This document shows positions 1 to 64,000 of a DNA stretch of 64,000 nucleotides, piece by piece. Position 1 is the stretch's first letter. The number at the start of each line of letters is the position of its first letter. The position numbers and the translations under genes were made by a program. The notes beneath the pieces are model-generated. The model did no database searches. It was not told where the DNA came from and was given only the letters and a program-made list of their open reading frames with translations. This DNA comes from Streptomyces mobaraensis NBRC 13819 = DSM 40847 (GTDB taxonomy: Bacteria; Actinomycetota; Actinomycetes; Streptomycetales; Streptomycetaceae): assembly GCF_017916255.1 (NCBI RefSeq), contig NZ_CP072827.1, forward strand, positions 2,232,001 to 2,296,000, in the 5' to 3' direction.

Positions 1-1
1 G

Positions 2-451
2 CCGCTGGAGCTGCTCACCGGCCCCGACCACGCGCTGGCGGACGCCCGTTCGGTGCGCGTCGCGCGGCTCGCCGGGCACCGGATCTGGATGCCCGGGATC
101 GTTCCCGGCAGCGAATGGGCCGCCTATTACGACGATCTCGTCGCCGAGTTCGGTCTGACGATCGAGGCGACCGGGCCCAACTTCGGCTCCGACGCGCTCC
201 TCGACACCGTCGCCGACACCCCGGCCCTGGCCACCTTCATGGGCGGTCACACACGCCTCGTCTGGCCCGCGGGCCACGGCCTGCGCCGCATCCCCGTCAC
301 CGACCCCACACCCGTCTACCCCCACTCGCTCCTCTGGCACCGCGACAACCCCCACCCGGCCCTGCCCGCCCTCCGCGCCCACCTCGCCGGCGCGACGGCC
401 GGACACGACGCGGCGGGGACATGGCGGCCGGACTGGGTGATTCCGCGCTGA
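2..451 (+). CDS. LysR-family transcriptional regulator, C-terminal part
   Basis: The reading frame is open from the left edge, so the N-terminal winged helix-turn-helix lies outside the window. What remains is the second half of a LysR substrate-binding domain: the stretch with LLTGPDHALA, the segment around GHRIWMPGIVPGSEWAAYY and the late LLWHRDNPHPALPALRAHL are typical of Streptomyces LysR co-inducer domains that end near residue 300. LysR proteins bind DNA as tetramers and respond to a small effector. The target and effector cannot be told from this fragment. The following 220 bases carry no gene that I can support. Confidence 0.85.
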   Translation, partial: PLELLTGPDHALADARSVRVARLAGHRIWMPGIVPGSEWAAYYDDLVAEFGLTIEATGPNFGSDALLDTVADTPALATFMGGHTRLVWPAGHGLRRIPVTDPTPVYPHSLLWHRDNPHPALPALRAHLAGATAGHDAAGTWRPDWVIPR

Positions 452-674
452 ACGGCGGCATTCGCCCCGGCGTCATTCGTCGCCCTGTGACCGGCCACGA
501 CCGTCCGGGAGCGGGGCGTCGGCCCACCGGGGACATCGCCCGAGCGGCCGGGGAGCCGGACGGCGTCCATACTGGGCACCGTCCGCGACGGTCGGCTGCC
601 GGGCCGCCGGGCCGGCCGGGTGGCCGGGGCGACCAGCCCCCGTCCCGTTCCCCCTCCGCCCCCGGGAGCACGTC

Positions 675-1064
675 ATGAGGATCTACCTGACCAGCGTTTT
701 CGTCGACGACCAGGAGAAGGCCCACCGCTTCTACACCGACGTGCTGGGGTTCGTGACGAAGCACGACGTCCCGGTCGGCGGTACGGACCGGTGGCTGACC
801 GTCGTCTCGCCGGAGAACCCCGACGGGACCGAACTCCTGCTCGAACCCTCCGGGCACCCCGCGGTGAGGCCGTACAGGGAGGCGCTGCTCGCGGACGGGA
901 TCCCGGCCATCGCCTTCGCGGTGGACGACGTCCGGGCCGAGTACGAGCGGCTGCGCGCGCTGGGGGCGCGGTTCACGCAGGAGCCGGTGGAGATGGGGCC
1001 GGAGGTGACGGCGGTGCTGGACGACACCTGCGGGAACCTGATCCAGCTCGCCCAGTCGGTGTAG
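675..1064 (+). CDS. VOC-family (glyoxalase/bleomycin resistance) protein
   Basis: A 129-residue protein starting MRIYLTSVFVDDQEKAHRFY, the usual first beta-alpha unit of a vicinal-oxygen-chelate domain, followed by FYTDVLGF and a second half with YERLRALGARFTQEPVEMG. The length fits a single-domain VOC protein that dimerises to form a metal site. Members include dioxygenases, isomerases and drug-binding proteins. The C-terminal segment with VTAVLDDTCGNLIQL has the position where family members often have a metal ligand, here D/N rather than E. The substrate is unknown. It stands alone between the LysR gene and the GlxA-type regulator gene of the other strand. Confidence 0.88.
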   Translation: MRIYLTSVFVDDQEKAHRFYTDVLGFVTKHDVPVGGTDRWLTVVSPENPDGTELLLEPSGHPAVRPYREALLADGIPAIAFAVDDVRAEYERLRALGARFTQEPVEMGPEVTAVLDDTCGNLIQLAQSV

Positions 1065-1235
1065 AGACCGCCGCCTCGTTCCGGCAGCCGCCGCCTCGTC
1101 CGCGCACCCCGGCGGCCCGTTCGCGCGCCCGACACCCCTTTCGCGCGCCCCGGCTGCCCTGCCGTCCGCGCCGGGAAGCGGGTGCGCCTGGCGCGGACGG
1201 CCGGCAGCACCGCCCGTACCGCCCCCGTCGGCCGC

Positions 1236-2210
1236 TCAGCCCGCGGTCCGTCCCTGGAACGTACGGCGGTACGCGGCGGGCGAGACGCCGATGGCGGCGG
1301 CCAGGTGCTGGCGCAGCGACGAGGCGCTGCCGAACCCGGCCTGCTCGGCGACCCGGTCCACCGGCAGATCGCTGGACTCCAGCAGCCGGCGGGCGAGTTC
1401 GAGCCGCTGGGCGGTGAGCCACTGGCCGGGGGTCTGGCCGGTCTCGGCGAGGAACCGGCGGCTGAAGGTGCGCACGCTCATGCCCGCCTGGGCGGCCAAC
1501 TCGCCCAGCCTGATGGGCCGGTGGAGCCGGCGGAGGGCCCACGCGCGGGCCGCGGCGGCATCGTTGCCGGTCGCGTCGGGGACGGGCCGGGCGATGTACT
1601 GGGCCTGTCCGCCGTCGCGCCAAGGAGGGACGACGCACAGGCGGGCGACCTGGTTGGCGATCTCGCTGCCGTGGTCGCGGCGGATCAGGTGCAGGCAGAG
1701 GTCCATACCGGCGGCGGCGCCGGCCGAGGTGAGTACGTCGCCGTCGTCCACGTAGAGCACATCGCGATCGAGCGCGGTCCGCGGGTACAGGCCGCGGAAG
1801 CGCTCGGCGTACGCCCAGTGCGTGGTGGCGGGCCGGTCGTCGAGCAGCCCGGCGGCGGCGAGCACGAAGGAGGCCGTGCAGATCGACACCAGGCGGGTGC
1901 CGGGCCGGACCCGGCCCAGGGCGGCGGCCACCGGCTCGGGGAGCGGGTCGGTGACGCGGGCCGGGTCGTCGACGGGCGCCACGATCAGGGTGTCGGCGGT
2001 GGCGATGACGCTCGCGTCGTGCTCGACGGCGATCGAGAAGTCCTCGCCGGTACGCACCGGCCGGCCGTCCGGGGTGCAGGTGAGGACCTCGTAGAGCCGT
2101 TCGCCGTCCGGACCGCGGGCGAGGCCGAACGCCTTGCCGGGGATGCCGAGTTCGAAGGGGACGACGCCCGGGAGGGCGAAGACGACGACGCGGTGCATGG
2201 CGGGGCGCAT
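1236..2210 (-). CDS. GlxA-type AraC-family transcriptional regulator
   Basis: A 324-residue protein with an N-terminal DJ-1/PfpI-like domain (about residues 1-185, from HRVVVFALPGVVPFELGIPG to the VSICTASFVLAAAGLLDDR nucleophile-elbow region) and a C-terminal AraC double helix-turn-helix (about 215-320, with FSRRFLAETGQTPGQWL and a second helix pair near VAEQAGFGSASSLRQH). This architecture is that of GlxA-like regulators, which activate neighbouring catabolic or redox genes. It is divergent from the oxidoreductase gene that begins 100 bp away, a likely target. A second in-frame ATG at 2198 is also possible as start; 2210 is preceded by a GAGAGAAT stretch at poor spacing. Confidence 0.9.
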   Translation of the reverse strand: MRPAMHRVVVFALPGVVPFELGIPGKAFGLARGPDGERLYEVLTCTPDGRPVRTGEDFSIAVEHDASVIATADTLIVAPVDDPARVTDPLPEPVAAALGRVRPGTRLVSICTASFVLAAAGLLDDRPATTHWAYAERFRGLYPRTALDRDVLYVDDGDVLTSAGAAAGMDLCLHLIRRDHGSEIANQVARLCVVPPWRDGGQAQYIARPVPDATGNDAAAARAWALRRLHRPIRLGELAAQAGMSVRTFSRRFLAETGQTPGQWLTAQRLELARRLLESSDLPVDRVAEQAGFGSASSLRQHLAAAIGVSPAAYRRTFQGRTAG

Positions 2211-2309
2211 GGCCGGATTCTCTCACTTGTTGGCAATCTGGCCACTCGTTTCGCGGACCGGGCGGCATCAGGCTGTCGATCGATCGCGAACGAGAGGGGA
2301 GCTGATCCG

Positions 2310-3341
2310 ATGACGGCGAGGATGACGGCCGTGGCCTTCGCGGAGCCGGGCGGGCCGGAGGTGCTGAAGGCCGTGGAACGGGAGCGGCCGGTACCCGGCC
2401 CGGCGGAGGTCCTGGTCAGGGTGCACGCGGCCGGCGTCAACCCGGTGGACTGGAAGACCCGGGCGGCCGGTGCCCTGTTCCTCCCCGGCGACGGCGTCGT
2501 GGGCTGGGACGTCTCGGGTGTGGTGGAGGCCGTCGGCCTCGGCGTGACGCTCTTCCGGCCGGGCGACGAGGTGTACGGCATGCCGGGCTTCCCCCGGATG
2601 GTCGGCGGCTACGCCGAGTACGTGGCCGCCCCGGCACGCCACTTCGCCCCCAAACCGGCCGGGCTCGACCATGTGCACGCGGCGGCCCTGCCGCTGGCCG
2701 CGCTCACGGCCTGGCAGGCCCTGGTGGACATGGCGGCCCTGAAGGCGGGGCAGCGCGTCCTGGTGCACGCCGCGGCGGGTGGCGTGGGGCACCTGGCGGT
2801 GCAGATCGCCAAGGCGTACGGCGCGTACGTCATCGGCACGGCCAGTGCGGGCAAGCACGCGTTCGTGCGGGGGCTGGGCGCGGACGAGGTGATCGACTAC
2901 ACGGCGGTCGACTTCGCCTCGGTGGTCTCCGACGTGGACGTGGTGATCGACCCGATCTCCGGGGACTACCAGGAGCGCTCGCTGTCGGTGCTGCGGGACG
3001 GTGGCACGCTGGTCACCCTCTCGGCCCGCCAGACCGAGGCGCTCACCTCGGCCGCGACCGCGCGCTCCATCCGGTCGGGCTTCATGCTGGTCGAGCCCGA
3101 CCGGCGAGCACTGCTGGCCATCACGGAATTGGCCGCGAACGGCAGGCTGAGGGCGCACGTTGACGCCGTCTTCCCGCTGGCGGACGCCGCGAGGGCGCAT
3201 GAGCTCGGTGAAACGGGAAGGACCACCGGGAAGTTGGTGCTCACCGTCGATCCGCTCGATCGGCGCGATGGGTTTGATGCGCTTGATGGACTTGATGGGC
3301 TTGATCCGCTCGATTCGCGACCGCCGCGGCCCGCCGGGTGA
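2310..3341 (+). CDS. NADP-dependent zinc-independent oxidoreductase (MDR/quinone oxidoreductase type)
   Basis: A 343-residue medium-chain dehydrogenase/reductase. The N-terminal GroES-like part has GVNPVDWKTRAAG and GWDVSGVVEAVG, and the Rossmann part has VLVHAAAGGVGHLAVQIAKAYGA, the nucleotide-binding AAxGGVG motif. The zinc ligands of alcohol dehydrogenases are absent, so this belongs with the NADPH quinone oxidoreductases. It is divergent from the GlxA-type regulator. The ATG is 2310, preceded by GAGAGGGGA. Odd: relatives end at GKLVLTVD, but here about 28 extra residues follow, made of repeated D-x-L-D units with DALDGLDGLDPLD, encoded by a short tandem repeat (see findings). Confidence 0.9.
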   Translation: MTARMTAVAFAEPGGPEVLKAVERERPVPGPAEVLVRVHAAGVNPVDWKTRAAGALFLPGDGVVGWDVSGVVEAVGLGVTLFRPGDEVYGMPGFPRMVGGYAEYVAAPARHFAPKPAGLDHVHAAALPLAALTAWQALVDMAALKAGQRVLVHAAAGGVGHLAVQIAKAYGAYVIGTASAGKHAFVRGLGADEVIDYTAVDFASVVSDVDVVIDPISGDYQERSLSVLRDGGTLVTLSARQTEALTSAATARSIRSGFMLVEPDRRALLAITELAANGRLRAHVDAVFPLADAARAHELGETGRTTGKLVLTVDPLDRRDGFDALDGLDGLDPLDSRPPRPAG

Positions 3342-3422
3342 GCGCCTCACCCGATTCCTCCCGCGAGGCACCGGCGGGCATCGCCGGAACCCGTCGAACG
3401 TCTACCAAAGAGGTCACTCGTC

Positions 3423-4868
3423 GTGGCAAGCAGTCAGCAAACAGTCACCCCGCCGGCAGTGGCCGCGAAGGCCGGTGCCATTCCGTGGATGACGATGTCG
3501 GTCGTCTTGGCCGCCCTGTTCATGGCCGTCCTGGACTCCTTTATCGTCGTCGTCGCCGGCCCCTCGATCGAGGCGGATCTGCGTGCCTCCGCCGGCGACG
3601 TCCAGTGGGTCCTGGCCGGTTACCAGTTGAGTTACGCGGTTCTCATCATCACCGCCACTCGGCTGGCCGATCTGTACGGCCGCAAGCGGATGTTCCTTCT
3701 CGGGGTGGCCCTGTTCACTCTGGCGTCGGTCGCTTGCGCGCTGTCGCCGAATGCCGGAGCCCTTATCGCTTCGCGTGTCATTCAGGGGCTGGGGGCGGCC
3801 CTGATGGTTCCCCAGGTCTTCGCCTATGTCACGGTGCTTGTGCCCGCGGCGAGGCGGCACAGCGTGTACGGGGTGCTCGGTGTCGTCATGGGTATGGCCA
3901 CCATCGGCGGTCAGCTCATCGGCGGACTGCTGATCGGCGCCGATCTCTTCGGCTCCGGCTGGCGCATGGTGTTCTGGGTGAACGTGCCGCTCGGAATCGC
4001 GCTGTTCCTGCTCGCCGTGCGCCATGTGCCGACGACCGGCTCGGCCGCCGCCCGCAGGCTGGACATCCCCGGCGTTCTGGCGCTCAGTGCGGCCCTGTTC
4101 CTCCTGGTGCTCCCGCTGATCCAGGGTCAGGAGGCGGGCTGGCCGTGGTGGGTCTGGGCGTGTTTCGCGGGCAGTGCCGCCGCGTTCGTCCTGTTCGCCG
4201 TGATCGAGAGGGGCGTCGAGCGGCGGGGCGGGGATCCGCTCGTACCGCCGGCGCTGTTCGGGCAGCGTTCGTTCTCGCTCGGGATCGTTCTCGTCCTCGC
4301 CCTGTACGCGCTGATCTACTCGTACTACCTGGTCCTGTCGATAACGATGCAGCAGGGTCTCGGTATGTCGGCGCTCGGTGCCGGACTCGTCTACGCGCCG
4401 GCGGCCACCGCGTTCTTCGTGTTCAGCATGGTGGCGAGCCGGACCATCCCGAAGTACGGCCGGCGCGTCCTGGAGATCGGCGCGGTGATCCTGGCCGGCG
4501 GTTATCTGTCGACGGGCCTGTTGCTGGTGTCCGGCCCCCGGATCACTCCGCTCCTGGTGATACCCACCCTTGTGCTGCAGAGCGTCGGCGGCGGACTGGT
4601 CATCACTCCGGCGCTCAACACCGTGCTGAGCCGCGTCCGGCCGGAGTCGGCCGGTGTCGCGTCGGGGGTCCTGTCCACGGCCCAGCAGTGCGGCGGGGCG
4701 CTGGGTGTCGCCGTGATCGGAGCGCTCTTCTTCGGTTCGTTCCATCCCGCGACGGCCGGCAGGGTCGCGGCCGCCGGCCATGCCTTCGCCGTCGCGTCCT
4801 TCGGAGTGTTCGCCATCGCCGTCGTCGCGGGCATCGTCGTCTTCCTGCTGCCCAAGAACCCGTCGTGA
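3423..4868 (+). CDS. MFS transporter, DHA2 (EmrB/QacA) family, 14 membrane segments
   Basis: A 481-residue polytopic membrane protein. Near residue 40 it has FMAVLDSFIVVVAGPSIEADL, the motif D1 of drug:H+ antiporter family 2, then the loop motif LADLYGRKRMF (motif A) and a motif C-like VIQGLGAALMVPQ segment. Hydrophobic stretches fit 14 helices. Such proteins export drugs or secondary metabolites using the proton gradient. The GTG start at 3423 follows AGAGG at good spacing. The gene begins 82 bp after the oxidoreductase gene on the same strand and ends at a strong hairpin, so the two could be co-transcribed. Confidence 0.92.
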   Translation: MASSQQTVTPPAVAAKAGAIPWMTMSVVLAALFMAVLDSFIVVVAGPSIEADLRASAGDVQWVLAGYQLSYAVLIITATRLADLYGRKRMFLLGVALFTLASVACALSPNAGALIASRVIQGLGAALMVPQVFAYVTVLVPAARRHSVYGVLGVVMGMATIGGQLIGGLLIGADLFGSGWRMVFWVNVPLGIALFLLAVRHVPTTGSAAARRLDIPGVLALSAALFLLVLPLIQGQEAGWPWWVWACFAGSAAAFVLFAVIERGVERRGGDPLVPPALFGQRSFSLGIVLVLALYALIYSYYLVLSITMQQGLGMSALGAGLVYAPAATAFFVFSMVASRTIPKYGRRVLEIGAVILAGGYLSTGLLLVSGPRITPLLVIPTLVLQSVGGGLVITPALNTVLSRVRPESAGVASGVLSTAQQCGGALGVAVIGALFFGSFHPATAGRVAAAGHAFAVASFGVFAIAVVAGIVVFLLPKNPS

Positions 4869-4915
4869 CGTCATGAGTGTGCGGACGCGGTCGTGAAACA
4901 CCCGTCTGACGCGGC

Positions 4916-4954
4916 CGATGCCGGCCATGGCCCGTAAAGGCATGGCCGGCATCG
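4916..4954. terminator. Bidirectional hairpin terminator between convergent genes
   Basis: Perfect 14-bp arms (CGATGCCGGCCATG and its complement) enclose an 11-nt loop. It lies between the stop codon of the DHA2 exporter and the stop codon of the crystallin-like gene of the other strand, so it can end transcripts from both sides. There is no U-tract, as is common in Streptomyces. Confidence 0.8.
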
Positions 4955-5035
4955 AGGGCGGCCCGGAGAACGCGAACCGCATTCCGCCGAAAGGCGACGG
5001 CATTCAATACTCCGGGCCGTCGATCCGCCTGCGGA

Positions 5036-5389
5036 TCAGAGGATCTCAATGGAGTTGACCTTGGGCGGGCGGTTCGGGAAGGTGATTTCGTGCCAACGCT
5101 CGATTTTCACCGAGTCACCGTTGGCGTCGTTGTAGACCAGGTCGTTGTTGCCGGTGGAGATCTTGTCGACCCACCACCCGCCGAAGTCGGTCTTCCCGCG
5201 GTTGGCGTAGCAGTCCACGCTCTGCTTTCCGCCGCTGTGCGACCAGATCTTCAGGAAGTTCTCCCCGCCGCGGCAGGCGACATGGTCGATGGCGTAGGCA
5301 TTGCCGGCCGGGACGACCGCGGTCAACGCGGCGGCGGCCGCGAAGGCCACGGCCGCGGAAGTCGCGGACTTTTTCACTTTCGACAGCAC
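5036..5389 (-). CDS. Secreted beta/gamma-crystallin-like small protein (Streptomyces killer toxin-like family)
   Basis: A GTG at 5389 with AAGGAG just upstream gives 117 residues. The first ~30 form a Sec signal peptide (basic VKK, a long Ala/Val core, then AYA). The mature part of about 85 residues starts IDHVACRGGENFLKIW and has VDCYANRG, GWWVDKISTGNNDLVYNDAN and FPNRPPKVNSIEIL, the pattern I associate with the beta/gamma-crystallin fold of the Streptomyces killer toxin-like proteins. Two cysteines are placed to form one disulphide. Relatives have been linked to antifungal activity, but the role here is inferred only from likeness. The gene is alone and shares a terminator with the exporter. 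Confidence 0.8.
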   Translation of the reverse strand: MLSKVKKSATSAAVAFAAAAALTAVVPAGNAYAIDHVACRGGENFLKIWSHSGGKQSVDCYANRGKTDFGGWWVDKISTGNNDLVYNDANGDSVKIERWHEITFPNRPPKVNSIEIL

Positions 5390-5749
5390 TGGCAGGCTCT
5401 CCTTCTTCGCATGACGAACCGGGAGTTCGCTGGATGCCGGACAAGCGTTTTCACGACGCCTTCCCTTGCGCAAGGCCGTCGCGTCATCTCGTCGCGCGCT
5501 TGCATATCGACGGTCCCCCGAGACGCCTGTACATAGCAACCTTCAATTTCCGCACTGACCGGAACCCACCCCTCCGCTGGCCGGATCGCTACGCCGACTC
5601 CGCCGTACCGCGACAGGACGCGGCGACGGAAGCGCCGCCGCCGACGGGCCGTTCGGCCTGTTCCACGCCCGGCTCGCACCTATCCACGCGGAGGGCCGCG
5701 CCGAGGCCCCGCGGCCGGAGGAGCGCGGAGGGACGACCGCCACCTGACC
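5390..5749. other. Gap without a supported gene
   Basis: About 360 bases upstream of the crystallin-like gene. The first part must hold its promoter. The right part reads like decayed coding sequence in line with the hydrolase remnant that follows, but I cannot align it to any frame over more than a few codons. Confidence 0.5.
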
Positions 5750-6142
5750 GACGTCGCGACAGGTCCCCCGGAGATCGGTACCGTCGGGCCGGTCGGCTAC
5801 TTCGGCCTCACCATGGGCACCGCGATCGGCGTACCGCCGGCGGTGGCCGATCCGCGGATCACCGCCGCGGTGTTCGGCCTCTTCCGGGCCGACTCCCTGG
5901 CCGAGCCGGCCAGGGACCTCACCATCCCGATCGAGTTCGTCATGCAGCGGGACGACGAGCGCGTCCCGTGCGAGTCCGCTCTCACGCTGTTCGACGCCTT
6001 CGGCTCGCGGGACAAGACGCAGCGCGCCAACGCGGGCCGGCACAAGGAGGTGACCCGGTTCGAGGCCGACAGCGCGGTGCGTTTCCTCGCACGGCCTGGG
6101 CGGGGTCGTGGCGTCGCCGGTGCGGGTGGCGGTGTGAGGTGA
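5750..6142 (+). pseudogene. Remnant of an alpha/beta hydrolase (C-terminal half only)
   Basis: One frame reads EIGTVGPVGYFGLTMGTAIG, close to the nucleophile-elbow region of dienelactone-hydrolase-like alpha/beta hydrolases, in which GYxGLSxGT carries the catalytic Ser. Here that Ser is Thr. It goes on with the acid loop IPIEFVMQRDDERVP and the His-bearing end ANAGRHKEVTRFEADSAVRF. Upstream the roughly 100 expected residues are missing, no start codon with a ribosome site is present, and the frame before about 5740 is not hydrolase-like. I read it as a 5'-truncated, decayed gene. An expressed short product from ATG 5813 is possible but would lack the nucleophile. Confidence 0.65.
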
Positions 6143-6208
6143 GCGGTGTCGGCGTCCGGTCCGTCGGGCGGGCGGGCGCCGATACCGCGGTGTTTCCGGC
6201 GTTCCGGG

Positions 6209-6589
6209 TTACTTCAGCAGGGAGTTGACGGTGCTCGACAGGCCGGCGGTGGCGGACTGACCCGTGCTGTTCGCCGTGTCCTTGGCGCTCGTCACCGCCC
6301 CGGGCTCGGGCGTCGACGCCGAGGACGACTGCGCGGCGGACGCCTCCTCCGGCGTCATCGACGAGCCGCCGGACGCCTTGGGGTCGTACTGGTAGGTGTC
6401 GGTGACCTTGTGCTCCTGCGTCAGCTTCCCGGGAGCCGGCGACACCACCAGCACCGGGTACCCGTCGTCACCGTCGTGGTGGTGATGGTGGTGGTCGTCG
6501 GCCAGGGCGGCGGGGGCCAGGCCCAGCACCGCCGTTCCGACGGCGGCGGCCACCACCGTGGCCATGAGACGACTGCGCAGCGATGCCAT
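6209..6589 (-). CDS. Small secreted protein with an N-terminal hexahistidine run
   Basis: ATG at 6589 follows GGAGTGAAC at good spacing and gives 126 residues. Residues 1-27 are a signal peptide ending in APAALA. The mature protein should begin DDHHHHHHDGDDG, a run of six His flanked by Asp, followed by a hydrophilic Ser/Thr/Ala-rich segment and a short C-terminal amphipathic end. I know no family for it. The His/Asp cluster suggests metal binding at the cell surface, and the gene lies near the haem/iron genes, but that is inference only. Confidence 0.7.
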   Translation of the reverse strand: MASLRSRLMATVVAAAVGTAVLGLAPAALADDHHHHHHDGDDGYPVLVVSPAPGKLTQEHKVTDTYQYDPKASGGSSMTPEEASAAQSSSASTPEPGAVTSAKDTANSTGQSATAGLSSTVNSLLK

Positions 6590-6781
6590 GACGTTCACTC
6601 CACTCTCGTTGAAGGAACACGCCCGCTGCCGGCACATGGGCAACTCCCGTACCGGCAGCAGGATTCCCGCAGAGCATCGCATTCCCGCGCCACCCGGCAC
6701 AGGTGCCAGCGGCGTACGGAACGGCGCCCCGCGCCTTGTCGCTTCGTAGGAAGAATCCAGGGCGCCGGGCGCGGCGTTCCC

Positions 6782-7612
6782 TCAGGGAGCGATGGGGAGT
6801 CGGCGCTTGTGGTCGGTCAGGCGGTAGCGGCGGACGATCGTGTCGAAGGCGCGCTCCCCGACCGGCTTGCCCTCCAGGAAGTCGTCGATGTCGTCGTACG
6901 TGACACCGAGCGCGTCCTCGTCGGCCTTGCCCGGGTCGAGGGTCTCCAGGTCGGCCGTGGGGGTCTTCCAGACCAGTTCGGCGGGGGCGCCCAGGGCGTC
7001 CGCGACGGCGCGTACCCGGCGCTTGGTGAGGCCGGTCAGCGGGACGAGGTCGGCGGCGCCGTCGCCGTACTTCGTGAAGAAGCCGGAGACCGCCTCGGCG
7101 GCGTGGTCGGTGCCGACGACCAGGCCCTCGTGCGCGCCCGCCACCGCGTACTGGGCGATCATGCGCTGCCGGGCCTTGATGTTGCCGTGCACGAAGTCCT
7201 GGTGGTGCGCGTCGCGGAAGCGGGTGCCGGCGGCGAGCGCGGCCTCCAGCGCGGCGTCGCCGGCGGGCTTGACGTCGACGGTCAGCACGTGGTCGGCGCG
7301 GATGAAGGAGAGGGCGAGCTGGGCGTCGTGCTCGTCGGCCTGGACGCCGTAAGGCAGCCGCATCGCGTAGAAGTGGGCCTCGTGGCCGGTGGCGCGGGCC
7401 CGCTCAACCGCGAGCTGGCAGAGCCGGCCGGCGGTGGTGGAGTCGACGCCCCCGCTGATGCCGAGGACGAGGGAGCGCAGGCCGGTGGAGGTCAGCCGCT
7501 CGGCGAGGAAGGCCACCCGGCGCTCGATCTCCCGCTCGGCGTCGAAGTCCTCGGCGACCTGGAGTTCCCGGGCTATCTCCTGCTGCAGGGCGATGGACGC
7601 CGGCTCGCTCAC
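6782..7612 (-). CDS. nadE: Ammonia-dependent NAD+ synthetase
   Basis: NadE makes NAD+ from nicotinate adenine dinucleotide, ATP and ammonia in the cytosol. The 276 residues match the short, ammonia-using form without a glutaminase domain. The ATP pyrophosphatase loop GISGGVDSTT is at 51-60, and the later RLPYGVQADEHDA, NIKARQRM and GTDHAAEAVSGFFTKYGDGA are conserved substrate-binding stretches. A GTG at 7612 preceded by GGAG was chosen; an upstream ATG at 7657 would add 15 poorly conserved residues. It is transcribed alone, with a hairpin between it and the HtaA gene. Confidence 0.95.
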   Translation of the reverse strand: MSEPASIALQQEIARELQVAEDFDAEREIERRVAFLAERLTSTGLRSLVLGISGGVDSTTAGRLCQLAVERARATGHEAHFYAMRLPYGVQADEHDAQLALSFIRADHVLTVDVKPAGDAALEAALAAGTRFRDAHHQDFVHGNIKARQRMIAQYAVAGAHEGLVVGTDHAAEAVSGFFTKYGDGAADLVPLTGLTKRRVRAVADALGAPAELVWKTPTADLETLDPGKADEDALGVTYDDIDDFLEGKPVGERAFDTIVRRYRLTDHKRRLPIAP

Positions 7613-7680
7613 GTCTGCTCCTTGGTGCGTGCGGTTCGCGTGGTGCTGTCCCGCCACCCTACCCAGTGGGGATGCGAGAG

Positions 7681-7716
7681 CCCTGCCCTCGCCGCCGGCC
7701 GGCGGCGGGGGCAGGG
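7681..7716. terminator. Hairpin terminator of the HtaA gene
   Basis: Sixteen-base arms with one non-Watson-Crick position (7681-7696 and 7701-7716) around a GGCC loop, just after the HtaA stop codon on the minus strand and upstream of nadE. Confidence 0.7.
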
Positions 7717-7742
7717 CCTCTGCGCGGGTGGTCCGCCGGAGG

Positions 7743-9719
7743 TCAGCCGGTCAGCTTCGCCGACTTGCGACGCGCGGTCCAGACCGCCGCCCCGCCCGCG
7801 AGGACGAGCGCCGCGGCGCTGCCGACCAGGGGGCCGGTGGGGGTGTCGTTACCGGTGTGGGCGAGGGAGTCGTCCGTGCCGGTGCCGGTGCCCGTACCGG
7901 TCCCCGTGCCCGTACCCGACGAGTTGCCGGTGCCGCTCGTGCCGGTGCCGTCGGTGTTCGTGCCGGTCGAGTCGTCGTCGAGCCTGGCGTCCTTGTTGAC
8001 CGCGATCTTCGCGGTCACCGGATCGAGGCCGTCACCCCTGTTGAGGGTGACACCCGAGAGGGCGAGGGCCTTCTTCCCGTCCTCGGTGAGAGCGGTCTGC
8101 ACCATGTTGAGCGTGACGACGCCGTTGGTGGCCGCGAGGGAGTCCTTGTACAGGGAGAGGTCCGCCAGCGCGATCTCCTTGTCGGACAGGCCGGGGGCGG
8201 CCTTCCCGTCCTCCTTCCTGGTGACGTGGGCCAGCAGCTGCCCCTTGTTGCCGTCCGCGCTGATCCGGAACTTGGAGAGCGTGAGTTCCACGCTCTTGCC
8301 GTTCGGGTGGGCGGTGAAGCGCACCGTCCCCTTGAACGTGGCGTCGAGCTTGGGCTTCGCCGCGTCGTAGCTTCCCGTCGCCTTGGTGAAGCGGAAGCCG
8401 CCCGTGCTCTGCTGCTCGGCGCCGTCCGAGACCTCGATCTTCCCGCCGGACGACGTGCCGGTGACGGCGCCGCGGAACGCCTGCGAGACGCCCCAGTCCA
8501 GGCGGCCGTCGTAGACCGTGGAGTCCGCGGCCAGTTGCTTCGGCTGCTCGGTGCTGCTGCCGGTCGTCCCCGGCGTCTCCGAGCTCCCGGTGCCGCCCGT
8601 CGCCCCCGGGGACGCGGAGGAGCCGCCGGTCTCCTCGGCGCCTCCCTTCGGGTCGCCCGTCTCCGGAATGAGCGACTCCTCCTCCGGGCCCTCGACCTTG
8701 CCGTCGTCGACGCCCTCGGGCTTGGGCTCGGAGGACGGGGTCTCCTTCGGAGCGGGGGTCCCCTTCGCGTCGGAGGTCTTCTCCGGCTCAGGGGTCTTCT
8801 TCGTGTCGGACGGCTTCTTCGTGTCGGAGGTCTGCTTCGGCTCGGAGGGTTCCTTCGGCTTCGGCTCGGGCGTGGGCTTCTTGCTGGGTATCGGGGCGGG
8901 CTCGCGGTCGTCCGGGAGCGGGAGCGGTTCGCCCTGCTTCGCCGAGAGGGAGAGGCCGTCGAGGGACGCCCCGGCCTTGTAGACGGAGTGCTTCTTGTAG
9001 GTGAGCGCCTTGGCACCGTCGGCCGTCAGGGTCGCGGGGACCTTGGCGAGTGCCGGGACGTCGTTCTTGGCGCCGGCCTTGGCGTCGTTCCCGGCCTGCT
9101 CCTTGCTGTCCTTGGCGTCCTTGTCGGCCTTCCTTTCGGCCTTCTTGTCGCTCTTCTCCGCCTTGTCCGCCTTATCCGGCTCGGCGTCCTTCCCCGCCGG
9201 CTCCGCCTTCGCCAGGTCGAGCGTGGCGAGGGTGACGTCGTCGCGGGTTTTGCCGGACGTCGTGACGTCGGCGGTGACGCGGCCCTTCTCGCCCTCGCCG
9301 ATCACCTTGAGGTCGCTGAACTTGACGTCCAGCCCCCAGTGCTTCTTCTTCCCCTCGCCCTTGGCGTGGCCCAGGAAGCGGACGCTGCCCTTGAAAGCGG
9401 TGGTGAAGGAGTGCTTCTCGCGGTCGTAGGTGCCCTTGCCGCCGGAGAAGGTGAAGGCACCGTTGCCGTCCGCCTGTTCGGCGCCGTCGGCGACGCGGAT
9501 GGTGCCGTCGGCCTCCTCGCCCGTGACGTACTGGCGGAACGATTCCTTGACGCCCCAGGTGAGGGTGGCGTCCTTGAGCAGGAACCCGGTCGGCTGCTTG
9601 GCCGCCGCGTCCGGCTCCTCACCGGCGGCTCGGGCGGGCAGGGTGAGCACGGTGGCCCCGAGGGCGATCGCCGTGGCGACGGCGGCGGTGAACGCCGTCC
9701 GTCTCTGAGTTACGGCCAT
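7743..9719 (-). CDS. Cell-surface haem-binding protein with two HtaA domains and a sortase signal
   Basis: A 658-residue exported protein. Residues 1-32 are a signal peptide (PARA end). Two HtaA domains follow, at about 45-175 (LTWGVKESFRQYVTG, then GSVRFLGHA) and 400-575 (LDWGVSQAFRGAVTG, then GTVRFTAHPNG). Each keeps the Tyr/Trp/His pattern used for haem binding in corynebacterial HtaA. Between them lies a disordered Lys/Pro/Glu/Ser linker of ~200 residues with many KxTSD-like repeats. A Gly-Thr repeat stretch leads to LAHTG at 619-623, a membrane helix and basic tail, the form recognised by class E sortase. AAGGAG precedes the ATG. It is divergent from efeOBU, so it probably captures haem at the wall for the same iron circuit. 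Confidence 0.9.
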   Translation of the reverse strand: MAVTQRRTAFTAAVATAIALGATVLTLPARAAGEEPDAAAKQPTGFLLKDATLTWGVKESFRQYVTGEEADGTIRVADGAEQADGNGAFTFSGGKGTYDREKHSFTTAFKGSVRFLGHAKGEGKKKHWGLDVKFSDLKVIGEGEKGRVTADVTTSGKTRDDVTLATLDLAKAEPAGKDAEPDKADKAEKSDKKAERKADKDAKDSKEQAGNDAKAGAKNDVPALAKVPATLTADGAKALTYKKHSVYKAGASLDGLSLSAKQGEPLPLPDDREPAPIPSKKPTPEPKPKEPSEPKQTSDTKKPSDTKKTPEPEKTSDAKGTPAPKETPSSEPKPEGVDDGKVEGPEEESLIPETGDPKGGAEETGGSSASPGATGGTGSSETPGTTGSSTEQPKQLAADSTVYDGRLDWGVSQAFRGAVTGTSSGGKIEVSDGAEQQSTGGFRFTKATGSYDAAKPKLDATFKGTVRFTAHPNGKSVELTLSKFRISADGNKGQLLAHVTRKEDGKAAPGLSDKEIALADLSLYKDSLAATNGVVTLNMVQTALTEDGKKALALSGVTLNRGDGLDPVTAKIAVNKDARLDDDSTGTNTDGTGTSGTGNSSGTGTGTGTGTGTGTDDSLAHTGNDTPTGPLVGSAAALVLAGGAAVWTARRKSAKLTG

Positions 9720-10242
9720 GTGTCAACTCTCCTTAGGGGTAGTGCGGCCGGTGCCTGCCGGCACATGAAAGGTAGTCAGTCGAATGGATGCGCGGAAAGC
9801 GGAAAAGGGTCCCTCGCACGGCACATGAGTCATCACACGAGTCGCCGGCCGCGTCGCGCGCACCACCGGACGACTCTCCCGCCCCTGTCCGAGGTGGCCG
9901 GATTCGTCCCCTATCCGCCCGGCGGCTCGCCGACGCCCGGCGGAGCCGGCCGCCCGGGTACGCACACCCGCACGGACCCCGGCGCGGGCACCGGCGCGCG
10001 CATCGGCTCACGTCCGGGCTCCGCGCCGCGACCACAGCGGCTCCCCCGCGCTCCCGCGAAGGGAAGCGCGGCACGGGACAGGAGGGAGGACACCCGGCCG
10101 CCCTGATCACGTCGGCCCCCGCCCGTAACAGAAGCGACCCGACGGACTCAAGTGATCGATCTGCCGAGCGGGGCGAGATTTTGCCGCATGAGAGCAGGAT
10201 CACGTGCACTTTGGGGAACGACTCAGGCAAGCCTCAGATAAG
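9720..10242. other. Long divergent intergenic region between HtaA and efeO genes
   Basis: About 630 bases separate the two start codons (9719 and 10351). No conserved coding sequence is seen. The efeO side contains an iron box; no equally good box is visible next to the HtaA start. The rest is GC-rich and without clear repeats. Confidence 0.6.
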
Positions 10243-10256
10243 TTAGGTCGGCCTTA
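10243..10256. promoter_or_regulatory. Iron box (DmdR/IdeR-type operator) upstream of efeO
   Basis: TTAGGTCGGCCTTA, read on the other strand TAAGGCCGACCTAA, fits the right half of the actinobacterial iron-box consensus (TTAGGTTAGGCTNNCCTAA). It lies 95-108 bp upstream of the efeO start. The same core occurs before the siderophore-binding gene at 50552-50565. Iron-bound DmdR1/IdeR would repress here. Confidence 0.7.
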
Positions 10257-10350
10257 TTAGAGGCGCTTTTTCAGCCACACCTCCTCCCCTTGTGACGGAG
10301 ATGTGACGAAAAGGCAGGTATTCCGACTTCCGAGCACGCCTGGAGCCCGT

Positions 10351-11487
10351 ATGCGAGCCCTCCGCTCCTCCGCTGTCACCGTCGTCGCCACGGCGGCGGC
10401 CCTGGCCGTCGTCTCCGGCTGCGCAGAGAAGTCGGACGCCGGTGACTCCGACGCGATCAACGTGACCGCCTCCGACGACAAGTGCGAGGTCTCGAAGACC
10501 TCGTTCCCCGCCGGCCACGTGAAGATCAATATCCAGAACAAGGGCTCCAAGATCACCGAGGTGTACGTCTACGCCGCGGACGACCGGATCGTCACCGAGC
10601 GCGAGAACATCGGCCCGGGCACCAAGACCGAGATCACCGCGACGGTCAAGAAGGCCGGTGACTACGAGATCGCCTGCAAGCCCGGCATGAAGGGCGACGG
10701 AATCCGGCAGAAGATCACCGTCACCGGCGGCGACGGCAAGGAGAAGAAGACCGACCCGGCGCTCGACAAGGCCGTCGCGGAGTACCGCAAGTACGTCCAG
10801 GAGCAGGCCGACGCGACACTTCCGCTCGCGCAGAAGTTCGTCGACGCCGTCAAGGCGGGCGACCTCGACGCGGCGAAAAAGGCGTACGCCCCGTCGCGCC
10901 TCGGCTGGGAGCGGACCGAGCCCGTCGCCGAGTCCTTCGGTGACATCGACCCCAAGGTCGACGTCCGCGAGGACGGCCTGGAGAAGGGCCGGAAGTGGAC
11001 CGGCTGGCACAAGCTGGAGAAGTCGCTCTGGGACGGCAAGAAGATCACTGACGAGGACAAGGCCCTCGCCGACCAGCTGATGAAGGACCTCCAGGGCTGG
11101 CAGAAGCGCGTCGGCACCGCCGAGATCACGCCGACCAGCATGGCGAACGGCGCCAAGGAGCTCCTCGACGAGGTCTACCGGAACAAGATCACCGGTGAGG
11201 AAGAGCGCTACAGCCACACCGACCTGATCGACTTCGACGGCAACGTGCAGGGCGCCGAGAAGGCGTACGAGCTGCTGAAGCCGGTCGCCGGCAAGCAGGA
11301 CGCGGCGCTCGTCCAGGAACTGGACAAGCAGTTCGCGGCCGTGAAGAAGTCCCTCGACGACTACCGCGACGGGGACTCCTTCAAGTCCTACGACACGGTC
11401 GGCAAGGACGACCGCAAGAAGCTGTCCGACGTCGTCAACGCCCTCTCCGAGCCGCTGTCCAAGCTCGCCGGCGCCGTCGCGAAGTAA
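10351..11487 (+). CDS. efeO: Iron uptake lipoprotein EfeO (cupredoxin plus imelysin M75 domain)
   Basis: EfeO is the periplasmic/surface iron-binding part of the EfeUOB system. ATG 10351 with GGAG at -10 gives 378 residues. A lipoprotein signal ends in the lipobox VVSGC with Cys24. Residues 35-120 form a cupredoxin-like domain, with DDKCEVSKTSFPAG and GDYEIACKPGMKGDG as the copper/iron loop. The remainder is the helical M75 imelysin domain with the metal motif HKLE at 220-223. Order efeO-efeB-efeU with 15 and 27 bp gaps indicates one operon under the iron box. Confidence 0.95.
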   Translation: MRALRSSAVTVVATAAALAVVSGCAEKSDAGDSDAINVTASDDKCEVSKTSFPAGHVKINIQNKGSKITEVYVYAADDRIVTERENIGPGTKTEITATVKKAGDYEIACKPGMKGDGIRQKITVTGGDGKEKKTDPALDKAVAEYRKYVQEQADATLPLAQKFVDAVKAGDLDAAKKAYAPSRLGWERTEPVAESFGDIDPKVDVREDGLEKGRKWTGWHKLEKSLWDGKKITDEDKALADQLMKDLQGWQKRVGTAEITPTSMANGAKELLDEVYRNKITGEEERYSHTDLIDFDGNVQGAEKAYELLKPVAGKQDAALVQELDKQFAAVKKSLDDYRDGDSFKSYDTVGKDDRKKLSDVVNALSEPLSKLAGAVAK

Positions 11488-11502
11488 TCGGGGGAACGTG
11501 CG

Positions 11503-12978
11503 ATGAGCGACGTGAAGAAGAACGAGACGACTTCCGGCGACCGGGCCGAGAAGCCCACGGAAGCGAAGACGGACGCGAAGACGGGCCCGGAGGTGGGCCC
11601 GGAGGCGGACGTCACAATGGAAGCCGCGGCGGAAGCGAAGACCGAAGCGAAGACCGAGACCGCGGCCGCGGCCGGGGCCGAGACCGAAGCCAAGGCCGAA
11701 GCCAAGTCCGGGGCCGAGACCGAGGCGCACAGCCGCAGCCGCACCCCCTCCCGCCGTGCCCTCCTCGGCTGGGGCGGCGCCGGACTGGCGCTCGGTGCCG
11801 TCGCGGCCGGCGGTACGGCCGCGGCCCTGCGCCTCGGCGACGACGACAAGTCGCCGGCCGCCGCCGAGGGCGAGGCCGTGCCCTTCTACGGCCCCCACCA
11901 GGCCGGCATCGCCACGCCCGTCCAGGACCGGCTGCACTTCGCCGCCTTCGACGTGCGCACCGACGACCGCGAGCAGTTGATCAAGCTGCTGAAGGAGTGG
12001 ACGGCCGCCGCCGCCCGGATGACCGCCGGTCACGAGGTCGGCGAGGGCGCCATCAGCGAGAACGACGAGCTGCCGCCGGACGACACCGGCGAGGCGCTGG
12101 GCCTCAAGCCGTCCCGGCTGACGCTCACCTTCGGCATCGGGCCCACCCTGTTCGAGAAGGACGGCAAGGACCGCTTCGGCCTCAAGGGCCGCCGTCCCAA
12201 GGCCCTGATCGACCTGCCGCCGTTCCCCGGCGACAACCTGGACCCGGCCCGCAGCGGCGGCGACCTCTGCGTCCAGGCGTGCGCGGACGACCCGCAGGTC
12301 GCGGTGCACGCGATCCGCAACCTGGCCCGCATAGGCATGGGCCGGGTGGCGATCCGCTGGTCGCAGCTCGGCTTCGGCAAGACGTCCTCGACGACGCCGG
12401 ACGCCATGACGCCCCGCAACATGATGGGCTTCAAGGACGGCACCCGGAACATCGCGGGCACCGAGACCGACCGGCTCGACAAGTTCGTGTGGGTGGGCGA
12501 GAAGGACGCCGACGGCTGGATGGCCGGCGGCTCGTACCTCGTCGCCCGCCGGATCCGCATGCACATCGAGACCTGGGACCGCACCTCCCTGAAGGAGCAG
12601 GAGGACGTCTTCGGCCGCGACAAGGCCGAGGGCGCGCCGCAGGGCAAGCGGCGGGAGCGCGACGAACCCAACCTCCGGGTGCTGAAGCCCACCGCGCACG
12701 TCCGCCTCGCCCACCCCGACAGCAACGCGGGGGCGACCATCCTGCGCCGCGGCTACTCCTTCACGGACGGCACCGACGGCCTGGGCCGGCTCGACGCCGG
12801 ACTGTTCTTCATCGCCTACCAGCGCGACGTCCGGGACGGCTTCGTGCCGATCCAGACCCGGCTGTCGCGTTCGGACGCCCTCAACGAGTACATCCAGCAC
12901 GTGGGTTCGGCCGTCTTCGCCGTCCCGCCGGGCGTCCGCGACAAGGACGACTGGTGGGGCCGGACGCTGTTCGGCTGA
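11503..12978 (+). CDS. efeB: EfeB, Tat-exported DyP-type haem peroxidase
   Basis: EfeB is a haem peroxidase exported folded by the Tat route; it is thought to oxidise ferrous iron for EfeU and may remove iron from haem. The 491 residues begin with an unusually long (~75 residue) Glu/Ala/Lys/Thr-rich extension before the twin-arginine signal SRRALLGW at 83-90 and its hydrophobic core. The DyP distal motif GFKDGTRN is at 309-316 (Asp312), and the domain ends with the expected FTDGTDGLGRLDAGLFFIAY and a C-terminal DDWWGRTLFG. The extension would have to be tolerated by Tat or be removed by use of an internal start; no better ribosome site is seen inside it. Confidence 0.95.
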   Translation: MSDVKKNETTSGDRAEKPTEAKTDAKTGPEVGPEADVTMEAAAEAKTEAKTETAAAAGAETEAKAEAKSGAETEAHSRSRTPSRRALLGWGGAGLALGAVAAGGTAAALRLGDDDKSPAAAEGEAVPFYGPHQAGIATPVQDRLHFAAFDVRTDDREQLIKLLKEWTAAAARMTAGHEVGEGAISENDELPPDDTGEALGLKPSRLTLTFGIGPTLFEKDGKDRFGLKGRRPKALIDLPPFPGDNLDPARSGGDLCVQACADDPQVAVHAIRNLARIGMGRVAIRWSQLGFGKTSSTTPDAMTPRNMMGFKDGTRNIAGTETDRLDKFVWVGEKDADGWMAGGSYLVARRIRMHIETWDRTSLKEQEDVFGRDKAEGAPQGKRRERDEPNLRVLKPTAHVRLAHPDSNAGATILRRGYSFTDGTDGLGRLDAGLFFIAYQRDVRDGFVPIQTRLSRSDALNEYIQHVGSAVFAVPPGVRDKDDWWGRTLFG

Positions 12979-13005
12979 CGGCCCCGCATACGAAGGAGGC
13001 GCCGC

Positions 13006-14055
13006 GTGTTCGGCAACTACCTGATCGGCCTGCGCGAGGGACTGGAGGCCAGCCTGGTCGTCTGCATCCTCGTCGCCTACCTGGTCAAGAGCGGTCGCAG
13101 GGACGCCCTGCGGCCGGTCTGGCTCGGCATCACCGCGGCCGTGCTGCTCAGCATGGGCTTCGGCGCCGTGCTCCAGTACGGCTCGCAGACCATGACGTTC
13201 GAGGCGCAGGAGACGCTGGGCGGATCGCTGTCCGTCATCGCCGTGGGCCTGGTGACGTGGATGGTCTTCTGGATGCGGCGCACCGCGCGGCACCTGAAGA
13301 AGGAGCTGCACGGCAAGCTGGACGCGGCGCTGGCGATGGGCACCACCGCACTGGTGGTGACGGCGTTCCTGGCCGTGGGCCGGGAGGGCCTGGAGACCGC
13401 GCTGTTCATCTGGACGGCGGTGCAGGCCACCGACGACGGCGTACGGCCGCTGGTCGGCGCGCTGCTCGGGCTGCTCACGGCGGTGCTGCTGGGCTGGCTG
13501 TTCTACCGGGGCGCCCTGAAGATCAACCTGGCGAAGTTCTTCACCTGGACCGGCGGGATGCTGATCGTGGTGGCGGCGGGCGTGCTCGCGTACGGCTTCC
13601 ACGACCTCCAGGAGGCCGACGTCCTGCCGGGGCTGGGCTCGAAGGCGTTCGACATCAGTGAGCAGGTGCCGGTCGACAGCTGGTACGGGACGCTGCTGAA
13701 GGGCGTCTTCAACTTCCAGCCGGACCCGACGAAGCTCCAGGTGTGGGTGTGGGCGCTGTACCTGGTCCCGACCCTGGTGCTGTTCTTCCGTCCCGGTCGC
13801 ACCGGTAAGGTGGCGCCGTCCCGGGCAGCCACCGCTGCCAGCGCAGCCACCGAGGAGTCCAAGGCCGATGCGACGTCGGACGCGCCCGCGTCTTCCGCGC
13901 CTTCCGCGTCGTCTGCCGCGCCTTCTCCGTCGTCCGCCGTGGCCGGTGCCGTCCCGGGTGCTCCCGCTGCTCCTGCTGCCGGCGCTGCTGGCGGCGACCG
14001 GGTGCGTGACGGTGCACGGCGAGCGGGAGATCGTCCCGGCGGTGGAGAAGGCTGA
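13006..14055 (+). CDS. efeU: EfeU, FTR1-type high-affinity iron permease
   Basis: The membrane permease of the EfeUOB iron importer. GTG 13006 follows GAAGGAG. Two REGLE iron motifs occur, at 10-14 (LREGLEASL) and 126-130 (GREGLETAL), each within a membrane helix; seven helices are predicted by eye up to about residue 265. The core ends near PTLVLFFRPGRTGK. After that comes an Ala/Ser/Pro-rich tail of ~75 residues, of which the last 62 are encoded by DNA that also encodes the start of the next gene in another frame. The tail has no counterpart in EfeU that I know of. Confidence 0.93.
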   Translation: MFGNYLIGLREGLEASLVVCILVAYLVKSGRRDALRPVWLGITAAVLLSMGFGAVLQYGSQTMTFEAQETLGGSLSVIAVGLVTWMVFWMRRTARHLKKELHGKLDAALAMGTTALVVTAFLAVGREGLETALFIWTAVQATDDGVRPLVGALLGLLTAVLLGWLFYRGALKINLAKFFTWTGGMLIVVAAGVLAYGFHDLQEADVLPGLGSKAFDISEQVPVDSWYGTLLKGVFNFQPDPTKLQVWVWALYLVPTLVLFFRPGRTGKVAPSRAATAASAATEESKADATSDAPASSAPSASSAAPSPSSAVAGAVPGAPAAPAAGAAGGDRVRDGARRAGDRPGGGEG

Positions 14056-14935
14056 GGCCGCCAAGGTCCTCGGCGACTTCACCGCCGGCTACACCAAGGC
14101 GTACCGCGCCCTCGACCCGGCCCTCGTGGACCGGGTCGAGACCGGCGCCCTCGCCGAGATCGGCCGCGCCGACGTGACCGCGCAGCGCAAGCTGCTGCCC
14201 AAGGGCAACCCGGGCTATCCGGCGCTGGAACTGCGCGACGCCCGGTTCTCCATCCCCAAGTCGGCCGGCTGGCCGAAGTTCTTCGTGGCCGACACCCTCA
14301 GCAACCGGGACGCCAACCGGTGGCTGGTGGTGTTCACGCGCGACAGCGCCAAGGACCCGTGGAAGGCCGCCTACCTGACGCTGCACGCGCCGGGCACGGT
14401 CCCCGCGTTCCGGACGGACGGCGACGGCTGGGCGGAGGCCGTTCCGGTACGGGCCGGCGAGCCGTCCGGGCTGGCGCTGGACCCCGACGCGGTCAGCGGC
14501 GCGTACACCGGCTTCCTGCGCACCGGCAAGGGCGACGTCTTCGCCCCCGACCTCGCCACCACCCAACTGCGCGCCGACCGCGCCAAGCTCGCGCGGACGC
14601 CCACGTTCTGGACCGACTGGATCGACACCCCCGAGCAGGGGCCCGGCTACCCCGCGCTCGCCCTGCGCACCACGGACGGCGGGGCCGTCGTCTTCTTCAC
14701 CGCCCACCACCGCGAGAAGCGGACCATGGCCAAGGGCGTCCGTCCCGCCGTCACCGAGCAGCGGACGAAGTCCCTGCTGACCGGGCGGCTGTCGACGGCG
14801 ATCACGTACACGCGGGTGTCGGAGTCGGCGGTGCGGGTGCCGGCGAAGGGGGCGGCGGGAGTGAAGGGGGCGACGGCGTCCCGGGTGCGGTTCCTGAACC
14901 GGATCGAGTCGCTGATCGCGGCGAAGGGCGAGTAG
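13868..14935 (+). CDS. Probable lipoprotein of unknown function, last gene of the efe operon
   Basis: 355 residues from ATG 13868 (GAGGAG about 12 nt upstream). The first 30 residues are extremely Arg/Pro/Leu-rich, then PLLLLPALLAATGC forms a lipobox with Cys46; a GTG further in would give a shorter, more ordinary signal. The mature part is soluble, mixed alpha/beta, with FTAGYTKAYRALDPALVDRV and repeated YPALELRDARF / YPALALRTTDGGAVVFFT segments that suggest two related halves. I recognise no family. Its place directly behind efeU, overlapping it by 188 bp, points to a role at the membrane in iron uptake, but this is inference from context. Confidence 0.75.
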   Translation: MRRRTRPRLPRLPRRLPRLLRRPPWPVPSRVLPLLLLPALLAATGCVTVHGEREIVPAVEKAEAAKVLGDFTAGYTKAYRALDPALVDRVETGALAEIGRADVTAQRKLLPKGNPGYPALELRDARFSIPKSAGWPKFFVADTLSNRDANRWLVVFTRDSAKDPWKAAYLTLHAPGTVPAFRTDGDGWAEAVPVRAGEPSGLALDPDAVSGAYTGFLRTGKGDVFAPDLATTQLRADRAKLARTPTFWTDWIDTPEQGPGYPALALRTTDGGAVVFFTAHHREKRTMAKGVRPAVTEQRTKSLLTGRLSTAITYTRVSESAVRVPAKGAAGVKGATASRVRFLNRIESLIAAKGE

Positions 14936-15041
14936 GGGCGAGTAGGGGCGCGGGCGAGTAAGCGCGAGCAGGGGTGAGGGGCGAGGGCGGGCGCCGGGGG
15001 ATCCGGGCCCGGCCCGTCAGCGGTCCGGGCGGGGCCGGACA

Positions 15042-15103
15042 GGCCGGCGGTACGGCCCGGACGGGGCCGGCGGTACGGCCCGGACGGGGCCGGCGGTACG
15101 GCC
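15042..15103. repeat. 23-bp tandem repeat, 2.7 copies
   Basis: The 23-bp unit GGCCGGCGGTACGGCCCGGA-CGG (hyphen marks the break) is present at 15042-15064 and 15065-15087 and in part to 15103, directly after the primase-like gene on the minus strand. It may act as a terminator, since the unit is rich in self-complementary GGCC/GGCCGG. Confidence 0.75.
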
Positions 15104-15109
15104 GCCCGT

Positions 15110-15841
15110 TCAGCGGCCGATCGGCCAGGCCGCGTGGTGCTCGTGGTCCGGCCGGTCCCCCGCGTACTGCGCGCACGCGTCCGTCAGCGTCTCCAGCAGC
15201 GTCAGCGGATCCGGCAGCGGCCGTTCCGGTCCCAGCAGCCAGGCCACGTACGCGTCGTCGCCGGGGAGGCGGGAGGGCGGCAGGAGGACGTAGCTGCCGC
15301 GGCAGTGCCAGCGCAGGCCGGGGTGTTCGTCGAGGGTCTCGGGGTGGCAGTCGAGCTCGCAGGGCCACCACTCGTCCTCGTCGTCCGGGGTGCCGCGGGT
15401 GGCGGTGAAGAAGAGCATGCGGTCGGGGGCGACGGTGGCGACGGGCCCGACCTCGACGCCGGCGGCCGTGAGCCGGTCCAGCGCCTTGCGGCCGGCCTCG
15501 GCGGGGACGTCCAGGACGTCGTGGGCCATGCCGGTGGCGGTGACGAAGTTGGCCTCGGGCTGGGCCCGGAGCCATTTGGCGACCTTCTCCGGGTCGGTGG
15601 TGGCGAGGGTCTGCCAGGCGAAGGAGACGGGGTGCCGGCCCGGGGTGGGACAGCCGATGCGTTCGCACGAACACCCGTAGCCGGAGGGGTGGGCGGCCGG
15701 GGCCAGGGGGAACCCCGCGGCGGCCGCGGCCAGGAGCAGTTCCTCGCGGGCGGCACCGGTGGCCGCCCCCGCACCCGTATCGCCGCCCGCTCCGCTCCTG
15801 GGGCGGCGCAGCCACTGGGAGAATCTGCTCTTGCGTTCCAT
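15110..15841 (-). CDS. Bifunctional DNA primase/polymerase (prim-pol) N-terminal domain protein
   Basis: 243 residues. After a basic start (MERKSRFSQWLRR) comes the archaeo-eukaryotic primase-like pattern used in plasmid and actinobacterial prim-pol proteins: AAAGFPLAPAAHPSGYGCSCERIGCPTPGRHPVSFAW, where the Cys/His set CSCxxxGCxxPGxHP resembles a small zinc site, followed by NFVTATGMAHDVLDVPAE with the acidic pair. There is no helicase or second domain, so it is a stand-alone form common in Streptomyces chromosomes. Catalytic ability cannot be judged from this alone. It is flanked by the efe operon's end and a TetR gene. Confidence 0.8.
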   Translation of the reverse strand: MERKSRFSQWLRRPRSGAGGDTGAGAATGAAREELLLAAAAAGFPLAPAAHPSGYGCSCERIGCPTPGRHPVSFAWQTLATTDPEKVAKWLRAQPEANFVTATGMAHDVLDVPAEAGRKALDRLTAAGVEVGPVATVAPDRMLFFTATRGTPDDEDEWWPCELDCHPETLDEHPGLRWHCRGSYVLLPPSRLPGDDAYVAWLLGPERPLPDPLTLLETLTDACAQYAGDRPDHEHHAAWPIGR

Positions 15842-15993
15842 CTATCCCCTCACTTCGACCGCGGTCTCCGGTCAATGCTGCCACCATCCGGCGCCCGGCG
15901 TGACCGTCGGGCGCATCCGAGGGTGTGACACCTACCGCTCCGGCGGCCGGGCCGGGGCGCCGAGGGGCGTCGGCGGGGCCCGGCGGGCGGGAT

Positions 15994-16599
15994 TCAGCGG
16001 GGGGTGAGCCCCCGCAGGGTGATCTCGACGACGCTGTCGGCGTAGGCGTGGGTGAGGGGCTGGGTGCGCAGCATCCAGCGGTGGGCGAGCGGGCCGACGA
16101 GCAGTTCGAGGGCGATGCGCGGGTCCACGTCCGGGTCGGCCTGCCCGGCCTCCTGGGCGGCGCGCAGCCGGGTGACGTAGAGCTGGAGCTGCGGTTCGAG
16201 CACCGCCCGGGTGAACTGGGCGCAGAGGTCCGGGTTGGCGATGCTCTCGGCGGCGAGGGCGCGTGAAGGGGCGTCGTAGCGCGGGCTGTTGAGTTCGTCG
16301 ACGGTGGCGCGGAGGACGGTCTTGAGGTCGGCTTCCAGGTCGCCCGTGTCGGGCAGTTCGTGGTGCCCCTCGGCGGCGTCCTCGCCGAGGGCGACGAAGG
16401 CGTCCAGGAGGACGGCGGCCTTGGAGGGCCACCAGCGGTAGATCGTCTGCTTGCCGACGCCGGCCCGGGCGGCGATGGCCTCGATGGTGAGCCGCTGGTA
16501 GCCGGTCTCGCCGGTGAGTTCGAGGGCGGCTTCCAGGATCGCGCGACGGGAACGCTCGCTGCGGCGGTTGGCGTCGGGCGGGGTCTTGGTGGTGGCCAT
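15994..16599 (-). CDS. TetR-family transcriptional repressor
   Basis: 201 residues from ATG 16599. The N-terminal helix-turn-helix is complete: SRRAILEAALELTGETGYQRLTIEAIAARAGVGKQTIYRWWPSKAAVL. The C-terminal ligand domain has SPRYDAPSRALAAESIANPDLCAQFTRAVLEPQ, seen in the AcrR-like group with a TetR_C-type dimer interface. Two perfect inverted repeats (16626-16642 and 16693-16709) lie between it and the divergent small gene at 16759 and are its likely operators, giving autorepression and control of the small gene. The effector is unknown. Confidence 0.92.
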   Translation of the reverse strand: MATTKTPPDANRRSERSRRAILEAALELTGETGYQRLTIEAIAARAGVGKQTIYRWWPSKAAVLLDAFVALGEDAAEGHHELPDTGDLEADLKTVLRATVDELNSPRYDAPSRALAAESIANPDLCAQFTRAVLEPQLQLYVTRLRAAQEAGQADPDVDPRIALELLVGPLAHRWMLRTQPLTHAYADSVVEITLRGLTPR

Positions 16600-16625
16600 G
16601 GGGGCAGGGTAGCGGTTCGACGAGG

Positions 16626-16642
16626 CGAGACGTTCCGTCTCG
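16626..16642. promoter_or_regulatory. TetR operator 1 (perfect 7-3-7 inverted repeat)
   Basis: CGAGACG-TTC-CGTCTCG, 27 bp upstream of the TetR start codon. It is the exact reverse complement of operator 2. Confidence 0.8.
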
Positions 16643-16692
16643 TTGGGGGTTGACGGGGCGGGGTGGCGCGTGGCGTAATAACGGAGTCGTCG

Positions 16693-16709
16693 CGAGACGG
16701 AACGTCTCG
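16693..16709. promoter_or_regulatory. TetR operator 2 (perfect 7-3-7 inverted repeat)
   Basis: CGAGACG-GAA-CGTCTCG, about 50 bp before the small gene at 16759 and 67 bp (centre to centre) from operator 1. Placed to control the divergent small gene. Confidence 0.8.
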
Positions 16710-16758
16710 TCTCGCAGAAACGGCGCCCAAGGACCGAAGACCGACGGAAGGAGCCCCC

Positions 16759-16935
16759 ATGACCCGGGGAAACGGCAGGATGCTCGGTGTGGGCGGGACC
16801 CGCAGCAATCTCTCGCGCAAGGCACTGCGCGGCAACGCGTCCGGCGGGGCCGGCCGGGGCACCGACCCGCTCGCGCAGAAGCGGGAACTGCTGCGCGCGT
16901 TGCGGGAAGGAAGGAGCGGTACCACGGGGGCATGA
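16759..16935 (+). CDS. Small basic protein, DUF6243 family
   Basis: 58 residues from ATG 16759, preceded by GAAGGAG at ideal spacing. The sequence MTRGNGRMLGVGGTRSNLSR, then KALRG and DPLAQKRELLRALRE, matches the small Gly/Arg-rich proteins that Streptomyces annotations call DUF6243. It has no signal or membrane segment and a net positive charge; nucleic-acid binding would be a guess. It is divergent from the TetR gene, with an operator in its promoter region. Confidence 0.8.
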   Translation: MTRGNGRMLGVGGTRSNLSRKALRGNASGGAGRGTDPLAQKRELLRALREGRSGTTGA

Positions 16936-16994
16936 AGGGCCGTGCGTAAACCACCCGTACGGTTCATGCGCGAACAGCGCCCAGCGTGGACGAT

Positions 16995-17027
16995 TTGGGC
17001 ACGTACGCTCGCCGCGTACGTGCCCAA
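16995..17027. promoter_or_regulatory. Perfect 13-bp inverted repeat just upstream of the dimethylargininase-like gene
   Basis: TTGGGCACGTACG (16995-17007), a 7-nt loop CTCGCCG, then the exact complement (17015-17027). The repeat ends 21 bp before the TTG start and 11 bp before the Shine-Dalgarno. It could be an operator for a dimeric regulator, or a hairpin ending the DUF6243 transcript or restraining the leader. Confidence 0.75.
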
Positions 17028-17048
17028 CACCACCGTGAGGAGCGCGAC

Positions 17049-17873
17049 TTGCGTACCGCAGCACCACGGGCGGCGAGTCCCCGCCGTTATCTGATGTGCC
17101 CGCCCACCCACTTCAAGGTCACCTACTCGATCAACCCGTGGATGGACCCGGCCAAACCGGTCGATCTGCCGCTCGCCCTCACGCAGTGGGAAACCCTCCG
17201 CGACCGCTACCGGGCCCTCGGTCACACCGTGGAGGAGCTCGAACCCCGCCCGGAACTCCCCGACATGGTGTACGCGGCGAACGGCGCCACCGTCGTCGAC
17301 GGCCGTGTCCTCGGCGCCCGCTTCGCCCACCCGCAGCGCGCGGCGGAGGCGGCGGTGCACGTGGAGTGGTTCCGCTCGCACGGCTACCCGGTGGTCCGCG
17401 AGCCCGAGCACATCAACGAGGGCGAGGGCGACTTCGCCGTCACCGACTCCTGGCTGCTCGCCGGCCGGGGCTTCCGCAGCAGTCCGCTGTCGCACCCCGA
17501 GGCCCAGGAGTTCTTCGGCCGTCCCGTCATCGGCCTGGACCTGATCGACCCCCGCTACTACCACCTCGACACGGCCCTGTGCGTCCTCGACGCGGCCACC
17601 GACGAGATCATGTACTACCCCGGCGCCTTCTCCCCCGGCAGCCGGGCCGTCCTGGAACGCCTCTTCCCCGACGCGCTCGTCGCCGACGCGGAGGACGCGG
17701 CGGCACTCGGCCTCAACGCGGTCAGCGACGGCCGCCACGTCCTCCTCCCCCAGGCGGCCGTCGGCCTCTTCGGCCCCCTGCGGGAACGCGGCTTCGAGCC
17801 GATCGGAATGGACCTGGGCGAGCTGCTGAAGGGGGGCGGCAGCGTGAAGTGCTGCACGCAGGAGTTGCGTTGA
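17049..17873 (+). CDS. Dimethylarginine dimethylaminohydrolase-like enzyme (amidinotransferase fold)
   Basis: The family hydrolyses N-omega-methylated arginines to citrulline and an amine. A TTG at 17049 with GAGGAG 7 nt upstream gives 274 residues. The guanidine-modifying core is seen in RYLMCPPTHFKVTYSINPWM, MVYAANGATVVDGRVLGARF, HINEGEGDFAVTD, the His loop DPRYYHLDTALCVLD, and the catalytic Cys region GGSVKCCTQELR at the very end (Cys268/269). Ornithine- or arginine-related hydrolases share this frame, so substrate is not certain. An ATG at 16986 would place the start inside the palindrome and is less likely. Confidence 0.88.
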   Translation: MRTAAPRAASPRRYLMCPPTHFKVTYSINPWMDPAKPVDLPLALTQWETLRDRYRALGHTVEELEPRPELPDMVYAANGATVVDGRVLGARFAHPQRAAEAAVHVEWFRSHGYPVVREPEHINEGEGDFAVTDSWLLAGRGFRSSPLSHPEAQEFFGRPVIGLDLIDPRYYHLDTALCVLDAATDEIMYYPGAFSPGSRAVLERLFPDALVADAEDAAALGLNAVSDGRHVLLPQAAVGLFGPLRERGFEPIGMDLGELLKGGGSVKCCTQELR

Positions 17874-18023
17874 GGGGTGGGGGTGAGGTGGGGGGCGGTT
17901 TGGGGGCTGGGCGCCGCCGGGGCCGGGGCCAGGCCGGAAGGCCGGGTGCCGGGCCGCCCGGGGTGGCGGCGCGCCCCGGCGGGGTCGGCGGTCGCCGCCG
18001 ACCCCCGTCGCCGGTCCCCGTCG

Positions 18024-19052
18024 TCACTCCTCGTCGCCCTCCGGCGGCCACGCGTCGCCCCAGTCCGTGTCGCGGGCGGCGCGGTAGAGGTCGCCGTGGC
18101 GCTTGGTGACCGTCTCGCGGCGCAGCCCGTCGTCGCGGGTGCACAGTTCCAGGAGGACCTGGCCCTTGCGGATCTGCGGGCGGCGTACGACGCGGGCGCG
18201 GGCGGCGGGGAGGCCGTCCGTGCCGCCCGTGGTCCGCACGGCCGCGACGTACGAGAACTTCTCGTCCTCGTACGCCAGCGAGCCGCCCTTGACCTGCCGG
18301 TGCAGGGAGGACCTGCTGACGCGGGCCGAGAAGTGGCACCAGTCCGCGCCCGGCTCTATCGGGCAGGCGGCGCTGTGCGGGCAGGGGGCGACGACCTCGA
18401 AGCCCGCCGCGATCAGCCGGTCGCGGGCCTCGATCACCCGGCGGTAGCCCTCCGGGGTGCCCGGTTCGACGATCACGGCGGCGCGGGCACGGGCGGCCTG
18501 GTCGACGACGGAACGCCGGGCGTCGTCGGTGAGTTCGCCGAGAACATACGAGACGGTGACGAGGTCGGTGCCGTCGGGGACGGCCGGGCCGCCGCCGATG
18601 ACCTGCCGCTGCCAGCGCGCGGCGCGCAGCGCGGGCGAGGCGGCGGTGCCGGCGAGTTCGGCGCCCAAGGCGAGGGCGGGTTCCGCCCAGTCCAGGACGG
18701 TGGTCGTCCGCTCGCCCTCCGGCCAGGCCGCCGCGACGGCCCAGGTCGCCGCGCCCGTACCGCCGCCGAGGTCCACGTGCGAGCCGGGCGACCAGTCGGG
18801 CAGCCGGTCCCGGAACGCCTCCAGCGCGTGCCGGACGGCCTCGAAGGTCGCGGGCATGCGGTAGGCGGCGTAGGCGGCGACGTCGGAACGGTCGCGCAGG
18901 ACCGGCGCGTCGGTCGGGGTCCGCCCCCGGTAGTTGGCGATCAGCCGCTCGACGGCCCGGGCGGCCTGCCGGGGCGGCAGACCGTCGAGCAGTCCGGCGA
19001 GCGCGGCGCGGAGGTTCTCGCCGGTCGGCGGCGTGTTCTCGGGGGCGTGCAT
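18024..19052 (-). CDS. Rsm22-like small-ribosomal-subunit methyltransferase
   Basis: 342 residues from ATG 19052. The SAM-binding motif HVDLGGGTGAATW is at 92-104 and VIVEPGTPEGY at about 193-204. A Cys motif typical of Rsm22/METTL17-like proteins follows: PCPHSAACPI and DWCHF (Cys224, 230, 239), where METTL17 relatives hold a 4Fe-4S cluster. It likely binds rRNA of the small subunit; whether it methylates or acts as an assembly factor is open. The C-terminal half with KFSYVAAVR and an RRPQIRKGQVLLELC segment also matches the family. It is a single gene next to a Bcr/CflA exporter. Confidence 0.88.
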   Translation of the reverse strand: MHAPENTPPTGENLRAALAGLLDGLPPRQAARAVERLIANYRGRTPTDAPVLRDRSDVAAYAAYRMPATFEAVRHALEAFRDRLPDWSPGSHVDLGGGTGAATWAVAAAWPEGERTTTVLDWAEPALALGAELAGTAASPALRAARWQRQVIGGGPAVPDGTDLVTVSYVLGELTDDARRSVVDQAARARAAVIVEPGTPEGYRRVIEARDRLIAAGFEVVAPCPHSAACPIEPGADWCHFSARVSRSSLHRQVKGGSLAYEDEKFSYVAAVRTTGGTDGLPAARARVVRRPQIRKGQVLLELCTRDDGLRRETVTKRHGDLYRAARDTDWGDAWPPEGDEE

Positions 19053-19194
19053 TGGGTGGATTTTACGGGGTGGACGAGGACGGAACGGCGCTGCCCGCGC
19101 CACCGGCGCCCGGCCGTTCCCAGGGCGCGCAGCCGAGAGCGCGTACCCCGGCACTCGAACGCGGCCGACCCGCGCGACTCGGACGACCGGGCCA

Positions 19195-20532
19195 CTACTC
19201 CGCGAGCCCGTCACCCGCCGAGCCGGTCGTACCCACCCTGTCCGCGCCCCCGCGCGGGCCGCGCCGCCGACACAGCAGGACGAAGCTGAGCACCGCCGCC
19301 ACCGCGCAGGTGAGCTGGACGGCGGCCATCGGGACGGCCGTGTGCTCGCCGGCGATGCCGACGAGCGGGGAGGCGACGGCGCCGAGCAGATAGGTGGAGG
19401 TGCCGAGCAGGGCCGAGGCGGAGCCGGCCGCGTTGCCGGAGCGCATCAGGGCCTGGGCGTTGGTGTTGGGCATGGCCAGGCCCATGGCGGCCATCAGGAC
19501 GAAAAGCCCGGTGGCGACCGCGGCCAGCCCCGGCTTGCCGAGGACGCCCGTCGTCATCACCAGCAGGGCCGCCGCGGCCAGGGTGATCACGGCGAGGCCC
19601 CAGCCGAGGGCCTTGTCCAGGCTGACGCGCCCGACCAGCACCTTGCCGTTGATCTGGCCGACGAGGACCAGGCCGACGGAGTTGAGGCCGAACAGCAGGC
19701 TGAACGTCTGCGGCGAGGCGCCGTAGATGTCCTGGACGACGAACGGCGACGCCGAGATGTAGGAGAAGAGGGCGGCGAAGGCGAAACCGCCGGAGAGCAT
19801 GTAGCCGGTGAAGGCGCGGTCCGCGAGCAGGCCGCGCATCGCGCGCAGCGTCCCGCCGAGGCCGCCGGACTGCCGGCGGCCGGGCGGCAGGGTCTCGTCG
19901 AGGTAGCGGTACACGAGGAACGTCAGGGCGAGGCCGACGCCGGTGAGCACCACGAAGACGCCGCGCCAGTCCGTGAAGCGCAGCAGCTGCCCCCCGATGA
20001 GCGGTGCGACGACGGGGGCCACGCCCGATATCAGCATCAGGGTGGAGAAGAAACGGGCCATGGCCACGCCGTCGTACAGGTCGCGGACCACGGCGCGCGC
20101 GATCACGATGCCCGCCGCGCCGGCCAGCCCCTGGACCAGGCGGAACGCGATGAGCATGGGCGCGTTGGGGGCGACCGCGCAGAGGACGGTGGCGACGACG
20201 TAGAGGGCCATGCCGACGAGCAGCGGCCGGCGGCGGCCCCACTTGTCGCTCATCGGGCCGACGACGAGCTGGCCCAGCGCCATGCCCATGAGGCAGCCGG
20301 TGAGGGTGAGCTGGACGGTGGCCGCGGGACTTCTCAGGGAGTCCGTCACCTCGGGGAGCGCCGGCAGGTACATGTCCATGGACAGCGGGGCCACGGCCGT
20401 GAGCCCGCCCAGGGCGAGGGTGACGAACAGCCGGTTCCGACGGCCGGGCGGCGCCCCGGCCGGGGAGGATATGTGCCGGTCGGACGGGGCGCCCCCGGGC
20501 GCTTGGGCCGCGGCGGGTGCGGGCTCCTTCAT
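19195..20532 (-). CDS. Bcr/CflA-family drug exporter (MFS, 12 membrane segments)
   Basis: 445 residues. After a hydrophilic Pro/Ala-rich start of ~30 residues, the first helix has the family pattern GGLTAVAPLSMDMYLPALPEV. Motif A is GPMSDKWGRRRPLL, and the DRDLYDG-like segment AVVRDLYDGVAMARFFSTLMLISGVAPVVAPLIGG is typical of Bcr/CflA. The product uses the proton gradient to export drugs such as chloramphenicol or bicyclomycin in relatives; the substrate here is unknown. Genes on both sides are not evidently related. Confidence 0.93.
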   Translation of the reverse strand: MKEPAPAAAQAPGGAPSDRHISSPAGAPPGRRNRLFVTLALGGLTAVAPLSMDMYLPALPEVTDSLRSPAATVQLTLTGCLMGMALGQLVVGPMSDKWGRRRPLLVGMALYVVATVLCAVAPNAPMLIAFRLVQGLAGAAGIVIARAVVRDLYDGVAMARFFSTLMLISGVAPVVAPLIGGQLLRFTDWRGVFVVLTGVGLALTFLVYRYLDETLPPGRRQSGGLGGTLRAMRGLLADRAFTGYMLSGGFAFAALFSYISASPFVVQDIYGASPQTFSLLFGLNSVGLVLVGQINGKVLVGRVSLDKALGWGLAVITLAAAALLVMTTGVLGKPGLAAVATGLFVLMAAMGLAMPNTNAQALMRSGNAAGSASALLGTSTYLLGAVASPLVGIAGEHTAVPMAAVQLTCAVAAVLSFVLLCRRRGPRGGADRVGTTGSAGDGLAE

Positions 20533-20791
20533 GCATTACTCCATGGCTCGTACAGGTATCCCTCCATCGTGTCATGGACGCATCCCAACCCCGTTCCTTA
20601 CAAGGGCGCACAGCAGCGGGGGCGCGCCCGCCCATGCGCCTCATACGCCTCCCGGAATGGCTGGTTCCGGGAGTAGCGTCCCGTCACGCTCGGCCCAAAG
20701 GCAGGCTTCGCGCAGGCGCGCAGGCTCACAGGCGCGCAAGGGGGCATCAGGCACGCGGACACCCGCCGGGGCCATACCGAGGGGGACGGAC

Positions 20792-21430
20792 ATGAGCGCC
20801 GGAGATCCACCACACCTGCCCGATCCACCGGGGACCCCGCTGTGGCGCCGCGTCTGGGCCTACTGGGTCACCGGCGGGCTGGCCATCGTGCTCGGGTCGC
20901 TCCTGCCGATCCTGCTCCAGGGACACTCCTCGAACGACAAGGCGGATCCGCCGACGCCCCCGCCGACGGGCGGCCCGACGAGCGGTCCGACGAGCGGCAG
21001 CCCTTGGACGCCCCCGGCCTCCGGCCCGACGACCCCGGCCCCCGGACCGGTGACCACTCCGCCCCAGCCGGTCTTCCCGCCGTACACGACGGCGCCCGCG
21101 ACCCTACGGGTCTCGGCCAGTGTCACCAGCGTCCTGACCCAGGGATCGGCCGGCGTCGGCCTCACCAAGGTGCAGGTGAACGTCACGTTCAACGGCCTGA
21201 AGGGCCAGATCGCCTCCATCAGGTGGCATACGTACAACGACCTGACCAAGCAGTCCCTGAGCCTCGACAGCACCATCCGTTCGCCGGTCCTCAACTGGGA
21301 CATCACCAACTGGCACCCCACCTTCGTCGTCGTCAACCCCGCCGTGCACTGGCAGCTCCAGGTGACGGCCTACGGGCCGGACGGCACCCAACTCGCCACG
21401 AACCACTCGAACTTCACGTTCTCCTCGTGA
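20792..21430 (+). CDS. Membrane-anchored protein with Pro/Thr linker and extracellular beta domain, unknown function
   Basis: 212 residues from ATG 20792. One membrane segment lies at about 25-45 (YWVTGGLAIVLGSLLPILL). It is followed by ~60 residues of Pro/Thr/Gly/Ser linker (PPTPPPTGGPTSGPTSG) and then a ~110-residue beta-rich domain from TLRVSASVTSVLTQG to LATNHSNFTFSS with few charges. I recognise no family. The layout suggests a cell-surface protein held clear of the membrane by the linker. Confidence 0.7.
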   Translation: MSAGDPPHLPDPPGTPLWRRVWAYWVTGGLAIVLGSLLPILLQGHSSNDKADPPTPPPTGGPTSGPTSGSPWTPPASGPTTPAPGPVTTPPQPVFPPYTTAPATLRVSASVTSVLTQGSAGVGLTKVQVNVTFNGLKGQIASIRWHTYNDLTKQSLSLDSTIRSPVLNWDITNWHPTFVVVNPAVHWQLQVTAYGPDGTQLATNHSNFTFSS

Positions 21431-21637
21431 CGGGGGCGGACGGTGAGGATGGTGGTACGCGATGGGGGGCGGGGGCTGAGTTTGGCGCGATTTGACCCTT
21501 GAGGGCACTTCCGTCGCGCACGCCGGAAAAGAGTTCGATGCACCACGCAACCGTCATCGCTCTTTTCCCGTATTCCCCAGTGAAGCCCCGCCATCGGGTC
21601 ATCGAGACCCAACGGGTCCATCAGGGAGGAATACGCC

Positions 21638-22063
21638 ATGAACCGTGCCTACCGCTTCGCCATAGCCGGTGCCCTCGCCGCCGGCCTCGCCGCCGGAGGC
21701 GCTGCCACCGCCTTCGCCGCACCGGCCCCCGCGCCCGCTCCCGTCGCGTCCGCCCCCGTCACCTCCGTGGCCACCGCCGCCCCGGCGGCCAAGCCCGCGC
21801 TCACCGCCCAGTCGAGCGTCGCCACGATCGGCGCGTGGCAGGAGTTCCGCGTCAGTGGCAAGGCCACCGGCATCAAGCCGGGCACCACGGTCGTCCTCCA
21901 GCAGAAGCAGGGTGCCAAGTGGGTCTCCCTGCCCGCGAAGGTCACCGTCAGCAAGAGCTCCACCTACTCCATGCGCGTCAAGCTCGGCATCAAGGGCAAG
22001 AACGCCCTGCGGGTGGCGGGCGGCGGCGCGGTCTCCGAGCCGATTTACGTCACCGTGCGCTGA
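21638..22063 (+). CDS. Secreted small protein with Ala/Pro stalk and Ig-like domain
   Basis: 141 residues from ATG 21638, with GGAGG upstream. The signal peptide ends in TAFAA. A stalk APAPAPVASAPVTSVATAAP follows, then about 85 residues starting SSVATIGAWQEFRVSGKATG and containing VVLQQKQGAKWVSLPAKVTV and YSMRVKLGIKGKNALRVAG, the strand order of an Ig-like fold used in bacterial surface proteins. No catalytic motif is seen. It is probably a released or wall-associated protein, function unknown. Confidence 0.75.
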   Translation: MNRAYRFAIAGALAAGLAAGGAATAFAAPAPAPAPVASAPVTSVATAAPAAKPALTAQSSVATIGAWQEFRVSGKATGIKPGTTVVLQQKQGAKWVSLPAKVTVSKSSTYSMRVKLGIKGKNALRVAGGGAVSEPIYVTVR

Positions 22064-22218
22064 GGCGACGCGCACGCCGTTCCCTCCGGGGCCCTGTACC
22101 GGCGGCCGGCCGGGCGGGACCTCCGGGGGGCGGTTACCCCGTACGGTCTGCGCACTGGGGCCGTGCACGCCCCGACACCACCGGAATAACCGGCCTCCTC
22201 CGCCCGGTTGGTGTGGCC

Positions 22219-23136
22219 ATGACGATCACCGACGGCACCGCCGCCTCTTCCGCGTCCGCCGCCCCCACGGCCCCCGCCACCCCCACCGAGGTCCTGCGCT
22301 ACACCGCCTTCTCCACCGACCCCGCGGGCGGCAACCCCGCCGGCGTCGTCCTGGACGCGGCCGGGCTGGACGACGCGGAGCTGCTGCGGATCGCCGCCGA
22401 AGTCGGTTACAGCGAGACCGCGTTCGTCACCGCGCCGCCCGAGGGCGCCGCCGAGCCGGACCGGTCGTTCACCCTCCGCTTCTTCAGCCCGCTGGCCGAG
22501 GTCTCCTTCTGCGGCCACGCCACCGTCGCCACCGCCGTGGCCCTGGCCGAGCGGCGCGGCCCCGGGGAGTTCGTCTTCGCCACCCGAGCGGGCACCGTCC
22601 CGGTCTCCGTCGCGGAACACGACGGCGTCCTGCGCGCCACCCTGACCTCGGTCGAGCCGCACACGGAGGAGGCCGCCGCCGAGGACGTCGCCGAGGCGCT
22701 GGCCGCCCTGGACTGGCCCGCCGCCGACCTCGACCCGGCCTTCCCGCCGCGCATCGCCTACGCCGGCGCCCGCCACCTCGTCCTCGGCGCGGCCACCCGG
22801 GAGCGGCTCGCCGCCCTGGACTACGACTTCGAGCGGCTGGCCGCCCTGATGCGGAAGCTGGACCTCACGACGGTGCAACTCGTGTGGCGTGAGAGCGAGT
22901 CGGTGTTCCACGTCCGCGACCCCTTCCCCGTCGGCGGTGTGGTCGAGGACCCCGCGACGGGCGCGGCGGCCGCCGCCCTCGGCGCGTACCTGCGGGAACG
23001 CGGCCTCGTCGGCGACGACGCGACGCTCACCCTGCACCAGGGCGACGACCTCGGACGTCCTGGTGTCCTGGAGGTCGTCCTCCGGCCGGGCGACCCGCGG
23101 GTGCGGGTGTCGGGGACGGCTACGCGGATGGGCTGA
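22219..23136 (+). CDS. PhzF-family isomerase
   Basis: 305 residues from ATG 22219. The diaminopimelate-epimerase-like fold is shown by YTAFSTDPAGGNPAGVVLDA, the catalytic Glu in EVGYSETAFVT, the FFSPLAEVSFCGHATVATA motif and the late PVGGVVEDPATGAAAAALGAYL and VSGTATRMG ends. PhzF in phenazine synthesis isomerises dihydro-3-hydroxyanthranilate, but most relatives have other, unknown substrates and no phenazine genes are nearby. No clear ribosome site precedes the ATG. Confidence 0.92.
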   Translation: MTITDGTAASSASAAPTAPATPTEVLRYTAFSTDPAGGNPAGVVLDAAGLDDAELLRIAAEVGYSETAFVTAPPEGAAEPDRSFTLRFFSPLAEVSFCGHATVATAVALAERRGPGEFVFATRAGTVPVSVAEHDGVLRATLTSVEPHTEEAAAEDVAEALAALDWPAADLDPAFPPRIAYAGARHLVLGAATRERLAALDYDFERLAALMRKLDLTTVQLVWRESESVFHVRDPFPVGGVVEDPATGAAAAALGAYLRERGLVGDDATLTLHQGDDLGRPGVLEVVLRPGDPRVRVSGTATRMG

Positions 23137-23230
23137 GGCGGATCGGTCGAGGCTGATCGGTTGCGGCGGATCCGCTGCGGCGGATCGGCTGGTACAGGCG
23201 GGCCGGTCGGCGCAGGGCCGTCGGCGCCGG

Positions 23231-23300
23231 ACGGTCGGCATGGGACGGTCGGCATGGGACGGTCGGCATGGGACGGTCGGCATGGGACGGTCGGCATGGG
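23231..23300. repeat. 14-bp tandem repeat, five identical copies
   Basis: The unit ACGGTCGGCATGGG is repeated five times without a mismatch, followed by a partial unit. It is flanked on the left by less exact CGGATCGGTxG repeats (23137-23210). It lies where the DUF1330-like gene of the minus strand loses its family likeness. There are no spacers, so it is not a CRISPR array. Confidence 0.92.
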
Positions 23301-23339
23301 ACGGCTGGAGCGGGCCGGCCCGCGAGCCGACGGCCAGGG

Positions 23340-23522
23340 GGGTGCCGCCCGACGGCACCGCACCCGGCCGGGTGCCCGCACCCCCTCGACGGCCTCGGGA
23401 GTCCCACCCTTCACGAGGTAACGGCCGCCGTGGGCGCGGATGGACGGCTCGGCGGCCCGGTGGTACCGGCCGGCGGCCTCGGCGTCCGGCACGTCGGCTT
23501 CGACGATCACGTGGGCGGGCAT
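23340..23522 (-). pseudogene. DUF1330-family gene broken after about 45 codons
   Basis: From ATG 23522, preceded by GGAGGAGAG, the frame reads MPAHVIVEADVPDAEAAGRY, then SIRAHGGRYLVKGGTPEAVEG and APGR, which is the first half of a ~95-residue DUF1330 (dimeric ferredoxin-like) protein. The expected second half (an EFP-x-x-E-x-A-x-x-W stretch) is absent; the frame instead runs into the 14-bp tandem repeat with no stop for hundreds of bases, reading through the antisense of PhzF. I judge the gene inactivated by repeat expansion or a deletion at this spot. Confidence 0.65.
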
Positions 23523-23586
23523 GGGACTCTCCTCCGTCCGGTTCGTGCGGTGGTCCGGTTCAGGTGCTCCGGTTCGGATGCACCGG

Positions 23587-24588
23587 TCAGAGCCGGTCCG
23601 GAACGACCGGCCCGCTCGCACGGGCCCCCACGCCGGTCCCCGCCCCCGCTGCGTCCACCGGCCGGAGCCGCCCCGTCCGGGCCAGGAAGGCGACGAACGC
23701 GGCCATGACGATCCACCCGGGCCACCCGGTGAGCCCCATGTGCAGCGGATCGAGTGCGGCGTCCGGGTCGGCGAACTCCTTGACCATGCCCACGCTCAGG
23801 GAACTGACGAAGGCGTGGGCGACGACGGCGGGCACCACCGAGCCGGAGCGCAGCCGCAGCCAGGTGAAGACCGGCAGGACCAGCGTGCAGCTCACCACCA
23901 TCGCGGGCACGGACACGTACCAGGACCGGCCGGGGTACTGCCCGCCCATGATCAGCGTGGGCAGGTGCCACAGGGCGAAGGCGGCGCCGGTCAGCAGGTA
24001 CGCCCGGAGCGGGCGCGTCCGGTGGCCGTCCCGCAGCAGGCGCGGGAACAGGTAGCCCTGCCAGCCCAGTTCCTCGCCGAAGAACAGCGGCAACGACACC
24101 ACCAGCCCCACCGACCCGCCGGCCAGCCAGCCGGTCACACTCCCGGCGTCCAACTCCCCGACGGGATACCGTCCGACGAGGGCTCCGAGGGCCAGTGCCG
24201 CCAGGGTGAGCCCGGCGGGCACAGCGGCGGCCGTCAGGCACTCCCGCACCGCACGCCCCCACGGCCTCGGCCACCTCAGCGCCAGCGCCTCCCACACCCG
24301 CCCGCCCCCACGCCGTCCGTACCGCACGGCGACGACCGCACCGAGCGCGGGCGCGAACATCGCGACGGCGATGCACACTTCCGCCAGCGCGCCCGTCGCC
24401 TCGCGGGCGTCACCCCGCCGGTACCCGGTCACCAGCAGCGGCAGCATGGCCAGCCACATACCGGCGTACGCCACCCCGAGATAGAGCCACAGGTCCCGCC
24501 GCCGACCGTCCGGTCGCACCCGCCCGGACCCCGCCGGCCGCGAACCCACCCGCCTGGAAAGGGGCGTTCCCCCCGTCGAATTCGTCAT
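23587..24588 (-). CDS. CPBP-family intramembrane metalloprotease (CAAX protease-like)
   Basis: 333 residues with about eight membrane helices. The three catalytic motifs are present: EELGWQG at 172-178 (the EExxxR-type motif, here with Gln in place of the usual Arg), FALWHLP with His208 and VAHAF with His258. Members cleave membrane proteins or prenylated peptides, or process bacteriocins and give self-immunity. The first 30 residues are hydrophilic and Arg-rich. It is divergent from the following small membrane protein gene. Confidence 0.9.
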   Translation of the reverse strand: MTNSTGGTPLSRRVGSRPAGSGRVRPDGRRRDLWLYLGVAYAGMWLAMLPLLVTGYRRGDAREATGALAEVCIAVAMFAPALGAVVAVRYGRRGGGRVWEALALRWPRPWGRAVRECLTAAAVPAGLTLAALALGALVGRYPVGELDAGSVTGWLAGGSVGLVVSLPLFFGEELGWQGYLFPRLLRDGHRTRPLRAYLLTGAAFALWHLPTLIMGGQYPGRSWYVSVPAMVVSCTLVLPVFTWLRLRSGSVVPAVVAHAFVSSLSVGMVKEFADPDAALDPLHMGLTGWPGWIVMAAFVAFLARTGRLRPVDAAGAGTGVGARASGPVVPDRL

Positions 24589-24720
24589 GCAGCCGACGCT
24601 ACGAAGCGGCGCGCACCCCCGTAATCCGGCCGACTACGCCTCGGAGGTGCAGTTTTCTGCACCTCACACACCGGCACAGCCGCCCGGAAGGTTTCCCTCA
24701 CGTCCGGCTAGTATCCGATC

Positions 24721-25200
24721 ATGATGCTGGTGGGACTGGTGGTGTTCCTCTTCGTCTTTTCCGCATGCTTCTTCGTCGCATGGCTGCTCTGCTACCTGCC
24801 GTGGCGGCTCGCCCGCCGGACGGTGGAGGCCCACCGGCTGCGCGCCCACGGCCCCCGCGTGACGGGCCGGGTGGTCTCCGTTTGCACCGGTACGGACGAC
24901 GACGGCGACCCGCGGTACTACCCTGTCGTCTCCTTCGCTCTCAAAAGCCCGCCGCACACCACCATCGAGGCGAGATCGGCGACCGGCTCACGACGCAGCT
25001 ACACCCTGACCCCGGGAGAGAAGGCGGCGGTCTTCTACGCCCCCCAGAACCCGGAGAACGTCATGGCCGTCGGGCAGGACTCGGCCGGCGGCCCGTTGCG
25101 GTACGGGGTCCTCACGCTCCTCGCCGGAGCGCTCTGCGCCGGGGCGCTGCCCTTTGTGCTCATGTGGTGGTACACGTGGGTGAGGATCACGCTGAGGTAG
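24721..25200 (+). CDS. DUF3592-like small membrane protein
   Basis: 159 residues from ATG 24721. Two membrane helices (about 1-28 and 120-150) flank a soluble beta domain containing VTGRVVSVCTGTDDDGDPRY, YYPVVSFAL and YTLTPGEKAAVFYAPQNPENV, the pattern of DUF3592 proteins. Function is unknown; related proteins are held at the membrane. Its 3' end overlaps the convergent oxidoreductase gene by 14 bp. Confidence 0.8.
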   Translation: MMLVGLVVFLFVFSACFFVAWLLCYLPWRLARRTVEAHRLRAHGPRVTGRVVSVCTGTDDDGDPRYYPVVSFALKSPPHTTIEARSATGSRRSYTLTPGEKAAVFYAPQNPENVMAVGQDSAGGPLRYGVLTLLAGALCAGALPFVLMWWYTWVRITLR

Positions 25201-26221
25201 CCCTCCGGGCCTCCCTCAACCCGTCCCCCAGCCCCACCGTGACCACGATCTTGCCCACTTGCCCGTTGCCCTCCAGATGGCGGTGGGCGTCGGCGATGGC
25301 GTGCAGCGGGAAGGTGCGGTCGATCAGCGGGGAGAGCGCGCCGGAGCGGAGGCCAGACTCGATGAAGGCGGTCGCGCGCCGCTTGCGGTCGTCGTGGTCG
25401 AGGACGGCGGGCAGGGCGAAGCCGTAGACGGCGAGCGGCCAGTGCGGGGGCAGAGGGGTGGGGCGTCCGTCGAGGGAGCCGTAGACGATCAGCATGCCGT
25501 CCCGGGCCACCGTCCCGGCGAGACGGCTGACTTCGGGTCCGCCCACCGCGTCGAAGACCACGCGGGCGCCCGCGCCGTCCGTCAACGCGTCCATCAGCGC
25601 GACGAGATCGTCCTCGTCCAGGGTGATCACCCGCGCGGCGCCGGCTTTGAGGAGCTGCTCCCTCTTGGCGACGGTGCGGGTGACGGCGATCGGGACGGCG
25701 CCGACGAGGTTCGCCACCTGGATCGCCGCGATGCCGACGCTGCTGGAGGCGGCGGTGATCAGTACCGTGTCGCCCGGGCGCAGTCCTCCGATCTCCACGA
25801 GGGCCCCGTACGCGGTGAGGTACGACAGCCAGGTCGCGGCCCCGGTGACCGCGTCCACCGACGGGTGTCGCCGGAACAACGTGCTCGCCGGGACGTTGAC
25901 GCGCTCCGCGTAGACGCCGTAGGCGGACATCGCGCCCGCGGCCGTCGCCAGCACGGTCACCGGGTCGCCGGCGGCGAACCCCTCGACCTCCGGACCCACC
26001 TCCTCGATCACGCCCGCCGCCTCGGCGCCGATGCGGGACGCGGGCAGGTCGGGCGCGTAGTAGTACGCCCCCGCCCGGAACAGGGCCTCCGACCGGTTGA
26101 GGCCCATCGCCTCCACCCGGACGCGGACCTCGCCCGGCCCCGGTGCGCCGAGCTCCACTTCCTCGATCCGCAGCACCTCAGGGGCCCCGACCTCGTCGAA
26201 CAGCACCGTTTTGGCCTTCAT
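25187..26221 (-). CDS. Zinc-independent MDR oxidoreductase (quinone reductase-like)
   Basis: 344 residues from ATG 26221. The GroES-like start reads MKAKTVLFDEVGAPEVLRIE, with MGLNRSEALFRAGAYYY, and the Rossmann part has GDTVLITAASSSVGIAAIQVANLVGA, in which SSSVG replaces the usual GGVG. No zinc-ligand set. The product would reduce quinones or alpha,beta-unsaturated carbonyls with NAD(P)H. It is divergent from a TetR gene, whose promoter region holds two palindromes, so repression by that TetR and induction by a substrate-like compound is likely. Confidence 0.9.
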   Translation of the reverse strand: MKAKTVLFDEVGAPEVLRIEEVELGAPGPGEVRVRVEAMGLNRSEALFRAGAYYYAPDLPASRIGAEAAGVIEEVGPEVEGFAAGDPVTVLATAAGAMSAYGVYAERVNVPASTLFRRHPSVDAVTGAATWLSYLTAYGALVEIGGLRPGDTVLITAASSSVGIAAIQVANLVGAVPIAVTRTVAKREQLLKAGAARVITLDEDDLVALMDALTDGAGARVVFDAVGGPEVSRLAGTVARDGMLIVYGSLDGRPTPLPPHWPLAVYGFALPAVLDHDDRKRRATAFIESGLRSGALSPLIDRTFPLHAIADAHRHLEGNGQVGKIVVTVGLGDGLREARRATSA

Positions 26222-26297
26222 CGCCCCGCCCTTCGTCGCGCCCGCGGCGCCTCCGAACTGACACCGCACGTTTTCCGTGCACCGTTCAGTTTTCACT

Positions 26298-26320
26298 CAG
26301 TGCACTGTAATGCAGCGCTG
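26298..26320. promoter_or_regulatory. Paired palindromes in the oxidoreductase/TetR divergent promoter
   Basis: CAGTGCACTG (26298-26307) and CAGCGCTG (26313-26320) are both perfect palindromes, in the 112-bp gap between the two start codons and 14-36 bp before the TetR GTG. They are good candidates for the TetR operator. Confidence 0.6.
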
Positions 26321-26333
26321 TAAGGTGTCAAGC

Positions 26334-27053
26334 GTGACCCCACACACCCAGGGCAGACGGGCCCGGCTCCGCGCCCAGACCACGGCGGAGATCAAGGCGA
26401 CGGCGCTCCGGCTGCTGTCCGAGGGCGGACCGGACGCCATCTCGCTGCGCGCCATCGCCCGCGAGATGGGCATGAGCGCCAGCGCCGTCTACAGCTACTT
26501 CGCCACCCGGGACGACCTGATCACCACGCTGATCAACGACGTCTACTCGGCGCTCGTCGACCGCGCGGAAGCCGCGCGCGACGCCTGCCCCGCCGACGAC
26601 ACGGCCAGCCGGATCCAGGCCTGGTGGCGGGCGCTGCGCGACTGGGCGCTCGCCGAGCCGGACGGTTTCCGGCTCGTCTACGGCGATCCGGTGGCCGGGT
26701 ACGTCGCGCCGGCCGGCGGCCCGGCGCCCCGCCCCTCCAAGCGCGCCTGCCTGGGCCTCGTCGAACTCATCGCCGCCGCCTGGCCGCAGGCCGCGCCCCG
26801 GCAGCCGCCCGGCGACCACGCGTGGTCCGACTTCACGCCCGAGCTCGCCGAGGAGATCCGCGGGCACCTGCCGGACGTGTCCCCCGGCGCGGTCGCGCTG
26901 GCCTTCCGCGTCTGGGGCCGGATGTACGGACTGATCGGACTGGAGGTCTACGGCCACCTGCGCCCGAGCCTGACCGACCCCGGGGCGCTCTACGAGGCGG
27001 AGCTGCGCGATCTGGTCGTGTCGCTGGGGCTGGTGGCGCCGGAGCGACGCTGA
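26334..27053 (+). CDS. TetR-family regulator with WHG-type C-terminal domain
   Basis: 239 residues from GTG 26334. The DNA-binding part is RAQTTAEIKATALRLLSEGG, DAISLRAIAREMGMSASAVYSYFATRDDLITTL. The C-terminal domain, with AWWRALRDWALAEPDGFRLVYGDPVAGY and FRVWGRMYGLIGLEVYGHL, fits the TetR subgroup called WHG in domain databases. It is divergent from the quinone-oxidoreductase-like gene, its likely target. An ATG at 26277 would run through the palindromes and is unlikely. Confidence 0.92.
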   Translation: MTPHTQGRRARLRAQTTAEIKATALRLLSEGGPDAISLRAIAREMGMSASAVYSYFATRDDLITTLINDVYSALVDRAEAARDACPADDTASRIQAWWRALRDWALAEPDGFRLVYGDPVAGYVAPAGGPAPRPSKRACLGLVELIAAAWPQAAPRQPPGDHAWSDFTPELAEEIRGHLPDVSPGAVALAFRVWGRMYGLIGLEVYGHLRPSLTDPGALYEAELRDLVVSLGLVAPERR

Positions 27054-27089
27054 GGCAGGCGGCGGTCGGGGGAGGAGGGGGCACCCGAA

Positions 27090-27135
27090 GGGGTCGCTCG
27101 GAGGGGCCGTTCGGAGGGGCCGTTCGGAGGGGTCA
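27090..27135. repeat. 13-bp tandem repeat, about three copies
   Basis: AGGGGCCGTTCGG occurs in direct tandem with slightly changed first and last copies, between the TetR stop codon and the truncated exporter gene of the other strand. Confidence 0.6.
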
Positions 27136-27240
27136 CTCGCGCCCCGTCACTTCACTCCACCCTCCCCCGACCCGTCCCCCCACTCCCCCGCCCCCGGCCT
27201 CCGCCCCGCCACTTCGCTCCCGACCCGTCACTCCTCGCCC

Positions 27241-27930
27241 CTACCCCCGCTCCCGGCACAGCGCGACAGCGGCAGCCCCCGCCAGGGTCAGGCCGCCCGC
27301 CGCGAGTGCGGCGCGGCTCATGCCGAGCCCGGCCTCGTGGGCGGTCCCGCCACCGTGCGGGACGGCCGCCATGGCGGCGGCGATCAGGGCGACACCAACC
27401 GACGAACCGAGGTACCGCGCCGCGTTGCCGGCGGCGGATCCAAGGGACACCCGGTCGGCCGGTACGCTCCACACGGCCGGCCCGGCGAGCGCCGAGTTCA
27501 CGACCCCGCTGCCGACACCGGCGACGACCAGGCCGGGCAGGAACCGCCACCACGACGCGTGCTCGCCGATGCCCGCGAGGGCGAGTTCGCCGGCGCCGCA
27601 GCCGGCCAGTCCGGCCGCCGCCTGGTGCCGGTCCGCCACCCGCCCCGCCAGCCGGCGGGCCTGCGGGGCGACGGCGAACGACAGCCCGGACCAGACGCCC
27701 AACAGGGCGGCGCCGCGCAGCGGCCCCATGCCGGACAGACTCTGGACGACCATCAGGACGTACGGCATCAGGCCGACCACACCGGCGCCGATCACCAGCG
27801 CGCCGACCGCGAAGGCGACGAACTCGGGCCGCCGCAGCAGCCCGAGGTCCGGCAGCGGCGCGGTGACACGCCGTTCGACGACCGCGAACGCCGCGAGCAA
27901 CACCGCCAGGGGCAGAGCGCCGATCCCACA
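27241..27930 (-). pseudogene. 5'-truncated MFS transporter (C-terminal half of a DHA2-type exporter)
   Basis: The frame reads as the second half of a 14-helix exporter: VERRVTAPLPDLGLLRRPEF, then helices with SLSGMGPLRGAALLGVWSGL, PGLVVAGVGSGVVNSALAGP and RVSLGSAAGNAARYLGSSVG, ending RERG. About 230 N-terminal residues, including motifs A and D1, are missing. The likeness stops abruptly near 27930, at a perfect palindrome (27924-27940). A GTG at 27903 could start a 220-residue product, but half a transporter is unlikely to work. Confidence 0.75.
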
Positions 27931-27940
27931 CTGTGTGGGA
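27924..27940. repeat. Perfect palindrome at the breakpoint of the truncated exporter
   Basis: TCCCACAC-T-GTGTGGGA, arms of 8 bp around one base. To its right, up to 28077, no gene can be recognised. Confidence 0.7.
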
Positions 27941-28077
27941 CGACCGGGTCAGCGAGGCGCTGCGGCGCAAGCCGCACCGACCTCTTCCCGGAGCACCCGG
28001 AAGCGGCGGTTCGGTCCGGCGGGATCGACGGGGCGTACGGAACGCGGGCCGGGGCGTAGGCCGGGCCCGCGCGCCTC

Positions 28078-28512
28078 TCAACTCCCGCCGAAGCGGCGGA
28101 CGTAACGCTTCTGCCAGGGCGTCTCGACGGCGCGCGGGTCGTAGTGCCGCCGCACGTACGCCACCGCCTCCCCGGCCGGGACCCCGTCGAGCACCGCGAG
28201 GCACGCCAGCGCCGTGCCCGTCCTGCCGCGTCCGCCGCCGCAGGCCAGTTCCACCCGCTCGGCCGCAGCCCGTTCCCATGCCGCCCGGAACACCGTCCGG
28301 GCCCGCTCCCGGTCGGCCGGCAGCCGGAAGTCGGGCCAGCGCAACCACTCCGCCTCCCAGGCCACTCCGGGAGGCCGCTCCCCCAGCAGATACACGGCAT
28401 ACTCCGGAACCGGCCCGTCCGGCACCGGCCGCCGCAGCGCGCGCCCCCGCACCAGCCGCCTGGAGGGGAGGCGGAGGAGGCCAGGGGTGTTCTCGGGCCA
28501 TGTGAGGTTCAC
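28078..28512 (-). CDS. Protein-tyrosine-phosphatase-like protein
   Basis: 144 residues. The signature loop CGGGRGRTG at 91-99 gives Cys91 and Arg97 of the C-x5-R active site, followed by the helix TALACLAVLDG. The upstream FRLPADRERARTVFRAAWERA helps place the protein with small dual-specificity-like phosphatases of actinomycetes, and VAYVRRHYDPRAVETPWQKRYV is the family's C-terminal end. The general acid Asp is probably in the WLRWPDFRLP segment. Start at ATG 28512; substrate unknown. Confidence 0.85.
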   Translation of the reverse strand: MNLTWPENTPGLLRLPSRRLVRGRALRRPVPDGPVPEYAVYLLGERPPGVAWEAEWLRWPDFRLPADRERARTVFRAAWERAAAERVELACGGGRGRTGTALACLAVLDGVPAGEAVAYVRRHYDPRAVETPWQKRYVRRFGGS

Positions 28513-28775
28513 GTGACCACCTTAAGTGGCGGCGTCCGCGCCGTCCGGCGGTCGACCGACCCATCCTCACGGGTGACCGAAAGGGCTGAACTCCCCATCG
28601 AAAGAGTGCGTTTATTGTCGCTTGCATCACGACAGCAGTGCACAGAGGGTGTGAGGTGCATCACTTTCACATACTCGCAAAGCGTGCTACCTGCACTCAT
28701 GACGGGGCGTCACCCCCACCTCACGCCGATCGACATCTGACCGCTTGTCGAAATCGATCTTGAATAACGGGCAAG

Positions 28776-28904
28776 ATGGACCCGTTGCAGCAGCGCAGGG
28801 GTGACGTAGATCTCAATCCTGCGGATCGGCTTGCGCTCTTGGTGACACTTGTACTGCGGAAGGGCGAGAGCCCCATCCCTGAGCCCGCGAAGCCGTGGGG
28901 ATGA
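28776..28904 (+). CDS. Candidate 42-residue protein gene
   Basis: An ATG frame encodes MDPLQQRRGDVDLNPADRLA, then LLVTLVLRKGE and a short Pro-rich end. It looks like a folded amphipathic helix rather than noise: the DxNPADRLALLVTLVLRKGE part has regular hydrophobic spacing. Upstream, TTGTCG and GAATAA could be a weak promoter very near the ATG, so the message may be leaderless; no Shine-Dalgarno is present. Codons use A/T in the third position more than in neighbouring genes. A hairpin starts at the end of the frame. I know no family with certainty. Confidence 0.5.
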   Translation: MDPLQQRRGDVDLNPADRLALLVTLVLRKGESPIPEPAKPWG

Positions 28905-28928
28905 GGCCCTCTACCACCCACCGCAGCG

Positions 28929-28956
28929 GGGCCTCGGTCCTCACGGACCGGGGCCC
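28929..28956. terminator. Hairpin between two convergent candidate short genes
   Basis: Twelve-base arms with one wobble position around the loop TCAC. A second, weaker hairpin (about 28867-28912) overlaps the 3' end of the 42-residue gene. Together they could end transcripts from both sides. Confidence 0.65.
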
Positions 28957-28975
28957 TGTGCCGTGCGCAGGCGGA

Positions 28976-29092
28976 TCACACCCAGTCCCACACCATCCTG
29001 AAGACGGCGTAGAGCGGACCGATCCAGCGGACCCGGCGGTAAAGCCGGTCCAACCTGCTGCCGCCGCGGTGACCCTCCGGACGTGTGGCCAT
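28976..29092 (-). CDS. Candidate 38-residue basic, aromatic-rich protein gene
   Basis: An ATG frame reads MATRPEGHRGGSRLDRLYRR, followed by VRWIGPLYAVFRMVWDWV and a stop. GGAAGGGGG lies about 8-15 nt upstream. The composition (a basic first half and a Trp/Tyr/Val-rich second half with no random Pro/Ala runs) is unlike the usual shadow frames of high-GC DNA. It could be a small membrane-associated peptide. Two hairpins precede it (29109-29131 and 29133-29144). Confidence 0.45.
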   Translation of the reverse strand: MATRPEGHRGGSRLDRLYRRVRWIGPLYAVFRMVWDWV

Positions 29093-29491
29093 CGGGCCAC
29101 CCCCTTCCGGGGTCCAGCGTTCGTGGACCCCATGGAGTGCTCCACGAAGCCGTCGCTTCCCCGGAGGGGTGGTTGGTAACGCATCACCCTAGCGGTCGGA
29201 GTTGACGGTGGGACCCCACCACCGTCCAACCACAAGCGCCCACCAGGCCGCCCCAACAGGCACCGAGTGCCGCGATATTCACGCGTTCGATGGAACGGTC
29301 GCTCGAATCACGCTTCTCACCAGGGCGGTTACCGGCAGGCACGGTGATGCGGAGTGCCAGTTCCCCTGACGCCCGTCACCTAAATCACACTCCCCGCCCG
29401 GGTCTTGCCCGGCCGGCAACGTAACGCCCCAGTCCCCGCGACCGTCCCGAACGGCCGCCGGACCGGGCGGAGTCGATCTCCCGAAGGCCCG
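29093..29491. other. Gap with leader hairpins and no gene
   Basis: It contains the perfect 8-bp-arm hairpin GGGGTCCA-N7-TGGACCCC at 29109-29131 and TGGAG-TG-CTCCA at 29133-29144, both upstream of the 38-residue frame on the minus strand. From 29200 to 29491 G+C is lower than average and I see nothing further. Confidence 0.5.
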
Positions 29492-29514
29492 TTGTCAGTG
29501 GGGGGTGCCATGCT
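29492..29514 (+). promoter_or_regulatory. PafBC/RecA-NDp-type DNA-damage promoter
   Basis: TTGTCAGTG, eight bases, then CATGCT. The actinobacterial damage-inducible promoter recognised with PafBC has the form TTGTCRGTG-N8-TANNNT; only the first base of the -10 differs. Transcription would start near 29521, the A of an ATG. Confidence 0.65.
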
Positions 29515-29520
29515 CTTCCC

Positions 29521-29643
29521 ATGGACAACGACGTGCGGAGGAACGGGGGAACGGACGGCGTGGCAGCACGCCGCCCGGTCCCCCCGTCCCAGCGCGCGCC
29601 CGGCCAAGCAGCGTACGGAGAACGACCGTGGACGATCTCGTGA
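29521..29643 (+). CDS. Candidate leaderless 40-residue upstream open frame of the CbrC-like gene
   Basis: ATG 29521 lies about 7 nt after the -10 of the damage promoter and opens a frame MDNDVRRNGGTDGVAARRPV, then PPSQRAPGQAAYGERPWTIS and a stop at 29641-29643. It overlaps the CbrC-like start (GTG 29628) by 16 bp, so translation could be coupled. The peptide itself is unremarkable and might exist only for coupling. Confidence 0.4.
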   Translation: MDNDVRRNGGTDGVAARRPVPPSQRAPGQAAYGERPWTIS

Positions 29644-30194
29644 ACGACACCGTGAGCACCGCCCTCCCCGTCTTCCCCTACCACCCCGACCCCCTGGCCA
29701 CCGGCTCCGTCGCCCCCGACCCGCACACCGCCTGCGCGTGCTGCGGACGCGTTCGCGGCCATGTCTACGCGGGTCCGGTGTACACCGCGTCGGACGAGGA
29801 TCTACGCGGCCGGCTCTGCCCCTGGTGCATAGCGGACGGCAGCGCCGCCGAGCGGTACGACGCCTCCTTCTGCGGGGTCGTGGCGGGCGATGTGCCCGAG
29901 GCCGTCCGGACGGCCGTGGACCGGCGCACCCCCGGCTTCACGGCCTGGCAGGAGTCGGTCTGGCTCTCCCATTGCGGGGACGCCGCCGCCTTCCTCGGCC
30001 CGGTCGGCAGCGCCGAGTTGGCCGCGTATCCGGACGCGCTCGACGCCCTGCGCCGCGAGGCCGTCGCCTGGCAGTGGTCCGCCGACGAGATCGAGCGCTA
30101 CCTCGGCTCGTTCGACCGGGAGGGCCAGCCGACCGCCTACCTCTTCCGCTGCCGGGTGTGCGACGCGCACCTGGCCTACTCCGACTTCACATAG
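29628..30194 (+). CDS. CbrC-family protein
   Basis: 188 residues from GTG 29628 with GGAG at good spacing. The family, named after E. coli CbrC (linked to colicin E2 tolerance), is shown by LPVFPYHPDPLATGSV, two zinc-like knuckles (ACACCGRV and GRLCPWCIADGSA), the FCGVVAGDVPEAVR and TPGFTAWQESVWLSHCGDAAAFLGPVG segments, and a last pair FRCRVCDAHLAYSDF. Cys placement suggests two zinc sites. A damage-type promoter lies upstream, so the gene may belong to the DNA-damage response. Molecular activity is not known for the family. Confidence 0.88.
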   Translation: MDDLVNDTVSTALPVFPYHPDPLATGSVAPDPHTACACCGRVRGHVYAGPVYTASDEDLRGRLCPWCIADGSAAERYDASFCGVVAGDVPEAVRTAVDRRTPGFTAWQESVWLSHCGDAAAFLGPVGSAELAAYPDALDALRREAVAWQWSADEIERYLGSFDREGQPTAYLFRCRVCDAHLAYSDFT

Positions 30195-30812
30195 CCAGAT
30201 GGATAGATGGCGTAGGTGACGGTGTCCATGAACGGATCGGCTTCCCGACGGCCACGGGCCCCCGGCCCTGTCGGGGTCTGCCCTCTCGGCCGACGCGGCC
30301 CGCTCGGCCGGCACGACTCTCCCGGCCGACGCGGCCGACGCGGCCCACTCGGCCGGCTCGGCCCCATCGGCCGACTCGCCGCCCGTCTCCAGGGCTCGCG
30401 CCGTCCCCTCCGACCGCGCGAGCCCCGAAGTCCAGTGTCCCGCCCGCCCCGTGCGGCGGCCGGCCGGCTCCGCCGGGCGGTCCGGGACGTCCAGGGCTTC
30501 CGGAGTGCCCTGGACTTCCGGGGGATTCTGGGCTTCCGGGGCGTCCAGGTCGGACGGACGGCGGCGGGTGCGGCGACGGTCGCGACGGTGGTGTACGAGT
30601 CGGGGGTACGGGGCCCGGTGGTGAAGCCGGTGGTGCGGGGGCCGGTGCGGGAGTCGGCGGTGCGGGAGCCGGTGGCCGACGGGTTTGCGCGGAGAGGGCC
30701 GGTCAGGCTCACGTCGGTCACAGGGCTCACGTCGGTCACTGGGCGCCCACCAGGCCCTCACCCCGTCCCGCCAAGGGTGCCGCCGGCCCCTCCCCCGCCC
30801 GGGCTCCCGCGG
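30195..30812. other. Gap of about 620 bp made of degenerate direct repeats
   Basis: It lies downstream of both the CbrC-like gene and the giant gene pair (convergent). It contains loose repeats of CGGCCGACGCGGCC (30280-30370), of CCAGG-GCTTCCGGGG (30490-30550), of GTGCGGGAG-CGGTG (30630-30680), and a duplicated GGCTCACGTCGGTCAC at 30706-30741. Open frames exist on both strands but have no signal of selection. I see no gene. Confidence 0.6.
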
Positions 30813-33800
30813 TCACTCGCGGAGGACGATCCGGCCCAGCGGCGTCACGAGCAGCCCGAACCGGTCCGCGTGGATCAGCCGGCGGGCCACCGGCACCGCC
30901 GTGCCGCCACTGGCGGGAGTCACCGTGCCCGTCGCCGTCGAGCTGTCCGTCGCGTAGACCTCGTGCTCCTCCACGACCAGCCGGTACTCCGAGAGCGGCA
31001 GCAGTTGCGGCGCCGGTGGCACCAGGTCGCCGGACCAGACGAACGAGGACCCCTTGGGGACGCAGGTGAGTTCGAGGACCGTGCCCGTCCCGGCCCAGTC
31101 CAGGTCGCCGCTGCCGACGGCCCGCCGCTCCACGGAGGCGAGGACGCGGCGGCTCGCCGCCATCGCGGCCTGACCGCTGCCGACCCGTTTGCCCAGGGCG
31201 TTCGGCGCGACCGGGCCGCTCAGCTCCAGCCGGACGGCGCCGGCGGACGTCATGGTCGCGGTGACCGTCCGGTCGGGCAGCAGTTGGAGGAAGTCCGCGG
31301 TCACGACCTTGGACAGGTGCAGCGGGTCCACGGAGTAGGGCTGGTAGCGGGCCAGGGCCAGGCGCAGGTACGGGAAGTAGGCCGTGGCACCGGCGGCCGG
31401 CCCGAGGTCGACGTCGATATCGCAGGTCCACAGCCGCAGTTCGTGATCGTAATCGGGGGCGAACGCGGCGACCGAGGCGGTCGCGGGCGCGCCGCCCACC
31501 GGTTCGGCGAGCACCCGCCCGTCGGCGGTGAGCGCGGCGCCCGGGAAGTTCGCCGGGGCGAGCCGGGGCGGGGCCGTCGGGTCGTCCCAGACCGGGTCGG
31601 TGGCGCAGCGGGTGACGAGTTCGTCGGGCAGCGGGGCCGCGGCACCCGGGCCACCGGTTCCGGTGCCGGGATCGAGGACGACGGCGAGGAGTTCGTCGTC
31701 GCCGGACGAGAACCAGGGGCGGCGCAGGTGCACCCGGAAGCCGGCGTGCCGGCGGGTGCGGGTCACCCGGTGCCGTTCGTGGTCGACGGTCTGCTCCCAG
31801 CGGACGGTGGGGACGAGGTGGCTGACGTCGGGCGGTTCGGGGCGGCGGGAGCTGGGGACGTGCCAGCCGTGTCCGTCGGGCCCCGCGCTCGCCGGGCCCT
31901 TGCGGGTGATCAGGTCGGTCCGGTCGGTGATGGCCGGGTGGAAGTACTCGCGGAACCGGGTGGTCGCGGTCGGCGTGTAGGTGACGGCGCGGTGCAGGGT
32001 GTCGCGGAACTCGTGGCGGAGGCCGAAGAGGGAGTGGTCGTCCTCGTAGCGTTCGAGGGTGAAGTGGCCGATGCGCGCGTGCCGTTCGGTGCGCTGGGGT
32101 GCGTCCTGGGCCACGTCGTCCGTCCACTCCTGCCAGCTCGCGTCGATGTCGACGCGTCCGGTGCTGCGGGCGTGGCTGTGGAGGCGTCCGGTGAAGGGAG
32201 TGAAGGTCTGCTCCGCCTCGCGGGGGAAGGTGAGCGGGCCGAGTTCCGGTGGGGCGAGCGGTTTCTCCACGGCGTGGACGAGGGTGAGTTCGACCCAGGG
32301 GGTGATCATCCAGTTCTCGCCGTCGGCCGCCGCGGCGGTCAGCTCGTCCTTCTTCGCCTGCGGCAGTCCGGTGGTCGGGTCCGGGTCGTTCCAGAGCTTG
32401 GAGGCGGTCAGCAGTTCCCAGGCGCGGAAGAGGGTGAGGTCGGCGGGGTCGAGGCGGCAGCTCATCCGGACGGTGGCGACGGTGGCCTTGGGCAGCCGGA
32501 CGGTCAGTTCGCGCTCGAGGAGTCCGCTCCAGACGGGCGGCCCGTCCCCTTCGACGATCTTCAGTCGCAGCGGCCGGGCCTGCGGCCAGGGCCCGGGGAA
32601 GTCGTAGGTGGCGTTGGGCGGTGCCCCCGGCAGGCCGCGCAGGGAGACGCCCCGGGCCGGGACGTCCGGCAGGTACGGCAGCAGGAGCTGCGCGCCCCGG
32701 TGGACGACGTACTCGCCGGGCCGGAGGCCCTGCCCCCGGGGGACGGGGAGTTCGGTCGGCGGTTCGGTGTCGTGGACGTCGTGTTTCGCGACCTTGATCT
32801 CACCGAGGAGTTTGAGGTCGGTGGTGACGTCGGGGTTCTCGGGAAGGCTGACGACGGTGTCCAGGTAGCTGCCGGCCTCGCGGGACGCGGCGGTGAAGTA
32901 GCGGCGGCGGACCAGGTCCGCCTTGTCGGGCCCGAACACGGTGTCGTACATGCCGTGTTGCTCGGCCGTCTGGAGCGGGGTCTTGGGTGGGCTGACGTGC
33001 CGTTCGTCCCAGGCGCGGTAGCGGCGGTCCAGCCCGTCGACGGGCGATTCCGCCCGGTGGTCGGGGACCTGGGTGTTGCGCGTCGCCGCCCAGGCGTCGG
33101 GCGGCACCGGCGTCCCGTCGTCCCGCACGGTGCTGCGGATGACCAGCCGCGGTTCCGACTCGCCTTCCAGGAAGGGCCACCGGGGCACGAGCGCGGGCGG
33201 CGGCACGGGCTCCCAGCGCCGGTAGGTGACGGGCGCGGAGGCCGTGCCGTCGGGGGTGTCGGCGTCGAGGCCGGGACCGTTGCCGGCGAGGTCGCAGAGC
33301 CGGGCGCGCAGCCGGTACGTCCGCCCGAAACGCAGGGCGGGCAGCGACCCCTTGACCGGGCGGAACGCGGTGTCCAGCGGGAAGACCGGCGACACCTCGG
33401 GCGCGGGCACCCGGGGCCGGTCGTCCGGCCCGAGGGTCCGGCCGGGCGGCGGCGCGGCCAGACTCCAGCCGTGCCAGCCGCAGAGGGCCTGGTGGACGTA
33501 GAGCTGGTTGTCGTCCCTCTTGTCGTGGGTGACGGCGGTGGCCTTGACGTGTCCCTCGTCAGGGGCGACGGCCAGCGGCACGACGGGCTGCCCCGGGCGG
33601 CGGATCGCGTAGCGGCCGGTCCGCGCGCACAGCGGGCGCCAGACGGTGACGGGCGCGGCGGCCTCTCCGCCGGTCCCCGCCTCCGCCGCCTCCTCCGCCG
33701 CTTGTCCCTCCGCCGTGTGCTCCTCCGCCTCCGCCGGCTCCTCGACCACGCCCACGTCGACGCGGTAGCCGCGGACGAGGTCGGAGGCGTCGAGGACGGC

Positions 33801-35255
33801 GACGGCGGGCGTCTGGCCCGCCGGGCCGACGCCGGCCGTGTGCCGGGCGTCGGCCTCCATCCGGTCGGCGAGCTCCGCGTCCCGGCCCTCCCGGAAGACG
33901 GTGAGTCCGGCGCCGTGCAGGGCGGGCGGGGCCGTGCTGTCGGGGGCGGCGGACGCCTTGGGGTCGCTCATCGCGGCGAGCGCCTGGTCCACGATCCGGG
34001 AGAACTCCACGAACTTCATCGCGGCCCCGTCCACGTCCAGGTCGGTGACCAGGATCCCGTCCCCGCCGAGACGCAGCATCCGCCGTCCGTACGGGCCGTC
34101 GTCCGGGGCGTACGGCTCGAAGCGGCTCCCGGTGACGTAGCGCAGGTCCGTCCACGGCCGCAGGCCCTCGTCGTCGTTGAGCCGTCCCTGGTCCGCGGTG
34201 AACCGGACCCGCGCCTGCCAGCGGTCGGCGAGCCCGGGCGGCGGGGTGACCAGCAGGTCGACGGCGAGGCCGAAGCGGCGCAGGAGCTCCGGGTAGTCGG
34301 CGAGCAGGGCGCAGGCGGTGTGGAAGTCGACGTCGGGTGCCGTGGGCGGGGGTGGTGTGGGCACCTGGGGGCGGTCGTAGAAGCGGTACGCCTCCGCGAG
34401 GTTGTGGGCGGCGGCGTTGCCCCGGTAGGCGTCGCTGGTGCGGTCCATGAACCGGGGGCGGAACGGGTTGGCGGCGACGGCCGAGGGCCCGCCCGTGCCG
34501 TGTTCGAGCAGCTGGTCGAGACCGGGGTAGGAGGCGGCGACACCACGGGCCAGCTCCAGCAGGGGTGGGGGGAGCGGGGCCCGGAGGTCGCCGGTGGTCG
34601 GGTGGTCCCAGGTGGCGGGCGGCGCGACGGCGGCGCCCTCGGGCCCGGAGGCGGCGGCGCCCTCGGCCCCAGAGGCGGTGGCGCCCTCGGCCCCGGATGT
34701 CGTAGCGCCCTCGGCCCCGGAGGGGAAGGCTCCCTCACCCCCGGACGGAAAGACGCCTTCGCCGCCCGTCGGAAGGGTGCCCTCCCCGCCTGTCGGAAGG
34801 GTGCCCTCCCCGCCCGACGGGAAGGCCCGGCGGCGGGCGGTGGCCGTGGCGACGGCCTCGTAGAGGGTGCCGATCCGGTCGTGGACGTCCCGGGCGGGAT
34901 AGGAGCGCAGGGTGGGCGGCACGGCCGCGGCGGCGGCGAAGGCGCCGGCGGGCGGGCGTACGGGGGAGGTGGTCGGGAACAGGGCCTTCCACAGTCCGCT
35001 GTCGGCGGGCGGGTAACGGTCCTGCCGGGGCGCGACGGGCACAGCGGTCCCGGGCCCGGTGGTGCCGGGCGCGCGGAACTCGATCCGCAGCGCGGCGATG
35101 TAATGCCCGAGGGTGTCGGGCCAGTCGTGGAAGGCGGGGAAGGCGTCGAGCGTGGTCCCCCCGGTGAGGCGGGGGCTGACCAGGACGGTGAGGCGGAGCC
35201 GGCCGTCGGCGGCGGTCCCGTCGGGCAGTACGGTCCACCGGATCGTCTCGGGCAT
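30813..35255 (-). CDS. Giant protein B of an uncharacterised two-gene locus
   Basis: 1480 residues from ATG 35255, 4 nt after the stop of the upstream giant gene, so the two are translationally coupled. No signal peptide, membrane helix or domain that I can name. It begins MPETIRWTVLPDGTAADGRL, then LRLTVLVSPRLT. Residues ~142-212 are a degenerate 8-residue repeat of the type GGEGTLPT. The middle has recurrent short Trp/Pro phrases (RYRAWDERHVSPP, AEQHGMYDTVFGPDK, YFTAASREAGSYLDTVVSLPE), and the last third is beta-rich (RHAGFRVHLRRPWFSSGDDE, LLAVVLDPGTGTGG), ending FGLLVTPLGRIVLRE. Composition and codon use match the host genome. It is cytosolic by sequence and may form a large assembly with protein A. 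Function unknown. Confidence 0.85.
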   Translation of the reverse strand: MPETIRWTVLPDGTAADGRLRLTVLVSPRLTGGTTLDAFPAFHDWPDTLGHYIAALRIEFRAPGTTGPGTAVPVAPRQDRYPPADSGLWKALFPTTSPVRPPAGAFAAAAAVPPTLRSYPARDVHDRIGTLYEAVATATARRRAFPSGGEGTLPTGGEGTLPTGGEGVFPSGGEGAFPSGAEGATTSGAEGATASGAEGAAASGPEGAAVAPPATWDHPTTGDLRAPLPPPLLELARGVAASYPGLDQLLEHGTGGPSAVAANPFRPRFMDRTSDAYRGNAAAHNLAEAYRFYDRPQVPTPPPPTAPDVDFHTACALLADYPELLRRFGLAVDLLVTPPPGLADRWQARVRFTADQGRLNDDEGLRPWTDLRYVTGSRFEPYAPDDGPYGRRMLRLGGDGILVTDLDVDGAAMKFVEFSRIVDQALAAMSDPKASAAPDSTAPPALHGAGLTVFREGRDAELADRMEADARHTAGVGPAGQTPAVAVLDASDLVRGYRVDVGVVEEPAEAEEHTAEGQAAEEAAEAGTGGEAAAPVTVWRPLCARTGRYAIRRPGQPVVPLAVAPDEGHVKATAVTHDKRDDNQLYVHQALCGWHGWSLAAPPPGRTLGPDDRPRVPAPEVSPVFPLDTAFRPVKGSLPALRFGRTYRLRARLCDLAGNGPGLDADTPDGTASAPVTYRRWEPVPPPALVPRWPFLEGESEPRLVIRSTVRDDGTPVPPDAWAATRNTQVPDHRAESPVDGLDRRYRAWDERHVSPPKTPLQTAEQHGMYDTVFGPDKADLVRRRYFTAASREAGSYLDTVVSLPENPDVTTDLKLLGEIKVAKHDVHDTEPPTELPVPRGQGLRPGEYVVHRGAQLLLPYLPDVPARGVSLRGLPGAPPNATYDFPGPWPQARPLRLKIVEGDGPPVWSGLLERELTVRLPKATVATVRMSCRLDPADLTLFRAWELLTASKLWNDPDPTTGLPQAKKDELTAAAADGENWMITPWVELTLVHAVEKPLAPPELGPLTFPREAEQTFTPFTGRLHSHARSTGRVDIDASWQEWTDDVAQDAPQRTERHARIGHFTLERYEDDHSLFGLRHEFRDTLHRAVTYTPTATTRFREYFHPAITDRTDLITRKGPASAGPDGHGWHVPSSRRPEPPDVSHLVPTVRWEQTVDHERHRVTRTRRHAGFRVHLRRPWFSSGDDELLAVVLDPGTGTGGPGAAAPLPDELVTRCATDPVWDDPTAPPRLAPANFPGAALTADGRVLAEPVGGAPATASVAAFAPDYDHELRLWTCDIDVDLGPAAGATAYFPYLRLALARYQPYSVDPLHLSKVVTADFLQLLPDRTVTATMTSAGAVRLELSGPVAPNALGKRVGSGQAAMAASRRVLASVERRAVGSGDLDWAGTGTVLELTCVPKGSSFVWSGDLVPPAPQLLPLSEYRLVVEEHEVYATDSSTATGTVTPASGGTAVPVARRLIHADRFGLLVTPLGRIVLRE
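34618..34830. repeat. Coding 24-bp repeat in giant gene B
   Basis: About nine copies of a degenerate 24-bp unit encode GGEG(T/V/A)(L/F)P(T/S) and, further on, SGAEGATA-type octapeptides. The copies nearest 34780-34810 are nearly identical, which suggests recent slippage in a flexible linker. Confidence 0.8.
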
Positions 35256-35259
35256 GGCG

Positions 35260-38200
35260 TCAGCTCACTTCCGCGAAGGCGGTGCAGTACTCGTCGACCG
35301 GATCGCGCGGCAGCCCGGTCACCGGATCCGGATAGGGCTCCATCATCTGGGCGAACGTGGGGGGCCGGACGGCGTCGTCGGCCGCGGCGAGCGGGCTCGG
35401 GGAGTGTCCGGCGCCCACGAACCGCTTCTCGCATTCGATGGTGACCGACTGGGACCAGAACCCGATGTGGACGCTGATCGTGATCCGGGCCCGGCCGTAG
35501 ACGGTTCCGCTGCCGCTGTCGTAGGTGAGTTCCAGGAGGAGTTCGATGGAGGCGGAGACGATACCGAGCACGTCGACCTCGCCGCGGGCGCGGAAGTAGC
35601 CGGTGATCCGGCATTCGGAGGTGGCGAGTTCGAGCCGGAAGTAGATGCCGGCCATCACGGACAGGCTTCCGCTCGCCACGCCGAGGTTCATGGAGACGGC
35701 GGCCCCGAACTCCAGGGCGGCCTCCAGGACGGCGACCTGCTTGGGCGTGATGACGATGCCGAAGAAGCCGCCGCCGCCGAGCAGGGACACGGTGAGCCGG
35801 AAGGGGGCCTGGCGGCTGCAGAAGGAGAAGCCGATCTCCAGCGGCCGGCCGATGAACGGGAGGTCCAGATAGGCGTCCAGGCGGATGTTCTCCAGGCTGA
35901 AGACGCCGATCGCGAGGCTGGGGAGGGGGATGCCGTAGCGGGCGGTGATGCCGGTCGACGTGACCTGGATGCCGGGCGGGTCGCTGAAGCCGTCGATGGG
36001 GATGAGCTGCCGCAGCGTCTCGACGAACGACAGCGGGCCGATGAACTCGACCTTCCGGAAGCCGACGTCGATGTCCGGCTTCTCGCCCGCGCGCATCCGG
36101 AAGCGGACGCGGTCGAAGGTCAGCCGCATGGCCTGGAAGGAAGGGATGAGGACGAGGTCGAACTTCTCCAGCGAGCACGTGACGTCGGCTCCGGAGGACA
36201 CGTCCGGCCGCAGCGAGCCGCGGAGGTCGACGACGAGGGAGAGCCGCCCGACGGTCCGGGTGCCCTCGGTGTGCGGGACGAAGACCGGGTCGCCGGTGTC
36301 GGGCCAGGGCTTGATCTGCGGGCTCCACTCGATGCGGGTGCTGACCGTCTCGGGGAGCTTCAGACCGCGGGCGGCCTGCTGGAGCGCGTCGCGGAGGGAC
36401 GGCAGTTGTCCGGCGGCGGTGGTCCAGGTGTCCACCTGTTCCCGGACCCGGGTGAGCAGCGTGCGGAGGCCGGGGTCGGCGGTGGTGGGGAGGGCGGTGA
36501 GGAGGTTGGTGAGGGCGGTGGAGAAGGCGGCGAAGGCGTCGTCGATCTGTTGCAGGGTGACGGGCGGGTCGGTGGCGGGCGTGACGGGCGACGACGGCGG
36601 GCCGGTGGCGGGTGTGGCGCGTGGTGGCGGCGGGCCGGCGGGAGGCGCGCCTGCCACGGGCGGCCCGGCACCCACCGTCGGACCGCCCGCCGGGCCGGCC
36701 GCCGGACCGCCCGCGCGATCGCCCGCCGGACCAGCCGTCGGGTCTCCCGTCGGACCGGCCCTCGGCGGCGCCCCAGCGGGCCCGGGTTCCGCCGGAGCAC
36801 CGCCATCGCTCCCCGGCGGTGCGGCGGTGGGAAGCGAGGGGTGGGAGAGGTGTTCGGCGAGGTAGGCGGCGACGAGTTCGGCGAGCCGCCGGGCGGTGTC
36901 GGCCACCTGCCGGGCGGCGGGCGGCAGGCCGGGCGCGGCGTTGTCGGCCAGGTCGCGGACGCGGCGCAGGTCGCCGAGGAACCCGGTGACCGAACTGACG
37001 GTCTGGGTGATGAAGTTGGGGACGTGCAGGGCCGGCAGCGGATCGCCGGGGAGGATGTGGCGGATGACGTCGGCGAGGGAGAGGACCCCCAGGAAGTCGA
37101 TGCCGAGGGTGCCGAAGAAGTCGGCGGGGTCGAACTCCCCGCCGGCGATGCGGTCCAGAGCCGTGGCGACGGGCCCGGTGCCGGAGACCGGGCCGGTCGC
37201 GCGGGACAGCCCCGCCACGTCGAAGCTGGGCGCGACGAGCGCGCCGGAGCGGTCGCGCCGGCTGTCGAAGTCCATGGTGAGCGCGGGGCCCCCGGTGTGC
37301 AGCAGGCTGAGGAAGACCTCCCCGGGGTTGCCCTTCCTGGCCCCCTGGGTCACCGCCGCGAAGCCGGACAGGGCGTACCGCTTCGCGTACGTCACGGGCA
37401 CGGTGGCGGTCGCGTCGCCGGTCAGCGCGCCGACGGCGGGGACGGCGGCGGTGGCCCAGCTCAGCTGCGGGATGAAGTGTGCCTCGCCGGGCGCCGGATG
37501 GGCCGGGTCGGGGACGGCGAGGGCGGGCGGCGCGGCGGCGCCCCAGACGAGGTGGGCCACGTCGACACTCGTGTCGTCCGGCGTGACGGGTGGTGCCAGG
37601 GCCACGGACTGGCCGAGCAGCGCGGCGCTGGTGAAGGGGGACGGATCGGTGACGGCGGCGGCCCGGGAGCCGTCGGGCGCCGGCGCCGGCGGCTGGGACC
37701 GCCTGTTGTACTCGGCGAGCACTTCGGCGAGTTGCTCCCCCCGGCTCAGATGCTCGGGGACGAAGAGCAGCGGGGTGCGGAACTCGACGACCCGCCCCTG
37801 GTGGTCCACCGCCGTGGCCTTGAACAGGAACGGCTCCTCGGTGGCCGTCGCCGGGAAGAACCAGGTGGAGGTGGGCGGGTCGGGGAGGTGGACGAGGTTC
37901 GGCGTGACGAGGGTGTCCAGGCGGACGCTGGTGAACGGGAAGAGGAGGTTGGTGAGGTCGGCGGCCGGGTCGCCGTCCCTGGGCAGCGGCCGCCCCGGGT
38001 CGTAGGTGCGCAGGGGCTGCCGGACGAGCACGTAGAAGCGCTGGAAGAGGAAGGCGGTCCGCGGGTCCTTGAACTTCCGTTCCGTGACCTGCACCACGGC
38101 CGCGCGGTGCCCGAACGGGCACAGGTACCCCTCGTGCATCACCCGCACGTAGTGGTCCCGGCCGAGGGTGGTGTGCTGCCGCCAGTCCGACAGGTCGATG

Positions 38201-39240
38201 CCCGCGGGCCGTTCGGGCCACTGGCCCACGCTCTCCAGCCAGCCGCCGAGCGCCGACAGCATCAGCGTCCGGGCTCTCACCGGCACCGGCGTGAACGGCT
38301 TGCCCTCCACCGTGGACAGCCCGTCGCGCGCGGTGAGTTCGACGAGATCGGTGCGGTCTCCCGGGGTGAGCGGCAGCCGCGTCACCTCGGGAGCGGGCGT
38401 TCCCGGGTCTCGGTCGCGGTTCCACACGGCGCGGACCGTGCCCCCGCTCAGCCGGGTGTGCCACAGCGCCACCCGCTCGCCCGGCCCGGGTTCGTCCACC
38501 GCGTCCCGGTGGATCCAGCGGGCCTGCCGCGGGGGCGACAGCAGGAGCCTGTAGGGCAGTTCGATGCCGGTGCGGGGGCGGGTGGGGTCGGCGAGGGGGT
38601 TCTCGGGGGTACGGGGGCCGGGGGCGGCGTCGGACGCCTCGCCTCCGGAGGCGGTACCGGTGACCGCGGGCTCGGCGCCGGCCGCGGCGGCGAGGGTGGC
38701 GTCCACGCCGTACCGGGCGGTGAGCTGGGCGGTGGTGCGCAGCAGCCGTACGAGCGCGAGGGCCCGGACCGTCGGGTCGCCCTCGGCGCCCCCGCCCGTT
38801 TCCTCACCCGTTTCCTCGGCCGCTCCCCCGCCCGCTCCCACGCCGGGCGGCCGGACCGCGACCACCGCCACCGCCGGATCGGCCTCCCGGGCCGCGTCGA
38901 CGACGCGCAACGGCAGCGCGCGCATGGCCGCCAGCAGCCCCGCCTCGGAGTACCCGACCACGTCCTGCGCCCCGACCTCGAAGACGAGGACGCTCCGCCC
39001 GCTGACGAGCGAGCCGACGGGCACGTCCCGCGGATCCGGGTCCGTCCCCTCCTCCAACAGCGCGTGCTCCGCGACGTGCTGCGGCCCCAGCGTCACGACG
39101 AGCAGTCCGTCCTGCTGCGGATCGGCGCGGATCAGCCGCCGACTCCCCGGCCGGTCATCGAACTTCAGCCCGACGAACCCGAAGTTCAGGTCCAACAGGT
39201 CGGTCCCGCGCAGTACCCGGATCGGTGCCGGAGTGCTCAT
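35260..39240 (-). CDS. Giant protein A of an uncharacterised two-gene locus
   Basis: 1326 residues from ATG 39240, with AGGGGG upstream. No signal peptide and no known domain. N-terminal part (1-115): LLDLNFGFVGLKFDDRPGSR and LLVVTLGPQHVAEHALLEEG. An acidic Gly/Glu linker follows, then a conserved-looking core (~230-480) with ELPYRLLLSPPRQARWIH, DHYVRVMHEGYLCPFGHR at ~362-379 and FLFQRFYVLVRQPLRTYDPG. A Pro/Ala/Gly linker spans ~803-880. Residues ~980-1290 are long alternating hydrophobic strands (SLENIRLDAYLDLPF, LGGGGFFGIVI, LSVMAGIYFRLE), as in a large beta-structure. It ends DPVDEYCTAFAEVS. I have the impression of large hypothetical proteins in other phyla with similar phrases, but cannot verify this here. 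Role unknown; it is the first gene of the pair. Confidence 0.85.
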   Translation of the reverse strand: MSTPAPIRVLRGTDLLDLNFGFVGLKFDDRPGSRRLIRADPQQDGLLVVTLGPQHVAEHALLEEGTDPDPRDVPVGSLVSGRSVLVFEVGAQDVVGYSEAGLLAAMRALPLRVVDAAREADPAVAVVAVRPPGVGAGGGAAEETGEETGGGAEGDPTVRALALVRLLRTTAQLTARYGVDATLAAAAGAEPAVTGTASGGEASDAAPGPRTPENPLADPTRPRTGIELPYRLLLSPPRQARWIHRDAVDEPGPGERVALWHTRLSGGTVRAVWNRDRDPGTPAPEVTRLPLTPGDRTDLVELTARDGLSTVEGKPFTPVPVRARTLMLSALGGWLESVGQWPERPAGIDLSDWRQHTTLGRDHYVRVMHEGYLCPFGHRAAVVQVTERKFKDPRTAFLFQRFYVLVRQPLRTYDPGRPLPRDGDPAADLTNLLFPFTSVRLDTLVTPNLVHLPDPPTSTWFFPATATEEPFLFKATAVDHQGRVVEFRTPLLFVPEHLSRGEQLAEVLAEYNRRSQPPAPAPDGSRAAAVTDPSPFTSAALLGQSVALAPPVTPDDTSVDVAHLVWGAAAPPALAVPDPAHPAPGEAHFIPQLSWATAAVPAVGALTGDATATVPVTYAKRYALSGFAAVTQGARKGNPGEVFLSLLHTGGPALTMDFDSRRDRSGALVAPSFDVAGLSRATGPVSGTGPVATALDRIAGGEFDPADFFGTLGIDFLGVLSLADVIRHILPGDPLPALHVPNFITQTVSSVTGFLGDLRRVRDLADNAAPGLPPAARQVADTARRLAELVAAYLAEHLSHPSLPTAAPPGSDGGAPAEPGPAGAPPRAGPTGDPTAGPAGDRAGGPAAGPAGGPTVGAGPPVAGAPPAGPPPPRATPATGPPSSPVTPATDPPVTLQQIDDAFAAFSTALTNLLTALPTTADPGLRTLLTRVREQVDTWTTAAGQLPSLRDALQQAARGLKLPETVSTRIEWSPQIKPWPDTGDPVFVPHTEGTRTVGRLSLVVDLRGSLRPDVSSGADVTCSLEKFDLVLIPSFQAMRLTFDRVRFRMRAGEKPDIDVGFRKVEFIGPLSFVETLRQLIPIDGFSDPPGIQVTSTGITARYGIPLPSLAIGVFSLENIRLDAYLDLPFIGRPLEIGFSFCSRQAPFRLTVSLLGGGGFFGIVITPKQVAVLEAALEFGAAVSMNLGVASGSLSVMAGIYFRLELATSECRITGYFRARGEVDVLGIVSASIELLLELTYDSGSGTVYGRARITISVHIGFWSQSVTIECEKRFVGAGHSPSPLAAADDAVRPPTFAQMMEPYPDPVTGLPRDPVDEYCTAFAEVS

Positions 39241-39479
39241 GCCGCCCCCTAACAGCTGCCCATCCCCCTGGATACTCCTGTGGGAGCGGCAGGTGTATGA
39301 CCCGAACGGGTGATGGCGGAACGCGGTACTCCGAATAGGTGATACCCGGACAGGGCCCTTCCCATCGGGAGGAAGGAGGCGAATTCTCCCCTCGAAGGGC
39401 GGACCGGGCAGCACGCACGCGGCGCCGGTGCCACCGGCTGCCGGAAACGGCACCCCCCGCCCACGAAGGGGGTACGACA

Positions 39480-39815
39480 ATGTCCACATCCTCACGACGC
39501 CGGGCGGCGAGACCGGCCCTGGTCCTCGCGGCGGCCCTGGCCCTGACCACCGGCCTGGCCACCACCGCCCCGGCCGCCTCGGGCGAGTTCATCTACCAGA
39601 GCCGCGCCACCGGGTTCACCCGCACCTTCGTGGACCCGATGAACAACGTCTGTCTCTTCTTCGAGTTCGGCGCCAACAAGATGGTCAACAGCACGAACCG
39701 GACGGCCCGGGTGTACCTCAGCACCGTCTGCGGCGAAGGCGGTTCCGCGGACATCCCGAAGGGCGGTACGAAGACGGCCCTGCTCGACGACTTCCACAGC
39801 GTGAAGTTCCTGTAG
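39480..39815 (+). CDS. Small secreted protein, unknown function
   Basis: 111 residues from ATG 39480 with AAGGGGG upstream. A basic start (SRRRAARPALVLAAALALTT) and an APAAS end form a signal peptide of about 35 residues. The mature ~75 residues, GEFIYQSRATGFTRTFVDPM, then NNVCLFFEF and STVCGEGGSADIPKGG, contain two Cys likely to form a disulphide and several beta strands. Small antimicrobial-like or inhibitor-like secreted proteins of Streptomyces look similar in form, but I know no family. It is divergent from the giant gene pair (239 bp between starts). Confidence 0.75.
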   Translation: MSTSSRRRAARPALVLAAALALTTGLATTAPAASGEFIYQSRATGFTRTFVDPMNNVCLFFEFGANKMVNSTNRTARVYLSTVCGEGGSADIPKGGTKTALLDDFHSVKFL

Positions 39816-39892
39816 CCGGCCGGGCCGGGGCCGTCACTCGGGTGACGGCCCCGGCCGACCCCGGCCGACCCCGCCCGCCGGCCCCGGGCCCC

Positions 39893-40690
39893 TCAGAGCT
39901 CGGTCACCACCACGTCCACCGCCCACGGCCGCCCCGCCTTCTCCGGAGCGCCGCCCTCCACCACGTACCCCAGGTCCCGCAGCGCCTCGACCAGCTCACC
40001 GGGACCACCCGGCTCCGCACCCGCGACCAGCAGATCCCGCACCATCCGCCCCTTGGTCGCCTTGTTGAAGTGGCTGACCACGGACCGCTTCTCGACCCCG
40101 TCCACCACCCGCGACTGCAGCACCCGCACCGTCACCGTGCGCTCCGCCACGCCCCCCTTCGGCTTCCAGGCCGTCGCGTAGGCGGCCGAGCGCAGGTCCA
40201 GGACGAGGCCCTCCCCCGCGGCGGCGGGCAACGCCTCCGCCATCGGCCCGCGCCAGAACGCGCCGAGCGGGCCCAGCCCCGGCAGCTTCACCCCCATCGA
40301 ACAGCGGTAGGAGGGGATGGCGTCCCCGACGCCCACCGCACCCCACAGCCCGGAGAAGACCAGCAGCGACCGCTCGGCGGCGCGCCGGGCGGTCGGCGGG
40401 AGCGTGGTCAGGCCGAGCGCGTCGTAGAGGACGCCGGTGTAGATCTCGGCGGCGGGCCGGGTGCCGGCCGTCCGCAGCCCGGCGTTCTTGGCGACCTCCC
40501 CGCGCAGCCCCTGGCTCAGCCCCAGCACCTCGGCCGCCTTCTCCTCGTCGCCCGAGCACAGCTCCACCAGCTCGGCGAGCACGGCGTCCCGCGCGGCGGC
40601 GAGCCCCGGGAGGGCGAGGGCGCCGGTGTCCACCGGGGCCCCGGTCCCGCCGGTGGCCTTCCCCTCGGACGGCGGCAGCAGCACGAGCAC
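39893..40690 (-). CDS. yaaA: Peroxide stress protein YaaA (UPF0246)
   Basis: 265 residues from GTG 40690, chosen because AAGGAG lies just upstream. An ATG at 40720 would add ten residues. The family core is present: LLPPSEGKA at the start, YTGVLYDALGLTTL, LLVFSGLWGAVGVGDAIPSYRCSMG, FWRGPMAEAL, VLDLRSAAYATAW and VSHFNKATKGRMVRDLL. In E. coli YaaA lowers free iron during peroxide stress and its structure shows a DNA-binding fold. It is divergent from the RNB ribonuclease gene (112 bp between starts). Confidence 0.93.
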   Translation of the reverse strand: MLVLLPPSEGKATGGTGAPVDTGALALPGLAAARDAVLAELVELCSGDEEKAAEVLGLSQGLRGEVAKNAGLRTAGTRPAAEIYTGVLYDALGLTTLPPTARRAAERSLLVFSGLWGAVGVGDAIPSYRCSMGVKLPGLGPLGAFWRGPMAEALPAAAGEGLVLDLRSAAYATAWKPKGGVAERTVTVRVLQSRVVDGVEKRSVVSHFNKATKGRMVRDLLVAGAEPGGPGELVEALRDLGYVVEGGAPEKAGRPWAVDVVVTEL

Positions 40691-40802
40691 GATCGGTTCT
40701 CCTTGGGTATCCGTGGGCATCCGTTCTTACGGCCCCGGCGAGCCTAACGCCGTACGCCACACTCACCGCGCCGCCCGCCCGGCCCGCCCCTACGCTCGGA
40801 TC

Positions 40803-42269
40803 ATGCCCCGCCGCACGATGCGGGTGACGGATGAGGACCGCGCCCCGCTGCAGAGAGCGCTGCGCGAGCTGCGCGAGCGGACGCACGCCCCCACCGGGTT
40901 CCCCGCGGACGTCCGGGCGGAGGCGGACCGTGCCGCGCGACGACGGCCCCGCGTCCCGCCGTACGACGCGACGGCGCTCCCCCTGTTCACGATCGACCCG
41001 CCCGGGGCGAAGGACCTCGACCAGGCCATGCACCTGGCCCGCCGCGCGAAGGGCGGCTACCGCCTCCACTACGCCATCGCCGACGTCGCGTCCTTCGTCA
41101 CCCCCGGCGGCCCGCTGGACGCGGAGGCGCACCGCCGCGCGGTGACCGTCTACTACCCGGACACCCGCGTCCCCCTCCACCCCGCCGCCCTCTCCGAGGA
41201 CGCGGCGAGCCTGCTGCCGGACCGCGACCGGCCCGCGCTGCTGTGGGAGTTCGACCTGGACGCGGACGGGGCCGTGTCCCGTACGGACCTGCGCCGGGCC
41301 CTCGTCCGCAGCCGCGCCCGGCTGGACTACGCGGGCGTCCAGCGGGCCCTCGACACCGGCACCGCCGACGAGCCGCTGGTCCTGCTCCGCGAGACGGGCC
41401 TGCTCCGGCAGGAGCGGGAGCGGGAACGCGGCGGCGTCTCGCTGGACGTCCCCGAGCAGGAGATCGTCCGGCAGGACGGCCGCTACGTCCTGGAGTACCG
41501 GACGCCACCGCCCGTGGAGGGCTGGAACGCGCAGCTCTCCCTGCTGACCGGCATGGCCGCCGCCGATCTGATGCTCGCGGCGGGCACCGGCGTCCTCCGC
41601 ACTCTGCCGCCCGCGCCGGAGTCCGCCGTGGCGGCCCTGCGCCGGGCGGCCCGCGCACTGGGCGTGAACTGGCCGGACGACATGCCGTACGCCGTCGTCC
41701 TGCGAGCCCTGGACCCGGCGCACCCGCAGCACGCCGCGTTCCTCCAGGAGTGCACGACCCTGCTGCGCGGCGCGGGCTACGCCGTCTTCGACCGCGAACG
41801 CCCCGCCGAGCGCCCCCCGCCCGCCGACCCCGTCCACGCGGCCGTCGCCGCCCCCTACGCCCACTGCACGGCCCCGCTGCGCCGCCTGGCCGACCGCTAC
41901 GCCCTGGAGTGCTGTGTGGCGGCGGTCGCCGGTTCGAGCCCCCCTGAGTGGGTGCGGACCGCCCTCGACGCCCTCCCGGCCGAGATGGCCGCCGGCTCCC
42001 GCCGGGCGGCCGAGGCGGAGCGCGAGTGCGTCGACCTGGTGGAGGCGGCGCTGCTCCGCGACCGCATCGGCGAGGTCTTCGACGCGTACGTGGTCGACGT
42101 GATCGACACCCGCCCGACCGCGGGCACGGTCCACCTCTACGAGCCCGCCGTCGTGGGCCACGTGGAGGGCGACCCCGACGGCCCGCCGCTCCACCTCGGC
42201 CACCGGACGCGCGTCCGCCTGATCGAGGCGAACCCGGGCCGCGACAAGGTCTGGTTCGCCCCGGCGTGA
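40803..42269 (+). CDS. RNB-domain 3'-5' exoribonuclease (RNase II/R type)
   Basis: 488 residues from ATG 40803. The catalytic loop FTIDPPGAKDLDQAMHL with Asp65, 71 and 73 binds the metal ions. YRLHYAIADVASFVTPGGPL and DTRVPLHPAALSEDAASLLPD are the next conserved RNB blocks, and APYAHCTAPLRRLADRYALE is the late one, where most relatives have YxHxTSPIRRYxD. There are no cold-shock or S1 domains except perhaps a short beta part at the end, so this is the short actinobacterial form. TACGCT 6 nt before the ATG suggests leaderless transcription. It probably degrades or trims RNA. Confidence 0.9.
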   Translation: MPRRTMRVTDEDRAPLQRALRELRERTHAPTGFPADVRAEADRAARRRPRVPPYDATALPLFTIDPPGAKDLDQAMHLARRAKGGYRLHYAIADVASFVTPGGPLDAEAHRRAVTVYYPDTRVPLHPAALSEDAASLLPDRDRPALLWEFDLDADGAVSRTDLRRALVRSRARLDYAGVQRALDTGTADEPLVLLRETGLLRQERERERGGVSLDVPEQEIVRQDGRYVLEYRTPPPVEGWNAQLSLLTGMAAADLMLAAGTGVLRTLPPAPESAVAALRRAARALGVNWPDDMPYAVVLRALDPAHPQHAAFLQECTTLLRGAGYAVFDRERPAERPPPADPVHAAVAAPYAHCTAPLRRLADRYALECCVAAVAGSSPPEWVRTALDALPAEMAAGSRRAAEAERECVDLVEAALLRDRIGEVFDAYVVDVIDTRPTAGTVHLYEPAVVGHVEGDPDGPPLHLGHRTRVRLIEANPGRDKVWFAPA

Positions 42270-42324
42270 CGCCCCGGCGTCCCCTCCTCCCCCGGCCGCC
42301 CGGTACCATGGTCGACACGGCGGA

Positions 42325-42730
42325 CGAGCCGGCCGGGCGGCCGCGTGGGATCTTCGGATCCCCCGAGGAACGTCCGGGCTCCACACGGCAGGGTGGTGGG
42401 TAACGCCCACCCGGGGTGACCCGCGGGACAGTGCCACAGAAAACAGACCGCCGGGGATCTTCGGATTCCCGGTAAGGGTGAAACGGTGGTGTAAGAGACC
42501 ACCAGCGCCTGGGGTGACCCAGGCGGCTAGGTAAACCCCACCCGGAGCAAGGTCAAGAGGGGCCGCCTTCACCGGCGGCCCTGCGCGGACGATCGAGGGC
42601 TGCCCGCCCGAGTCCGCGGGTAGACCGCACGAGCCTGCCGGCAACGGCAGGCCTAGATGGATGGCCGCCTCCCCCGGGCCCGCGAGGACCCGAGGAGACA
42701 GAACCCGGCGTACAGGCCGACTCGTCCGCC
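42325..42730 (+). ncRNA. rnpB: RNase P RNA (type A)
   Basis: The catalytic RNA that removes 5' leaders from tRNA precursors. Universally conserved blocks are present in order: GAGGAACGTCCGGGCTCC, CAGGGTGGTGGGTAACGCC, ACAGTGCCACAGAAAACAGA, GGTAAGGGTGAAACGGTGGT, GTAAGAGACCACCAGC, GGCGGCTAGGTAAACCCC, GGAGCAAGGTCAAGAG, CTGCCCGCCCGAGTCCGCGG, GTAGACCGCACGAG, CCTAGATGGATGGCC and the 3' GACAGAACCCGGCGTACAGG. The ends were placed so that CGAG(CC)GG and the terminal GACTCGTCCGCC can pair (P1). Confidence 0.97.
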
Positions 42731-43032
42731 CCTCACCCCGTCTGACCTGCGGAAACAGGCACCGGCGGGGCTTCTTTTCGGGCCCTGGGGTTTTCCGGGG
42801 GTTTTCGGTCGACCGAAACCACTACGGCGCGCCAACCCGCGGGCGCGCCTTTCGAGGCTTTCACAGGGGGCGAAACGAACCGGAAGACAGTTCGGCAAAC
42901 ACTCGCCCGCACATCCGTCGGTGATCAACTACCCGACTTCCCGAATACCGGCGTTCTCGCGTGGACGGTTGCCGCACCTCACCCCTAGCGTCGTCCCAGC
43001 GCGGGGATGGACCCCGCCGAGAGGGGTGGACC
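42731..43032. other. Gap after rnpB, promoter region of the XRE cassette
   Basis: About 300 bases. Immediately after rnpB, GGGGCTTC and a T-rich run TTCTTTTC (42767-42778) could be the rnpB terminator. The rest has lower G+C than the neighbouring genes, includes GGTCGACC and GGCGCGCC palindromes at 42806-42835, and must carry the promoter of the cassette. No gene is seen. Confidence 0.5.
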
Positions 43033-43239
43033 ATGGCGCGTGAGGGGCTGACGCGGCTCACGGGAACCGGCTCCGGGAACTGCAGCAAGAACGACTGCCC
43101 CAACGTCTACCGGACGGACACGGGCTCCATCGTCGTCCAAGGCGAACTGTCCGACGCTTTCACGCCTCCCCGGGGCGAAGGGCTCGTGGAGATTCCCGCG
43201 AGCGTACTGAAGGAGGCCGTCCGTGCTCTTGGATGGTGA
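43033..43239 (+). CDS. Small cysteine-containing protein, first gene of an XRE/DUF6879 cassette
   Basis: 68 residues from ATG 43033. The sequence has LTGTGSGNCSKNDCPNVYRT, DTGSIVVQGELSD and VEIPASVLKEAVRALG. The CxxxDC pair and the short strands resemble small proteins found next to DUF6879 and XRE genes in actinomycetes; it is not the related DUF397 protein. The next gene starts 17 bp before its stop, so the three genes are one translationally coupled unit. Likely a partner or antagonist of the XRE regulator. Confidence 0.8.
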   Translation: MAREGLTRLTGTGSGNCSKNDCPNVYRTDTGSIVVQGELSDAFTPPRGEGLVEIPASVLKEAVRALGW

Positions 43240-43750
43240 GGAGTGGGAGGCCAGGTTTATCGGCTTCCGTAGTGAAGCCTGGCGGCTGGAGACCCTGCCG
43301 GTCTACCGGGTCCCGCAAGAAGAGGAAGAGATCCGGCAGTTCCTCGCGGGTGAGCGCATCGATCCTCACGCCTACTCGGACGAGTACACCGACGACCTCA
43401 AGCGGGTGCGCCGTGAGGGCAAGACGAAAGGTCGCGTGCACATCGTGACCCGTCCGCTCTCGGAGTACCTCCGGTACGAGTTCATGTACTACGAGCCCCA
43501 CGTGTGGGCCGGTGAGGACATCCGCATCATGGATGTGACCGACAGGGAGAATCCGTTGGCCGACGTCCAGGACTTCTGGATGTTCGACCGGTCGGAAGTG
43601 GTGCTCATGCACTACGCATCCGACGGCACCCAGATCGGCCGGGAACTCTACGAAGGGGACCCGGAACCGTACAGGGAGTATCAACGGATAGCACTGGCGG
43701 AGTCGGTGCCCTTCGAGGAGTACGTGAAGGGCCTTGACATTCGACCCTGA
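43223..43750 (+). CDS. DUF6879-family protein
   Basis: 175 residues from GTG 43223, with AAGGAGG at good spacing. Acidic protein (WEARFIGFRSEAWRLETLPV, FLAGERIDPHAYSDEYTDDL) with FMYYEPHVWAGEDIRIMDVTDRENP and an end VLMHYASDGTQIGRELYEGD that matches DUF6879. It shows no catalytic motif that I can point to. In actinomycetes it goes with an XRE/DUF5753 regulator and a small protein, as here; the overlap with both neighbours (17 bp each) supports equal expression. Possibly a signal-sensing or effector component. Confidence 0.85.
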   Translation: MLLDGEEWEARFIGFRSEAWRLETLPVYRVPQEEEEIRQFLAGERIDPHAYSDEYTDDLKRVRREGKTKGRVHIVTRPLSEYLRYEFMYYEPHVWAGEDIRIMDVTDRENPLADVQDFWMFDRSEVVLMHYASDGTQIGRELYEGDPEPYREYQRIALAESVPFEEYVKGLDIRP

Positions 43751-44567
43751 GCGGCTGGGCCGGTCCAAGGCCGATTTGGCAGCCACGCTGAAGACGCTCC
43801 GCAAGCGAGCCGGACTTTCACAAGTTCGGCTCGCTCAGCGTTGCAACATGTCTCAAACCAAGGTCAGCAACATCGAGAGCGGAAAGGCAACCCCGAACCT
43901 TGTCGACGTCGAGCTGATCCTGCGGGCCCTCGACGCTCCCCCACAACTGGTCTCGGAGGTCTCAGCCCTTGCGCGGATCGCGAACACCGAATGGCAGGAC
44001 GACCGGTCCCTGCTCCGCAGGGGGCTCGACAAACGGCAGAACGAACTGGCCTGCCTTGAGCGGTCGTCCCGGGAGTTCCGATATTTCCTGCCAACGATGA
44101 TCACCGGCCTCCTGGCCACGCCGGAGTACGTGAGAGCAAGCGTCGCAGAGGTTCCGGGAGACCAGAGCAAGACCATCGCGAAGAAACTGGAACGCCAGAC
44201 GGTCCTCTACGACAGGTCGAAGAGGTTCACCTTCGTCCTCACCGAGCAGGCCGTCAGATGGCCTCTCGTCCCACCCGCTGCCCTGGCCGTACAGATCGAC
44301 CGCCTCGCGTCCTTGACGCACCTGCCGAACATTCGGCTTGGGGTCATCCCGATCGAGCCCGGGGTAAAACCGGGACCGCTGAGCGTGTTCACTGTTTACG
44401 ACGACAGTATGGCCACCGTCGAGACGCCGACCGGAGTCCTCGTCTTCAGGGACAACAGAGACGTGTCCGCGTACCTGGACGAATTTGCCATACATAAGGC
44501 TCATGCCGTGTTCGACGAACAGGCCAGGGAAAAGCTCGCCGAATGGGCGAGCCTTTGCCGGTCATGA
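43734..44567 (+). CDS. XRE-family regulator with DUF5753 domain (WhiJ-like)
   Basis: 277 residues from TTG 43734. The N-terminal helix-turn-helix (residues 12-70) reads LAATLKTLRKRAGLSQVRLA, QRCNMSQTKVSNIESGKATP. The C-terminal ~180 residues form DUF5753: WQDDRSLLRRGLDKRQNELA, FLPTMITGLLATPEYVRASV, LERQTVLYDRSKRFTFVLTE, LTHLPNIRLGVIPIEPGVKP. Streptomyces WhiJ and its paralogues have this form and act with small partner proteins in development. Codon use in the cassette is less GC-biased than in its neighbours, in keeping with horizontal spread. Confidence 0.93.
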   Translation: MTFDPERLGRSKADLAATLKTLRKRAGLSQVRLAQRCNMSQTKVSNIESGKATPNLVDVELILRALDAPPQLVSEVSALARIANTEWQDDRSLLRRGLDKRQNELACLERSSREFRYFLPTMITGLLATPEYVRASVAEVPGDQSKTIAKKLERQTVLYDRSKRFTFVLTEQAVRWPLVPPAALAVQIDRLASLTHLPNIRLGVIPIEPGVKPGPLSVFTVYDDSMATVETPTGVLVFRDNRDVSAYLDEFAIHKAHAVFDEQAREKLAEWASLCRS

Positions 44568-44629
44568 TCTTTAATCGACTACTCGCATAAAACTGGACCT
44601 GCCCAGCCCGGCCTCACCACGATGTGCCC

Positions 44630-44959
44630 ATGACCTCGGACATCGAATCAGCAGCACAGCAAGCCGCCGTCTTCATGGCGGGCAAGAGGAAAGCCGACGA
44701 GACGGCGTTCATGCTGGCCCAGGTACTGGCGATGATGGGCGTCAGGGTCGGCGACAGACGCTCGTGGCCGCAGCTCGCGGGGCGTGCCTCGCTTTCCGGG
44801 GAGCCGTCCGTGTACCTGGGGGCGGTGCCGATGGACACCGCCAAGCAGCTGCTCGGCGCCCTGATTTACGCCGAGTCGGCGAAGCGGTTCCGGTGGCGCG
44901 TGGCGCCGGTGGTCGGCGACGAGGTGTCCGGGCCCGCCCGTCGGGGGGAATCGCCCTGA
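44630..44959 (+). CDS. Small hypothetical protein behind the XRE cassette
   Basis: 109 residues from ATG 44630. It starts MTSDIESAAQQAAVFMAGKR and has KADETAFMLAQVLAMMGVRV, YLGAVPMDTAKQLLGALIYA and a basic end. The two helical stretches with regular Ala/Leu spacing make it look real, but no ribosome site precedes it, and I know no family. It follows the XRE gene by 62 bp on the same strand. Confidence 0.55.
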   Translation: MTSDIESAAQQAAVFMAGKRKADETAFMLAQVLAMMGVRVGDRRSWPQLAGRASLSGEPSVYLGAVPMDTAKQLLGALIYAESAKRFRWRVAPVVGDEVSGPARRGESP

Positions 44960-44987
44960 CGGGAGGGCAACTCCCGTGTTCTCGCGG

Positions 44988-45749
44988 TCAGTTGGTGCCC
45001 GCGATCTCGTCCAGCAGCGCCGCCAGGTCCGCGGGACGCGAGAGCATCGGCCAGTGGCCCGTCGGGAGGTGGCGGAGGTCCGACCGGGCCATCGGGGCGA
45101 AGGCCGGGTTGCCCGTGGCGGCCAGGGTGCGGACCTGGTCGGGGGTGAAGGTGCAGGTGATGATCGTGGTGGGGAGGTCCGCGGGGGTCGCCGGGTGGGT
45201 CAGGGAGCCGGTCACCGTGGCGAAGGGTTGGGGGGTCGCCAACCCGCGGAGGCGGGTGAGGTGGTCGATTGACAGGCCGGACAAGCCGGACAGGCCGGCC
45301 AGGTCGTCCGGGGTCGTCGCCGGGTCGAACGGCGGGGGCGGGAGGCGCCATCCGTCGCCCTCCTTCGCGACCCGCTCGCGCCACCCCTCCTGCGTCGTCG
45401 GGTCGTTGAAGTCGATGACCGCCATGCCCGCCGGCAGCGGGCCCGTGTCCACGTACACGAGGCGCGCGATCCGGTCCGGGATCCGGTCCGCCGCGCCCGC
45501 GACCGGCACGCACGCCCCGCTGTGCCCCACCAGCACCACGTCCCGGAGGTCGCCGTCCTCGATGACGCGGACGACGTCGTCGGTGTGGGTGTGGACGTCC
45601 ACCTCCGGTGTCGCCTCGGCGGCCCGTTCGGCCAGGCCGGTCAGGGTGACCGGGTGGACGCGGTGTCCCGCCGTCCGCAGGGCCCGTGCCACGTCCTCCC
45701 AGGCCCACGCGCCCAGCCAGAACCCGGGGATGAGAACGATCTCCGCCAT
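44988..45749 (-). CDS. Alpha/beta hydrolase
   Basis: 253 residues from ATG 45749. IVLIPGFWLGAWAWEDVARA carries the oxyanion-hole part, VVLVGHSGACVPVAGAADR the nucleophile elbow GHSG (Ser near position 92), and the end has LPTGHWPMLSRPADLAALL with the catalytic His. The form is that of short esterase/epoxide-hydrolase-like proteins without a large cap. The substrate is unknown. Within it, SGLSGLSIDH is a small repeat. GAGG lies upstream of the ATG; the frame continues further upstream to 45773, but that start has no better site. Confidence 0.9.
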   Translation of the reverse strand: MAEIVLIPGFWLGAWAWEDVARALRTAGHRVHPVTLTGLAERAAEATPEVDVHTHTDDVVRVIEDGDLRDVVLVGHSGACVPVAGAADRIPDRIARLVYVDTGPLPAGMAVIDFNDPTTQEGWRERVAKEGDGWRLPPPPFDPATTPDDLAGLSGLSGLSIDHLTRLRGLATPQPFATVTGSLTHPATPADLPTTIITCTFTPDQVRTLAATGNPAFAPMARSDLRHLPTGHWPMLSRPADLAALLDEIAGTN

Positions 45750-45931
45750 CGCCGCCGCCTCTTTCCTTTTCATTCCTTGCCGTCCACCGTGTTCGGCCGA
45801 GCGTAGGCGGGGTGGCGGACAGCCTGTGTCCTACATGCGCACGCGAATCCGCCGCGCGCCCTCGGGGCGTCAACTCGCCGCCGCGGCAGCGGTGATCATC
45901 GGGGTGGAACGGCGATAACCTGCCCCATGCC

Positions 45932-46492
45932 ATGAACGAATTCGCTGACGAGGCACGCTCGCGCGTCGCACACCTGCTCAGGATGGCCAATACGGAGGAC
46001 GACGAGGTGAGGGCGCGGCTCATCGCGTACGCGGACGCCACGCCCGAGCCGCCGATCATGGACCGGGCGGGGATCGTCACCACGGGCTGCGCCCGGTGCC
46101 GGGGGACGGCGTGGCGGCGGCAGGACAGGGACGGGCCGGTGTGGGTGTGCGGGTCCTGCGGGCATGTGGAGGGGGTGACGGTGGAGTGTCCGCACTGCGC
46201 GGTGGACATGGAGCCGCCGCCGCCCGGCGCGCCGGACCTGTGGCGCTGCCCCGAGTGCCCCCGCACGGCGGCCACCGGCGAGGGGCCGCGCGAGATCGAG
46301 GAGCGCGAACGGGAGCGTCAACGGCGGCTCGCCGGCGGGCTGTTGGGGCGGACCTTCGTCGGGAGCGGTGTCATACGGGGCGCCGATACCGGAAGCGGTG
46401 TCATACGGGGCGCCGCCGGCGGCGGCGCCCCGTCTCAGCGCAGGTGCGACGTGTCGTTCAGCAGCCGCAGCGACGTGTTCCCGTCCGCGTAG
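45932..46492 (+). CDS. Zinc-ribbon protein of unknown function
   Basis: 186 residues from ATG 45932. The first 45 residues are helical (ARSRVAHLLRMANTEDDEVR). Then three C-x2-C knuckles follow: CARCRGTAW with CGSCGH, CPHCAVDM and CPECPRTA, enough for two zinc ribbons. The tail repeats GSGVIRGA twice (a 30-bp direct repeat at 46361-46415), reads through a strong hairpin and overlaps the convergent RNase HI gene by 58 bp; that tail may be a late addition. Perhaps binds nucleic acid or protein; function unknown. Confidence 0.65.
   Translation: MNEFADEARSRVAHLLRMANTEDDEVRARLIAYADATPEPPIMDRAGIVTTGCARCRGTAWRRQDRDGPVWVCGSCGHVEGVTVECPHCAVDMEPPPPGAPDLWRCPECPRTAATGEGPREIEERERERQRRLAGGLLGRTFVGSGVIRGADTGSGVIRGAAGGGAPSQRRCDVSFSSRSDVFPSA
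46407..46431. terminator. Perfect 11-bp-arm hairpin between convergent genes
   Basis: GGGGCGCCGCC-GGC-GGCGGCGCCCC, ending 4 bp before the stop codon of the RNase HI gene on the minus strand and lying inside the 3' part of the zinc-ribbon gene. A terminator by position. Confidence 0.75.
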
Positions 46493-47661
46493 TACGCCAC
46501 CGCCGACAGGGAGGCCGCCGACAGCTCCATCTTGAAGAGGGACTCCGGAGGGGCCCCGAGCGCCAGGCGGACCAGGGACTTGATCGGGGTCACGTGCGAC
46601 ACCAGCAGCACCGTCCGCCCCGCGTAGCGGGTGAGGAGGCGGTCGCGGGCGAGGGCGGCGCGGCGGGCGACGGCCGCGAAGCTCTCGCCGTCGCCGGTGG
46701 GGGCGGCCTTGGTGGAGGCGAGCCAGGCGTCGAGGTCGGCCGGGTAGCGGTCGCGGACCTCGGCGAACGTCAGCCCCTCCCAGGCGCCGAAGTCCGCCTC
46801 GCGCAGGCCCTCTTCGACGCGGACGTCGAGTCCGAGGCGGGCCGCCACCGCGCCCGCCGTCTCACGGCAGCGGCGCAGGGGTGAGCTGACGACGGCCTGG
46901 ATCGTGCCGCGCGCGGCCAGCGCGGCGGCGACGGCCTCGGCCTGACGGCGGCCGGCGGGCGACAACTCGGGGTCGGAGCCGCCGCTTCCGGAGAATCGCT
47001 TCTGCGGGGTGAGCGCGGTCTCGCCGTGCCGGAGCAGGACGAACGTCGTCGGCGCCCCGAGATCGGCGGGCGCGGCCCAGCCGAGGGGCGCGGCCTTGGG
47101 CTCCCCGAGCGGTTCGGCGAGCGCTTCCCCGAGCGGTTCCACATGCGCCGGCCCGCCCGCCGTCCCGACCGGCGCCGGCTCCACCGGCGCCGCGGCGTCG
47201 GCGGCGCCCGTCACCGGCCGCGGCCGGCCCGAGGGCTCCCAGGCCAGGCCCTTCTTCCCCGCGTCCATGGCCTCGTTGGCGAGCCGGTCCGCGTGCTTGT
47301 TGCGCTCGCGCGGGATCCACTCGTAGCCGACCCGGTCCGCCGGGAAGACCAGCCGCGCCCGGGCGGCCAGCGGCCGCATATCCGGGTGCTTGATCTTCCA
47401 GCGGCCGGACATCTGCTCGACCACGAGCTTGGAGTCCATCCGCACGGTGATGTCCGCGTCCGGGTCGAGCGCCCGCGCAGCCTCCAGACCGGCGATGAGC
47501 CCCTTGTACTCGGCCACGTTGTTGGTGGCGGTGCCGATGTACTCGGCGGCCTCGGCGAGGACCTCGCCGGTCGCCGCGTCGAGCACGACCGCGCCGTACC
47601 CGGCGGGACCCGGGTTGCCCCGGGAGCCGCCGTCGGCCTCGACGACGAAGCGGTGGGCCAT
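46435..47661 (-). CDS. Bifunctional RNase HI / acid (histidine) phosphatase
   Basis: 408 residues. The N-terminal RNase HI domain (1-135) has VVEADGGSRGNPGPAGYG with Asp10, NNVAEYKGL with Glu51, RMDSKLVVEQMSG with Asp76 and NKHADRLAN with Asp125; it cuts RNA in RNA-DNA hybrids. A linker of ~65 residues with repeats of EPLGEALAEPLGEP leads to a phosphoglycerate-mutase-like phosphatase domain, with LLRHGETALT at 209-218 and LLVSHVTPIKSLV. S. coelicolor SCO2299 and M. tuberculosis Rv2228c have the same fusion; the latter is linked to cobalamin-type phosphatase activity. It lies 7 bp after the zinc-ribbon gene in a conserved operon. Confidence 0.95.
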   Translation of the reverse strand: MAHRFVVEADGGSRGNPGPAGYGAVVLDAATGEVLAEAAEYIGTATNNVAEYKGLIAGLEAARALDPDADITVRMDSKLVVEQMSGRWKIKHPDMRPLAARARLVFPADRVGYEWIPRERNKHADRLANEAMDAGKKGLAWEPSGRPRPVTGAADAAAPVEPAPVGTAGGPAHVEPLGEALAEPLGEPKAAPLGWAAPADLGAPTTFVLLRHGETALTPQKRFSGSGGSDPELSPAGRRQAEAVAAALAARGTIQAVVSSPLRRCRETAGAVAARLGLDVRVEEGLREADFGAWEGLTFAEVRDRYPADLDAWLASTKAAPTGDGESFAAVARRAALARDRLLTRYAGRTVLLVSHVTPIKSLVRLALGAPPESLFKMELSAASLSAVAYYADGNTSLRLLNDTSHLR

Positions 47662-47668
47662 GTGCTGC

Positions 47669-48412
47669 CTACAGCCCCGACTCGGGGGTGCGGACCAGGA
47701 TCCGGCGGCAGTTCTCGCAGCGGACGACGGCGTCCGCGGCGGCGGAACGCACCTCGTTGAGCTCGGTGATGTTCAGCTCCAGGCGGCAGCCCTCGCAGCG
47801 GCGCTGGTAGAGGCGGGCCGCGCCGACGCCGCCCTCCTTCTCGCGCAGCTTGTCGTAGAGCTTCAGCAGGTCGGCGGGGACGGAGTCGGCGACGATGCCG
47901 CGCTCCTTCGTCACCTTGACGGCCTCGGCGTCGATCTCGGCCAGGGCCTCGTCACGGCGGGCGACGGCCGCGTCGACCTTGCCCTGGACGGCCTCGACGC
48001 GGGAGGTCAGCTCGGTGACGCGCTCCTGGGCGGCCTCGCGGCGCTCCATGATCTCCAGGACGACGTCCTCCAGGTCGCCCTGGCGCTTGGCGAGGGAGGC
48101 GACCTCGTGCTGGAGGTTCTCCAGGTCCTTGGGGGTCATCCCGGCGCCGGAGTCGAGCCGCTGCTGGTCGCGGGCGGCGCGCTTGCGGACCTGGTCGACG
48201 TCCTGCTCGGCCTTGGCCTGCTCGCGGGCGGTGTCGCTCTCCTCGGTCTGCGCGGCGACGAGGAGGTCGCGGTGCTGGGCGAGGTCCCCTTCGAGGGCCT
48301 GGATCTCGGCGTGCTCGGGCAGCGACCGGCGCTTGTGGGCGAGCTGGCCGAGGCGGGTGTCGAGGGCCTGGAGATCCAGGAGGCGGATCTGGTCGGCGGG
48401 CGCGGCGTTCAG
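47669..48412 (-). CDS. C4-type zinc-ribbon coiled-coil protein (DUF164), apparent CTG start
   Basis: 247 residues if translation starts at CTG 48412, which has AGGAG at ideal spacing; no ATG, GTG or TTG in frame lies nearby. The N-terminal LNAAPADQIRLLDLQALDTR is where relatives begin. A long coiled coil follows (about 8-170), then the C-terminal ribbon with CEGCRLELN and CENCRRIL. The family is thought to bind nucleic acids or to be a chaperone-like factor; its place between the Nif3-like gene and RNase HI is conserved in Streptomyces. An internal GTG or ATG start (48139) would cut the coiled coil. Confidence 0.88.
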   Translation of the reverse strand: MNAAPADQIRLLDLQALDTRLGQLAHKRRSLPEHAEIQALEGDLAQHRDLLVAAQTEESDTAREQAKAEQDVDQVRKRAARDQQRLDSGAGMTPKDLENLQHEVASLAKRQGDLEDVVLEIMERREAAQERVTELTSRVEAVQGKVDAAVARRDEALAEIDAEAVKVTKERGIVADSVPADLLKLYDKLREKEGGVGAARLYQRRCEGCRLELNITELNEVRSAAADAVVRCENCRRILVRTPESGL

Positions 48413-48425
48413 TTGGGGGCTCCTC

Positions 48426-49280
48426 TTACTGGTGATCGGAGTGATCGGTGGGGGCGGAGGACGCCGCGTGGGCGGTCCAGGGGTCGGTGACCAGGCGCGA
48501 GACGTGGGTGCGCAGGCCCCAGCCGTGCCGGTCGGAGATCTCGTCGAGCTGGGCGGCGGCCTGCTCGGTCCACGGCCACTCGGTGGCCCAGTGCGCGGCG
48601 TCGACGAGGGCGAGCGGGCTGTGCTGCCGCGCCTCGGAGACGGGGTGGTGCCGCAGGTCGGCGGTGACGTACGCGTCGACGCCGGCGGCCCGCACCTCGT
48701 CGAAGAGGGAGTCGCCGGAGCCGCCGCAGACGGCGACGGTACGGAGCACCTGCCGCGGGTCGCCGGCGACGCGGATGCCCTGCGCGGTGGCGGGCAGCCG
48801 GGCCGCGCAGCGCTCGCCGAACTCGGCGAGGGTCACCGGCGTGACCGGTTCGCAGATGCGGCCGAGGCCGCGGCGGCCGGTGGGGTCGGTGGGGTCCGGC
48901 ACCAGGGGGCCGATGACCCGCAGGTCGAGGGCGCCGGCGAGGGCGTCGGAGACGCCGGGGTCGGCGCGGTCGGCGTTGGTGTGGGCGACGTGCAGCGCGA
49001 TGTCGTTCTTGATCAGGGTGTGCACGGCGCGGCCCTTGAAGGTGCCGGCCGAGACCGTGGTCGTCCCGCGCAGGTAGAGGGGGTGGTGGGTGACGACCAG
49101 GTCGGCGCCGAGCTTCACGGCCTCGTCGACGACGTCCTGGACGGGGTCCACGGCGAAGAGGACCCGGCCGACGAGGGCGTCGGGGTCGCCGCAGACCGTA
49201 CCGACGGCGTCCCACTGCTCGGCCCGCTCCGGGGGCCAGAGGGCGTCGAGGGCGGCGATGACTTCAGACAGTACGGGCAC
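48426..49280 (-). CDS. Nif3-like dinuclear metal centre protein
   Basis: 284 residues. Metal ligands of the NIF3/YbgI family are seen in VVTHHPLYLRGT (HH), AHTNADRADPGVSDALAGAL (H, N and D) and, at the end, LVDAAHWATEWPW (H and E). Between them is an inserted segment with VAVCGGSGDSLFDEV, the PII-like insertion of longer members. The protein forms hexameric toroids with two metal ions per subunit; GTP cyclohydrolase-like activity has been claimed for relatives. It is first in the order Nif3-zinc ribbon-RNase HI, 13 bp before the CTG start. A 28-bp tandem repeat lies just upstream. Confidence 0.93.
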   Translation of the reverse strand: MPVLSEVIAALDALWPPERAEQWDAVGTVCGDPDALVGRVLFAVDPVQDVVDEAVKLGADLVVTHHPLYLRGTTTVSAGTFKGRAVHTLIKNDIALHVAHTNADRADPGVSDALAGALDLRVIGPLVPDPTDPTGRRGLGRICEPVTPVTLAEFGERCAARLPATAQGIRVAGDPRQVLRTVAVCGGSGDSLFDEVRAAGVDAYVTADLRHHPVSEARQHSPLALVDAAHWATEWPWTEQAAAQLDEISDRHGWGLRTHVSRLVTDPWTAHAASSAPTDHSDHQ

Positions 49281-49327
49281 GGGGAAAGGCTACCTGGCTC
49301 CCGGGGGCGGGAGGCTTGCCTCCCGGT

Positions 49328-49460
49328 GGGCACCCCCAACGGGCCGGGACCGGAGGGGCACCCCCAACGGGCCGGGACCGGAGGGGCACCCCCAACGGGC
49401 CGGGACCGGAGGGGCACCCCCAACGGGCCGGGACCGGAGGGGCACCCCCAACGGGCCGGG
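49328..49460. repeat. 28-bp tandem repeat, 4.75 identical copies
   Basis: Unit GGGCACCCCCAACGGGCCGG-GACCGGAG (hyphen marks the break). Copies start at 49328, 49356, 49384, 49412 and 49440. It occupies the whole gap between the siderophore-binding gene and the Nif3-like gene and thus the promoter or leader of the latter. No spacers, so a VNTR and not CRISPR. Confidence 0.95.
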
Positions 49461-49466
49461 TGTCCC

Positions 49467-50504
49467 CTACTTGACCAGGAAGCCCCGCAGATCGTCCAGC
49501 ACGCTGTTCGCCGCCGTCACCCCGAGCCCCAGGTACCAGGTCTCGTCGCTGACGTCGCGGGCGCGGCCCTCCTTGACGGCCTTCAGGTTCTTCCACAGCG
49601 GGTTGTCGCGGGCGACGTCGCGCTTGGTGCGGTCGGGGTCGCCGTAGACGCCGGTGAAGATCCAGTCGGCGTCGGCCTGGTCGATCTTCTCGGGGCCGAT
49701 CTGCACGGCGAGCTCGTCGACCTGCTGGTTCTTCGGCCGGGGCAGACCGGCGTCCTTCAGGACCGTGCCGATGAACGACTTCTGCGCGTACAGCCGGGTG
49801 AACTGCGGCATGTAGCGGACCATGCTGATGGTCGGCTTCTTCTCGCCGACGTCCTCGCCGAGCTTCTTCGCCTTCGCCTCGTACGCGGCGAGGTTGGCCT
49901 TGGCCTTCGCCGTCTCGTCGAGGGCGGCGGCGTTGAGGAGGTAGTTCTCCTTCCAGGTGAAGCCGGGGCGGACGGAGAAGACGGTCGGCGCGATCTTCGA
50001 CAGGTCCTTGTAGTGCTTCTCCGCGCGGAGCTTGCTGCCGAGGATCAGGTCGGGGTGGAGGTTGTTGATCGCCTCCAGGTTGAGGCCGTTAATGGTGCCG
50101 ACGCTCTTGGGGTCGCCGGCGTCCTTCCGCAGGTAGGACGGGATGCCGTCGCCGCCCTCGGCGGGCGCGTAGCCGACGGGCTTGATGCCGAGCGAGACGA
50201 CGTTGTCCAGCTCGCCGACGTCCAGGACGACGACCCGCTTGGGCTTGGCCTTGATCTCGGTCTTCCCCAGGGCGTGGGTGACGGTGCGGGGGAACTGCCC
50301 GGCGGCGGCGTCGGTGCCCATCTTCCTGGTGAGGTCGGCGGCCTTGCCGAAGTCCTTGCCGCCCTGGGCCACGTCCTTCGACCCGGCGCCGCCGTCCTTC
50401 CCCTTGCCCCCCTCGCCGTCGGAGTCGGATCCGCAGGCCGCGAGCGAGAGCGCGGCGGCGAGGGCGAGGGCTGCGGCGGCCGTACCGCGGCGGCGGAGGG
50501 GCAT
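49467..50504 (-). CDS. Iron-siderophore ABC transporter substrate-binding lipoprotein
   Basis: 345 residues from ATG 50504, with AGGAG upstream. The signal peptide ends in the lipobox LAACGS (Cys24), followed by a Gly/Lys/Asp spacer. The FecB/FhuD-type fold is shown by KRVVVLDVGELDNVVSLGIK near 125, LEAINNLHPDLILGSKLRAE, the long helix and the C-terminal half with GPEKIDQADADWIFTGVYGD. It would deliver ferric siderophores to an ABC permease encoded elsewhere, since no permease is next to it. An iron box lies at 50552-50565, 48 bp upstream. Confidence 0.93.
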   Translation of the reverse strand: MPLRRRGTAAAALALAAALSLAACGSDSDGEGGKGKDGGAGSKDVAQGGKDFGKAADLTRKMGTDAAAGQFPRTVTHALGKTEIKAKPKRVVVLDVGELDNVVSLGIKPVGYAPAEGGDGIPSYLRKDAGDPKSVGTINGLNLEAINNLHPDLILGSKLRAEKHYKDLSKIAPTVFSVRPGFTWKENYLLNAAALDETAKAKANLAAYEAKAKKLGEDVGEKKPTISMVRYMPQFTRLYAQKSFIGTVLKDAGLPRPKNQQVDELAVQIGPEKIDQADADWIFTGVYGDPDRTKRDVARDNPLWKNLKAVKEGRARDVSDETWYLGLGVTAANSVLDDLRGFLVK

Positions 50505-50551
50505 GAGGACGCTCCTGGGGGTGTGGGGTGCCGGAGGCACCGGCCCGATGG

Positions 50552-50565
50552 TTAGGACAGCCTTA
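50552..50565. promoter_or_regulatory. Iron box upstream of the siderophore-binding gene
   Basis: TTAGGACAGCCTTA; on the gene's strand TAAGGCTGTCCTAA fits AGGCTNNCCTAA of the actinobacterial iron box. Twelve of fourteen positions equal the box before efeO. Confidence 0.8.
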
Positions 50566-50759
50566 CTTTAGAGGGTCCGGACGCCGCGCCACCAAGGGGG
50601 ACGGACCAGCGCAAGAGCGCCGAGACCCCCGCAAGCACACCCACCCCACATCCCTCCGGCGAATCGGACAACCTCCACCCTTACGCGTGAAGCCGTCTCA
50701 CTCGCAGGGTGGGGCCCCGGGCGCGAAAACTACGTTCTGTGCCGGAGGTGACGTTTCTC

Positions 50760-51932
50760 ATGACGGTCTGTGCCCCCCAGAGCACTCCGGAGACCACTCC
50801 CCGGCGTGCGCCGATGGACTCCCGACGCCCGGCGTTCACCATCGCGGCCGACGGCTCGTACGCCGCGTGGCTCGCGCTCAGCCGGGCCACGGGCGGCTGG
50901 TTCCCGGAGCGCTGGACCCTCGACGGCCCGGAGCCGTACGCGGTCCCCCTGCCCGGTACCCAGCCCGAGGAACCGGACAGCGAGGTGCTGCCGCTCACCG
51001 ACGGGCGGGTGCTCATCCGGCGCCGGGTGGCCGAGCGGTACGCCCTGTCGCTGCTCTACCCCACCGGCCCCGGCACCGGCGAACTGCCGCTCGGCGCGAT
51101 CGAGTGCCCCTACCTGTCGCTGCTGCCGCCCGCGCCGGACGGCCTCTCCGCGTACGCCCTGGTGCACGGCGAGCGGACGACGACCCTGTGGCGCGTGTAC
51201 GGCTCGCCCGCCGGGCCCGAGCTGCTGGCCCGGGTGCCCGGCCGCTGCTCCGGCGGCGCCTGGCTCGACCGGCCGGGCCGGCTCCTCGCCCTCGACCGCG
51301 AACTCGACGGGCTCACCAAGGCCGTCGTCGTCGACCTCGGCCGCGCCGGCGAGACGACGCCCCTGCTGCAGATCGCCGAGAAGAGCAACGACCGGCTGGT
51401 GCTCGCCGACCCCGACAGCGGCCTGCTCCTCGTCCGGTCGGACGCGCCCGGCGAGGAGCGGCTGGGCTGGGGGGTGCTCGGCTCGGCGCGGCCGGTCCGC
51501 TTCCCCGAGTGCCTGCGGCAGCCCGGCGCGGCGGTGACGCCGTTCGCCGTCCAGCCGGGGCAGACGCTGACCCCCGAGGCGTGCTCGGTGGCGTTCCGCG
51601 TCGACCGCGAGTCGGGCACGTCGGTCGGCGTCTGGCGGCCCGCGGAACGGCAGTTGCGCCAGTTCCCCGGCCCGCTCGGCTGGGTGGCCGGCGCCGGACT
51701 GTGGACGGCCGACGGGGAGCTGCGCCTGCCGTACGCGACCCCGCACGTCCCCTGCGGGCTGGCCCGGCTGCGCCTGCCCGACCCGGAGGGGGAAGGGGGA
51801 ACGGGCGGCCCCCTGGGGGACCTGACGGAGCCCGGAGGCCCCTCGGCCCCCCGGCCGGTACCCCTCCAGCAGGCACCGCTCCGGCAGCCATCGCAGCCGC
51901 AGGTACCGCAGCCGCACGCCAGGGTGCCTTAG
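50760..51932 (+). CDS. Conserved soluble protein of unknown function, propeller-like repeats
   Basis: 390 residues from ATG 50760, chosen for the strong GGAGGTGA 9 nt upstream; GTG 50742 and ATG 50709 are further off. No signal peptide. The body is made of blade-like strand sets with regular Trp/Leu spacing (FTIAADGSYAAWLALSRATG, LTDGRVLIRRRVAERYALSL, YVLVHGERTTTLWRVYGS-like, LALDRELDGLTKAVVVDLG, LLVRSDAPGEERLGWGVLG), which suggests a beta-propeller. The end is a Pro/Gln-rich tail (PLQQAPLRQPSQPQVPQP). No enzyme motif. Divergent from the siderophore-binding gene. Confidence 0.75.
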   Translation: MTVCAPQSTPETTPRRAPMDSRRPAFTIAADGSYAAWLALSRATGGWFPERWTLDGPEPYAVPLPGTQPEEPDSEVLPLTDGRVLIRRRVAERYALSLLYPTGPGTGELPLGAIECPYLSLLPPAPDGLSAYALVHGERTTTLWRVYGSPAGPELLARVPGRCSGGAWLDRPGRLLALDRELDGLTKAVVVDLGRAGETTPLLQIAEKSNDRLVLADPDSGLLLVRSDAPGEERLGWGVLGSARPVRFPECLRQPGAAVTPFAVQPGQTLTPEACSVAFRVDRESGTSVGVWRPAERQLRQFPGPLGWVAGAGLWTADGELRLPYATPHVPCGLARLRLPDPEGEGGTGGPLGDLTEPGGPSAPRPVPLQQAPLRQPSQPQVPQPHARVP

Positions 51933-52042
51933 GGGAGGCGGGGGGGCGGGGCGGTGCGCGGCCGCACGCCTGGGTTCTTTCGCGGCGCGGCGGCCGGGTG
52001 CGGTGGGGCGGCGGTGACGCGGCAGCGGTGGCGCGGCGGTCG

Positions 52043-52140
52043 GATCCGGCGCGACGGCCGGGTCCGACACGACGGCCGGATCCAACACGACGGCCGGGTC
52101 CAACACGACGGCTGGGTCCAACACGACGGCTGGGTCCGAC
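52043..52140. repeat. 18-bp tandem repeat, about 5.5 copies
   Basis: Unit GGTCCAACACGACGGCCG with small variations; copies start at 52043, 52061, 52079, 52097, 52115 and 52133. Because 18 is a multiple of 3, both strands stay open (VQHDGR / DPAVVL repeats). It lies in a gene-free stretch (51933-52504) whose flanks also hold duplicated CGGTGACGCGGCAGC at 52013 and 52177. Confidence 0.85.
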
Positions 52141-52504
52141 GCGGCGACGACACGGCGGCCGGGGCCGGTGCGACCGCGGTGACGCGGCAGCAGTGGCGGT
52201 GACGCGGCCACCGGGCGCCCCGGTCGGACCGGCGCTCCGGCCGGACGCTTTCGTGGGGACCCGGCGGGCGCCCGGGGGGTGGATCACGCGATCAAGGTCC
52301 CGTTAGACTTCGGGGCCGGGGGTTGCGCACGTGGTACCGGCGGAGCACCGCGGTGCGCCGAACGACCGCGCGTGGTACGGGCGTTGACCGTACCGGGGAC
52401 GGCACCCACGGGTGCCTACGAGGACGGTGTCCACGGACGCCGGCCGACGCCGCGGCCCCCGACGCGCAGAGCACGCACCCACATCCCACGGAGTGACTCC
52501 CGAC

Positions 52505-52663
52505 ATGTCCGAAGCCCGAACCGACACGACCGAGGCGCGCCCCCTGGAGGCGTCCGCCCAGGCCGCAGCCGCCGGCTCCGGCAGGCACCGCGGCCCGGCG
52601 TCGTCCGACGACGCCGGCGGTCCCGCCCACGGCAAGCACCGGCGCACCGCCGAAGCCGCCTGA
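52505..52663 (+). CDS. Small hydrophilic 52-residue protein
   Basis: ATG 52505 is preceded by GGAGTGA about 7 nt upstream. The product, MSEARTDTTEARPLEASAQA, then GSGRHRGPASSDDAGGPAHG and KHRRTAEAA, is disordered and rich in Ala, Gly, Ser, His and Arg. Small proteins of this composition (x-GRHRG-x-GKHRR-x) occur repeatedly in Streptomyces. No function can be given. It is followed by 157 bp, then the convergent MaoC gene. Confidence 0.65.
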   Translation: MSEARTDTTEARPLEASAQAAAAGSGRHRGPASSDDAGGPAHGKHRRTAEAA

Positions 52664-52770
52664 CGAGCGGGTCCCGAGCGCAGCACGGCCCCGGCGGCGG
52701 GGCGGTCCGGAACCGGTCCGCCCGACCGCCGGGGCCGCGCCGTCTCCGGGCGCCGGGCGGCGGCCCGCCC

Positions 52771-52833
52771 TCAGACGTGCCCGCCCTCAGACGTGCTCGC
52801 CCTTCAGACGTGCTCGCCCTTCAGACGTGCTCG
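52771..52833. repeat. 16-17-bp repeat at the stop codon of the MaoC gene
   Basis: TCAGACGTGC occurs at 52771, 52787, 52804 and 52821, each followed by CGCCC or TCGCCCT. The last copy contains the gene's own final codons and stop (52821-52823), so the gene end has been duplicated three times downstream. Confidence 0.85.
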
Positions 52834-53687
52834 ACGACCGTGTCGGCCAGCACCTCCGCGTCGTCCCGCTCCACGACCGTCACGGACACCTGGACCCGCC
52901 CGGGCCCGGGCGTACCGCGCCACATCCGCACCCGCAGCGTCTCCCCCGGGTAGACGACCCCGGCGAAGCGGGTGGCGTACGAGCGGACCCGGTCCGTCCG
53001 CCCCTCCAGGACCGTGTCCACGACCTCCTTGAGGGTCATCCCGTAGGTGCAGAGCCCGTGCAGGATCGGCCGGTGGAAGCCGGCGCGGGCGGCGAACTCG
53101 GGGTCGGCGTGCAGGGGGTTCCAGTCCCCCGACAGCCGGTAGAGCAGCGCCTGGTCCTCGCGGACGGCCCGCTCCACGGTCACGTCCGGGTCCCGGTCGG
53201 GGAGTCCGAGCCGCGCCGAGTCGCCGCGCTCGCCGCCGAAGCCGCCCTCCCCGCGGACGTAGATCCGCGCGTCACCGCGCCACAGCGGCCCGTCCACGTC
53301 GTCGACGTCGGTGCGCAGCACGATGACGGCCGCCTTGCCCTTGTCGTACACGGCGGCGACGCGCGAGGTCTGGGTGACGCCGTCGGCGCGGACGGGCAGC
53401 GGCCGGTGCAGGGTGATGTGGTGCCCGCCGTGCAGCACGCGGGCGAGGTCGACGTCGATGCCGGGCGTGGAGAGCCCGGCCGCGAGGGCCATCCCGCCGC
53501 CCGCCACGGTGGCGAAGGAGGGCAGGACGTGCAGCCCGCTCTCCAGGGTGTAGCGGAGCTCGGCGGGGTCGGTGGCGGGGACGCCCGCGCCGATGCCGAG
53601 GTGGTAGAGGATGACGTCCTTGTGGTCCCAGGAGAGGGAGACGGTCCGCGGTTCGGCGGCCGTGGCCTTGGCTGCGTCGATGGGCAT
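52821..53687 (-). CDS. MaoC-family (R)-specific enoyl-CoA hydratase, double hot-dog
   Basis: 288 residues from ATG 53687 (AAGGAG upstream). N-terminal half (1-140): LSWDHKDVILYHLGIGAGVP, LHVLPSFATVAGGGMALAAG. C-terminal half (155-288): the hydratase-2 motif is in YRLSGDWNPLHADPEFAARA followed by GFHRPILHGLCTYG, with the catalytic Asp/His. This is the two-domain form of eukaryotic MFE-2 and of mycobacterial steroid and fatty-acid hydratases, acting on trans-2-enoyl-CoA. No other beta-oxidation gene is adjacent. Confidence 0.93.
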   Translation of the reverse strand: MPIDAAKATAAEPRTVSLSWDHKDVILYHLGIGAGVPATDPAELRYTLESGLHVLPSFATVAGGGMALAAGLSTPGIDVDLARVLHGGHHITLHRPLPVRADGVTQTSRVAAVYDKGKAAVIVLRTDVDDVDGPLWRGDARIYVRGEGGFGGERGDSARLGLPDRDPDVTVERAVREDQALLYRLSGDWNPLHADPEFAARAGFHRPILHGLCTYGMTLKEVVDTVLEGRTDRVRSYATRFAGVVYPGETLRVRMWRGTPGPGRVQVSVTVVERDDAEVLADTVVEHV

Positions 53688-53955
53688 GGAGAGGGACTCC
53701 TTCGCCGGCACGGTACATACGGACAACGGGGCGAGCGACAACGTACGGGGCGGGCAACGGGACGGCGGGGCAAGGGAACTGGCAGGCAACGAGAACACGT
53801 TCCACCAACCGGTCCCTTATAACCCCTCCGCCCGGCCGCCGGAAGGCCCCCGCCCCCGCCTCCGCAGCACGGCCCGCCCCGGGACAAATGTCACCGCCTT
53901 CCCCATACATCCGGCATCTGCGCAGGTCACAGTGGCGTTGCCTAGGATGCGACCC

Positions 53956-55209
53956 ATGAAGCGCATGGGCGAGGAAATCGAACGGATGAAGGCGCCCGGG
54001 AGGAGGGCCTTCATCCCGTGGCTGTTCGCCCTCAGCGGCGACACCGTCCACATGCTCCTCGGCGACATGCCGCTGCCCTGGCTCGGCGGCCTCGGCGAAC
54101 TGGCCTTCGTCGGCCTGTACCTGACCGCCGTGTTCAGCGCCCTCGACGAACGCCGGCGGTACACCCGCGTCCCCGTCCTCGCCCTGTCCGGGCTGGCCGT
54201 GCTCGCGTTCGCCCTCAACATCGGCTACCGCGACTACTGGCAGATGTGCTTCCCGCTGCTGTCCGTCGCCACCGGCATGGTGCTGCGCCACCGGCAGCGG
54301 CTGATGGGCATCGCCCTGGGCCTCCTCGGGCTGAGCTGCGGGCTGTCCTGGTTCGTCCGGCCCGACGACGACAGCGTGGGCAGCGTCGTCGCCGTCAGCT
54401 GGGGGACGGCCCTGGGCGGCCTGGTCGCGGCGGCCGTCCTCAACCTCTTCGAGGCCATCACCGTCCTCCGCGACACCCGCGAGGAACTGGCCCACGCCGC
54501 CGTCGAACGCGAACGCCTGCGCTTCTCCCGCGACCTGCACGACCTCCTCGGGCACACCATGTCCGTCATCGTCGTCAAGGCGGAGGCGGTACGCCGGCTC
54601 GGCCCCCGCAACCTCGAGGCCGCGCTCGGCCAGGCCGCCGACATCGAGGCGGTCGGCCGCCAGGCGCTCACCGAGATCCGCGAGGCGGTCACCGGCTACC
54701 GGGAGGGCAGCCTCACCACCGAGCTGGACAACGCCCGTTCGCTGCTCGACGCGTCCGGCATCACCGCCGAGATCCGGCAGTCCGGCCCGCCGCTCCCACC
54801 GCAGACCGGAGTGCTGCTGGGCTGGGTGGTACGCGAGGGAATCACCAACGTCGTCCGGCACAGCGGCGCCTCGCGCTGCGAGATAGAAGTGCGCGGCAAA
54901 CCCGACCGGGTCCACCTGGAAATCACCGACAACGGCACGGGCGTAGGCTCGGGTGAGCCCTCGGCCGCGTCCACGGGCGGCAACGGCCTCAAGGGCCTCG
55001 CCGAGCGACTGGCCGCCGCCGGCGGCTCGCTGAGCGCCGCGCCCGACGGCCGGCGCGGCTTCCGGCTCGTGGCCGAACTGCCGGTGGACGACGAGCCGTA
55101 CGCCAAATCCGGCGGAACCGGCGGCGACTCCGGCACCAACGGCGACAGCCACAGCGACAGCGATCAGACGACCGGCGACAGGCGCGGCGAGAAGGAGCGA
55201 GCGGCGTGA
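53956..55209 (+). CDS. DesK-like sensor histidine kinase
   Basis: 417 residues. The N-terminal ~165 residues have five or six membrane helices. The HisKA_3 dimerisation region ERERLRFSRDLHDLLGHTMS carries the phospho-acceptor His195, and the ATPase domain has REGITNVVRHSGASRCEIEV and DNGTGVGSGE, then GGNGLKGLAERLAAAGGSL. A ~35-residue acidic Gly/Ser/Asp tail ends the protein. TAGGAT 4-9 nt before the ATG fits a leaderless start; ATG 53947 just upstream is an alternative. Stop and GTG of the regulator gene overlap (GTGA). In Bacillus the DesK/DesR pair senses membrane fluidity; the signal here is unknown. Confidence 0.93.
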   Translation: MKRMGEEIERMKAPGRRAFIPWLFALSGDTVHMLLGDMPLPWLGGLGELAFVGLYLTAVFSALDERRRYTRVPVLALSGLAVLAFALNIGYRDYWQMCFPLLSVATGMVLRHRQRLMGIALGLLGLSCGLSWFVRPDDDSVGSVVAVSWGTALGGLVAAAVLNLFEAITVLRDTREELAHAAVERERLRFSRDLHDLLGHTMSVIVVKAEAVRRLGPRNLEAALGQAADIEAVGRQALTEIREAVTGYREGSLTTELDNARSLLDASGITAEIRQSGPPLPPQTGVLLGWVVREGITNVVRHSGASRCEIEVRGKPDRVHLEITDNGTGVGSGEPSAASTGGNGLKGLAERLAAAGGSLSAAPDGRRGFRLVAELPVDDEPYAKSGGTGGDSGTNGDSHSDSDQTTGDRRGEKERAA

Positions 55210-55811
55210 TCAGGACACTGCTGGCCGAGGACCAGGGGATGATGCGGGGCGCGCTCGCGCTGCTGCTCGGTCTGGAGGACGACATCGAGGTCGTCGCCCA
55301 GGTCGGCAACGGCGACGAGATCGTGCCCACCGCCCTGGAGACGCGCCCCGACATCGCCCTCCTCGACATCGAACTGCCCGGCCGCAGCGGCCTCGACGCG
55401 GCGGCCGACCTCCGGCAGCGGCTGCCCGAGTGCCGGGTGCTGATACTCACCACCTTCGGGCGCCCCGGCTACCTCCGCCGCGCCATGGAGGCCGGCGCCT
55501 CCGGCTTCCTCGTCAAGGACGGCCCCGTCGAGGACCTCGCCGCCGCGATCCGGCGCGCGCTCGCCGGTGAACGCGTCATCGATCCGGCGCTGGCCGCGGC
55601 GGCGTTGAGCGCCGGACCGAACCCGCTGACGCAGCGGGAGCGGGACGTCCTCTCGGCCGCGGTGGACGGCGCGACGGTCGCAGACATCGCGGCCAGGGTC
55701 CACCTGTCGCCCGCGACCGTCCGGAACTACCTGTCGGCGGCGATCGGCAAGACGCAGACGCGCAACCGGATGGAGGCGGTGCGGGCGGCGCGCCAGAACG
55801 GGTGGTTGTAG
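55206..55811 (+). CDS. NarL/DesR-type response regulator
   Basis: 201 residues from GTG 55206, overlapping the kinase gene by 4 nt. The receiver has acidic residues AEDQ (7-10), the phospho-acceptor Asp54 in ALLDIELPG, Thr near LILTTFGRPGY and Lys in FLVKDGPVEDL. The LuxR-type helix-turn-helix at ~138-200 reads LTQREREDVL-like PLTQRERDVLSAAVDGATVA, then LSPATVRNYLSAAIGKTQTR. Target genes are not visible here; a desaturase or transport gene usually adjoins in other genera but is missing. Confidence 0.94.
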   Translation: MIRTLLAEDQGMMRGALALLLGLEDDIEVVAQVGNGDEIVPTALETRPDIALLDIELPGRSGLDAAADLRQRLPECRVLILTTFGRPGYLRRAMEAGASGFLVKDGPVEDLAAAIRRALAGERVIDPALAAAALSAGPNPLTQRERDVLSAAVDGATVADIAARVHLSPATVRNYLSAAIGKTQTRNRMEAVRAARQNGWL

Positions 55812-56742
<931 letters not shown>

Positions 56743-56765
56743 CGGGCGGCGCTAGCATCGCCCGA

Positions 56766-57779
56766 GTGTCCTACGGCAGCTTTCCTCGTCACCCCGGCCG
56801 CCCCCGGCCCGCTCGGCCCGTCCGGCCCGCCCGCCGCGCCCGTCCGGCCGTCGCGGCCCTGACCGCCCTGCTGCTGGCGGCGGTCGCGGGGTGCGACGAC
56901 GGTGACGGCCCGGCCGGTGACGCCAAGGCGTCCGCGCCGCCCGGCGGTTCCCCGTCCGCGTCGGCCGGCCGTGCTCCCGCTGCCGTACCGCCGTCGTCGC
57001 CGCCACGGGAGGCGAAGAAGGCACCGTCCTCGTCCGGCCCGTCCGACTCCCCGGAACCGCCGAAACCTTCCGCCCCACCCGCGGGCGAGGGGGGCGGCGA
57101 CGGACCGCTCCGCGGGAAGGTCGTGGTGATCGACCCGGGGCACAACATCCACAACCAGCAGCACACGGCGGAGATCGACCGGTCCGTCGACATCGGCACC
57201 GGCCGCAAGGAGTGCGACACCACCGGCACCTCCACCAACTCCGGTTACGCGGAAGCGACGTTCAGTCTCGACGTCGCCCACCGCATCCGGTCGATCCTCC
57301 AGGCACAGGGCGCGACGGTCACCCTCACCCACGACGGCGACCGGCCGTTCGGCCCCTGCGTCGACGAACGGGCCGCCATCGGCAACAAGGCGCACGCCGA
57401 CGCCGCGCTGTCCGTGCACGCGGACGGCGCCGCCCCCGGCCAGCGCGGCGTCCACGTCATCCTGCCCGCCAAGGTCAAGGGCGGCCGGGCGGACACCGCC
57501 CCGATCGCCGACCCCTCGAAGGAACTGGGCGAACGCGTCCTCGGCAAGTTCGTCCAGGCGACCGGAAGCATCCCGTCCAACTACGTCGGCCACAACACCG
57601 GCCTGGACGTCCGGAGCGACCTCGGCGGCCTCAACCTCTCCACCGTGCCGAAGGTGTTCATCGAGTGCGGCAACATGCGCGATCCGCAGGACGCCGCGCA
57701 ACTCACCGACGACGGATGGCGACAGAAGGCGGCCCAGGGGATCGCCGACGGCATCCGGGACTTCGTCCTCAGCCGGTAG
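56766..57779 (+). CDS. N-acetylmuramoyl-L-alanine amidase lipoprotein (Amidase_3)
   Basis: 337 residues from GTG 56766. TAGCAT 7 nt upstream suggests a leaderless message. A very basic start (PRPARPVRPARRARP) and LTALLLAAVAGC form a lipoprotein signal with Cys43. A Pro/Ser/Ala linker extends to about 115. The zinc amidase domain follows: VVVIDPGHNIHNQQ (His of DPGHN), GYAEATFSLDVAHRIRSIL (Glu), ALSVHADGAAPGQRGVHV (His of SxHAD) and the catalytic Glu in VFIECGNMRDPQDAAQL. It cleaves the amide between MurNAc and the stem peptide during wall turnover. Confidence 0.94.
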   Translation: MSYGSFPRHPGRPRPARPVRPARRARPAVAALTALLLAAVAGCDDGDGPAGDAKASAPPGGSPSASAGRAPAAVPPSSPPREAKKAPSSSGPSDSPEPPKPSAPPAGEGGGDGPLRGKVVVIDPGHNIHNQQHTAEIDRSVDIGTGRKECDTTGTSTNSGYAEATFSLDVAHRIRSILQAQGATVTLTHDGDRPFGPCVDERAAIGNKAHADAALSVHADGAAPGQRGVHVILPAKVKGGRADTAPIADPSKELGERVLGKFVQATGSIPSNYVGHNTGLDVRSDLGGLNLSTVPKVFIECGNMRDPQDAAQLTDDGWRQKAAQGIADGIRDFVLSR

Positions 57780-57980
57780 CGGGCCGCCGGCTCGTCAACC
57801 GGGCCGTATAACGGCAGGCCACGGGCGTGTCACGAGGTCGAAACGAAGAGGCGCCCCGGACACCGGGGCGATAGGTTCCCCCGTACGATGGGGGGCCGCG
57901 TTCGTCCGCGCCCTCCCGTCTCGCGTCCGGCGACAGCGACGAGACCGACCGACTCTGAAGGCACTGACAAAGGATCTCAG

Positions 57981-58853
57981 GTGAACTTCCGCTCCCTCAC
58001 TAGAGGCGACGGCGTGGTGATCGGAGCAGCGGTGTTGCTGTTCATCGCGTCGTTCCTCACCTTCTACTCCATTGACTGCAGCGGCGGCCTGGAGTGCAGC
58101 GCCCTCAGGGACAAGTACGAGTACAACGGCTGGAAGAGCGACCTCTTCCCGGTGCTGCCCGCCATCTTCCTTTCCGGAGTCATCGCCGCCGCGCTGATCG
58201 TCGCCGCGCGTTTCCAGCCGGCCGACCGCAAGGTCGCCGGGATCGCGCTCGACCACTGGGGCACCGCGTTCGCCGTCTCCGCCGCCTGGTCGTCCCTGTG
58301 GGCGCTCGGCGGTGGCGGTGAGGGCCGCTCTGCCGGTGTCGGCCTGATCCTGGGCCTCATCGCCAACCTCGCGATGGCCGCAGCCGCTCTTCTCACCCAG
58401 AAGGTCCCCGCCCTGAAGGCCCCCCTCATGGGCGCCCCCACCCCCCAGGTCCAGTCCCCCTACGGCACCGGCGCGCACCCCGGTTACGGCTACCCGGGCC
58501 CGGGCGGTCCGGCCGCCGGCGGCTCCTTCGGGGGGCAGCCGTACGGCGCGCCGCAGCCGGCCGACCAGTCCGGTCCGCAGCAGGCGGCCGCGCAGCCGGC
58601 CGGCGGTACGGGCGGAGCTCCGGCGGGTGCGCAGGCTCCCTCCGCGGGCGGCTCGGACTTCGCGCCGTTCTGGTTCGCGGTGCCGGTGAACCGCCCGCTG
58701 TTCCCGGAGGACGGCGGCCAGACGCCGATCGCCGAGCTGGCGCCGGGCACCTGGTACCTGGCGGTGGACCAGCGCGGTGCGGCGCTCGTCGCACAGACGC
58801 AGGACGGCCGTCGCGGCGTCCTCCAGGACACCTCGGGCATCCAGCGCGGCTGA
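57981..58853 (+). CDS. Four-helix membrane protein with Pro/Gly/Gln-rich cytosolic tail
   Basis: 290 residues from GTG 57981 (AAGGAT upstream). Residues 10-140 contain four membrane helices with an extracytosolic loop IDCSGGLECSALRDKYEYNG holding two Cys. The next ~90 residues are low-complexity (GYGYPGPGGPAAGGSFGGQP, QQAAAQPAGGTGG), and a short folded end with WFAVPVNRPLFPEDG, TWYLAVDQRGAALVAQTQDG follows. It resembles the DUF5336 layout of mycobacteria. No enzymatic motif; perhaps a scaffold. Confidence 0.8.
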   Translation: MNFRSLTRGDGVVIGAAVLLFIASFLTFYSIDCSGGLECSALRDKYEYNGWKSDLFPVLPAIFLSGVIAAALIVAARFQPADRKVAGIALDHWGTAFAVSAAWSSLWALGGGGEGRSAGVGLILGLIANLAMAAAALLTQKVPALKAPLMGAPTPQVQSPYGTGAHPGYGYPGPGGPAAGGSFGGQPYGAPQPADQSGPQQAAAQPAGGTGGAPAGAQAPSAGGSDFAPFWFAVPVNRPLFPEDGGQTPIAELAPGTWYLAVDQRGAALVAQTQDGRRGVLQDTSGIQRG

Positions 58854-58874
58854 CGCGCCCACGCCCCGTCGCAT

Positions 58875-58909
58875 GCGAAGGCCCGCCGGACTCCCCGGCG
58901 GGCCTTCGC
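58875..58909. terminator. Perfect 15-bp-arm hairpin between convergent genes
   Basis: GCGAAGGCCCGCCGG, loop ACTCC, and the exact complement. It lies 22 bp after the membrane-protein gene and 21 bp before the stop of the M1 peptidase gene on the other strand. Confidence 0.88.
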
Positions 58910-58929
58910 CGTTCCCCCGCCCCGGGGGT

Positions 58930-60420
58930 TCAGCGGTGGTCCGGCTTGCCTTCCTCGAAGAGCCAGGTGTCGAAGAGGCCGCCCAGGTCCCGGCCCGCCT
59001 TCCGCTCGCACAGCCGGATGAAGTCGTCGGTGCCGACGTTGCCGTAGCGGTGGTCGCGCACCCAGGTGCGGAGGATGTCGAAGAAGGTGGCGTCCCCGAC
59101 GGTCTCGCGCAGCTTTTGCAGCACCATCGCGCCCCGGCCGTACACCGGCCGGCCGGATATCGTCGCGGCGGTGGGAGAGGCGGGCGGGAAGGACCAGATG
59201 GTCTCGTCGTCCTTGCCCCGGCTCTCCGGGTCCGTGCCGTCGTAGTAGGCGTCGAAGATCTGCCGTTCCGTGCGCCCCTTCTGCTGCTGCGCCTCCCACA
59301 TCCACTCGGTGTACTGGGCGAAGCCCTCGTTGAGCCACATGTCGCGCCAGGTGCGCGGGGTGACGGAGTTGCCGAACCACTGGTGGGCCAGCTCATGGAC
59401 GATGATCTTGTCCTTCGGCGGCTTCTCGTAGTACGGCTTGGTCTGGGTCTCCAGCGGATAGGTGATGTACGGGTTCCGGTCGATGACCGCGCCCGACGAC
59501 CCGAAGGGGTACGGGCCGAACAGCTTCTCCTCCCACGCCAGCACCTTGGGCACCATCTCCTTCATGTGCTGCGCGGCCTCGTCCTCCCCGCCCGCGTAGG
59601 CGATGTACACCGGCACATCGCCCTTGCCCTCGCCCGCCGGGGCCGTCGTCTCCGTCACCTTGAACTCGCCGACCGCGACGCTCGCCACATAGCTCGCCAT
59701 CGGCTCACCGCTGTGCCAGCGGAAGGTGGTCCGGTCGTTCCCGCCCTCGCCCTTCACCGTCTCCGAGCCCTTCGGCTCGCCGTTGGCGACGGCGGTGAAG
59801 CCCTTGGGGACGGTGACGGTGAAGTCGTACGTCGCCTTGTCGGACGGGTGGTGGTTGCCCGGGAACCAGGCCATCGAGCCCTCCGGCTCGCCGAGTCCGA
59901 CCGCGCCGTGGTCCGTCTCGATCCAGCCCTCCAGGGAACCGTCGCGGTCGCGGACGGCCTTCGGCCGGCCCTGGTAGGCGATCTCCGTGCGGAACTCCCG
60001 GCCCTTGCCGAGCGGGTGCGCCGGCTCGACCCTGAGCTTGGTGCCGGAGCGGGAGGTCTTCGCGGGCTTCCCTTCGACCTTGGTGGACGTCACCTTGAGG
60101 CCCGTCAGGTCGAGGGTGAACGCGCTCAGCTCCTTCGTCGCGCGGGCGGTGATGACGGCGTCGCCGCGGAGGGCGTTGCCGTCGGGCCGGTAGTCGAGGG
60201 TCAGCCCGTAGTGCCGTACGTCGTAACCACTGTTGCCGAGGGTGGGGAAGACCGGGTCGCCGACGCCCGTCCCGCCCTCCTCCGGAGTCCCGCCACCCCC
60301 ACCGCCCCCGCCGTCGCAGGCCGTGACGAGCGCGAGGACGAGGGCGAGGGCGAAGACGAGGGCGGCGGCCGGCGCCCGGTGCGGCACCGAGCGGGCAGCG
60401 GCTTCCGTCGTCCGGTTCAT
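58930..60420 (-). CDS. M1-family metallopeptidase, lipoprotein
   Basis: 496 residues from ATG 60420. CAGCAT 7 nt upstream could be the -10 of a leaderless message; ATG 60429 and 60444 are alternatives. The signal ends VTACDGG (Cys35), then a Gly run. The aminopeptidase N-type domain has HELAH at 342-346 and LNEGFAQYTEW about 18 residues later with the third zinc ligand Glu365. In the exopeptidase motif the usual GxMEN is changed to YPLETQT, as in other Streptomyces M1 lipoproteins, so the N-terminal amine may be recognised differently. Cuts peptides outside the cell. Confidence 0.92.
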   Translation of the reverse strand: MNRTTEAAARSVPHRAPAAALVFALALVLALVTACDGGGGGGGGTPEEGGTGVGDPVFPTLGNSGYDVRHYGLTLDYRPDGNALRGDAVITARATKELSAFTLDLTGLKVTSTKVEGKPAKTSRSGTKLRVEPAHPLGKGREFRTEIAYQGRPKAVRDRDGSLEGWIETDHGAVGLGEPEGSMAWFPGNHHPSDKATYDFTVTVPKGFTAVANGEPKGSETVKGEGGNDRTTFRWHSGEPMASYVASVAVGEFKVTETTAPAGEGKGDVPVYIAYAGGEDEAAQHMKEMVPKVLAWEEKLFGPYPFGSSGAVIDRNPYITYPLETQTKPYYEKPPKDKIIVHELAHQWFGNSVTPRTWRDMWLNEGFAQYTEWMWEAQQQKGRTERQIFDAYYDGTDPESRGKDDETIWSFPPASPTAATISGRPVYGRGAMVLQKLRETVGDATFFDILRTWVRDHRYGNVGTDDFIRLCERKAGRDLGGLFDTWLFEEGKPDHR

Positions 60421-60487
60421 AGGCGCCATGCTGTCATCGGCCACCGGCCGGCCGGCAGGGTCGGCGACCCCGACGGGCGGCTATCGG

Positions 60488-61036
60488 TCAGCCCTTCTGG
60501 AGCTCGCTCGTCGACGGCACCTTGTCCGTGACGGGGGCCCCGGCGCTCTTGCCCGCGTCCTTGACCTTGTTGATGACGCTGTCGACGGAGTTGACGTCGC
60601 TGTCGGTGGCGTCGCCCTTGCGGAGCTTGGTGCCGAGCCCCTTGAGGGAGTCGATGCCGGCGTTGACGGGAGCCAGGGCCTTGGAGAGCGTCGGGTCGCC
60701 CTGGGCGTTGCGGGTCGCGGCCTTGAGCCGGTTGTAGGTGAAGACCCCGGCCAGGCCCGCCTTGACGAGGGCGCCCGTCCGGCCGTCCGCCCCCTTCTTG
60801 AACGCGCCGTTGCGGTACGGCTTGATGATCCACTGGTAGGCGGCGCCGGACGCGAGGCCGGCGTTGGCGACGAACCGGGTCTTGGCGAATTTCTGCTTCT
60901 CGATCGAGCTCGTCGGGCTCGCCTCGCCGGTCGACTTCTCCTTCTTGTCGCCGCCGCAGGCCGAACCGGCCAGCAACAGGCCGCAGACCAGCGGCAGGAC
61001 GACAACGGTGCGGCGGGCACGGGCACGGTCGGACAC
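60488..61036 (-). CDS. Small lipoprotein of unknown function
   Basis: 182 residues from GTG 61036, with GGAGG 8-12 nt upstream. The lipobox is LLAGSACGG with Cys27. A ~25-residue charged linker leads to a helical domain with FVANAGLASGAAYQWIIKPY, RNGAFKKGADGRTGALVKAG, LAGVFTYNRLKAATRNAQGD and a Lys/Asp-rich end. No family known to me. It lies 67 bp before the M1 peptidase gene on the same strand, so the two could be co-expressed at the membrane. Confidence 0.75.
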   Translation of the reverse strand: MSDRARARRTVVVLPLVCGLLLAGSACGGDKKEKSTGEASPTSSIEKQKFAKTRFVANAGLASGAAYQWIIKPYRNGAFKKGADGRTGALVKAGLAGVFTYNRLKAATRNAQGDPTLSKALAPVNAGIDSLKGLGTKLRKGDATDSDVNSVDSVINKVKDAGKSAGAPVTDKVPSTSELQKG

Positions 61037-61296
61037 GCTTGCCTCCGGGGCCGGCGGGCACGGTACGGCACCAGCGTGGCCCGCGCGGCGGCCCGACGCA
61101 TCCGGACCGCATCGTTCGGGCTACCAGGTGCGGACGTACACGTCGGAAACGGGCCAGATACGGGCGGGGGAGACGGGCCTGGGGGCCGAGGGTGGGCCTC
61201 GGCCGTCGCCGGCTCCCCTCCCCCGCCCCCGCCCGTAAGGTCCCGTCGCCCGTAAGGTCCCGTCGCCCGAAAGCGCCGGTCAGCCGTCCGGGCCGG

Positions 61297-62394
61297 TCAG
61301 CCGCAGCAGTCCGGTTCCAGCCCGCGCGGCAGCCGTTCCCCGCCGAACACCGCCGTCGTCGCCTCGTCGCCGCCCAGCGCAGCCACCGCGAGCAGCAGCG
61401 AACCGGCCGTCCAGGTGGTGAGCTCCTCCGGCCACACGGCGTCGTCCTCGAAGACGTACCCGGTCCAGTACATGCCGTTGTCGGCGCGCAGGTGCTGGAT
61501 CCAGCGGAGGATCTCAAGGGCCCGGTCCGACTCGCCCATCACCCAGAGGGCGAGGGCGAGTTCGCAGCTCTCGCCGCCGGTCACCCAGGGGTTCGGCAGG
61601 ACGCAGCGCACCCCGAGGCCGGGGACGACGAAGCGGTCCCAGCCCTCGGCGATGCGCGCCGCCGCCTCAGGTCCGGTGATCGCGCCGCCGAGCACCGGGT
61701 AGTACCAGTCCATGGAGTAACGGCTTTTGTCCAGAAACCGCTCCGGGTGCCGGCGTATCGCGTGCGCCAGCAGCCCCGTGGCCAGCTCCCAGTCCGGCTG
61801 CGGCTCCTCGCGGTGCTCGGCGATGGCCAGGGCGCAGCGCAGCGCCTGGTGGATGGAGGACGAACCGGTGAGCAGGGCGTCGGTGACGTCGGCGCCGCCT
61901 CCCTCACCGTCCACCGCCTCCCGCTTCCAGCCGATCTGCCCGCCGGGCTGCTGGAGCGTGAGGACGAACTCGACGGCGGCGAAGACCGTCGGCCACATCC
62001 GGTCGAGGAAGGCGTCGTCGCCGGTGGAGAGGTAGTGGTGCCAGACGCCGACGGCGACGTACGCGACGAAGTTGGTCTCGCGGGCTCGGTCGGTGGGCTC
62101 CCGGTGGTCGCCGTCGGCGTACGCGGCGTACCAGGAGCCGTCGGGGTTCTGGTGCTCGGCGAGCCAGCGGTAGGCGGCCTCGGCGCGGCCGTGCTCGCCC
62201 GCGGTGTCCAGGGCCATGGCGGCCTCGACGTGGTCCCACGGGTCGAGGTGGTGGCCGCGGAACCAGGGTATGGCGCCGTCCTCGCGCTGGCCGGCGGCGA
62301 TGCCGGCGACGGTCGCGTCGAGCTGTTCTGCGGTCAGGACGCCGGGGAGGACGAGGCGTTCGAGCCGGCCGGGGCGGCGGCTGTGGGTGGTCAC
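61297..62394 (-). CDS. Prenyltransferase/squalene-cyclase-like alpha-toroid protein
   Basis: 365 residues from GTG 62394, overlapping the methyltransferase stop by 4 nt (GTGA). It has the alpha-alpha toroid repeat pattern seen in prenyltransferase and terpene-cyclase-like proteins: DGAIPWFRGHHLDPWDHVEA, YRWLAEHQNPDGSWYAAY, DGDHREPTDRARETNFVAYV, GGQIGWKREAVDGEGG and a late LPNPWVTGGESCELALALW. No DxDD or DDxxD motif is visible, so enzymatic cyclisation is doubtful; glycoside-related toroids look alike too. It ends the run glycosyltransferase-methyltransferase-toroid. Confidence 0.82.
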   Translation of the reverse strand: MTTHSRRPGRLERLVLPGVLTAEQLDATVAGIAAGQREDGAIPWFRGHHLDPWDHVEAAMALDTAGEHGRAEAAYRWLAEHQNPDGSWYAAYADGDHREPTDRARETNFVAYVAVGVWHHYLSTGDDAFLDRMWPTVFAAVEFVLTLQQPGGQIGWKREAVDGEGGGADVTDALLTGSSSIHQALRCALAIAEHREEPQPDWELATGLLAHAIRRHPERFLDKSRYSMDWYYPVLGGAITGPEAAARIAEGWDRFVVPGLGVRCVLPNPWVTGGESCELALALWVMGESDRALEILRWIQHLRADNGMYWTGYVFEDDAVWPEELTTWTAGSLLLAVAALGGDEATTAVFGGERLPRGLEPDCCG

Positions 62395-63182
62395 GCGCGG
62401 TCCTCTGCGGACGCGGTGGCGGCCTCGGTGCCCGTCGCGGCGTCGGTTCCCGTCGCCGCGTCGGCCGGCAGGTGCGGCTTGGTGGCGTAGGCGACGAAGC
62501 TCTTGCCGATGACCGGGTTGAGGACCTGCTCGGCGATGCGCGTGGCCGCCGGCTTCTTCATGATGTCCCAGACCAGCAGCTTGTGGTACGCGCGGACGGG
62601 CAGCGCCTTGTCGTTGTCGACGCCGAAGGCGCACTTGAGCCACCAGTAGGGGCTGTGCAGGCCGTGCGCGTGGTGGGTGCCGTACGGCTTCAGCCCGGCC
62701 TCCTCCATCTTCCGCAGCAGCTCGTCGGCCTTGTAGATGCGGATGTGGCCGCCCTCGACCTCGTGGTAGGCGTCGCTGAGCGCCCAGCACACCTTCTCGG
62801 GGCCGTAGCGGGGCACGGTCACGGCGATCCGGCCGCCCGGCTTGAGGACGCGGACCATCTCGGCGAGCACGCCCTTGTCGTCGGGGATGTGCTCCATGAC
62901 CTCGGAGATGATGACGACGTCGAAGCTGTCGTCGGGGAAGGGCAGGGCCAGGGCGTCGCCCTCCATGGCGGTGGCGGTGGCGCCGGCCGGGGCCTCGCCG
63001 GCCTCCTTCATGGCGGCGAACCACTTGGCGACCTCGCGGATCTCGTCCGCGTTGCGGTCGAGGGCGACCACCCGGGCGCCGCGCCGGTAGCACTCGAAGG
63101 CGTGCCGGCCCGCACCGCAGCCCAGGTCGAGGACGCGGTCGCCGGCGGCGAGCGGGAAGCGGGAGAAATCGACGGTCAGCAC
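62391..63182 (-). CDS. Class I SAM-dependent methyltransferase (Methyltransf_11 type)
   Basis: 263 residues from GTG 63182. SAM motifs: GDRVLDLGCGAGRHAFECYR, VVALDRNADEIREV, GDALALPFPDDSFDVVIISE, EHIPDDKGVLAEMVRVLKPG. A later HIRIYKADELLRKMEEAGLK and HSPYWWLKCAFGVDND are typical of the lipid- or sugar-methylating members found beside glycosyltransferases. An Ala/Thr-rich tail (ATGTDAATGTEAATAS) ends it. It is co-directional with the toroid gene and the glycosyltransferase gene; together they may modify a cell-surface glycolipid. Confidence 0.92.
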   Translation of the reverse strand: MLTVDFSRFPLAAGDRVLDLGCGAGRHAFECYRRGARVVALDRNADEIREVAKWFAAMKEAGEAPAGATATAMEGDALALPFPDDSFDVVIISEVMEHIPDDKGVLAEMVRVLKPGGRIAVTVPRYGPEKVCWALSDAYHEVEGGHIRIYKADELLRKMEEAGLKPYGTHHAHGLHSPYWWLKCAFGVDNDKALPVRAYHKLLVWDIMKKPAATRIAEQVLNPVIGKSFVAYATKPHLPADAATGTDAATGTEAATASAEDRA

Positions 63183-63261
63183 GGAGGTCTGCTTTCGTCC
63201 GACGGGGCAGGTCAGTGACGGTCGGCGCCCGGCCGGGCGGGCTGCCGCGCGGAAGCGGTGC

Positions 63262-63602
63262 CGCCCGGGGGCGGCGGGTGGTGGTGCGGGCGCCGCCCGG
63301 GGGCGGCGGTCGGCCGGTTTCCCCGGGAGCCGTCCGGCCGTTGGAGGCCGTCCGTCCCCTGGGGGTCGGCCCTGGAGTGAGCCGTTCCCTCAGGGCGGAT
63401 GAGCGCCCTGGGGGCGGTTCACCCCTTGGGGGGGGGGCGGTCCAGCCCTTACGGGCGATCCAACCCTTGGGGGTGGTCCGGCCCTTGTGGGCCGATGCGC
63501 CCCCTTATGGGTCCGGTGGTCCTTGAGGATCACCTTTCCGCAAGGGACCGCTTCTCCCCCGGGGGACCGCCTCCCCCCAAGGGGCCCCCGGCCCCCTACG
63601 GG
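63262..63602. repeat. Array of short palindromes with about 19-bp period
   Basis: In the 413-bp gap between the glycosyltransferase stop and the methyltransferase start: CCCCTTGGGG (63422), GCCCTTACGGGC (63445), ACCCTTGGGGGT (63463), GCCCTTGTGGGC (63481), CCCCTTATGGG (63501), CCTTGAGG (63521), a TCCGCAAGGGA (about 63537), CCCCCGGGGG (63556), CCCCCAAGGGG (63574) and CCCCCTACGGG (63592). Linkers often read CGGTCCG or CGATCC. To the left, CCGCCCGGGGGCGG occurs twice (63265 and 63296). Confidence 0.8.
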
Positions 63603-64000
63603 CGGGCCCGGGACGTCCGTACGGGCAGCGGGCCCGCGCCGCTCCGGGCCCGGGCTCTCGCTCGGGCGGCCCGCTCGATCGAGATCCGGTAGCGTTCGGC
63701 GGTCCCGATGGCCGCCTGCCGCCAGGTGAAGCGGGCGAGCACCCGTTCCCGGCCCGCGGCGCCGAGGCGGCGGCGCAGTTCCCCGTCGCCGAGGAGCCGC
63801 TTCAGGGCGCCGGCGAGGGCGTCGGCGTCGCCCGGCGGAACGGCGAGGCAGGTCTCGCCGTCGGCGCCGGCGACCTCGGGGATCGCCCCGCCGGTGGTGG
63901 CCACCAGCGGCGTCCCGGTGGCCATGGCCTCGGCGGCGGGCAGCGAGAAGCCCTCGTACAGCGACGGCACGCAGGCGACCTGGGCGCCGCGCACCAGGTT
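63596..64000 (-). CDS. GT4-family glycosyltransferase, C-terminal part
   Basis: The open frame runs off the right edge; 134 residues are visible. The GT-B donor-binding domain is shown by VACVPSLYEGFSLPAAEAMATGTPLVATTGG with the E-x7-E motif (EGFSLPAAE), then IPEVAGADGETCLAVPPGDADALA and a helix RRRLGAAGRERVLARFTWRQ. The end is a basic Ala/Arg tail (ARARARSGAGPLPVRTSR) extended by the repeat region. It transfers a sugar from a nucleotide donor. First of the three co-directional genes at the right edge. Confidence 0.9.
   Translation of the reverse strand, partial: NLVRGAQVACVPSLYEGFSLPAAEAMATGTPLVATTGGAIPEVAGADGETCLAVPPGDADALAGALKRLLGDGELRRRLGAAGRERVLARFTWRQAAIGTAERYRISIERAARARARARSGAGPLPVRTSRARP

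Follow-up and report, generated by a model that had tools for sequence, protein, structure and literature searches.

A strictly linked pair of giant proteins from Streptomyces mobaraensis as a possible undescribed envelope-directed assembly

Two adjacent giant genes, here called A and B, lie in a 64 000-nucleotide stretch of the genome of Streptomyces mobaraensis (the window; contig NZ_CP072827.1, positions 2 232 001 to 2 296 000). They raise the question of whether two proteins with no recognisable domain form a system that has so far escaped description and, if so, where in the bacterial cell such a system would act. The open reading frames, their lengths, their strand and the spacing between them were as the initial annotation had given them (Table 1).

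Table 1. Features of the A/B locus, in coordinates of the window
Feature	Coordinates	Strand	Remarks
Protein A, 1326 aa	35260..39240	minus	Leading gene; neither a signal peptide nor a known domain recognised
Protein B, 1480 aa	30813..35255	minus	Following gene; model of residues 281-1480 shows a row of beta-sandwiches
Spacer from A stop to B start, 4 nt	35256..35259	minus	
Repeat-rich 3' intergenic gap	30195..30812	.	Not part of the proposed assembly
Pro/Gly/Ala-rich linker of A, repeat-encoded	36563..36773	minus	Tandem repeats; in the predicted helical middle
Low-complexity linker of B, repeat-encoded	34628..34826	minus	Tandem repeats of 24-nt units
C-terminal amphipathic beta module of A, about residues 969-1275	35416..36336	minus	Position transferred from homologue P0005 (modelled residues 779-1085)

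Two giant genes and the search for a known family

The GC content at codon position 3 was 0.94 in both A and B, as expected of real Streptomyces genes. The dN/dS values of A and B were 0.31–0.39 against the relatives L008 and L011, which fall inside the range of 0.17–0.43 seen in 13 of 14 comparisons of neighbouring genes, and with L001, a more distant relative, they were 0.40 and 0.44; the fourteenth neighbouring-gene comparison gave 0.75 for a pair at 31 % identity. A is present as a single copy in its host genome (one hit in a single 7.57-Mb contig), and its best listed homologue, at 99 % identity, is named Streptomyces mobaraensis. Alignment showed that the linker of A is missing in homologue P0005 and that the linker of B differs among homologues. 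The 3' gap, described earlier as repeat-filled, is indeed repeat-rich, with tandem repeats at 30280-30744. The divergent promoter proposed for the 5' side was not recovered, as a scan of 38900-39800 for sigma-70-type sites, which misses some Streptomyces promoter types, returned none. The statement that neither protein has a membrane helix slightly overstates the case, as a single stretch of borderline hydrophobicity occurs in A at residue 708 (19-residue Kyte–Doolittle mean of 1.74).

The absence of a known family was borne out. Window A matched nothing in Pfam, NCBIfam, PHROGs or PADLOC, window B gave only a chance-level match to DUF7701 (E 4.5) in the same libraries, and PDB sequence searches with both returned only E values near 0.9. 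When diverse members were searched, one of 19 A proteins matched Baculo_PEP_C (2.2e-5) and none of 18 B proteins matched any profile, the FN3 and MG family models included. PDB profile matches of A1 were to coiled-coil and designed-bundle chains on the helical middle, and were set aside as composition-driven. Homologues numbered 335 for A (E ≤ 1e-3, among 7983 scored candidates) and 363 for B (among 7988). Among the matches listed (120 of the 335 and 120 of the 363), names were 'hypothetical', 'uncharacterized' or absent, barring two B homologues, P0141 and P0177, which bear the label 'Baseplate protein J-like' in UniRef. Two plasmid records name A 'apolipoprotein A1/A4/E domain-containing', the name that PGAP gives to one rhizobial A. 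The initial annotation had also seen a shared plan in the two proteins, which does not hold as homology; the profiles of A and B do not match (hhalign probability 0.6 %), and homology between the two was rejected. No paper on these proteins was found among open-licence PMC papers, with queries that included the locus tags and accessions of homologues. The A–B pair is undescribed in the libraries searched.

Pairing, co-inheritance and distribution

Our comparison covered 130 loci, made up of the best 80 of 174 loci from a search of 84 980 species genomes with A only, loci L082-L091, the plasmid loci L092-L105 and loci L120-L145; all were chosen through A, except L091, to which a weak match to B had led. 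In 124 of the 130 loci, from several phyla, A is followed by B on the same strand, and the reversed order was never seen. Over these 124 loci, the gap from the last A domain to the first B domain has a median of 20 nt, and in the best 80 loci B was found directly behind A in every case by tblastn or gene calls. The six loci without a recognised B are of several kinds: L090 and L091 are marginal hits and probably lie outside the family, L100 and L101 have, behind A, a giant gene (2569 or 2128 aa) that was not recognised, L102 is without annotation and L103 holds only a short A-like fragment. At L091, a more distant pair, a broad B profile matched the B-like gene in one FN3-type motif (3.7e-9, two-sequence search), and the gene next to it gave no match to A.

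Within 396 Actinomycetota genomes there were 14 hits for A and 13 for B, with both present and adjacent in 12 genomes; the three hits that lacked a counterpart were marginal (E 3.5e-4 to 5.4e-4). The distance matrices of A and B were strongly correlated (r = 0.977 over 71 loci; 0/999 permutations), as they were over the 45 non-Streptomyces loci (0.969). The fixed order across phyla predicted of a two-component system was thus found, and neither a known family nor members occurring singly came to light, barring the six loci above. Strict pairing and co-inheritance indicate that A and B are one functional unit, and the data support an undescribed obligate two-component system.

The distribution of A is patchy. 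It was detected in 22 of 199 Streptomyces genomes (the long form in seven, shorter forms in 15), in 14 of the 396 Actinomycetota genomes, in five of 349 genomes from the phylum of the Rhodovulum locus L037 and in 10 of 247 from the phylum of L038; the last two figures take in the centre genome, itself selected because it has the pair. Twenty plasmid records matched A. With A rather than B as the query in these record searches, there was no match in 50 697 phage records and no relative was confirmed on viral contigs. The size of A ranges from about 900 aa in the Streptomyces short form to 3311 aa in Ruegeria.

The initial annotation saw no third gene, which is correct for the window locus but not for some other lineages, which add partner genes. 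In the 11 Kapabacteria-type loci, partner C is present in 10 and partner D in nine; C has RCC1-type repeats in L124, and D is a protein of about 650 aa, with no Pfam match or name across 65 homologues, that could be called an outer-membrane barrel only by its look. Scanning 121 immediate neighbours out of 147 candidates (24 Streptomyces loci of near-identical context were excluded beforehand) found no Pfam family and no PADLOC model in more than three, which rules out a shared accessory gene as a general feature.

Export addresses, predicted structures and a tentative model

No signal peptide had been recognised in either protein at the outset. This stands for window A, in which no twin-arginine motif with an uncharged hydrophobic stretch was found in the annotated N-terminus or the upstream frame, but it does not stand for the family. 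A Tat-type export signal was found on A in 21 of the 130 loci (L038, L044, L073, L085, L092, L093, L096-L099, L120-L125 and L127-L131). The script itself flagged 21, from which L007 and L009 were dropped, the motif lying in an upstream frame extension, and to which L093 and L129 were added by eye. These loci belong to the Kapabacteria-type group (10 of 11, L126 being the exception), to Alphaproteobacteria and to some actinobacterial members, including a Streptomyces plasmid. Among the matches listed, a separate script flagged a Tat-type signal in five of 120 A proteins, of which P0067 was judged false, and in none of 120 B proteins. A lipobox-like cysteine context was seen on A in P0106, P0108 and P0118 and, by eye, in P0110 and P0120. 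On S. meliloti pC, an annotated tatA gene lies 49 nt behind B. The A proteins of Nocardia, Mycolicibacterium and Williamsia have no recognised signal and carry two to three LysM modules, assigned by Pfam for L050, L068 and L069 and by eye for L077. Peptidoglycan-binding modules that were also seen by eye (A of L068; L050:16857-17783) were not confirmed by Pfam and were not used.

The large beta-structure suspected in the last third of A is supported by the AlphaFold model, in which the protein ends in long strands that resemble porin sheets. This C-terminal module is the most conserved part of A. Its strand alternation in the model is amphipathic, which suggests contact with a membrane. Foldseek listed porins for this module, and any likeness to CymA and OmpG would be one of fold, with no sequence relation. 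Unlike those porins, the sheet of A is just one module, at the C-terminus, of a far larger protein, and A occurs in Gram-positive Streptomyces with no recognised signal peptide. An outer-membrane beta-barrel would be expected in a didermic host and with a signal peptide; Streptomyces is monoderm, and no signal was recognised in window A. The core of B (residues 281-1480) was modelled as a row of Ig/FN3-like sandwiches (pLDDT 86.3, pTM 0.69), a chain of the kind found in contactins, fibronectin and the MG domains of complement and alpha-2-macroglobulin, although its sequence matches no FN3 or MG family model. This predicted chain suggests a binding arm.

Hitchhiking, in which Tat exports a signal-less partner bound to the subunit that bears the signal, is described in PMC4273604. 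The Tat-type A/B members resemble the hitchhikers HybOC and PaoABC in having the signal on one subunit, a partner without one and adjacent genes. They differ in reaching 3311 + 1899 aa and in lacking recognised cofactor-enzyme domains, and most A/B members, that of the window included, have no Tat signal. An address that, where present, is on A and was never detected on B, together with the preference of Tat for folded cargo, suggests that the two are exported together as a complex. The amphipathic sheet of A, the chain of B and the addresses detected on A alone would together place the family at the cell envelope.

We therefore tentatively favour, at somewhat less than an even chance, a reading in which A and B together make up, as its two obligate subunits, an undescribed assembly directed to the envelope. 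In it, A would supply the address and the contact with membrane or cell wall, its N-terminus offering, according to lineage, a Tat signal, a Tat signal with a lipobox, LysM modules or nothing recognised as an address, and the sheet at its C-terminus would lie on or insert into a membrane. Signal-less B would bind folded A in the cytoplasm, leave with it and, once exported, project as a long Ig/FN3-like arm that may bind a ligand, a surface or another cell. We infer the contact between A and B, the hitchhiking of B, the membrane contact of A and the binding target of B. For the window version, in which A has no recognised export signal, a place at the envelope and a function of this kind are putative. 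A bolder form of the proposal is unlikely to hold in full: that A/B represents a kind of envelope machine, built of two proteins and present in several phyla, that has so far gone unrecognised. Giant A would reach its place by addresses that can be exchanged for one another (Tat, Tat-lipoprotein, LysM or none) and would have a membrane-inserted sheet, signal-less Ig-chain B would be carried out folded, and Kapabacteria-type members would add two secreted partners.

Alternative explanations and significance

The main rival, which we consider rather unlikely, is an intracellular scaffold: in Streptomyces and the majority of other members the two proteins would assemble into a large complex in the cytosol, and Tat export would be a later specialisation. 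It accords with the tight coupling and co-inheritance of the pair and with the 109 of 130 loci, the window included, in which no signal was recognised, whereas Tat signals in several lineages (Kapabacteria-type, Alphaproteobacteria and the Streptomyces plasmid), LysM modules on some signal-less A proteins and the strongly amphipathic sheet of A speak against it. The cytosolic location originally suggested is compatible with the window version, but is not supported for the family, given those signals and modules.

It is distinctly unlikely that the pair is an antagonism device, that is, a two-component toxin, exported or released by lysis, in which the sheet of A forms a pore and B binds the target. 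The amphipathic strands and the patchy, partly plasmid-borne distribution would suit such a toxin, as would scattered hydrolases and other genes nearby: an M35 endopeptidase near the Ruegeria locus L096, a hemopexin-repeat gene near L086, a protein encoded two genes past B in L127 that weakly matches T4 lysozyme and DipM/LytM, and a subtilase, a hydrolase-like protein, LysM-bearing A and B occurring together in Nocardia and Williamsia, with a tyrosinase added to the subtilase and hydrolase-like protein in Williamsia L069. A subtilase motif lies near the pair in seven of 105 loci, which is a raw count. Against this, A and B match no toxin family, the 121 immediate neighbours include no conserved immunity gene or payload, and the dN/dS values resemble those of neighbouring genes and show nothing to suggest an evolutionary arms race. 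L142 and L132 have genes that looked lysozyme-like by eye; these had no PDB match and were not used.

A lipid carrier or lipid-coat protein, whose sheet and helices bind lipid, is improbable. MTP (E 2.6e-4), ApoB100 and vitellogenin, which combine helices with large amphipathic sheets, appear among the porins in the Foldseek list, and the apolipoprotein name given to a rhizobial A points the same way; however, these matches are weak, with TM-scores of about 0.1, and no sequence match accompanies them for A. The lipase-type neighbours, a Zn phospholipase C and a patatin, are confined to single loci.

The initial annotation had left defence, encapsulation and injection as options, of which encapsulation found no support. 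Anti-phage defence is very improbable and has only neighbourhood hints on rhizobial plasmids, where members adjoin SIR2, N-6 methylase, HsdR-type and dpdE/dpdF genes, whereas the PADLOC component models match neither A nor B, PADLOC matches among other neighbours are scattered (at most three of 121), no nuclease, NTPase or sensor domain was found and Tat export is hard to square with an intracellular defence. A contractile injection system or other phage-tail derivative was rejected as extremely improbable, for although P0141 and P0177 carry the baseplate label and one LysM-bearing A (L050) also matches Phage_tail_X, the sheath family PF04984 is absent from the window genome and from nine of 12 A/B-positive genomes (of the three with matches, two are over the cut-off), PHROGs gave no match, and the phage records and viral contigs yielded no confirmed relative of A.

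In summary, the likeliest reading is that the A–B pair belongs to a cell-envelope device that has gone unrecognised in bacteria, with adhesion, antagonism and lipid handling all standing as candidate purposes. That a strictly linked pair of 8–15 kb spanning several phyla should lack a family model in every library searched marks an unusually large gap in the catalogue of bacterial proteins, and A is found in about a tenth of the Streptomyces species sampled. If giant A–B complexes do leave the cell folded via Tat, they would be a very large candidate hitchhiker cargo, and if the sheet of A inserts into membranes, it would represent a new membrane-active architecture.

Pair integrity and flanking region in Streptomyces

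In Streptomyces philanthi, B, the second gene of the pair, is split into three separate ORFs, which suggests gene decay in this lineage. In one other Streptomyces genome, A, the first gene, is separated from B by an ORF that, judged by eye, resembles a transposase. Upstream of A in S. mobaraensis, a divergent ORF region includes a small, exported-looking protein.

Companion and neighbouring genes

Kapabacteria-type loci (L038, L044, L073, L120–L125 and L131) carry two extra conserved, secreted-looking genes, C and D, adjoining A-B. C has a 'QPPPNQL' region at its N-terminus and, in L124, RCC1-type repeats; D (~650 aa) has an aromatic residue at its terminus and lacked a Pfam match. Nocardia and Williamsia clusters (L050, L069 and L077) combine a subtilase and a hydrolase-like gene with B and an A homologue bearing LysM modules, and the Williamsia cluster has an additional tyrosinase gene with DUF7868. 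On a conjugative S. meliloti plasmid, tatA immediately follows A-B. A small unnamed protein family lies 3′ of B in two loci of the short form, as tandem copies in L087.

Coordinates of features in the window and in loci of other genomes or plasmids
Feature	Locus	Position	Strand
Split B, S. philanthi	L014	11610-15560	
Transposase-like ORF	L143	10867-12201	
Divergent ORF region	Window	39428-40747	+
tatA (55 aa)	L093	22661-22828	
Small family	L086	14244-15197	
Small family	L087	14781-15680	
Small family	L087	15690-16496	
Rhizobial variant	L100	8353-23556	
Rhizobial variant	L101	8810-22200	
Large gene	L091	4454-8734	-
Large gene	L091	9386-13294	-

Variant pairs

In two rhizobial plasmid variants, A is followed by an unrecognised giant gene, and these variants adjoin SIR2 or AAA/endonuclease genes. 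L091 holds two large neighbouring genes, similar in size, the first of which has a weak B-type motif; this pair is possibly a more distant sister system.
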